A DNA stretch of 32,800 nt from a virus: the IMG/VR virus record IMGVR_UViG_3300009419_000050, positions 1-32,800 of that record; one strand, given 5' to 3'. Shown piece by piece: positions 1-32,800 of the stretch. A model generated the notes under the pieces. That model searched no databases. It saw nothing but the letters and a program-made list of their open reading frames with translations, and was not told the DNA's origin. Each line of letters starts with the position of its first letter. Within the stretch, counting starts at the first letter, position 1. Position numbers and translations under genes: made by a program.

Positions 1-171
1 GACGATGGTACTGACGAATTAGAATTACCACTTGATTGGGAAGTTGCACCAGCAGTTGACGATGGTACTGACGAATTAGAATTACCACTTGATTGGGAAG
101 TTGCACCAGCAGTTGACGATGGTACTGACGAATTAGAATTACCACTTGATTGGGAAGTTGCACCAGCAGTT
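1..171. repeat. 57-bp perfect tandem repeat, three visible copies
   Basis: Copies at 1-57, 58-114 and 115-171 are identical, and a degenerate fourth copy follows at about 172-200. The unit is 19 codons long, so copy-number change would keep the reading frame of the minus-strand gene. The array continues to the window edge, so the total copy number is unknown. Confidence 0.95.
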
Positions 172-1073
172 GACGGCGGTGCAGACGAAACAGAAGGTTT
201 CGAGACTGGTGTAGATGCTTCAGAGTTTTGTTCTCTTGATTTAGATAGTCTAGCGAGCTTTTGAGTTTCGCTATTGTTTTCCTCAATGTCTTGTTGGGTG
301 ATTGTAGGAGTGATTCTTTGTGCGTTTGATTCTCCAGATCCTGACGTGTCAGCACCTGAACTATCCTGACCAGCAATAGCCGCCGCCACTGCTCCAACAC
401 CAACAGTCACAGCAGCTAGAGCAAGGAACTTCTTACTTTTTAAAATACCAGTTAATGCTGATTTAAGTTTGCCTGCTGACTTAAATAACCCAGACAACAT
501 ACTAGTCAAGCCAGAAGCACCAGATCCTGACTTCTCATTTTCTTTGCCAGTAGGTGTTGGCTTAGATAGAGGTTCTATTAGTGACCTCGACTCGAGCGCT
601 GCTTCTTCAGCAGACATCATTTCTTGTTTGTGTTGTTCTTCTTGAAGCTTTCTGGTTTCTTCAAGAGTCTTAGCATTCTTACTCCACGCAGCTGTAATGT
701 TGTAAACGTTATCTGAAATGTTTGTAGCTAACGTTTCAATTCTTACAAGAACGCCTTGTTCTATATTTACTGAGTCTACAATTTCCTCAACAGGATCTTC
801 TTCCTTTGATCCAAATTTTGCTTCAAACCCAGCTCTGAGGGACTTACCAACAATCCCCTGGCCGAATATTCTATCTTTCAAGCTTTCTGATAGTCTGCTT
901 TTATATTCGCTATTGAATGTGTCAGAGAACTTCTTACCAGCTGTTCTTGCTTCCAAAGCTTTTTCGATAGCCGTGCCAAGACTAGGACCAAGTTTATTGA
1001 GAACATTATCTGTAAGTTCTGATTTAAACGTCCCCGTAATACTATCTACAACTGACTTGTTTTTGTCTGCCAT
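1..1073 (-). CDS. Partial large virion protein, possible tail tape-measure protein (5' part only)
   Basis: The gene starts at the ATG at 1073 and stays open past the left edge, so only about 357 N-terminal residues are visible. Its ATG overlaps the stop of the gp26 frameshift extension (TAATG), so translation is probably coupled. Residues 1-190 are mostly charged and probably helical, with a Glu/Gln/Lys-rich stretch near 150-175. Residues 216-235 form a hydrophobic Ala/Val/Gly segment after a Lys-Ser-Lys-Lys cluster. From about residue 240 the chain is low-complexity, and from residue 301 it becomes perfect 19-residue repeats of the type STAGATSQSSGNSNSSVPS. In tailed phages the gene directly after the frameshifted tail assembly chaperone is usually the tape measure (T4 gp29 role), and that position is the main support. 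The Ser/Asn-rich repeats are unusual for a tape measure. A tail-associated hydrolase with a long linker is an alternative. I do not recognise the family from sequence alone. Confidence 0.5.
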   Translation of the reverse strand, partial: MADKNKSVVDSITGTFKSELTDNVLNKLGPSLGTAIEKALEARTAGKKFSDTFNSEYKSRLSESLKDRIFGQGIVGKSLRAGFEAKFGSKEEDPVEEIVDSVNIEQGVLVRIETLATNISDNVYNITAAWSKNAKTLEETRKLQEEQHKQEMMSAEEAALESRSLIEPLSKPTPTGKENEKSGSGASGLTSMLSGLFKSAGKLKSALTGILKSKKFLALAAVTVGVGAVAAAIAGQDSSGADTSGSGESNAQRITPTITQQDIEENNSETQKLARLSKSREQNSEASTPVSKPSVSSAPPSTAGATSQSSGNSNSSVPSSTAGATSQSSGNSNSSVPSSTAGATSQSSGNSNSSVPS

Positions 1074-1252
1074 TATCTCTGTTTGAGTCTCTCTTGTTCT
1101 CGTTCAAGATAATCACGAAGCATATCAACGTACAGATCCCTCTCATAGGGATACATGCTTTCAATTTCACTCAATGAATATTTATGGTGCTGAACCAATG
1201 AAAAGTTTAGTGTATAATAGTTCGCTAGACTATTATGGCTCAGCCCAATGCG
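1073..1252 (-). CDS. C-terminal extension of gp26 reached by predicted -1 frameshift
   Basis: In the -1 frame after the slippery site, 59 codons run from CGC at 1252 to the TAA at 1073-1075. The encoded tail contains 'YSLSEIESMYPYERDLY' and ends in a charged helix rich in Glu and Arg. Such short acidic/aromatic C-terminal pieces resemble the T part of G/GT tail assembly chaperones. The frame has no convincing start of its own: the only upstream ATG sits late, at 1156, and would make just 27 residues with no obvious ribosome-binding site. The predicted fusion is about 292 aa (233 shared plus 59). The stop overlaps the next ATG (TAATG). The open frame is seen directly; frameshifting is inferred. 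Confidence 0.7.
   Translation of the reverse strand, partial: RIGLSHNSLANYYTLNFSLVQHHKYSLSEIESMYPYERDLYVDMLRDYLEREQERLKQR
1179..1185 (-). promoter_or_regulatory. T4-type late promoter box ATAAATA
   Basis: ATAAATA in the context CCATAAATATT lies inside the gp26 extension, about 106 nt upstream of the possible tape-measure start at 1073. It matches the core of the T4 late consensus TATAAATA. It could give that long gene its own late transcript, but chance occurrence in AT-rich DNA is possible. Confidence 0.35.
1214..1236 (-). promoter_or_regulatory. Hairpin downstream of the slippery site (possible frameshift stimulator)
   Basis: ATAATAGT (1236 to 1229) and ACTATTAT (1221 to 1214) form a perfect 8-bp stem with a 7-nt loop, 15 nt after the heptamer. 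A tiny GGC-TGA-GCC stem at 1245-1237 abuts it and begins 6 nt after the heptamer, so the two could stack. The stem is AT-rich. No U-tract follows it, so it does not look like a terminator. Confidence 0.55.
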
Positions 1253-1950
1253 AAAAAATCGTTAAGGCTGTCCAGCTTGATGGTAACTTCTCTACCAGTC
1301 TTATTAGTATAAGTTAAAATATGTTCGAGTTTGGGTAGCGTATCAAAGAATTTGTTTATCTGCTCATAAGTTTTAACATCAAGTGAGTTTAGAAACTCTT
1401 CAACTTCTTCATCAGTAGAGTCGGAAAACAAATATTCTTTGTCACCATCTACAATCCTATTGAGACATGATTTGATTAGAGCTAAAGTAAAAGCGGCTGA
1501 ATCTTCAGCATCTGCTAGTTTGTTCATTGCATCGAGTCTTGGATATCTTAGAAGCAAACTCATTGTATCGTTTATTTTAACAGTGCTAGGAGCTTCATCT
1601 ACTTTCTTAATTTGGATAATCTCCAAATCCACTTCGAAGTCATAGATCTGTCCATCTTCATTGTCTTTGTAAGATAGTTTGACTATACTATTAACAGACT
1701 TGGATCTGAGTTGGATGAAAAAATACTCCAAGTCAAATGTAGCAAAGTCATCTACATTGACGTTCTCTGTTGTAATGCAATTGTTAATCACCTGCTTGAT
1801 TGCATTAATAACATCTATTTGATTCTGAGATTGTTGAGCAACAAGAAGAATCATCTCTTCTCGTACAAGGAATGGTCGGTATGAAATTACTTGGCCCGTG
1901 GAAGGCAGATTCAGTTGAAAAACAGGGTGTGATAATTTAGGTAAAGCCAT
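1240..1950 (-). CDS. 26: Baseplate hub subunit gp26-like protein (zero-frame product)
   Basis: This 236-aa protein resembles the gp26 family of T4-like phages (T4 gp26 is about 208 aa). The opening 'LPKLSHPVFQLNLPSTG' followed by a long alpha-helical body is typical of marine T4-like members. In T4, gp26 is assigned to the central baseplate hub and its assembly. The ATG at 1950 has a GGAG ribosome-binding site upstream, just after the gp54 stop. The 3' end is the interesting part. The last codons GAT TTT TTC contain the heptamer T TTT TTC in the correct register for -1 slippage, and the -1 frame is open for 59 more codons. Together with its place between tail-tube-like gp54 and a possible tape-measure gene, this suggests that the protein acts as a tail assembly chaperone made in short and long forms. 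Confidence 0.8.
   Translation of the reverse strand: MALPKLSHPVFQLNLPSTGQVISYRPFLVREEMILLVAQQSQNQIDVINAIKQVINNCITTENVNVDDFATFDLEYFFIQLRSKSVNSIVKLSYKDNEDGQIYDFEVDLEIIQIKKVDEAPSTVKINDTMSLLLRYPRLDAMNKLADAEDSAAFTLALIKSCLNRIVDGDKEYLFSDSTDEEVEEFLNSLDVKTYEQINKFFDTLPKLEHILTYTNKTGREVTIKLDSLNDFFALG
1252..1258 (-). promoter_or_regulatory. Slippery heptamer T TTT TTC for -1 ribosomal frameshifting
   Basis: On the minus strand the zero frame reads GAT TTT TTC GCA, so the heptamer has the X XXY YYZ register required for tandem -1 slippage. The zero-frame TGA lies at 1240-1242, three codons downstream. The -1 frame continues in the extension described separately. Confidence 0.75.
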
Positions 1951-1964
1951 AATATTTTCTCCAA

Positions 1965-2786
1965 TCAGCCGAAGTATCCTCCAGTGATAACTTTAGCATT
2001 ATTAATAACGTTGATAACATCTCCAACACTTCGAGGTTTTCTGAGTGATGATATTGTTTGAAGTGCGGTCCCAGCTTTAACCAACTGCTGAAATCCAGAA
2101 AGTGGTTTTCTATAACCTGAGACAGGTTCGTTTTGATCTGTGTTTAGAATGTGTTGGAAGTATGTAAATGTAACCTGTAATTTCATAACTTGATCATTAT
2201 CACCCCAACTGAATGCTGTGTCGGATATAGAGATTGGAATTGCATCAACTATTTGGCTGCTCAACACACTATTACCAGCTTCATCAAAAGTCGATATCAT
2301 CATCTGACACTTGTATTCATCTTTGTACTCGACTTCAAATGGAGCTAATCCATTTGAACTCACCGTATTTCCGTTTACAAATTGATCGCTTGATACAATC
2401 TTATTCATCCATGTATAAAAGAATTTGTACAAGTCGCCATGGCCATCTACTAGGAATGAAACTGATATATCATTAAAGATAGGAGCATATGGTTTCTTTT
2501 CTATTGGTCCAATACCATAACGTCTTGTCTCAGAAGTTGCAAACATCAAGCCTGGAATGTTGGCAGATTCTGCATATAGATGTAAATTTTCAAACATCTT
2601 GCTGCCATTCATAATCCTTGGAGGTTGAATAGTAACCTCAAAAAGATTGGTTCTTGCAAATGACTTGTTTCTAAATTCAGACAAGAAACCATCATAACGG
2701 CCAGTAGCCCCCTTGGAGGAACTACTTTTCAGTGCTGAATATAAACCAACAGCTGATAGAGCTGTTCCTAAAAACTTAGCGGCCAT
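1965..2786 (-). CDS. 54: Baseplate tail tube initiator, gp54-like
   Basis: This 273-aa protein has the layout of the T4 gp54/gp19 tail-tube fold. An N-terminal Ala/Ser/Lys segment is followed by 'NLFEVTIQPP' (about 48-57), then 'ISVSFLVDGHGDLYKFFYTWM' at about 108-128, and a late beta strand 'MKLQVTFTYFQHI' (about 201-213). T4 gp54 has the matching features of an 'F..D' strand, a helix with a tryptophan, and 'FDVTFAYRVM' near its C-terminus, and is somewhat longer (320 aa). gp54 sits on the gp48 cap of the hub and starts polymerisation of the gp19 tail tube. The start overlaps the preceding stop (TAATG). A second tail-tube-like protein is the alternative, but the T4-like neighbours favour gp54. 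Confidence 0.8.
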   Translation of the reverse strand: MAAKFLGTALSAVGLYSALKSSSSKGATGRYDGFLSEFRNKSFARTNLFEVTIQPPRIMNGSKMFENLHLYAESANIPGLMFATSETRRYGIGPIEKKPYAPIFNDISVSFLVDGHGDLYKFFYTWMNKIVSSDQFVNGNTVSSNGLAPFEVEYKDEYKCQMMISTFDEAGNSVLSSQIVDAIPISISDTAFSWGDNDQVMKLQVTFTYFQHILNTDQNEPVSGYRKPLSGFQQLVKAGTALQTISSLRKPRSVGDVINVINNAKVITGGYFG

Positions 2787-3373
2787 TATTGATAGATCTT
2801 ATTCTTTGAATCAGCGTAAACCTTCAACTTACTTGCTTTAGCAAATCTTTCAAGAGGAAGGAACAGTGCAACATCCCATTGCGTAGGGTCAACTTTTAAG
2901 AAACGGGATTTAACATGATTATTTAGGTAGTGCTTTACACATGGCTCAAAGAACCTAAATTTAGCCGCACTTTGAAGAATCCTGTAGTTGATCCTAAGTC
3001 TAGTGGTTTCATCCATCTTATCATTGTTAATGGTATCATACAAAGCATCCATCAACTTTGCTCTAAGCAAAGGAGGAAGGTAGTGCATATTGATACCATA
3101 GAATCCACCTTTAACTTTTCTAAATGGAAATACTAAAGGAAACCTATCATAATAAGGAAGATCTTCTTTAGTTTTGGGATCGTATGCAAACAAATACATT
3201 TCTCCCGTAATAATTCTATTGGTGAGTAATGGACCTTGAGTAATAGTAGCTTTAGGGTTTACATTACGCACCTCAGCCGCTTTTTGTCTCAGCCAATTAC
3301 GAGCCTCTAGTGAGTTTTGAGCTCCACTAGCACCAGCTTTTTGAACTACGCTTTGAAATATTGTTGTCGCCAT
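2786..3373 (-). CDS. Conserved-looking phage protein of unknown function between gp4 and gp54
   Basis: This 195-aa protein has no signal peptide or membrane segment. Its most distinctive stretch, at about residues 57-100, contains 'GEMYLFAYDPKTKEDLPYYD', a Phe-Pro pair and 'NMHYLPPLLRAKLMDAL'. I recall this pattern from many myophage proteins but cannot name a confirmed function. It overlaps the gp4 stop by TAATG and its own stop overlaps the gp54 ATG in the same way, so it is translated in step with head-completion and tail-initiation proteins. In T4 the gene beside gp4 is gp2, the DNA end protector, so a gp2-like role is possible on position alone. A head-tail joining or tail-completion role is equally possible. 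Confidence 0.7.
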   Translation of the reverse strand: MATTIFQSVVQKAGASGAQNSLEARNWLRQKAAEVRNVNPKATITQGPLLTNRIITGEMYLFAYDPKTKEDLPYYDRFPLVFPFRKVKGGFYGINMHYLPPLLRAKLMDALYDTINNDKMDETTRLRINYRILQSAAKFRFFEPCVKHYLNNHVKSRFLKVDPTQWDVALFLPLERFAKASKLKVYADSKNKIYQ

Positions 3374-3813
3374 TAAAATTTGATTCCTAGTTCATGTTCC
3401 GTCATTATAACAAACTTCCACTCTCTGTGGTCACCGTACCTTTTAGCTGCCGCCCACTTTGCACTATTGATTCCCCAATTATATACTTCACGTAAATATC
3501 TTTTGCTAGGTTTTTTTTGAACTGTGGGTGCTGTTGTTTGAATGTGGGGTTTAACTTCTATAACTACTGTTTCTATAATCTTGTTAGAGTTTCTTTTTTT
3601 TACAAGGAAGTCAGGAAAGTATCTATGTACTTTGCCGTCAATTGGTGAAACGTAAGGTATACTGAACTCCTCACTAGCCCATTTAATCACATCAGAATGA
3701 GAATCCAGATACCTCATTAATTTTAGCTCCCAACTGCTACGATAAATAATAGTTGTAGGGTCTCCCATGTACTTGGTTGGATTCCTTGGTTTAAAATAAC
3801 CTTTATAGCTCAT
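3373..3813 (-). CDS. 4: Head completion protein gp4 (PD-(D/E)xK nuclease-like fold)
   Basis: The 146-aa length fits T4 gp4 (150 aa). The opening 'SYKGYFKPRNPTKYMGDPT' and the following 'YRSSWELKLMRYLDSH' are characteristic. Residues matching a TnsA-type or PD-(D/E)xK nuclease core are visible: Glu29 in the first helix, Asp68 in 'YFPDFLV', and Glu86-x-Lys88 in 'VIEVKP'. In T4, gp4 acts with gp2 at the portal after packaging and is needed for head-tail joining; nuclease activity has been proposed from the fold. This is the first gene of the leftward cluster. There is no good Shine-Dalgarno sequence, and an ATAAATA box lies immediately upstream. Confidence 0.9.
   Translation of the reverse strand: MSYKGYFKPRNPTKYMGDPTTIIYRSSWELKLMRYLDSHSDVIKWASEEFSIPYVSPIDGKVHRYFPDFLVKKRNSNKIIETVVIEVKPHIQTTAPTVQKKPSKRYLREVYNWGINSAKWAAAKRYGDHREWKFVIMTEHELGIKF
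3742..3748 (+). promoter_or_regulatory. Late promoter-like GATAAATA upstream of gp48
   Basis: ATAAATA preceded by G lies inside the 5' part of the oppositely oriented gp4 gene, 76 nt before the gp48 ATG. The two start codons are only 11 nt apart, so a rightward promoter has to lie within gp4. Predicted leader of about 71 nt. Confidence 0.45.
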
Positions 3814-3819
3814 AGGAAA

Positions 3820-3826
3820 TATTTAT
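3820..3826 (-). promoter_or_regulatory. Late promoter-like ATAAATA abutting the gp4 start
   Basis: On the minus strand CCATAAATATTTCCTATG places the box 6 nt before the gp4 ATG. With T4 late spacing (box at about -12 to -6) the transcript would start one base before the ATG. The box overlaps the gp48 start codon on the other strand. Confidence 0.4.
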
Positions 3827-4889
3827 GGCGTTTTTCTCTAAAGCCGCGGCCGCCGTAGCTGGGTTTGCAGCTGGAGCGGCACTCGCAGACAAAGTAGGTG
3901 GTATTGTATCACAAACACAGCAAGCTTTCAACAAAACTAAATTTGGTGATGTTGCAGGAGCTGCTTCCGCTGCGGGTTTCAAACCTATAACTAAATTTAA
4001 GACCAATGATTTTCCAAATTCTCCCAGTGCTTTAGCAGCTCAGTCATCACAAGAATCTTTGCAGAATAAAGATGTATTCGAGGTTCTAACATATCCACAA
4101 GATATTGGCAAGTATTTTATTAAGTTTAGTTTTATATCATATTCTAAAGATAGAGCTTTAGCAGTAGCTAAAGATGAGCCAACAGTAGTTGTTATTTTTC
4201 CTATTCCTACAAACTTAAATGAAAACTTTTCAGTATCATATAATGATGCTAAGCTTGGTTCTGTTTTAGGTGCTGCTGTGGCGACAGGGGTGAAGGTTAT
4301 TAATGGTCAACAAGCTCTTTTCAGTAAGGAAACAGGTACTTCGGTTGTTGAAGCAGCTGCAGTGGGAGTTAGAGAAAACGTGGGGAGAATAGGCGGTGAA
4401 ACCCTTTTGGCTAACATTGATGAGGCGACGGGAGTAGTTCCTAATCCTCACTTAGCCGCAATTTTCCAGGATATTGGTTTGAGGGAACATAGCTTTACTT
4501 TTAGATTTTCTCCAAAAAATAAACAAGAAGCAGATTTAATTAAAAAAATTATTAAAACAATCAAAAGACGAATGTTGCCGGGGACAGGCTTGAGTGGTGA
4601 ATCCTCAACAGGACCCCTGTTTTCTTTTCCTGATATAGTTGATATATCTTTTGGACCCAAAGATGTTGAGCCTTATAAAATTAAAAGATCAGTTTTAACT
4701 TCAATGACTGTCAATTACGCCCCCAATGGAACTCCAGCTTTTTTCAAAGATGGTTCGCCTACTGATATTGAGATTGGTTTAAACTTCAAAGAGATTAGAG
4801 TTGTTACTCGTGAAGACTATAATGATAGGAAGCAAGATACAACTCTATCTCCTTCATTGGGTAATGTTATGCCAGGAGGTGGAGCATAA
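3825..4889 (+). CDS. 48: Baseplate tail tube cap gp48
   Basis: This 354-aa protein matches T4 gp48 (364 aa) in length and in the order of its features. An Ala-rich N-terminus comes first, then a strand 'IGKYFIKFSFISYSK' (about 90-104) and the core 'EHSFTFRFSPKNKQEADLI' (about 222-240), which corresponds to the gp48/gp19-type element 'FTWDLTPRS..E'. Toward the C-terminus are 'FPDIVDISF' and 'SMTVNYAPNGTPAFFKDG', then 'NFKEIRVVTRED', resembling the T4 gp48 end 'NGLAIAPN...MREIITLNR'. gp48 closes the top of the gp27-gp5 hub and supports gp54. An AGGAA ribosome-binding site lies at 3814-3818. It is the first gene of the rightward baseplate operon. Confidence 0.88.
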   Translation: MAFFSKAAAAVAGFAAGAALADKVGGIVSQTQQAFNKTKFGDVAGAASAAGFKPITKFKTNDFPNSPSALAAQSSQESLQNKDVFEVLTYPQDIGKYFIKFSFISYSKDRALAVAKDEPTVVVIFPIPTNLNENFSVSYNDAKLGSVLGAAVATGVKVINGQQALFSKETGTSVVEAAAVGVRENVGRIGGETLLANIDEATGVVPNPHLAAIFQDIGLREHSFTFRFSPKNKQEADLIKKIIKTIKRRMLPGTGLSGESSTGPLFSFPDIVDISFGPKDVEPYKIKRSVLTSMTVNYAPNGTPAFFKDGSPTDIEIGLNFKEIRVVTREDYNDRKQDTTLSPSLGNVMPGGGA

Positions 4890-5701
4890 TGGCTGGATAC
4901 TTCAACTTCTTCCCATCCACTGAATATGCTAATACGATTGTTACTAATGTAATATCTAAAGTTAAGTTTGATCAAAGTGTTCAAAAAAACCTAGCAATAT
5001 TTTATCCTTACACAGTGGAGCAAGGTGAGCGTCCTGATCAAATTGCTGCAAGATACTACGGTAACCCCGAGCTCGATTGGATCATATACCTTGCAAACGA
5101 TATTATGGACCCATACTATGACTGGCCTCTTGGTCAAAACCAGTTTGATGATTACATAACCGCAAAATATGGTTCAATTGCTAATGCTCAAGCTAAGATA
5201 GTTTTTTATAGAAACAATTACGCTTCTGATGATACTGCATTGACTGTATCAAGCTTCAATGCTTTACCACAAACCTTGAAAAGGTATTTTAAACCAGTTT
5301 TAGGCATTGGCGGTAGCATAGTTTCTTACGATCGAAAAGAAATTGATCAAGTATTAGAAACCAACAAAGTTATTGATCTTACTATATCTTCTGGTACATT
5401 TGTGGTTGGTAATAAGTTTACACAAAACACATCAACAGGATTTGTTACATTTGCCAATACTTCTCATGTTGTTTTAGATAAAATAACAGGTTCGTTTACG
5501 ACAGGCGCCGCCTCAAACGCAACCATTACAGCAGTTACAACTATCAGTCAACCAATCTCCAACTTAGAAGCTTCGTATTGGGAATCCGTTAGTGCTTACA
5601 CTTACGAAGATGAGATCAATGAAAGTAAACTTCATATTAGGATCTTAGACAAAGCATATGTTGGTAAAATCGAAAAAGATATGAGAGAGCTTTTTAGATG
5701 A
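4889..5701 (+). CDS. 53: Baseplate wedge subunit gp53, enlarged
   Basis: The N-terminal ~110 residues are clearly gp53: 'YFNFFPSTEYANTIVTN' near the start, 'YTVEQGERPDQIAARYYGN' (about 41-59), 'LDWIIYLANDIMDPYYDWPL' (about 62-81) and a 'DDYI..KYGS' segment. In T4, gp53 (196 aa) clamps neighbouring wedges around the hub. This copy has 270 aa. The extra length is largely a Thr/Ser/Asn-rich insertion around residues 165-220 with the pattern 'GTFVVGNKFTQ' then 'ITGSFTTGAASNATI', which looks like a small beta module also seen in neighbouring genes. The C-terminal 'YEDEINESKLHIRILDK' returns to family-like sequence. The start overlaps the gp48 stop (TAATG), with a strong AGGAGG site upstream. The stop overlaps the next ATG (ATGA). 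Confidence 0.9.
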   Translation: MAGYFNFFPSTEYANTIVTNVISKVKFDQSVQKNLAIFYPYTVEQGERPDQIAARYYGNPELDWIIYLANDIMDPYYDWPLGQNQFDDYITAKYGSIANAQAKIVFYRNNYASDDTALTVSSFNALPQTLKRYFKPVLGIGGSIVSYDRKEIDQVLETNKVIDLTISSGTFVVGNKFTQNTSTGFVTFANTSHVVLDKITGSFTTGAASNATITAVTTISQPISNLEASYWESVSAYTYEDEINESKLHIRILDKAYVGKIEKDMRELFR

Positions 5702-6939
5702 CAAATTATGAAGTAGGGGATGTAATAATTAATGATATTACACTAAGCAATAAAAACACCAAGGCGCAAGTCAATCCATCTGATCAAATCTCCTCCATTG
5801 ACATTTATGAGGATTTCAATTCCCCTACTTTATATGCTGAAATTGCTTTTGATGATAAAATTGGTTTGCTGAACGATTTTCCAATCGTCGGTGAGGAGTT
5901 GTTTGAAATAACATTCCAAACTCCAGGTCTTTCATACCCTACAACATATAAATTTAACACCTTTGCTGTATCTGACGTTCAACAACAAATGAATGGTAAA
6001 GGATATACGTATGTTTTAAAGTGTGTAAGTAAAGAGCAACTAACTCAGAGTAATATTAATATTCTTCAGAGTTATAATGAAACTATTAATGATATTGTAG
6101 ATAACCTCTTCACGAGATATTTGAAAACTGATAAAATAGTTAATATCGATCCTTGTAAGGGAACAGAGACTATAGTATTTCCTAAAGTCACGCCTTTCGT
6201 AGCTATAGATATTATCAGAAAAAGAGCCGTTCATCCCAAATACGTTTCATCCTCTTTTGTTTTTTTTGAAAATCAAGATGGATTCAATTTTAAATGTATT
6301 GAGCAAATGATGGAGGATGGTAAGGCAAAAATTGGATCTAAGAAGTTTTATTATTTTAACAATGGCCAAAAAGATAAAAACTCAGAAGCTTTAATGTTCA
6401 GAAGTATTATAGAATATGAAAATATTGGTAGAACTGATCTTACTGATATGATTCAAGAGGGTGGTATTAAAAATAGAGTTAAAACGTTTGATATATTTTC
6501 TAAAAAAGTAAGCGATATAACTTTTGACATGACTCAGAAGTTCTCCTCTATGGTGGGATCAGATAACAAGAACACTCTCAATATTTCAGAATCAATGATT
6601 GAGGATTTTGCAAAAGAATCCACGTTCAACTTTTTTATTCCCAAGGATACAAATAGGAAAGAAAACTTTTTAGAAAATATGATGGGGGCTAGACTAGCTT
6701 ACCAAAAGCTCTTTAATTCCAATTTTGTTAGAGCTTTTATTCCTGGAGACTCCTCCATCAAGGCTGGTGATGTAATAGAGTTAAATTTACCAAAAGCTTC
6801 TGGTACTACAGAAGCCAAAGGAACCGATGATCTAGTGGATGGCAATTATATTGTAACGAGATTGAGACACAATATAACTACTGTCGGCAAAACAAAGCAT
6901 TATATTTCATTAGATTGCAATAAGGTTGGTTTAGGATGA
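5698..6939 (+). CDS. 27: Baseplate hub protein, gp27-like
   Basis: The 413-aa length fits T4 gp27 (391 aa), and the gene lies directly before gp5, its partner in the central (gp27)3-(gp5)3 hub. The N-terminal half is rich in beta strands ('SSIDIYEDFNSPTLYAEIAF', about 30-49), as expected for the paired tube-like barrels of gp27/gpD hub proteins. A middle helix-rich segment contains 'SYNETINDIVDNLFTRYLK' (about 125-143) and 'FVAIDIIRKRAVHPKY'. The C-terminal strand set ('SIKAGDVIELNLPK', 'DLVDGNYIVTRLRHNI') matches the end of gp27/VgrG-type hubs, where a 'G..I.......G.Y.V....H' pattern is common. The assignment rests on size, fold-like pattern and position more than on direct identity to T4. 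It overlaps both neighbours by ATGA. Confidence 0.78.
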   Translation: MTNYEVGDVIINDITLSNKNTKAQVNPSDQISSIDIYEDFNSPTLYAEIAFDDKIGLLNDFPIVGEELFEITFQTPGLSYPTTYKFNTFAVSDVQQQMNGKGYTYVLKCVSKEQLTQSNINILQSYNETINDIVDNLFTRYLKTDKIVNIDPCKGTETIVFPKVTPFVAIDIIRKRAVHPKYVSSSFVFFENQDGFNFKCIEQMMEDGKAKIGSKKFYYFNNGQKDKNSEALMFRSIIEYENIGRTDLTDMIQEGGIKNRVKTFDIFSKKVSDITFDMTQKFSSMVGSDNKNTLNISESMIEDFAKESTFNFFIPKDTNRKENFLENMMGARLAYQKLFNSNFVRAFIPGDSSIKAGDVIELNLPKASGTTEAKGTDDLVDGNYIVTRLRHNITTVGKTKHYISLDCNKVGLG

Positions 6940-7769
6940 CAACAAAAAATTTGGGAGCAGAGGGTTTTTTTTGGTTCTTTGGTGTTGTTGAGGATAGAGA
7001 AGATCCTCAGAAGCTTGGCCGTGTCAAAGTCAGGGTGCATAACTTCCATGGAGACAAAGTTGAAACTCCTACAGATGATTTGCAATGGGCTTTCATTATC
7101 ATGCAACCAACAAGTGCTAGTTATCAAAAGACGGGATTGTCTCCAACAGGTTTAATGGTTGGGTCTACAGTAGTTGGTTTCTTTGCTGATGGTGGTGAAG
7201 GTCAAATGCCAATGATTCTTGGTTCACTACCAGGTATTGAAGATAAGGATCCCAATAAGCACGATGTCTCCTTACTTGCAAGGGGTACCAACTCTCTAAA
7301 TAAAAACATAACTGGTCCAGAACCTTCTTCTGCATTTGCTGCGACTTATCCGTTCAACAGAGTTTATCAATCAGAGAGTGGCCATGTTATAGAATTAGAT
7401 GATACTCCTAATAAGGAAAGGATCCACGTTTTTCATAAAACAGGAACTTATACAGAAATCAATCAAGAGGGTAGACGGGTCAATAAAATTGTAGGTGATG
7501 ATATAGAGGTTGTTCTCAAAAATAAAACCGTATACATTCAAGGTAATGCTAGTATTGAGGTTAAGGGTAACGTTAATGTGAAAGTGAATGGCAACTACAA
7601 TCTTGATGTTACTGGGGATATAAAAATTAACGGTAAGACAGTTAACATTAATAATGGAACTAATGGGGCAGCAAGGGTTGGTGATACAGCTGATACACAG
7701 GATGCAGGTAACGCTGTTGGTACAAATACAATTGAGTCTGGTTCAACAACGGTATTCATAGGCGGCTAA
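6936..7769 (+). CDS. 5: Baseplate central spike gp5 lacking the lysozyme domain
   Basis: The N-terminal OB-fold is clear: 'FFGVVEDREDPQKLGRVKVR' (about 14-33), 'LQWAFIIMQPTSAS' and 'LMVGSTVVGFFADGGEGQMP', then 'MILGSLPG'. Residues about 185-240 form a valine/asparagine repeat with strand periodicity ('IQGNASIEVKGNVNVKVNG', 'GDIKINGKTVNIN'), matching the triple-stranded beta-helix of the T4 gp5 needle. T4 gp5 has 575 aa with a T4-lysozyme-like domain between these two parts. Here the total is only 277 aa and the middle ~70 residues show no lysozyme motif. The protein should therefore pierce the envelope mechanically, with any peptidoglycan hydrolase encoded elsewhere. The C-terminus ends in 'GSTTVFIGG', where a PAAR-type tip could sit; no PAAR gene is seen in the window. 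Confidence 0.88.
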   Translation: MTTKNLGAEGFFWFFGVVEDREDPQKLGRVKVRVHNFHGDKVETPTDDLQWAFIIMQPTSASYQKTGLSPTGLMVGSTVVGFFADGGEGQMPMILGSLPGIEDKDPNKHDVSLLARGTNSLNKNITGPEPSSAFAATYPFNRVYQSESGHVIELDDTPNKERIHVFHKTGTYTEINQEGRRVNKIVGDDIEVVLKNKTVYIQGNASIEVKGNVNVKVNGNYNLDVTGDIKINGKTVNINNGTNGAARVGDTADTQDAGNAVGTNTIESGSTTVFIGG

Positions 7770-7770
7770 A

Positions 7771-8199
7771 ATGGCATTAGTAATAAAAAAAACAAAATCA
7801 ACACCACAAACAGCTACGCCGGTTATATACTCCGACTTTTATTCCAATTTGGATTTAGAGTTAGTTAAAAAGGATCTATTGTCTTACAAGAACGAAGACT
7901 CTGTGAAACGATCCATTAGAAATATATTGCTTACTGATAAAGGTGAGCGATTTTTCAACCCAACATTTGGTAGTGACATTAGAAAAATGTTGTTTGAGAA
8001 TTTCTCTCCTGCAACAGAGCAAGTTATTGCGGATTTAATAAAAACAGCTATTGGTAATCATGAGCCAAGAGCAAATGTAATTAATGTTAATGTTTCAGGT
8101 GATCCTGATCAAAACTCCATGTACATTAATATTGTTTTCAGCGTGATAAATAAAGCTGAACCTGTCACCTTAGAACTAATTTTAAATAGGATCCGATAA
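7771..8199 (+). CDS. 25: Baseplate wedge subunit gp25
   Basis: The 142-aa length fits T4 gp25 (132 aa) of the GPW/gp25 family. The family core is visible: 'SVKRSIRNILLTDKGERFFN' (about 44-63), then 'PTFGSDIRKMLFENFSP' and 'IADLIKTAIGNHEPRANV', closing with the strand 'YINIVFSVINKAEPVTLEL'. gp25 binds the gp6 core bundle and nucleates the tail sheath at the baseplate; it resembles TssE of type VI secretion systems. It lies one base after the gp5 stop and its stop is flush with the gp6 ATG, as expected for a gp25-gp6 pair. Confidence 0.95.
   Translation: MALVIKKTKSTPQTATPVIYSDFYSNLDLELVKKDLLSYKNEDSVKRSIRNILLTDKGERFFNPTFGSDIRKMLFENFSPATEQVIADLIKTAIGNHEPRANVINVNVSGDPDQNSMYINIVFSVINKAEPVTLELILNRIR
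8146..8152 (+). promoter_or_regulatory. Late promoter-like GATAAATA inside gp25
   Basis: GATAAATA lies 48 nt before the gp6 ATG and has the same 8-base form as the box upstream of gp48. It could add an internal late transcript for gp6 and onward. It also encodes part of gp25, so coincidence is possible. Confidence 0.3.
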
Positions 8200-9990
8200 A
8201 TGGCTAACACCAGCATCGATCTGGTTGGACTAGATTTCCAAACAATCAAAACAAACCTTAAGACTTATCTTAAGAATAACTCAGCATTCAAGGATGTAGA
8301 CTTCGAAGGGTCTAACATTAACACCTTGATTGACTTGTTGTCGTATAATACTTACTTGAACTCCTTCTACACGAATATGGTTGCTAGTGAGATGTTTATT
8401 GACACTGCACAACTTCGTGATAGTGTTGTTTCACATGCTAAGTCTTTAAACTATACCCCCAAGTCATTTGTTTCCGCTCAGGCTGAAATAAAACTAAACA
8501 TAACTCCAACTTCACCAGTAACCAGTATTGTTGTCCCTAAGGGTACAACGTTCACTTCAAGAGTTGGTTCCAATACGTTTACATTTTCAACACCAGCAAC
8601 TGAAATTATATCCACATCTAACAACGGTGTATTTTCAGCAAACTTGATGTTGTATGAGGGAACTTATATTGCTGATAGTTTTGTTATGAACTCTAGCAAT
8701 ACCACTCAGAGATTTGTTTTATCCAATCCAACTGTTGATATCGGTAGTATTTCAGTCACCGTTGTAGAGGATGGTGGGGCGTCAACATTATCATACACTA
8801 AGTCAGACACTTTAATTGGCATTACTTCTCTAACTAAAATATTCTTTATAGAGGCTGCAGAAAATCAGCAGTATGAGATTAGATTCGGTGATGATGTATT
8901 TGGTAGGAAGCCAAGAGATGGATCTGTGATCATTGTTGAGTATAGAACATCTAGTGGTGAGCTACCCAACAGCGCAACTGTATTTCTAAACGATGGTAAT
9001 ATTGATTCACATGCAAACGTTTCAATAACTACAATTTCCAACGCATCAGGTGGCTCTGTAAACGAAACAATCGAATCTATCAGATACAATGCTCCAAGAA
9101 ACTTTCAAGTTCAAGGAAGAGCCGTTACTACAGGCGACTATGAGACTTTATTAAAGTCTAACTTTTCTGATATTCAAAGTATTGTAGCGTACGGTGGTGA
9201 AACATTAGATCCTCCAGTTTTTGGTAAAGTTTATATTTCTGTGGACGTTTTTAACTCGGACGGCACACCACAAAATAGACTTTCTGCTTTTGAAACCTAT
9301 ATTAAGGATAAAACTCCTGTCTCCATAGATGTTGTGTTTGTAGAACCACAATTCATGTATGCTGAAGTGATTACCAATGTAAAATATAATGTTAATTCAA
9401 CTTCCAAACAATCAGGCGACATTGGAGCTTTAGTTGCCGCAAAGATTAGTCAGTTTGGTTTAGATAATCTTGATGGTTTTAATAAAACTCTCTATTACAG
9501 TCAATTAACTGAAGCAATAGATTCTGCAGATCCGAGTATTGTCAGCAATAACACGGAAGTTAAAGCAGTATTTTATATTCCTGTCACAAACGGTGCAGCA
9601 ACAAGTTTTACTCTTGATTATGGTTTTGAAATTTTACAAGAAACTGGTGTATCATTATTGGCCCCTGAAAAACACTATGGCCACAACGTAACGACATCCC
9701 CATTTATATTTGCTGGTAATAGATCCCTCATTGTTGATGATTCGCAAGGTGGATTGTTTGTTGCAAAGTATGTTGGTAACGTTGTTGAAGTTGTAAAACA
9801 AGTAGGTACAGTAGATTATGTAAATGGTAAAGTTACTGTTAGTAGTATTATTGTTGATGAGGCAATAAGTCCTAATGGTTTAGAATTTTTTGTATCAAGT
9901 AAGGATAAAGATTTTTCAAGTACAAAAAATAAAATTTTAAAAATCAAAGAAGATGCAATAATTATAACGGTTACTCCTGTTAAGCTATGA
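8200..9990 (+). CDS. 6: Baseplate wedge subunit gp6 (Baseplate J family)
   Basis: The 596-aa protein is close to T4 gp6 (660 aa). The N-terminus 'DLVGLDFQTIKTNLKTYLK' and 'GSNINTLIDLLSYNTYLNSF' (about 39-58) form the helical wedge-core part. The Baseplate-J signature 'EIRFGDDVFGRKPRDGS' lies at about residues 227-243, followed by 'YRTSSGELPNSATV'. The second J-type element 'RAVTTGDYETLLKSNF' is at about 306-321. gp6 forms the inner ring around the hub together with gp25 and gp53 and keeps wedges connected during the dome-to-star change. The C-terminal ~100 residues are beta-rich and less conserved. The stop overlaps the next ATG. Confidence 0.95.
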   Translation: MANTSIDLVGLDFQTIKTNLKTYLKNNSAFKDVDFEGSNINTLIDLLSYNTYLNSFYTNMVASEMFIDTAQLRDSVVSHAKSLNYTPKSFVSAQAEIKLNITPTSPVTSIVVPKGTTFTSRVGSNTFTFSTPATEIISTSNNGVFSANLMLYEGTYIADSFVMNSSNTTQRFVLSNPTVDIGSISVTVVEDGGASTLSYTKSDTLIGITSLTKIFFIEAAENQQYEIRFGDDVFGRKPRDGSVIIVEYRTSSGELPNSATVFLNDGNIDSHANVSITTISNASGGSVNETIESIRYNAPRNFQVQGRAVTTGDYETLLKSNFSDIQSIVAYGGETLDPPVFGKVYISVDVFNSDGTPQNRLSAFETYIKDKTPVSIDVVFVEPQFMYAEVITNVKYNVNSTSKQSGDIGALVAAKISQFGLDNLDGFNKTLYYSQLTEAIDSADPSIVSNNTEVKAVFYIPVTNGAATSFTLDYGFEILQETGVSLLAPEKHYGHNVTTSPFIFAGNRSLIVDDSQGGLFVAKYVGNVVEVVKQVGTVDYVNGKVTVSSIIVDEAISPNGLEFFVSSKDKDFSSTKNKILKIKEDAIIITVTPVKL

Positions 9991-12788
9991 AGAATATTGA
10001 AGATTTAGTATCACCGTTAATTCAATCACAGTTCCCAGCCTTCTATAATGAAGAGGGATCTTTGTTTATTGAGTTTGTTAAATCATACTATAAGTGGCTA
10101 GAAACAACTGGCCAACAAGCCTACTATTCAAGAAATTTAATTGAATACAAAGACATTGATAAAACTGTCGATGATTTTATCATACACTTTAAAGAAACTT
10201 ATCTTAAGGATCTTCCACTCGTAAATAAAGTGAATGAGAGGATGTTAATTAAAAATATTCTCGAATTGTATCAGAATAGAGGAAATGAGCAGAGTGTCAA
10301 ACTAGCTATTCGTGCTTTATTTGATCAAGATGCTACGGTTTATTTACCTGGTCAAGACATTTTAAAAGTCTCTGATGGTACGTGGGTTAAACCAAAATAC
10401 TTAGAAGTAAGTATATCATCAAGAAATAAAAACTTTGTTAATAAAGAGTTGGTAGGGACTACAACGGGTGCCAAGGCGTTTTGTGAAAGTGTTGTGAAAA
10501 AAAGGATCAATGGAAAGTTTATTGATATATTATTTTTAACAGGGGTACGTGGTGATTTTGAATATGGTGAGAAGGTCGTAGAAACAGCTAACACTAATAT
10601 TATAGATGCTCCTACAGTTGTTGGATCGTTGACTAGCCTTGATGTTTTGAATGGTGGTCAGGATTTTTCTATAGGTGATGAATTTAAAGTTATATCTAAT
10701 AATGGTAAGAATGCTAAAGCAATTGTAACAAGTATTTCAAATGAGACGGGCCGTGTTAACTTCACAATTGTGGATGGTGGTTTCGGTTTCTCAAACGCTG
10801 CCAATGTTTTTATATCCGATAAAGTTGTTGGTTATTCAAACTTGACTAATAGCAATACTGCCATTACAACGTTTACTGTATTTGAAAATCTTACCCAGCA
10901 ATTGATGAAAATTAACTATACCAGCGCAGTTAATACTCAGTACTTTACAGCAAACACTGTTTTATTTGCCCAAGGAACTACTAACACAACAGCAGGTATT
11001 GTATATTCTGCTCCCACGACAACATCTAATGGTTTTGTTATTGTTAATAACATTTCAGGAAACATTGCTGCAACTAATGTAGTATTTAAAGCTAGCTTAG
11101 TTGATTTGGTATTTGATACGGCTAGTAATATCAGCTTGTTTGCATCCAATACTGTTATTGAATCCATAAATTCAACAATGACTGCTAATGCTTACATTAT
11201 CACAGCTACACCAAACACAGCTACAAGAGGCCAATTGTTGTTAAGACCAATTAGTGGTAACGTGTTTGCAACAAATACAACCTTTAGATTAGTAACAAAT
11301 AATGCAACCACTGCTACTGTAAACACATACGCAGCAAATTTAACTTTTACTGCTGTGGTTGGTTCTGTTTTAGACCTTACAGCTACAGGTACTCTTATAG
11401 GATCAAATGCAGAATTTTTTGGTGTTGATAGCGTTACAAATGCCTACTACCCAAACACAATTTTCTCTTACGTTACCGGTAATTACTCTAATACCAGAGC
11501 AGATATAAATTTTGTTAGTACTGGATCTGATGCTGGGTTTTCAATAGGATCATTAGATAATGATGAAACAGTATTGTTGACACCTGACATGCTTGGTGCT
11601 AACAATACCGGTAACGTTCCGTTTATGGACATTAATTTAGATCTAAGTCCTAACAATGCTAATGCTACTGGTTATGGTTTTATTAAATTCCCAGGATCAA
11701 ATATAAACACTGTACTTCTTGATGCTTTGAGATATAATAGTACTGTAATTGGTACAATTGCTTCTATCAATAATATCAACCCAGGAACAGATTACAACAT
11801 CGATCCTTTTGTGTTGGTATATGAGCGAGATGTTGCTGGTTATAAAAGAAAAGATTTTATACTTGAAATTAGTAATCCAACAAAACTGTATACAGTTGGT
11901 GAGAGAATATCTCAAACATCTCAGGCTCCAGCGGTACAACTAAATGTTACAAACTTTGCTGGTACAGCGGCAAATGGATCTGCCACTACAAATTTTGCTT
12001 TAGGTGAGTTTGTTTATCAAAGTAACGGTACTGCAAATGTTGGTACTGGTTTTGTTTATTCTTCTGGAATAACGGCTGGTACAGGAACAGTTAAGTTAAT
12101 TAACGTTTCTGGTTCCTTTCAAAATACAAACACTAACGGGTATCAACTCCAAACTCTATCTACTGGAGCAACTGCTAATGTTACGCTTGTTAACACGTCT
12201 GTAACCGTGGCTACTACTGCTTTTGGATTGGTTAAAGAAGGATCTAACAACAGCCAATTGAAGGTTAAGCGTCTGAGTTTTGAAAACACGTTCTACGAAG
12301 GCAATACGATTATAGGATCAACTTCAGGTGCAGTGGCTACAATTGCAAATGTTCTTATAGATGAAACAACTATACCTATTGGTCAGAATTCTATAGTGGA
12401 AGCTAACGTTCAAGTAGCTAATGCTGTTGTTTCAGGGGTTAGTGTTTTAGATTCTGGATTTGGATATCTTGATGGGGAAAATGTGTCCTTACAACTTGAA
12501 GGATCACCATATATCGTTACTGCGCAAACAAATCTCAATAAACAGGGGATCGGAGAGGGATACTATTCATCATCAAGAGGATTCCTATCTAGTGATAAAA
12601 AAATACAGGATAGTTACTACTATCAAGAATATAGTTATGAAATTCAGTCTAAAGTACCTTTTGTCAAATACTCTGAAATTTTGAAAAAGATTATTCACGT
12701 TGCTGGTACTAAAATGTTTGGTAAAGTTGTTATAGACACAACGGTTGACGTCAGTGCTAATGCTTCATCAGAAATTGTAATTACCTAA
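9987..12788 (+). CDS. Baseplate wedge protein, gp7-like, rearranged
   Basis: This 933-aa protein lies exactly where gp7 is expected, between gp6 and gp8. Its N-terminal ~120 residues ('FPAFYNEEGSLFIEFVKSYY', about 16-35, and 'NILELYQNRGNEQSVKLAIR', about 90-109) correspond by pattern to a segment in the C-terminal third of T4 gp7 ('F.AF...YI.YL', 'Y.TKGIEASYKFLF'). The C-terminal ~70 residues ('SYEIQSKVPFVKYSEILKKI', then 'VAGTKMFGKVVI') resemble the later T4 segment 'YYVMKIKSNLPSSRWKSDVI'. The large N-terminal region of T4 gp7 has no counterpart. Between these ends are ~650 residues of Asn/Thr/Ala-rich beta repeats, including 'GGQDFSIGDEFKV', 'FALGEFVYQSNGTANVG' and 'LDSGFGYLDGENVSLQ'. gp7 bridges wedge core and periphery in T4. 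The repeats probably lie on the outside of the baseplate. Confidence 0.72.
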   Translation: MKNIEDLVSPLIQSQFPAFYNEEGSLFIEFVKSYYKWLETTGQQAYYSRNLIEYKDIDKTVDDFIIHFKETYLKDLPLVNKVNERMLIKNILELYQNRGNEQSVKLAIRALFDQDATVYLPGQDILKVSDGTWVKPKYLEVSISSRNKNFVNKELVGTTTGAKAFCESVVKKRINGKFIDILFLTGVRGDFEYGEKVVETANTNIIDAPTVVGSLTSLDVLNGGQDFSIGDEFKVISNNGKNAKAIVTSISNETGRVNFTIVDGGFGFSNAANVFISDKVVGYSNLTNSNTAITTFTVFENLTQQLMKINYTSAVNTQYFTANTVLFAQGTTNTTAGIVYSAPTTTSNGFVIVNNISGNIAATNVVFKASLVDLVFDTASNISLFASNTVIESINSTMTANAYIITATPNTATRGQLLLRPISGNVFATNTTFRLVTNNATTATVNTYAANLTFTAVVGSVLDLTATGTLIGSNAEFFGVDSVTNAYYPNTIFSYVTGNYSNTRADINFVSTGSDAGFSIGSLDNDETVLLTPDMLGANNTGNVPFMDINLDLSPNNANATGYGFIKFPGSNINTVLLDALRYNSTVIGTIASINNINPGTDYNIDPFVLVYERDVAGYKRKDFILEISNPTKLYTVGERISQTSQAPAVQLNVTNFAGTAANGSATTNFALGEFVYQSNGTANVGTGFVYSSGITAGTGTVKLINVSGSFQNTNTNGYQLQTLSTGATANVTLVNTSVTVATTAFGLVKEGSNNSQLKVKRLSFENTFYEGNTIIGSTSGAVATIANVLIDETTIPIGQNSIVEANVQVANAVVSGVSVLDSGFGYLDGENVSLQLEGSPYIVTAQTNLNKQGIGEGYYSSSRGFLSSDKKIQDSYYYQEYSYEIQSKVPFVKYSEILKKIIHVAGTKMFGKVVIDTTVDVSANASSEIVIT

Positions 12789-12789
12789 C

Positions 12790-12796
12790 ATAAATA
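12790..12796 (+). promoter_or_regulatory. Late promoter-like ATAAATA abutting the gp8 start
   Basis: ACATAAATAATACATATG places the box six bases before the gp8 ATG. T4 late spacing predicts a start one base before the ATG. No Shine-Dalgarno sequence lies between them. Confidence 0.5.
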
Positions 12797-12802
12797 ATAC
12801 AT

Positions 12803-14563
12803 ATGTCTACCAATCTAGTCACAAATTATTTAAATCTACACAACGCTAAGCAGTTTAAGGAATCTATTTCCGAGACTGCTAACAGCATTTATTACGTGTT
12901 TGCTGGACGTCACCTCACTTATCCTGGTGGCGATGAAACAATTCCTGACATTCCAAATACTAACGATGCTGTAAATATTGATGTTTATAAACAAATGGTA
13001 TTTGGAAAAAAAGTTTCTAATACTGATGTTAGGATAATGATTCCAAGATATAATTGGAGTTCAAATACTGTTTATACAGCTTATAGGGGTGATGTTGATA
13101 TAACAGCTTGTAATTATTATGCTGTTGTAAATGCTGTTTCTTCACATCACGTATTTAAGGTTCTTGATAATAAAAACGGCGCCCCGTCCACAATTCAACC
13201 AAACTTCAATGATACTGGTGCTGATGATGAGTACTACAGTACATCAGATGGTTATGTGTGGAAATATATGTATACCATTGATGGCTCAAACTTTCAAAAA
13301 TTTGCCACTGAGGAATATATTCCTGTTGTTCCAAACGCTAACGTTACAGGTAATGCAGTATCCGGTGCCATTGATGTAATTGTTGTGGATTATGCTGGGT
13401 CAAATTATAACACATATCTTTCTAACACATTTATATCCTCCGATCTAACCATTGGTGGTGACCCTACTGTGTTTACTATTGCTAATAATGCAAGCAGTTC
13501 AAATAATTTTTACAATAGTAGTTTTTTGTATATTAAAGATGGTACAGGTATAGGTCAGATTAAGAAAATTGTTGACTATACAGTTATTGGAAATAGTAAG
13601 AAGGTAACTCTTGCTAGTAGTTTTGACATTACCCCCGATTCAACTTCTGTTTATGAAATCACTCCTTCAATCCTATTTGAAGGTGACGGAGTTGGAGCAG
13701 TTGCAAGAGCACTTGTTAATACTAGCTCCTCAAATAGTATTTCAGGTGTAGAAATAATTAATAGAGGATCTGGCTACACGTTTGTTAATCCTATTGTTCA
13801 GGGTAACACTGGTGGTGTAACAAACACTGCATTGGTTTCTGCAGTTCTTGGTCCAAAGGGCGGCCACGGTAAGGATCCTGAAGCTGAGTTGGGAGGTAAG
13901 TATCTCGGAATCAGCGTTACTTTTGCTAATTCCGAGTCAGGTACTATTCCTACATCAAATGATTATAGAACTATTGGATTACTTAAGGATCCATTGTTTG
14001 CAAATGTGGAGTTTACAATTGCAACACCAACTGGAGTTTTTACAGACAATGAACTGGTAACACAGGCCAATTCAAATGCTGTTGGATATATTTCTGGAAG
14101 TACTACATCGACCGTTACAGTAGCTAACGTTACTGGTATCTTTGTAACCAACCAAATAATTACAGGTAGTTCTTCGGGTGCAACAGCTAATGTAGTCAGC
14201 TATCTTATTAATGGTCAAGTCAAAGACTTTAACACTTTCGATAACAGACAAAAATATACTTACAACGTTGGTGATGGGACGTTTGAGCAAGATGAACAAG
14301 TTTATCAGCTGGAGTTGGTAACAGCTAACGCTTACTTCCACTCCAATGACGCTAACTATTTTTACTTGACAGACCTAAAAGGCATCATTAATGCAGGTAA
14401 TTCTTTATTCGGAGTTGATTCATCAGCCTCCGTGACATTGAACACTCGTCTCCCGCCTGATATTGTTGAAGGAAGTGGAGAGGTGTTATACATAGAAAAC
14501 GTAGATCCGATTGCAAGAAGCTCAAGCCAATCTGAGTCTATAAAACTAATTTTAAAGTTTTAA
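12803..14563 (+). CDS. 8: Baseplate wedge subunit gp8, enlarged
   Basis: Recognisable gp8 elements occur in T4 order: 'IYYVFAGRHLTYP' (about 28-40), 'MIPRYNWSSNTVYTAY' (about 79-94), 'YYSTSDGYVWKYMYTIDGS' (about 142-160), 'FATEEYIPVV', and the C-terminal 'GEVLYIENVDPIARS' with a final 'IKLILKF', matching T4 'GEMIYMENRPPI...INILFTF'. T4 gp8 has 334 aa and this copy 586, so about 250 residues are inserted before the C-terminal motif. The insertion holds a 'NRGSGYTFVNPIV' motif (near residue 315) and a beta module at about 408-468 ('GVFTDNELVTQANSNAVGY'). gp8 dimers join the wedge periphery to gp10/gp11-type fibre proteins in T4. Confidence 0.9.
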   Translation: MSTNLVTNYLNLHNAKQFKESISETANSIYYVFAGRHLTYPGGDETIPDIPNTNDAVNIDVYKQMVFGKKVSNTDVRIMIPRYNWSSNTVYTAYRGDVDITACNYYAVVNAVSSHHVFKVLDNKNGAPSTIQPNFNDTGADDEYYSTSDGYVWKYMYTIDGSNFQKFATEEYIPVVPNANVTGNAVSGAIDVIVVDYAGSNYNTYLSNTFISSDLTIGGDPTVFTIANNASSSNNFYNSSFLYIKDGTGIGQIKKIVDYTVIGNSKKVTLASSFDITPDSTSVYEITPSILFEGDGVGAVARALVNTSSSNSISGVEIINRGSGYTFVNPIVQGNTGGVTNTALVSAVLGPKGGHGKDPEAELGGKYLGISVTFANSESGTIPTSNDYRTIGLLKDPLFANVEFTIATPTGVFTDNELVTQANSNAVGYISGSTTSTVTVANVTGIFVTNQIITGSSSGATANVVSYLINGQVKDFNTFDNRQKYTYNVGDGTFEQDEQVYQLELVTANAYFHSNDANYFYLTDLKGIINAGNSLFGVDSSASVTLNTRLPPDIVEGSGEVLYIENVDPIARSSSQSESIKLILKF

Positions 14564-14572
14564 GAGGATTAG

Positions 14573-17500
14573 ATGCCATTAGAGACCAATTTAAACACAA
14601 CACCTTACTGGGATGACTATAATGAAGATAAGGCATTCCACAAGATCCTTTTTAAACCAGGTGTTGCTGTACAAACAAGAGAGTTAAACCAACTCCAAAC
14701 AATCCTCCAACAACAAATTGAGAGGTTTGGCGATCACGTATTCAAAAGTGGTACTATAGTTAGTGGTGTAAACTTTAATTACAATCCTCTATTACCATAT
14801 GTAAAGATTTTCGATTTACAGGAAGACGGTCAGCCTGTTAATCCAGCTGGGTATCTTAACTTATCAGTTCGAAACAGTGCCAATCTTCAAGCAACAATTG
14901 TACATTATGAAGTGGGCTTTCAATCTAAAAATCCAGATTTAAATGCTTTGTATTTGAGATATGTGAACTCTGGAAACAGTTATAGTATATCCCAATTCTC
15001 CAATAACGATGTGTTGGAAATTTTTAGTCCGTATAATGCTATTTTCGATGTCACTGTAGATAATGGTGGACTGGCTTTTGCTAATTCTGATACAGTTCAT
15101 ATTATTAGCGCAATCAATGTTACTGTATCTAGTGGTACGTTTACAAACGGTGAAATTTTTACACAAGCAACAACAGGTGCAAGACAACAAATTGTTGGTA
15201 TAAGTGCAGGTGCTAATTCAAGTACAAAAATTCTTAGCATCAAACCCATTGCTAGTGAACAACTTTCCAACACGTCAGCTAATTCAACTTCCTGGACATT
15301 GGGAACAGGATACAACATTACAGGAAATACATCAGCTGCAGTAGCCTCAGTCACTTCGTTTATTGGAAGTGGTGCAGCTGCATCTATAGTTACTGATTCT
15401 TTAGGCGTGGTACAAAACATTGTAATGTCGCAAAATGGTCAAGACTACACTACATTGCCACAGGTTGTAATCAAGCCAGCTTCAGTATCAGCCTCCGTAT
15501 CTACTTTGAGCTTAACACCAAAAACATTTAAAGCAAAAATTAGAGTCGCTGATAGCACGTTTACAAATCCAGTTGGATTTGGTTACTCCTTCTCTGTATC
15601 AGAAGGTATCATTTATCAGAAGGGTATGTTCTCTAAAGTAACACCCCAGTTCATTGTTGTTTCTAAATTTGATCAAACTCCAAACAATGTTTCAGTTGGT
15701 TTTAATTCTGACGAAACAATTGTAAAATATACCACTGACTCAACATTATACGATAACTCTGCAAACTCATACAATGAGGGTGCTCCTGGTGCAGATAGAA
15801 TGAGGATCAAACCAAGATTGGTTTTGGTTAACACTCAAGATAGTGCTGCAAATTCAGAGTTTCTTCCTCTTGTGGAATTTAGTGAAGGCTTGCCTGCTAA
15901 AGAAAACAAAAACACAATTTACAACGAGCTTGCTAAAGAGTTTGAAAGAAGAACTTACGAGAGCTCTGGTAACTTTGTAATTAACTCTTTTAGATCTACA
16001 ACAAGAGATATTGCTTCCAATACCACACACTTCAACGTGGTTGTAGATCCTGGTACAGCTTACATTAAAGGTAAGAGAGTTCAAACTCTGACCAATACAA
16101 TTAAAGAATCATCAAAAGCAAATACTTACCAGTCAAAACCCAATCAAATAATTACTGCTAATTATGGTAATTATGTCAGGGTCAAAGAATTGGCAGGTTT
16201 TTTTGATTTTAAAGCCGGTGCAACTGTTAATTTATACGACACTGCAAAAAGTTATATTAATAGTGTAACGGTAGGTTCCACTACAGCAATCACACCAGCT
16301 GGCAACGCTATCGGCACTGCTAAAATGAGATCGCTTGTGTATGATAGTGGTACTGTAGGCACTCCTGATGCTGTTTATAGAATGTACTTGTTTGATATAT
16401 CTCTCAATACTGGTAAGTCATTCAGAGATGTTAGAAGCTTGTATTATGATGGAACGTTTGACGGTATTTGTGATACAGTTTTAGAGTTAGACGCTACAAC
16501 TAATTCTAATATTCCAGTATTGTATGATACTAGTAATCCAGACGTTATATTTAAAACAGGGGTAGGCTCTGTTAAGAGTGTGAGTGGAGTCAGTTACACT
16601 TACAGAACCTCTACAGAAAATCTTGTACTGTCTACAGGTGGTATAGTCACTGCTAACTCTCCTACCAATAAATTGTTTCCTTATTCTGATGGTGCTCTTT
16701 CAACAACGCAGAAATCAGACTTTGTTATTGTTCCAATTGCAAATGCACAAACAGCTAATATTAGCGGAACCGTTAGTGGTGATACCACTTCAGCTAATTT
16801 AGTTGGAACTTCAACATCTTTTACTTCTGTATTTGCAGCTGGTGATTATATCACAGTTTATGGTACACCTTCAGCTGTAAGCGTTAGAAGAATTGAAAAC
16901 GTCGTTAATAACACGCTAATGATTTTGAATGCTAACTTAGCATATACAAACGCATTAAGTAATTCTGCTTTGTTCTTCCCAGCGTATTATCCTATCCCAA
17001 TGAATAATAGGTCTGGTAGGACCATCACCATCGGCAATGGATCTAATACGTTTACAGCTAATATTGCTACTAACATTCTTGCATCTGCAAACGTTATTGT
17101 TTCTTATAATGTAAGAGTTCCCTCTGCTTCACAGGTTAATAAAACTATTACACGTGATTTGTATGTGAAGATTTACACAGGCAATAACGTTACTGTATCA
17201 GCTTCTGGTAATAATACTACAGGACCTTGGAGTCTTGGTATTTCAGATGTGTGTAGATTAAAAAACGTTTATTTGGGTAACACCGTAAATGATATTGATG
17301 TAACAAAACATTTCTTTGTGAATTCATATAATGATGGTGATACTGTTAACAATGCTGAATTGAAACTTATCCCAGGAGCTTCTCTAGCTTTATCTAATAG
17401 CCAGTGGCTATTGGCAAAGTTTGATGCTTTTGATGCAGGATCAAATGAAGGTTACATCACCATTAACTCTTACAACGTAGATGATTCCGGTGGTTACAGT

Positions 17501-18937
17501 AATTCATCATCAATCAATACTTTGGAAGTTCCTGAGCTATTAACCTCCGATGGTAGATACTACGATACTAGAAATTGTTTTGATTTTAGACCATATAGCT
17601 CTAATACAGCTACAAGAGCAACGTCAGTAGCTAGTGCAACCGTCAATCCTGCTAACACACAAGCTTTGAGCGCTGATGAAAAGTACATCCCGTTGCCTGA
17701 CTCACAAGTTCAGTTTGATGTGGATAGCTATCTTCCAAGATTGGATATTGTTACAGTAGACAAGGATAATAATATCAAGATTACTACAGGATCACCTGCT
17801 GTTAATCCAAAAATACCAAAAGCACCTACAGACACAGTAACTATTAGTAGAATGCAAGTTCCTGCATATCCAACATTACCTACTGCACTTTCTAATACAA
17901 CGTTTCAAATTCTAGATCAAAAAGTGGGTAACGATACTTCTATTGTGAGTTTTAGACAGAAAAAACTTACAACTAAAAACTTAAACTTTGCAGCCGACTC
18001 AAGAAATATCTCTAAAAGATACACAATGGCTGATATTGGTAAGCTTGAAAAAAGGGTTACGCAGATTGAAAAGAACTTGTCTCTTTCATTAGTAGAGAAA
18101 AGTATCTCTGATAAGATAATTCCTAGCTCTACTGATCCTGCAAAAAACAGATTTAAAAATGCGTTTTTAGTTGATGGATTCAGGGATAATACTGTCAATG
18201 ATGGATCAAACTATGAGAATAGATGTTTAATAGACGTATCTGTTGGTCAGCTACTACCATTGACCTTTTCCTATAATGTTGAGGGTTTATTTGATAGATC
18301 GAATGCAAGTACAAGCAATAATATCCACGAGGGTAAAATTCTTATGCTACCTTATGATGAGTTGCCAATCATTCAGCAGCTCACAGCCTCACAACCTGCA
18401 ATACCTCAAGTTTTTGTATATCCTGTCGCACCGGCATTTTCAAACACAGCCGTAGTTAAAACTAGTGGTGTCGAAGTAACAACCAATAATACTGTCACTC
18501 CTGTAGTTGTTGCTGTAGCAAACACTGATACTGACCCTGTTGTTACTAATCCTCCGATTGTATCATCATGGGGAGGTGATCCAGTTATTGTTAGTCCTGC
18601 ACCGACCGATACAATTTGTGTAATTATTGATAATCTTTATAGAGGTGTAATTACAATTCCTGATTTCAGGGACCCTCCATATCCAGCTTATGAGGAAACT
18701 ATTGGTAACCCAGTAGTTCCATTACCTCCTGATTATTACCCTGATTTAACTGAACCTGCAGTGGATCCTGTTGAGGGAGCATGTACCCCTGATGACTACT
18801 ATAGCGACATCTATGAAAGTGATTATAATATAGGAGACTATGTAGGAGGATCCGGAGGAGTAGGAAATATATTGGATGATATGGATAATACGTTTAATAC
18901 ACGAGAAGGTTTTGATTCCGCTTATGAAGGCTGGTAA
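14573..18937 (+). CDS. Large DUF4815-type tail fibre/baseplate periphery protein
   Basis: This 1454-aa protein starts with the typical DUF4815 opening 'YWDDYNEDKAFHKILFKPGV' (about 12-31) and 'QTRELNQLQTILQQQIERFG' (about 34-53). The conserved middle includes 'FERRTYESSGNFVI', 'YIKGKRVQTLT', 'YDTRNCFDFRPYSSN' (about 1001-1015) and a helix 'ADIGKLEKRVTQIEKNLSLS'. Such proteins occur after baseplate genes in myophages and are virion fibre or baseplate-attached proteins; their exact role is not established. Two kinds of small beta module are inserted, near residues 181-225 and 733-804. The last ~90 residues are acidic and rich in Pro, Tyr and Asp. An AGAGGA ribosome-binding site precedes the ATG, 10 nt after the gp8 stop. 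In T4 this position belongs to gp9/gp10, so it may connect fibres to the baseplate. Confidence 0.8.
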   Translation: MPLETNLNTTPYWDDYNEDKAFHKILFKPGVAVQTRELNQLQTILQQQIERFGDHVFKSGTIVSGVNFNYNPLLPYVKIFDLQEDGQPVNPAGYLNLSVRNSANLQATIVHYEVGFQSKNPDLNALYLRYVNSGNSYSISQFSNNDVLEIFSPYNAIFDVTVDNGGLAFANSDTVHIISAINVTVSSGTFTNGEIFTQATTGARQQIVGISAGANSSTKILSIKPIASEQLSNTSANSTSWTLGTGYNITGNTSAAVASVTSFIGSGAAASIVTDSLGVVQNIVMSQNGQDYTTLPQVVIKPASVSASVSTLSLTPKTFKAKIRVADSTFTNPVGFGYSFSVSEGIIYQKGMFSKVTPQFIVVSKFDQTPNNVSVGFNSDETIVKYTTDSTLYDNSANSYNEGAPGADRMRIKPRLVLVNTQDSAANSEFLPLVEFSEGLPAKENKNTIYNELAKEFERRTYESSGNFVINSFRSTTRDIASNTTHFNVVVDPGTAYIKGKRVQTLTNTIKESSKANTYQSKPNQIITANYGNYVRVKELAGFFDFKAGATVNLYDTAKSYINSVTVGSTTAITPAGNAIGTAKMRSLVYDSGTVGTPDAVYRMYLFDISLNTGKSFRDVRSLYYDGTFDGICDTVLELDATTNSNIPVLYDTSNPDVIFKTGVGSVKSVSGVSYTYRTSTENLVLSTGGIVTANSPTNKLFPYSDGALSTTQKSDFVIVPIANAQTANISGTVSGDTTSANLVGTSTSFTSVFAAGDYITVYGTPSAVSVRRIENVVNNTLMILNANLAYTNALSNSALFFPAYYPIPMNNRSGRTITIGNGSNTFTANIATNILASANVIVSYNVRVPSASQVNKTITRDLYVKIYTGNNVTVSASGNNTTGPWSLGISDVCRLKNVYLGNTVNDIDVTKHFFVNSYNDGDTVNNAELKLIPGASLALSNSQWLLAKFDAFDAGSNEGYITINSYNVDDSGGYSNSSSINTLEVPELLTSDGRYYDTRNCFDFRPYSSNTATRATSVASATVNPANTQALSADEKYIPLPDSQVQFDVDSYLPRLDIVTVDKDNNIKITTGSPAVNPKIPKAPTDTVTISRMQVPAYPTLPTALSNTTFQILDQKVGNDTSIVSFRQKKLTTKNLNFAADSRNISKRYTMADIGKLEKRVTQIEKNLSLSLVEKSISDKIIPSSTDPAKNRFKNAFLVDGFRDNTVNDGSNYENRCLIDVSVGQLLPLTFSYNVEGLFDRSNASTSNNIHEGKILMLPYDELPIIQQLTASQPAIPQVFVYPVAPAFSNTAVVKTSGVEVTTNNTVTPVVVAVANTDTDPVVTNPPIVSSWGGDPVIVSPAPTDTICVIIDNLYRGVITIPDFRDPPYPAYEETIGNPVVPLPPDYYPDLTEPAVDPVEGACTPDDYYSDIYESDYNIGDYVGGSGGVGNILDDMDNTFNTREGFDSAYEGW

Positions 18938-18955
18938 TTAGGTTAAAATCATACA

Positions 18956-18962
18956 ATAAATA
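18956..18962 (+). promoter_or_regulatory. Late promoter-like ATAAATA abutting the 123-aa gene
   Basis: The box ends five bases before the ATG at 18968. With T4 late spacing the predicted first transcribed base is the A of the start codon. No Shine-Dalgarno sequence is visible between box and start. Confidence 0.5.
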
Positions 18963-18967
18963 ATAAT

Positions 18968-19339
18968 ATGCCAACAACAATTAATATTTTCAAAGAAGCA
19001 GATTCCCACTACAAATTTGTAGGGCTCAAGCCACTGACTGCTCATTATTTTTACTTCAACAAAAAATTGCAAACTGCTAGGGTTAAGCAACTAGGTAAAA
19101 AACTAGGCCAAGCATTAATTTCTGATGCTGATGGTATTTTGGAGGTAATATATTATTTAGATTCAGGTATATCTTCCGACTCACCTGCCAATTTTGCTTA
19201 CAAAGTTCCTAACTTAGCAGCTGGAATATCGGAAGTTGTAGTCACAACGTATAATTCTGCAAATAATGATTTACCAGAAAATTATTTAAATTCATCAGTG
19301 TCTTCAAGTAAAATAATTTTTGGTGCATTAAGGAAATAA
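18968..19339 (+). CDS. Small Ig-like virion protein
   Basis: This 123-aa protein contains 'FVGLKPLTAHYFYFNKKL' (about 17-34), then a Lys/Gly stretch and 'ALISDADGILEVIYYL' (about 49-64). This is the pattern of an Ig-like domain ('GLKPNT..YAFFD...LVTDA.G...') that I recall inside large DUF4815 fibre proteins of other myophages. Here it is a separate gene directly downstream of the DUF4815-type gene. No signal or membrane segment. Likely a structural component of the same fibre or its attachment site; that role is inferred. Confidence 0.7.
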   Translation: MPTTINIFKEADSHYKFVGLKPLTAHYFYFNKKLQTARVKQLGKKLGQALISDADGILEVIYYLDSGISSDSPANFAYKVPNLAAGISEVVVTTYNSANNDLPENYLNSSVSSSKIIFGALRK

Positions 19340-19348
19340 TAATATCAT

Positions 19349-21622
19349 ATGTTTAACATTGCTCAATCATTTTTTATTGATAAAGAATTGGTCCAAGGCT
19401 CTCCGACAACTTTTGTCACTAGTGTGGATCTATACTTTAAATCAAAGCCTATTGAAGGTAAGACAGCTTCAGGTATTTCTAAACCTGGGGTGTTGGTTAA
19501 CATTTGTGGAATTGTAGATGGTAAGCCAACCCCTGAGCTGATCGATCACAGATCGTATAGTAGAGTAGAGTATGATAATATCAACACATCAACAACAGCT
19601 AATACATCTACAAAATTTACATTGAGTACACCAATTCCTCTATCCACGGACAAGGAATATGCTGTTGTTGTTTCATTTGATGGTAATGATTCAGGATTTG
19701 AGTTGTGGAAAAATACTTCTGGAGAGGAAGATATTGTATCTGGAAGAATTACAAAGGTATCAGCAGGTAAGGTAGATGGTAATTACTTTGATTTGACTAA
19801 TGGTACAGAAGTTACAAGACGTAATGATGTTGATTTAAAATTTAAAGTATCTGTAGCTAAATTTACAGGTGCTAGAAGTAATACTTTTATAATTAGTAAT
19901 GATGCTTACGAATTCTTTACTCTGACCTCTGGATCAGTCAATGGGGCGTTTGTTGGTGGTGAGTATGTTTATCAAGCTCAAGCAAATCTTGCTGGGTCGG
20001 TTACTGTAACTTCAGGATCTTCTAATATCGTAGGTGTTGGCACTGATTTGGTAACAAACGTGTCCAATGGTGATTTAATTGTTATTGGTAATAATTCCGT
20101 GTCTCAGGTAAGAGTAGTTAACATTGTAAGTAATACAACGTTTATGAATACTACTGCTTCCTTCTCCACTTCTGCTTCTAGTGTGAATGCTACTGCGTTT
20201 GAGCATGGGAAGCTTAATATCGATTCAAGTAGCAATACAGTTATCGGCACAGGGACTTCTTTTGCTACGATTGCTGCTGGCTCATATATTGTAATTACAG
20301 ATGGCACAAATGGAAACACAGAAGTGAGAAAAGTTGTTAGCGTCGACTTAGCTAACAATAATCTGGTTTTAGATGTTAAGCCATCCTTCTCAAATACACA
20401 ATCTGCTTGGTTTGTTTCACCAGTTGGTAAAGTTGAACAGTTTAGAAATTATGCAGATAACATGGTTTTAAATAGTTCATCTGCAAATTCTACAGTATAT
20501 TTCCAAACTGGAAAAATCCTCAAGGGTGTAGATTTTCAAGCTAATGCTGTATTGGGTTCCATTAACAATCTTAAATTGGCAGCGTATAGACCAAACTATA
20601 GTATTGGAATTCCAGCTGGGACATCTGTTGACTATCTTGTGAACTTTGCTAATACAACCTATAGTAAGTCTGATAGTAATAATGTTAGAGTACAAAATGG
20701 TAGTGTCAATCCCATTAACAACTTTCCAGCTATCCTAGCTTCTAGATCCAATGAGGTTAACAATCCTTCAAATCTATTTGCTAATTCAAAGAGTATGAAT
20801 TCAACACTCACATTCTCTTCAGACAATCCTTTTACTTCTCCATATGTTTCTGAAAACAATTTAGATTTTACATCATATGAGTACAAAATTAACAATTCTT
20901 CCAATAACGAATCTTTTGCTAACGGTAGTGCTTTTACAAGATATGTTTCTAAGTCAGTTGTGTTGGATAACGATCAAATTGCAGAAGACCTAATTGTTTA
21001 TTTGAGTGCTTTCAAACCCTCAGGCACAGATGTAGAAGTATACGTCAAAGTGTTGAGTGAAGAGGATAACGAATTTATTACGGACAAGAACTGGACCAAG
21101 ATGGTTTTGGATGTTCCTAGTGGTGGTGTCGTTAATAGTATTGATTCTAACCCTAATGATTTCATCGAGCTTAAGTATAATATTCCTCCATTCCATGCAG
21201 GTACTACTGTTGCTTCCGGTACATTTAGTGTGAGCTCTGCTACAAATGTTATAACATCAACTTCAACAACAGTTAATACTAGTATAATTCCTGGTGACTT
21301 AGTTAGAGTTTACAATCCAACGTTTCCTGATACTTACTTCCTTGATATTGTTACAGCGTCCAATACTACCACACTTACTGTTTCAGAGACAGTATCAAAC
21401 AATGATCTAGTAGGTGCTGGCTTATTAATTGATGTAATAAGAACAGATAAAAACTCAGCATATCTGGACAATCAAAACTTTAACATAGTTAGATATCTCA
21501 ATTCTAGCTCTGCTAAATATGACGGGTTCAAATCTTTTGCAGTAAAGATTGTTTTGCTTGCTAATAATTATTATCTTGTTCCAAGAGTATCTGAGTATAG
21601 AGCAATTGCGTTATCAGCATGA
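19349..21622 (+). CDS. 757-aa fibre protein with a C-terminal-type DUF4815-fibre domain
   Basis: The N-terminal ~150 residues have the pattern 'IAQSFFIDKE', 'FVTSVDLYFKSKP' (about 23-35), 'KPTPELIDHRSYSRV' and 'TDKEYAVVVSFDGNDSGFEL'. They match the domain 'LAQTF.V......FLTSVD.FF..K......Y.....N..Y' found in the C-terminal part of long DUF4815 fibre proteins. A 'GAFVGGEYVYQAQANLAGSV' module follows (near 200), then two tandem copies of a 'GTGT.......GD.I.V' module at about 219-271 and 293-349. A conserved-looking part ('KILKGVDFQANAVLG', 'SKSVVLDNDQIAEDLIVYLS') follows, then a third module copy near 623-688. It starts 10 nt after the previous stop and ends in ATGA overlap with the next gene. 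Probable adhesion or fibre-attachment protein. Confidence 0.75.
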   Translation: MFNIAQSFFIDKELVQGSPTTFVTSVDLYFKSKPIEGKTASGISKPGVLVNICGIVDGKPTPELIDHRSYSRVEYDNINTSTTANTSTKFTLSTPIPLSTDKEYAVVVSFDGNDSGFELWKNTSGEEDIVSGRITKVSAGKVDGNYFDLTNGTEVTRRNDVDLKFKVSVAKFTGARSNTFIISNDAYEFFTLTSGSVNGAFVGGEYVYQAQANLAGSVTVTSGSSNIVGVGTDLVTNVSNGDLIVIGNNSVSQVRVVNIVSNTTFMNTTASFSTSASSVNATAFEHGKLNIDSSSNTVIGTGTSFATIAAGSYIVITDGTNGNTEVRKVVSVDLANNNLVLDVKPSFSNTQSAWFVSPVGKVEQFRNYADNMVLNSSSANSTVYFQTGKILKGVDFQANAVLGSINNLKLAAYRPNYSIGIPAGTSVDYLVNFANTTYSKSDSNNVRVQNGSVNPINNFPAILASRSNEVNNPSNLFANSKSMNSTLTFSSDNPFTSPYVSENNLDFTSYEYKINNSSNNESFANGSAFTRYVSKSVVLDNDQIAEDLIVYLSAFKPSGTDVEVYVKVLSEEDNEFITDKNWTKMVLDVPSGGVVNSIDSNPNDFIELKYNIPPFHAGTTVASGTFSVSSATNVITSTSTTVNTSIIPGDLVRVYNPTFPDTYFLDIVTASNTTTLTVSETVSNNDLVGAGLLIDVIRTDKNSAYLDNQNFNIVRYLNSSSAKYDGFKSFAVKIVLLANNYYLVPRVSEYRAIALSA

Positions 21623-21840
21623 CCGACATTACAAAACTCAAAAGAGATAATCATAGCAAGGCTGTAATTAATACGGATACAATGTCTTTTCAAAGATTTG
21701 TATCTGAACAAAAACAGAGTAGAGAATTAAAGAAGGCATTGGGTGAAGTAAATACTTTACGTAAGGATGTTGATGATATTAAAGACATGCTTAGAACACT
21801 AATTAACGGAATGAATAATAATGGCAAAACCAGTCGCTAA
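21619..21840 (+). CDS. Small helical protein, possible fibre coiled-coil or chaperone
   Basis: This 73-aa basic protein overlaps both neighbours: ATGA at its start and 20 nt at its end. After 'TMSFQRFVSEQKQSRELKKA' (about 21-40) there is a heptad-like helix ending in 'VDDIKDMLRTLINGMNN' (about 52-68). Small coiled-coil proteins beside fibre genes are often trimerisation or assembly helpers, but nothing specific identifies this one. The tight overlaps support real translation. Confidence 0.7.
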   Translation: MTDITKLKRDNHSKAVINTDTMSFQRFVSEQKQSRELKKALGEVNTLRKDVDDIKDMLRTLINGMNNNGKTSR

Positions 21841-23137
21841 TGTAATTGTAGCTGCAGACTCATTTGCTTCTTGGGTAGCAAGAACAAATCAACTAGCTGA
21901 TGCTATGTCACTGTATGCAGTTACAGTTGACTCTACAGCCAATGGAGCCAATGTTTCAGGTAATGGATTTGTCATTGGAATATTACAAGCAAACACACTA
22001 GCTGCTGGTGATGCATTGCGTGGTGGCTCCGTTAGTGCCTCTGCCAACCTTAACATTACATCAAATACAAGATTCACTGGTGCTGTTGTTTACTCTACAG
22101 CAAATTTAAACATTGACGTTGCAAATGCTTATATTAACTCAACAATTACCTATATTGTTGGTGGACTTGCTAACGTAACATCTAATGTATCAGTAGTCAC
22201 TACAAACACATCCATATCAGCAGCAAATACCTCCTTGAAGGGTGGAAACGTTCACGTAACGTCCAACACTCAGATCAATGCTGCGAACGTTGTTATCAAT
22301 GCTACTAATACTGTTATTAGCGGTACAAGATTAAACATAACTAGCAACACTGATCTAGTGGCTGCCATTCTAAACGCTAATGCTGTGGTTACTGTTAATG
22401 GTAATACAACTGTTACAGCTAATAGCATTGTACTTAAGGCTAATAGCTCTCTTAGTACTATTTCCATCTCCGGCAACGGGACTGTATCCAATACAACAAT
22501 TTCAGGCAACACCTTTACGGTGGTTGGTAATGCTTTCTTTAGTAATACAATCAGTGTTACAGGAGCTGCTACGCTTTCTAATACAGTTTCTGTTGGTAAT
22601 ACAATAACTGTAACAGGGAATGCAACGTTTAGCAACACAGGGTCGTTTGCTGGTTTATTGACTGTAGCTACTGCCAATGTAACAAGCATGGCTAACATCG
22701 CAACAGCAAACGTTGGTACATTGAACGTTACTGGTAATTCTAACTTAGCAGGTACTTTGTATGTTGGAGCTAACACAACACTAAACGGTAATGTTCAGTT
22801 TCAAAATAACTACACGGTTGTGGTTACATCGAATACTAATATTGGAACTAACACATCGGTCTCACAACTCGTGTTTGCTTTACCTAAGACAAGCTTTTCA
22901 TCAGCAAAAATTACTGCTCAAATCAAAGGTACGACTGGTAACACTCAGATAAATGAAATTGTTATGGCTCATGATGGCACTACGCCATTCCTAACAGTTT
23001 ACGGTACGGTATCTTCACCACTCAATTCCAATTTAGGAGTATTTTCAACTGCACTAAATAGTTCAGATATTGAATTAAAATTCCTACAGAGTGCTGCCAA
23101 CTCTAGCGTCATTGTTGTAGCACACTTAATTAAATAA
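21821..23137 (+). CDS. Asn/Thr/Ser-rich beta-repeat tail fibre protein
   Basis: This 438-aa protein has a short N-terminal part with 'ASWVARTNQLADAMSLYAV' (about 17-35), which resembles N-terminal attachment segments of phage fibres. Residues about 50-320 are strand-like repeats rich in Asn, Thr, Val and Ala, including repeated 'TVTGNATFSNT'-type units and many 'SNT' turns, as in beta-helical or triple-stranded fibre shafts. The last ~110 residues lose the repeat ('FALPKTSFSSAKITAQIKG', 'IELKFLQSAANSSVIVVAHL') and look like a small beta-rich tip. The repeated 'TLSNTVSV' units recur in the next gene, suggesting shared ancestry. Probable fibre; receptor unknown. Confidence 0.75.
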   Translation: MAKPVANVIVAADSFASWVARTNQLADAMSLYAVTVDSTANGANVSGNGFVIGILQANTLAAGDALRGGSVSASANLNITSNTRFTGAVVYSTANLNIDVANAYINSTITYIVGGLANVTSNVSVVTTNTSISAANTSLKGGNVHVTSNTQINAANVVINATNTVISGTRLNITSNTDLVAAILNANAVVTVNGNTTVTANSIVLKANSSLSTISISGNGTVSNTTISGNTFTVVGNAFFSNTISVTGAATLSNTVSVGNTITVTGNATFSNTGSFAGLLTVATANVTSMANIATANVGTLNVTGNSNLAGTLYVGANTTLNGNVQFQNNYTVVVTSNTNIGTNTSVSQLVFALPKTSFSSAKITAQIKGTTGNTQINEIVMAHDGTTPFLTVYGTVSSPLNSNLGVFSTALNSSDIELKFLQSAANSSVIVVAHLIK

Positions 23138-23147
23138 TAGGTAAAAG

Positions 23148-25250
23148 ATGGCAAACACGGTTTTCAGAGTCGAACATGGTCTAGATGTTGTAGGTAGCGC
23201 CAATGTAGCTAACACATTAACTGTTAGTGGTAACCTTGTTATTCAAAACATCTCGTCACCTGGTGTTGTCACAGTCAATACTGATTTCAAGCCTATTGAT
23301 AATAATTATTCACTTGGTGACAGTGATCAACGATGGGCTCTTTCCGCTACAACAATTAACGTTAATGGTGCTACAACGTTAAGTAACACGGTATCAGTTG
23401 CTGGTGAGTCTACATTTAGTGCGAATGTATTCCCCAACGCTAATAATGTTAGGCTAGGTGATACAACAAAGAGATGGGACTTGTATGCCAATAACGCTAA
23501 CGTTTTGACGGTTGGTGTTGTTAGTACGTTGACCACAGCCAATATTAATGTAACAAATACTGCTACAGTCAATGGAACATTAATTGTTAATCCAGGTTTA
23601 GCAAATGCTTTTGTAGTTACTGGAAACTCCACACATTCCAATGTTACTCTTTCAGGTAACGTTTCTAACTTTGGTGGTAACTCCAGCTTTGACAGTGGAG
23701 TGTTGTTTGTTGATGCTACTAACAATAGAGTGGGTATCAACAACACAAGTCCCACTGCTTCACTGACTGTCACGGGAACGGCCAACGTTAGCGCTAACTT
23801 GAATTTAGGTGGTTGGTTAAGTGTTGGTTCACAAAATATTATTAATGCTTCAGGTAACTGGGTTGGTCCTCCTGATGGTATTCAGGGTGTTCAAGGTGCC
23901 CAAGGTCGTCAAGGAGTTCAGGGCTTCCAAGGTATCCAAGGCGCCCAAGGTACTGGCGGAACGGGTAATCCTGGCGCTCAGGGGGCTCAAGGAGTTCAGG
24001 GTGCTTTAGGTGCACAAGGCTTCCAAGGTGTCCAAGGAGCGGGTGGAGATACAGGCGCTCAAGGTGGTACGGGTGCCCAAGGTTTTCAAGGTAGACAAGG
24101 TGCCCAAGGTGTACAGGGTTCAGGTGTCCAAGGAGCTCAAGGTGTACAAGGCTTCCAAGGTGTGCAAGGAGCTCAAGGCGTTCAGGGTTCTGGCGTCCAG
24201 GGTGCTCCTGGTGCTCAGGGTGCTATTGGTGCACAAGGCTTTCAAGGTGTCCAGGGTGTTTTAGGTGCTCAAGGCTTTCAAGGTGTCCAAGGAGTTGTTG
24301 GCGCTCAAGGTGCTCAAGGTGTCCAAGGTGCGGGCGGGCTTACAGGTGCTCAAGGTGGTGCTGGTGTCCAAGGTGCTCAGGGTGTCCAAGGAGCTCAGGG
24401 TAGACAAGGCTTCCAGGGTGTTCAGGGAACAGTTGGTGCTCAAGGTTTCCAAGGTGTCCAGGGTGTACTGGGTGCCCAAGGAGTTGTTGGCGCTCAAGGT
24501 GCTCAAGGTGTCCAAGGTGTACTAGGTGCTCAGGGTTCTGTAGGTGCTCAGGGTGCTGTGGGTGCTCAGGGTTCTGTGGGTGCTCAAGGATCAGTTGGAG
24601 CTCAGGGATCAGTTGGAGCTCAGGGTTCTGTGGGTGCTCAAGGATCAGTTGGAGCTCAGGGTTCTGTGGGTGCTCAGGGTTCTGTGGGTGCTCAAGGATC
24701 AGTGGGTGCTCAGGGTTCTGTAGGTGCTCAGGGTACTGTGGGTGCTCAAGGATCGGTTGGAGCTCAGGGTTCTGTAGGAGCTCAGGGATTCCAGGGTGTT
24801 CAGGGTTCTGTGGGTGCTCAGGGTGCAGGTTTTTCAACAACTTCAAACCCGCAAATTAATTCACTAGGTGTCAATACTGCTGTTGGTGCTCAGGGTGAAA
24901 TTAGAGCTACTGGTGAAATTACTGCTTATTACTCAGATGATCGTTTGAAAACGAAAATAGGTAATATCATTAATGCGTTAGATAAGATCAAACAACTTAA
25001 TGGTTTTTACTACACTGCTAATGATCTAGCAAAGAGCTATGGTTATCAAGGTGAATTACAAGTTGGTGTGTCAGCCCAAGAAACTCAAAAAGTTTTGCCG
25101 ATGGTGGTTGTACAAGCACCGATTGATGATAAGTTTTTAACTGTTAAGTATGAAAAAATTATACCATTGCTTATTGAAGCTATAAAAGAGCAAAATATAA
25201 ATTATGAAAATTTGAAACGGGATTTCGATAATCTCAAATCCGGTAATTGA
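23148..25250 (+). CDS. Collagen-like tail fibre with C-terminal S74 autoprocessing chaperone domain
   Basis: Residues 1-243 form a fibre shaft with 'TLTVSGNLVIQN', 'NYSLGDSDQRWALSAT' and 'NNVRLGDTTKRWDLYANN', a motif pair typical of phage fibres that end in an S74 domain. Residues 244-561 are collagen-like Gly-X-Y, mostly Gly-X-Gln, including 14 tandem hexapeptides of the GSVGAQ type. Residues about 562-595 link to the S74 intramolecular chaperone: 'YYSDDRLKTKIGNIINAL' with the predicted catalytic pair Ser596 and Lys601, then 'LNGFYYTANDLAKSYGY', 'VGVSAQETQKVLP' and 'TVKYEKIIPLLIEAIKEQN'. Cleavage just before Ser596 would release a ~105-residue chaperone after trimer folding. An AGGTAAAAG stretch precedes the ATG. 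There are several Gly-X-Gly breaks in the collagen register. Confidence 0.88.
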   Translation: MANTVFRVEHGLDVVGSANVANTLTVSGNLVIQNISSPGVVTVNTDFKPIDNNYSLGDSDQRWALSATTINVNGATTLSNTVSVAGESTFSANVFPNANNVRLGDTTKRWDLYANNANVLTVGVVSTLTTANINVTNTATVNGTLIVNPGLANAFVVTGNSTHSNVTLSGNVSNFGGNSSFDSGVLFVDATNNRVGINNTSPTASLTVTGTANVSANLNLGGWLSVGSQNIINASGNWVGPPDGIQGVQGAQGRQGVQGFQGIQGAQGTGGTGNPGAQGAQGVQGALGAQGFQGVQGAGGDTGAQGGTGAQGFQGRQGAQGVQGSGVQGAQGVQGFQGVQGAQGVQGSGVQGAPGAQGAIGAQGFQGVQGVLGAQGFQGVQGVVGAQGAQGVQGAGGLTGAQGGAGVQGAQGVQGAQGRQGFQGVQGTVGAQGFQGVQGVLGAQGVVGAQGAQGVQGVLGAQGSVGAQGAVGAQGSVGAQGSVGAQGSVGAQGSVGAQGSVGAQGSVGAQGSVGAQGSVGAQGSVGAQGTVGAQGSVGAQGSVGAQGFQGVQGSVGAQGAGFSTTSNPQINSLGVNTAVGAQGEIRATGEITAYYSDDRLKTKIGNIINALDKIKQLNGFYYTANDLAKSYGYQGELQVGVSAQETQKVLPMVVVQAPIDDKFLTVKYEKIIPLLIEAIKEQNINYENLKRDFDNLKSGN
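23877..24830 (+). repeat. Collagen-like Gly-X-Y repeat region
   Basis: About 318 codons of Gly every third residue, with Gln in most Y positions. The underlying DNA is a 9-bp quasi-repeat (GGT-NNN-CAA/CAG). Short breaks occur, for example 'GTGGTGNPG' and 'GVQGSGVQG'. Confidence 0.95.
24534..24785 (+). repeat. 18-bp tandem repeat, 14 units, encoding GSVGAQ
   Basis: Fourteen consecutive hexapeptide units: twelve GSVGAQ, one GAVGAQ and one GTVGAQ. Codon choice varies between TCT-GTG/GTA and TCA-GTT/GTG, showing expansion of a few sub-variants rather than one clean unit. Confidence 0.93.
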
Positions 25251-25276
25251 AACAACATAGCCGTTTATTTGAAACA

Positions 25277-25283
25277 ATAAATA
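25277..25283 (+). promoter_or_regulatory. Late promoter-like ATAAATA upstream of the 109-aa gene
   Basis: The box lies in the 50-bp gap after the S74 fibre gene. Predicted T4-type start at about 25289 gives a 12-nt leader that contains the AGGAG ribosome-binding site at 25290-25294. Confidence 0.5.
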
Positions 25284-25300
25284 AGTCATAGGAGATAACT

Positions 25301-25630
25301 ATGGCTATAAAAGCAAACTTAGTAGTTGATCAAGGATCAACGTTTGTTACTACTTTAAATTTAACTGATGTAAATGATATACCTCTTGATCTGACCTTAT
25401 ACACAGGTTCATCTCAAATAAGAAAACATTACACATCATCAAACTCCGTTAGTTTTACAGTTGCGACAGGAGGAAACAATGGCGTCATTACTCTATCGCT
25501 AACGGCTAATGCTACGTCAAATCTTTCAGCTGGTAGATATATGTATGATGTTGAGATCGCTGACTCCTCCAATTCTATTACGAGAGTTGTTGAAGGTATT
25601 GTAACCGTAACGCCAAACATAACGAGATAA
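25301..25630 (+). CDS. Small beta-sandwich virion protein
   Basis: This 109-aa protein begins '[20 protein letters not shown]' (about 2-21), with '[17 protein letters not shown]' and '[20 protein letters not shown]' (about 60-79), ending in '[12 protein letters not shown]'. The strand pattern and the 'DQG.TF...L.L.D..G.P.DLT' style opening resemble Ig-like N-terminal domains of phage baseplate/fibre proteins such as the BppU_N group. It lies 1 bp before the next fibre gene and has a clear ribosome-binding site and promoter box. Likely a connector or small decoration partner of the downstream collagen-like fibre; that role is inferred. Confidence 0.72.
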
Positions 25631-25631
25631 G

Positions 25632-26981
25632 ATGGCAACAATTAAGGTTACGCCAGAGACCGATGTACCAACGATTAAAATACAAAGAATCGGTGGGATA
25701 CTCTCTTCCACGTCTTCAGCAATAACAGTACCAGTTCAAGGAACACCAGGATACCAAGGTGTTCAAGGAGCTACTGGTGTTCAAGGAGTTCAGGGTGCTC
25801 AGGGTTTACAAGGTGTCCAGGGTGTCTTGGGTGCTCAGGGTTTCCAAGGTGTCCAGGGTGTCTTGGGTGTCCAAGGTGCTCAAGGATTACAAGGTGTACA
25901 AGGCTACCAAGGTGTTCAAGGATCACAAGGATCGGTTAGTGTCACACTATCAGCTAATCCTCCAGTCTCTCCAAATTATGCTGATGTTTGGATTGATAGC
26001 GCAACTGGAACAGAATACACTTATATTAATGATGGTAACAGTAATCAGTGGATAGAATTAAGTAATGTTGGTTACATTGGTTCGCCTGGACCACAAGGTG
26101 CCACAGGAGCTCAGGGAGCTACTGGTGTTCAAGGAGCTCAAGGTGTTCAAGGAACACAAGGAGCTGGTTATCAAGGCGTCCAAGGTGCACAAGGTGTTCA
26201 GGGAGCTGCTGGTGTTCAAGGAGCTACTGGTGTTCAGGGAGCTCAAGGTAGTCAGGGTGTTCAAGGAGCTACTGGTTCTGGTGCTCAGGGTGTTCAAGGT
26301 GCTGATGGTGTTCAGGGAGCTCAAGGTAGTCAAGGTGTCCAAGGAGCCACTGGTTCTGGCTCACAGGGTGTACAAGGCAACCAAGGCAACCAAGGCTACC
26401 AAGGTGTTCAAGGTGCTCAAGGCGTTCAAGGAGCTGTTGGCTCACAAGGTGTTCAAGGAGCTCAGGGCGTTCAAGGTTCTATAGGTGCTCAAGGTTACCA
26501 AGGACATCAAGGCGTCCAAGGTATTCAGGGTGCTGTCGGTGTTCAAGGAGCTCAGGGGGTCCAAGGCTCTTTAGGGGCTCAAGGTTCGCAGGGGGTTCAA
26601 GGAGCTACTGGATCATTTACCTCAACTACAGGTTCTTGGACAGTGACCACAGGAACAAACACTTACAACTTTACAGTTCCAGTAAACGGCAACTATCTAT
26701 TGTGGGTTAGAGGAAACATTCCTAACGGTATCATAGCATATCAGGCCACTGTAAGTGTTACCAATACCAATGTGCCGGTACTAGGTACTCAGCGAGCATG
26801 GAACTACACCGACGGCGGAAGTCCAATTCTAATCACAACTATGCCAACACAGATTGTAGGAGCAGAAGGCACAATATCAACTACCGTAGTATCAACCACT
26901 ACAGCTAACCGGTTTGATTTTGTAATTAGTAATACAAGTGGATCGTCTCAAACAGTATACTATGGATATGTCACCCTATAA
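25632..26981 (+). CDS. Collagen-like tail fibre with beta-rich C-terminal tip
   Basis: This 449-aa protein has a short N-terminal segment (1-36, '[20 protein letters not shown]'). A first collagen-like rod (37-100) comes next, then a globular insert at about 101-149 ('[16 protein letters not shown]', '[16 protein letters not shown]'). A second collagen-like rod (150-327) and a C-terminal domain of ~122 residues follow ('[20 protein letters not shown]', '[13 protein letters not shown]', ending '[12 protein letters not shown]'). Collagen rods ending in a compact beta tip recall C1q/TNF-like trimeric heads and phage adhesins; no exact family is recognised for the tip. Register breaks such as 'GATGSGAQG' occur. 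It sits 1 bp after the 109-aa gene stop. Confidence 0.82.
25740..25931 (+). repeat. Collagen-like repeat, first rod of the 449-aa fibre
   Basis: Sixty-four codons of Gly-X-Y, mostly Gly-X-Gln, with one early proline (GTPGYQ) followed by [12 protein letters not shown] triplets. Confidence 0.93.
25932..26078 (+). repeat. Globular insert module C, copy 1
   Basis: About 49 residues with '[18 protein letters not shown]' and '[12 protein letters not shown]', interrupting the collagen-like region. A second copy lies at 30354-30500 in the next fibre gene. Confidence 0.85.
26079..26612 (+). repeat. Collagen-like repeat, second rod of the 449-aa fibre
   Basis: About 178 codons of Gly-X-Y, with GAT and GVQ/GAQ triplets and several one-residue-short breaks such as GATGSGAQ and GTQGAGYQ. 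Confidence 0.93.
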
Positions 26982-27107
26982 TACAGCATCGTAAAGAAGA
27001 TTTCAAAACCAAATTAAACTTTTATTATACCTACACTCTCCAAAAGAGTAAAGTATAAATAAAATCATACTTATTCAACGCTGTACAAGCAGCATCAAGG
27101 ACCATTA
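26982..27107 (+). other. 126-bp non-coding gap with late promoter and leader
   Basis: AT-rich spacer before the long collagen-like fibre gene. It contains a short ACTCT/AGAGT stem (27035-27049), a TATAAATA box and an AAGGA ribosome-binding site. No small gene and no convincing terminator were seen. Confidence 0.7.
27054..27061 (+). promoter_or_regulatory. T4-type late promoter TATAAATA (full consensus)
   Basis: An exact TATAAATA, the only full 8-base match noted in a gap in this window. Predicted start at about 27067 gives a 41-nt leader, with AAGGA at 27097-27101 seven nt before the ATG at 27108. Confidence 0.7.
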
Positions 27108-30100
27108 ATGGCTACTGCATTAGATTTCCCATCGTCTCCAGCTAATAACCAAACTTATTCTTTAGGTTCCCGAACTTGGAAATATAATGGTACCGCTTGG
27201 GAAATTGTTAACACAAACACTGGTCCCCAAGGTGTTCAAGGAGCTCAAGGAACTCAAGGCTTCCAGGGTGTTCAAGGTTTCCAAGGTGTTCAAGGAGCTC
27301 AGGGTATTCAAGGTGTTCTTGGTGCTCAAGGTATATTAGGTGCACAAGGTTTCCAAGGTGTTCAAGGTTATCAAGGTAACCAAGGCTTCCAGGGTATCCA
27401 AGGAGCTCAAGGTGTCCAGGGTGAGCAAGGCTTCCAAGGCGCTCAAGGTACCCAAGGTTTCCAAGGTGTTCAGGGTGCTCAAGGTGTCCAAGGTGCTCAA
27501 GGTGTCCAGGGAGCTCAAGGTGTTCAAGGAGCCCAGGGTGTCCAAGGTGCGCAAGGTGTTCAGGGTGCTCAAGGCGTTCAGGGTGCTCAGGGTGTTCAAG
27601 GAGCTCAAGGCGTTCAGGGTGCACAAGGTGTTCAGGGTGCCCAAGGCGTCCAAGGAGCTCAAGGTGTCCAGGGTGCTCAAGGCGTCCAAGGTGCACAGGG
27701 CGTTCAGGGTCACCAAGGTGTCCAAGGCGCACAAGGCGTACAAGGTTTCCAAGGTGCGACGGGCACGTTCAGTGGTGCAGCGTTTAACTTTAACTTTGAC
27801 ACTACCAGCATCACAAATACAGATCCAGGTACAGGTGTCTTAAAGTTCAGCGATGCAAACATTGCAGCAGCTGCCAATCTATACATTGACTTTTTAGATA
27901 ACACCACACCAGGTGCTAACGTATACAATTTCTTGCAGACGATTGATGATTCAACATCTGCTATTAAAGGTTTGTTCCAGATCACTGAGATTGCGAATAA
28001 TAACCACTTCGTTCAGTTCTCTATCAGTGGTAGTCTTACCAACCTAGCTGATCACATTAGCGTTCCAGTTACCTACATTGCTGGTAGTAACGTTTGGGCA
28101 AATGGTGTATCAACTGTAATTTCTTTCACCAGAACTGGTGACAAGGGTGACCAGGGTGTTCAAGGTTTCCAAGGTGTCCAAGGTGCTCAAGGCGTTCAGG
28201 GTCACCAAGGTGTTCAGGGTGCCCAGGGTGTCCAAGGCGCTCAGGGCACACAAGGCTTCCAAGGTATCCAAGGGGCTCAAGGAACTCAAGGCTTCCAAGG
28301 AGTTCAAGGAGCTCAAGGAGTTCAAGGAGCACAAGGCTTCCAAGGTGACCAAGGTGTTCAGGGTGCTCAGGGTGTTCAGGGTCACCAAGGGGTCCAAGGA
28401 GCTCAGGGTGTGCAGGGCTTCCAAGGTATACAAGGTGCACAAGGCGTTCAAGGTTTCCAAGGTGTCCAGGGTGCTCAAGGCGTCCAGGGTGCACAGGGTG
28501 TTCAAGGTTTCCAAGGTAACCAAGGATTCCAAGGTATTCAAGGTTTCCAAGGTGTACAAGGAGCTCAAGGAGTACAGGGCGCACAAGGCGTTCAAGGAGC
28601 CCAAGGTGTTCAAGGCTTCCAGGGCGTTCAAGGTGCGCAAGGCGTCCAAGGTGATCAAGGTGTTCAAGGAGCTCAAGGCGTCCAGGGTGCACAGGGGGTT
28701 CAAGGAGCCCAAGGTGTTCAGGGTGCACAAGGAGTTCAGGGAGCACAAGGCGTACAAGGCTTCCAAGGTGTCCAGGGTGCGCAAGGCGTTCAAGGTTTCC
28801 AAGGTGTACAAGGAGCTCAAGGAGTACAGGGTGCACAGGGCGTTCAGGGTCATCAAGGTGTTCAGGGTGAAGTAGGCGCTCAAGGTAGTCAAGGTTTCCA
28901 AGGCATCCAAGGTGCTCAAGGCGTACAGGGAGCTCAAGGTGTCCAAGGAGCTCAAGGCGTCCAGGGTGCTCAGGGTGTCCAAGGAGCTCAAGGCGTCCAG
29001 GGTGCTCAGGGTGTCCAAGGAGCTCAAGGCGTCCAGGGTGCTCAAGGCGTTCAGGGTCACCAAGGTGTTCAAGGAGCCCAGGGTACACAAGGTTTCCAAG
29101 GTGTCCAAGGAGCTCAAGGCGTTCAGGGTTCACAGGGTGCTCAAGGCTTCCAAGGTGTCCAGGGAGCTCAAGGCGTTCAGGGAGCTCAAGGTGTCCAGGG
29201 TGCTCAAGGCGTTCAAGGAGCTCAGGGCGTTCAAGGTGCTCAAGGTGTCCAGGGAGCTCAAGGTGTCCAGGGAGCTCAAGGTGTTCAGGGTTCACAGGGT
29301 AATGATGGTAACTTTGGTGGTGCTTCATTTGACTACACTTACGATACTAACGTAGCTGCTACGGATCCAGGTACAGGTAAGTTAAAGTTTAATAATGCAT
29401 CTCTAAATCTTGCAACTATATTGCGGATAGATGATACAAATGATAATGCTACAGATATTCAAGAGTTTTTAAGAACGATTGACGACTCTACTTCTACCAT
29501 CAAGGGTCACTTCCGAGTTTCCAAGAAGTTTGATGCTTCTGCGTTTGCATTGTTCACAATTACATCAATTGTAGAACAAACTGGTTATTTTGACGTTGAT
29601 TGCTCTTTTGTTAGTGGTAGCAGTAATACACCTTTCAGTAATAGTGAAGATGTAATTATTACATTTGCTAGAACAGGTGATCAAGGTGCCCAGGGTAATC
29701 AAGGTTTCCAAGGCGTTCAAGGTGCACAAGGCGTTCAAGGTGCACAAGGCGTCCAGGGTGCTCAGGGTGTACAAGGAGCTCAGGGTGTACAAGGAGCTCA
29801 GGGTGTACAAGGAGCTCAAGGCGTCCAGGGTGCTCAGGGTGTACAGGGTGCTCAAGGCGTTCAGGGTCACCAAGGTGTTCAGGGTGCTCAAGGCGTTCAG
29901 GGTGCTCAGGGTGTTCAAGGAGCTCAGGGCGTTCAGGGTCACCAAGGTGTTCAGGGTGCCCAAGGCGTTCAAGGAGCTCAAGGCGTCCAAGGTGCACAAG
30001 GAGTTCAAGGTGCTCAAGGAGTTCAAGGTGCTCAGGGTGTCCAAGGCTTCCAGGGCGTTCAAGGTGCTCAAGGTGTTCAAGGTCACCAAGGTGTCCAAGG

Positions 30101-32800
30101 AGCTCAAGGTACTCAAGGCTTCCAGGGTGTCCAGGGTGCTCAAGGTGTTCAGGGTGATCAAGGAGTTCAAGGTGCTCAAGGCTTCCAAGGTATCCAAGGA
30201 GCTCAAGGTGTCCAAGGTGTTGTTGGTGCTCAAGGCTTCCAAGGCGTTCAAGGTGCTCAAGGTGTACAGGGAGCTCAAGGAACCCAAGGCTTCCAAGGTG
30301 TCCAAGGAGCTCAAGGTGTCCAGGGTGCTCAAGGTGTACAGGGAACACAAGGTGGTGTAAGTGTAACGCTCTCTGCTAATCCTCCAGTATCTCCTCAGTA
30401 TGGCGATCTTTGGATTGATAGTGATACAGGTATTGAATTTACATGGTTCAATGATGGTACATCAGACCAATGGGTTGAACTTGGCAACGTGGGTTACATG
30501 GGTAATCAAGGTGCCCAGGGTGCTCAAGGTGTCCAAGGTGCTCCTGGTGTATTCACTGGTGCTTCATTCGAGTACACATTCTCTACTACAACGACCAACG
30601 CTGACCCAGGTAACGGTTTCCTAAGATTTAGCAATGCAAACATTGCAGCTGCTGCTAATTTGTATATTGACTTCTTGGATAGTTCAGTTGCTGGTGCTAA
30701 CGTTTACAACTTCTTGCAGACAATTGACGATTCATCATCTGCTATCAAAGGCCTGTTTACAATATCCGAACTTGCTAACTTAGCTCACACAGCTCAGTTC
30801 TCAATTGTTGGTTTACATACAGAGCTTGCTGATTACTTCAGTGTTCCAATTGCTTTTATTGCTGGTAGTAACACATGGTCTAATGGTACTGACATCTCTA
30901 TTGCTTTCACAAGAACTGGTGATAAGGGTGACCAGGGTGTTCAAGGTTTCCAAGGTGTTCAAGGTGCTCAAGGAGTTCAAGGCTTCCAAGGTATCCAAGG
31001 AGCTCAAGGAGTACAGGGTGCACAAGGCGTTCAAGGTGCACAAGGAGTTCAAGGTGCACAAGGCGTTCAGGGTGTAATTGGTGTCCAGGGTGCACAAGGC
31101 GTTCAGGGTGTTGTTGGTGCCCAAGGTAATCAAGGTGTCCAGGGTGTGATTGGTGCTCAGGGTGTAATTGGTGTCCAAGGTGCTCAAGGTGTCCAAGGTG
31201 TTATTGGTGCTCAAGGTGCTGTTGGTGCTCAAGGCTTCCAGGGCGTTCAAGGTGCTCAAGGTGTTCAGGGCTTCCAAGGCGTTCAAGGTGCTCAAGGTGT
31301 TCAGGGTGCTGTTGGAGCACAAGGCACGCAAGGGGCAGTAGGAGCCCAAGGCTTCCAAGGCGTCCAAGGAGCTCAAGGAGTTCAGGGTGCCCAAGGTCGT
31401 CAAGGCTTCCAAGGTGTCCAAGGTGCTCAGGGTGTTCAGGGTGTAATTGGTGTCCAAGGTGCCCAGGGTGTCCAGGGTGTAATTGGTGTTCAAGGAGCTC
31501 AGGGTGTTCAGGGAGTGATTGGTGTCCAAGGTGCTCAAGGTGTCCAAGGTGCTCAGGGTCGTCAAGGCTTCCAAGGTCAAACAGGCGCTTTCAGTGGTGC
31601 AGCATTCAACTACAATATTGATACTTCTTCTACAGCTAACGCTGATCCAGGTGTTGGTAAGTATAGATTCAACAATGCAAATATTGCTGCTGCCACTAAC
31701 TTGTTTATTGACTTCTTAGATAATACAACTCCTGGTGCCAACGTTTACAACTTCCTACAGACAATTGATGATTCAACATCAACAATCAAAGGGTTGTTCT
31801 CAATCACAGAGTTGTCTAATACAAACAACTTTGCTCAATTCTCTATCAGTGGCAGTATTACAAATAATGCTGGTTACATAACTGTACCAACCACATACAT
31901 TGCTGGTAGTAACGTTTTCACTAACAACACTAACACTGTAATATCTTTCTCACGTACTGGTGATAAGGGTGACCAAGGCGTCCAAGGCTTCCAAGGTGTT
32001 CAAGGTTTCCAGGGCGTTCAGGGTGCTCAGGGTGTTCAGGGTGTCGTAGGTGCTCAAGGTAATCAAGGTGTTCAGGGTGCTCAGGGTGTTCAGGGTGTGT
32101 TGGGTGCTCAGGGTGTGATTGGTGTCCAGGGTGCTCAGGGTGTTCAAGGTGTAATTGGTGTCCAGGGTGCTCAAGGCGTTCAGGGTGTGATTGGTGCACA
32201 GGGTGCTGTAGGTAACCAAGGTGTTCAGGGTGCTCAGGGTGTTCAAGGTGCTGTTGGTGTACAGGGTGCTCAAGGTCGTCAAGGTGATTTGGGTGTTCAA
32301 GGTGCCCAAGGTCGTCAAGGCTTCCAGGGTGTTCAAGGTGCTCAAGGCGTTCAGGGTGTATTAGGTGCTCAAGGTACTGCAGGTGGCACAGGTCCTACAG
32401 GTCCAACAGGTCCTCAGGGTGTTCAGGGAGCTCAGGGTGTTCAGGGTACTGCTGGTTCTAACGGTGGCACAGGTCCTACAGGTCCTACAGGTCCTCAGGG
32501 CGTCCAAGGTGCTGCTGGTTCTAACGGTGGCACAGGTCCAACAGGTCCTCAGGGTGTCCAAGGTGCTACAGGTCCTGGTGGTGGTACTGGTCCTACAGGT
32601 CCTCAGGGTGTCCAAGGTGCTACAGGTCCTGGTGGTGGTACTGGTCCTACAGGTCCTCAGGGTGTCCAAGGTGCTCAAGGTCGTCAGGGAGCTCAGGGTG
32701 TTCAGGGTACTGCTGGTTCTAACGGTGGCACAGGTCCTACAGGTCCTACAGGTCCTCAGGGCGTCCAAGGTGCTGCTGGTTCTAACGGTGGCACAGGTCC
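27108..32800 (+). CDS. Giant modular collagen-like tail fibre (3' end outside window)
   Basis: The frame from ATG 27108 stays open to the right edge, giving at least 1897 residues. Residues 1-38 form a small attachment-type domain ('[20 protein letters not shown]'). Collagen-like rods follow at 39-219, 344-734, 857-1082, 1132-1147, 1271-1493 and 1618 to the edge. Between them are four related globular modules at 220-343, 735-856, 1148-1270 and 1494-1617, and one copy of a smaller module at 1083-1131. Each large module shows 'DPG.G..(K/R)F..A', '(N)FL.TIDDS.S.IKG.F' and ends in 'RTGD(K)G(D)QG' leading into the next rod. The rods are mostly Gly-X-Gln, changing near 32380 to GPTGPTGPQ and 'GSNGGTGP' units. 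It has its own late promoter. Likely a very long trimeric host-recognition fibre; receptor and tip are unseen. Confidence 0.85.
27222..27764 (+). repeat. Collagen-like rod I of the giant fibre
   Basis: About 181 codons of Gly-X-Y beginning GPQGVQGAQ, dominated by alternating GVQ-GAQ triplets encoded by 18-bp quasi-repeats. Confidence 0.94.
27765..28136 (+). repeat. Fibre globular module, copy 1 (124 aa)
   Basis: Contains '[20 protein letters not shown]', '[20 protein letters not shown]' and '[10 protein letters not shown]', closing with 'SFTRTG'. It is most similar to the third and fourth copies. Confidence 0.9.
28137..29309 (+). repeat. Collagen-like rod II, longest rod
   Basis: About 391 codons of Gly-X-Y with [15 protein letters not shown] and GNQ triplets. 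Near 28940-29045 a 36-bp unit (four triplets) is repeated about three times perfectly. A few prolines or charged triplets occur at the edges (GDKGDQ, GEV). Confidence 0.94.
29310..29675 (+). repeat. Fibre globular module, copy 2 (122 aa, divergent)
   Basis: Keeps '[13 protein letters not shown]', '[17 protein letters not shown]' and a terminal 'ITFARTG', but differs from the other copies over much of its length ('[13 protein letters not shown]', '[12 protein letters not shown]'). Confidence 0.88.
29676..30353 (+). repeat. Collagen-like rod III
   Basis: About 226 codons of Gly-X-Gln. Between about 29755 and 29822 an 18-bp unit encoding GAQGVQ is repeated at least three times with identical codons. 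Confidence 0.94.
30354..30500 (+). repeat. Globular insert module C, copy 2
   Basis: Contains '[18 protein letters not shown]' and '[12 protein letters not shown]', matching the copy at 25932-26078 closely at protein level but with many silent and replacement changes in the DNA. Confidence 0.85.
30549..30917 (+). repeat. Fibre globular module, copy 3 (123 aa)
   Basis: Contains '[20 protein letters not shown]', '[20 protein letters not shown]' and 'AFIAGSNTW', closing with 'AFTRTG'. A 16-codon collagen-like stretch (30501-30548) separates it from module C. Confidence 0.9.
30918..31586 (+). repeat. Collagen-like rod IV
   Basis: About 223 codons of Gly-X-Y. It differs from earlier rods in carrying many GVI and GVV triplets (GVQGVIGVQ) and GAVGAQ units. 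Confidence 0.94.
31587..31958 (+). repeat. Fibre globular module, copy 4 (124 aa)
   Basis: Contains '[20 protein letters not shown]', '[20 protein letters not shown]' and '[10 protein letters not shown]', closing with 'SFSRTG'. It is close to copy 1. Confidence 0.9.
32423..32539 (+). repeat. 117-bp perfect direct repeat, copy 1
   Basis: Identical base for base to 32684-32800, 261 bp downstream. The 261-bp offset is a multiple of 9. The second copy is cut by the window edge, so the true repeat may be longer. Confidence 0.92.
32541..32675 (+). repeat. 54-bp tandem repeat, about 2.5 copies
   Basis: Copies start at 32541, 32595 and 32649; the third is partial. The unit encodes 18 residues mixing GPT, GPQ, GVQ and GAT triplets with a Gly-Gly-Gly step. 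Confidence 0.85.
32684..32800 (+). repeat. 117-bp perfect direct repeat, copy 2 (reaches window edge)
   Basis: Matches 32423-32539 exactly, including synonymous positions, which points to recent duplication or gene conversion. Confidence 0.92.

Follow-up and report, generated by a model that had tools for sequence, protein, structure and literature searches.

The gp26 gene in a stretch of 32,800 nucleotides from an uncultured phage (IMG/VR record IMGVR_UViG_3300009419_000050, positions 1 to 32,800; hereafter the window) very probably encodes two tail assembly chaperones, the longer of which would be produced by a -1 slip on the heptamer T TTT TTC, aided by an RNA stem. We infer that most ribosomes would read gp26 up to its stop and make the short form, TAC-N, while a minority would slip back by one base on the heptamer, helped by the stem lying 7 nt downstream of it, and add 59 residues to give the long form, TAC-NC. 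If the two forms act as lambda gpG and gpGT do, their common part would be the one to bind the tape measure protein, with the extension recruiting the tail tube protein.

The short form is encoded on the minus strand at 1240–1950 (236 aa). It belongs to family PF12322 (T4_baseplate, the gp26 family), with an E value of 5.5e-53 and a score of 180.3 bits against a curated cut-off of 24.5, and it also matches phrog_150 (E 2e-58); its identity to proteins of cultured phages is about 40% at most, among the matches listed. The 3′ end of the gene reads, in register, GAT TTT TTC and then GCA TTG GGC TGA, and the heptamer (1252–1258, minus strand) indeed stands three codons ahead of the stop and in the right register, as stated in the initial annotation. 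After a -1 shift following TTC, reading goes on as RIGLSHNSLANYYTLNFSLVQHHKYSLSEIESMYPYERDLYVDMLRDYLEREQERLKQR up to the TAA at 1073–1075, which makes an extension of 59 codons plus stop (1073–1252, minus strand). Two further features noted from the start are present in the window: the TAA of the extension overlaps the ATG of the next gene (TAATG), and the open -1 frame has no convincing start of its own, the earliest ATG being codon 33 and the earliest GTG or TTG codon 19. The profile comparison that had been proposed for the extension gave an E value of 1.1e-23 for phrog_634 (“baseplate hub assembly catalyst”) and a weaker match to the end of phrog_150, and this identifies the extension, at the level of sequence, as the C-terminal domain of T4 gp51 (TAC-C).

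Relatives of gp26 were gathered from cultured phages and from IMG/VR, and 93 homologous loci, window included, were scanned for heptamer and frame; the extension is complete in 90 of them, and clustering at 70% identity divides these 90 into 48 clusters. Alignment of these loci, which had been suggested as a check of the frameshift, spoke in its favor. All 93 loci have an in-register heptamer, two to five codons ahead of the gp26 stop, and the -1 frame stays open for 54 to 65 codons past the heptamer wherever the contig extends that far, hence in all 90 complete loci, with third codon positions the most variable in the extension, a protein-coding pattern of substitution. The heptamer was kept even where the amino acid was altered: it is T TTT TTA in locus L053, in which the second Phe became Leu, and T TTT TTG in AF3, one of the phages read separately. 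From the codon usage of each gene, and with shared ancestry ignored, the 48 cluster representatives would all have NNT followed by TTT with a probability of about 1e-20. Of 51 other Phe-Phe pairs in these genes, which are preceded by different residues, only a single one reads T TTT TTY. Sequencing error or chance as the origin of the frame break is practically negligible: errors of this type often occur at T runs, but the relatives contradict such an origin, with the same break in 93 loci and the codon-level signals conserved.

The annotation of gp51 as a gene of its own in many records, at a start position that varies from one to another, points to a different explanation, in which the extension would be a small gene in its own right, like the annotated cyanophage gp51, translated by reinitiation after the gp26 stop. 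An ATG overlaps this stop in KVP40, Cr30 and AF3; more generally, ATG comes no earlier than extension codon 10 in 34 of the 90 loci and is found at codon 3 to 7 in many cyanophages, in which a separate short protein is therefore possible. Reinitiation is nevertheless very unlikely, since the first ATG and the first TTG of the window extension both fall inside the conserved domain, a separate gene has no need of the heptamer that every locus carries, and T4 gp51 is an in-frame fusion. On the frameshift reading, which we prefer, many of the cyanophage genes annotated separately as gp51 would be extensions of gp26. The same reading would explain why cyanophage and marine vibriophage gp51 was described without its first 200 or so residues (Sullivan et al. 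2010, PMC3037559).

In T4, gp26 and gp51 are both listed as hub assembly chaperones (Leiman et al. 2010, PMC3004832). Both match PF12322; T4 gp26 (208 aa) matches phrog_150 as far as position 235, while gp51 (249 aa) matches it as far as position 280 and matches phrog_634 as well, so that gp51 appears as a gp26-like protein with the extension fused in frame. Judged from these matches, T4 has two separate genes of one family, gp26 corresponding to the short form and gp51 to the short form with the extension fused on. Among 14 whole phage records, PF12322 genes number two in T4 and IME13 and one in the other 12; T TTT TTN occurs in 11 of these 12 single-copy records, and a search at the gp26 end and at the gp51 junction of T4 and IME13 revealed a heptamer at neither place. 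No XXXYYYZ heptamer was found in Vibrio phage 1.244, which has a single PF12322 copy. In this phage (L095, Ackermannviridae; positions 2992–3884), the annotated start of the -1 extension ORF is an ATG that overlaps the stop of gp26, and the extension may be made in a third way here. The initial annotation knew of no textbook frameshift for T4 gp26, and for T4 itself this stands, whose gp26 has no shift because the long form comes from a gene of its own, gp51; for T4-like phages, however, the arrangement was published in 2022. The abstract of that work, by Vladimirov, Gautam and Davidson, reportedly names T4 genes 26 and 51.

Past the slip site, a stem of 9 bp closing a loop of 38 nt is conserved, with its 5′ arm (GCTGAGCCA, 1236–1244, minus strand) starting 7 nt after the heptamer and its 3′ arm (TGGTTCAGC) at 1189–1197 on the same strand. 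The window's group for RNA analysis comprised 29 sequences, namely the loci with the stop five codons on, together with L022, L031 and L038, which were added after their folds had been seen. In this group RNAalifold found the stem unprompted (columns 15–23 with 62–70), and four of the stem pairs are altered on both sides, a compensatory change. Pairing is seen in 97.7% of the cells, compared with 20–39% for slid controls, but the stem had first been noticed in folds of these same sequences, and for this reason we treat pair counts as description and a synonymous-codon null as the stricter test. When the extension was recoded synonymously, 5.16 ± 0.23 pairs were expected (maximum 5.97 in 1000) versus 8.79 of 9 observed; when codons were permuted within columns, the observed value was reached once in 1000. 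The mean folding z-score was -3.8 downstream versus -0.3 in an upstream control, and -3.72 for the window alone.

A different structure had been noted initially, a perfect 8-bp hairpin (ATAATAGT/ACTATTAT). It is present at 1214–1236 (minus strand), almost wholly inside the loop of the conserved stem, but among 100 fetched loci only the window's own DNA (L001) has it, and as a non-conserved element it was rejected as the stimulator. From sequence comparison, the stimulating structure is likely the longer-range 9-bp stem instead. No match to Rfam was found in the window. The conserved RNA stem after the slip site may be a new detail. The stem also bears on slippage of the RNA polymerase on the T run, which would fuse the two frames in a fraction of the transcripts. 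Seven or more consecutive T are found in some relatives, as would suit such slippage, but in many loci, among them that of the window, the run stops at six T and a C comes next, and the in-register pattern with a conserved stem at a 7-nt spacer fits slipping of the ribosome; we regard a polymerase origin as highly improbable.

RNAalifold applied to 51 cyanophage-type sequences returned no common stem, and the idea of one stem shared by all phages was rejected. In the same place as the stem of the window's group, one cyanophage subset has a 10-bp stem and another a 5-bp hairpin, for which pair counts are weaker evidence because both subsets had been selected visually for the motif. With ribosomal frameshifting as the source of the long form, we lean with some reserve towards a broader scenario, in which the short-to-long ratio would be set in the window's lineage by its own covarying stem and in cyanophages by other stems nearby, T4 having dropped the shift in favor of two genes, so that several interchangeable devices would serve one ratio.

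An AlphaFold2 model of gp26, built from an alignment of 42 sequences (only the window and IMG/VR loci), had a mean pLDDT of 85.8. Foldseek of this model against the PDB gave nothing significant (E over 1), and a sequence search against solved structures gave a single match (E 0.089), taken as chance. A comparison of the fold with a viral library returned gp26 proteins of T4-like phages. The Foldseek candidates were then aligned with VIA-align 2, and four phage- or element-borne structures, all matching within gp26 residues 1–95, came out with Z of 5.2–8.2, the next one having 3.1: 3fgx (Z 8.2, rmsd 3.7, 86 aligned), the HK97 tail assembly chaperone 2ob9 (Z 7.5, rmsd 4.1 over 84 residues), 3klu (Z 7.3, rmsd 4.0, 86 aligned), which is YqbN, a member of a phage chaperone family, and 5ir0 (Z 5.2, rmsd 4.5, 85 aligned). 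The three best lie within 1 Z of one another and count as tied, and values of up to about 8 may arise from a common arrangement. The predicted fold of gp26 appears to resemble those of tail assembly chaperones, including that of HK97, to which the likeness covers gp26 residues 1–86; the two differ in that gp26 runs 150 residues past the matched domain, and their identity is 8%. Chain 5ir0_B, which matches the N-terminal fold, is ORF19 of a PICI-like element of Vibrio cholerae, a satellite protein with a chaperone-like fold that might act on helper phage tails. Conservation of heptamer and frame, the RNA stem, the homology to gp51 and this predicted fold together support the original proposal that gp26 is, or doubles as, the tail assembly chaperone, and strongly so for a -1 frameshift yielding short and long chaperones from its gene, which is very likely.

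Upstream of gp26 lies a gene for a tail tube-like protein (1965–2786, minus strand; phrog_45, E 5e-39). The downstream gene (3–1073, minus strand), which shares the TAATG overlap with the extension and is cut by the window edge, is a candidate tape measure gene by its position; BLASTP matched it to the equivalent genes of L005 (2e-19) and L015 (5e-14), and no tape-measure family match was obtained for the truncated gene or for the scanned equivalents in L015 and L002. In Cr30, a gene annotated as tape measure follows one gene further on. Inside the downstream gene, window positions 1–189 at the contig edge hold a 57-bp tandem repeat (19-residue units), possibly the reason why the assembly ended there. 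Elsewhere in the window, phrog_358 is matched in two pieces at 14573–21622 (plus strand), 14573–18937 corresponding to profile positions 95–1079 and 19349–21622 to 1424–2055, with a small unmatched ORF in between, and a gene that relatives carry undivided may be split at this place. At 27227–32760 there are long collagen-like repeats in units of 9/18/54 bp, and the frames are broken into several pieces started by GTG or TTG; indels may have fragmented a large tail fibre gene.

Among known systems, lambda gpG/gpGT likewise comprise a short form and a -1 frameshifted long form, but the lambda slippery site, GGGAAAG, is not that of the window. Both lambda proteins act on the tape measure protein and are absent from the virion, according to a 2016 review (PMC5009743) in which G-T frameshifting is described as widely conserved “except T4”. 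T4 gp26 and gp51 share PF12322 with the window protein, and gp51 ends in the same extension domain, but they are encoded by two genes on opposite strands with no heptamer, whereas the window has one gene with a heptamer. The main idea, a frameshifted chaperone in T4-like phages, has already been published by Vladimirov, Gautam and Davidson (2022, Virology 566:9-15), who, as cited in PRFect (PMC10885494) and in the paper on phage Adele (PMC12846349), described poly-T shift signals in the short chaperone genes of T4-like phages and, for some of these phages, a short and a long chaperone encoded by separate genes. The window adds an uncultured lineage with the one-gene frameshift arrangement, and its conserved RNA element makes the control of the chaperone ratio directly testable. 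As far as those citations convey the 2022 work, its chaperones and that of the window are of the same family and share a -1 frameshift at a poly-T site; the window differs in coming from an uncultured phage whose gp26 is at most about 40% identical, and in a clade with a covarying stem.
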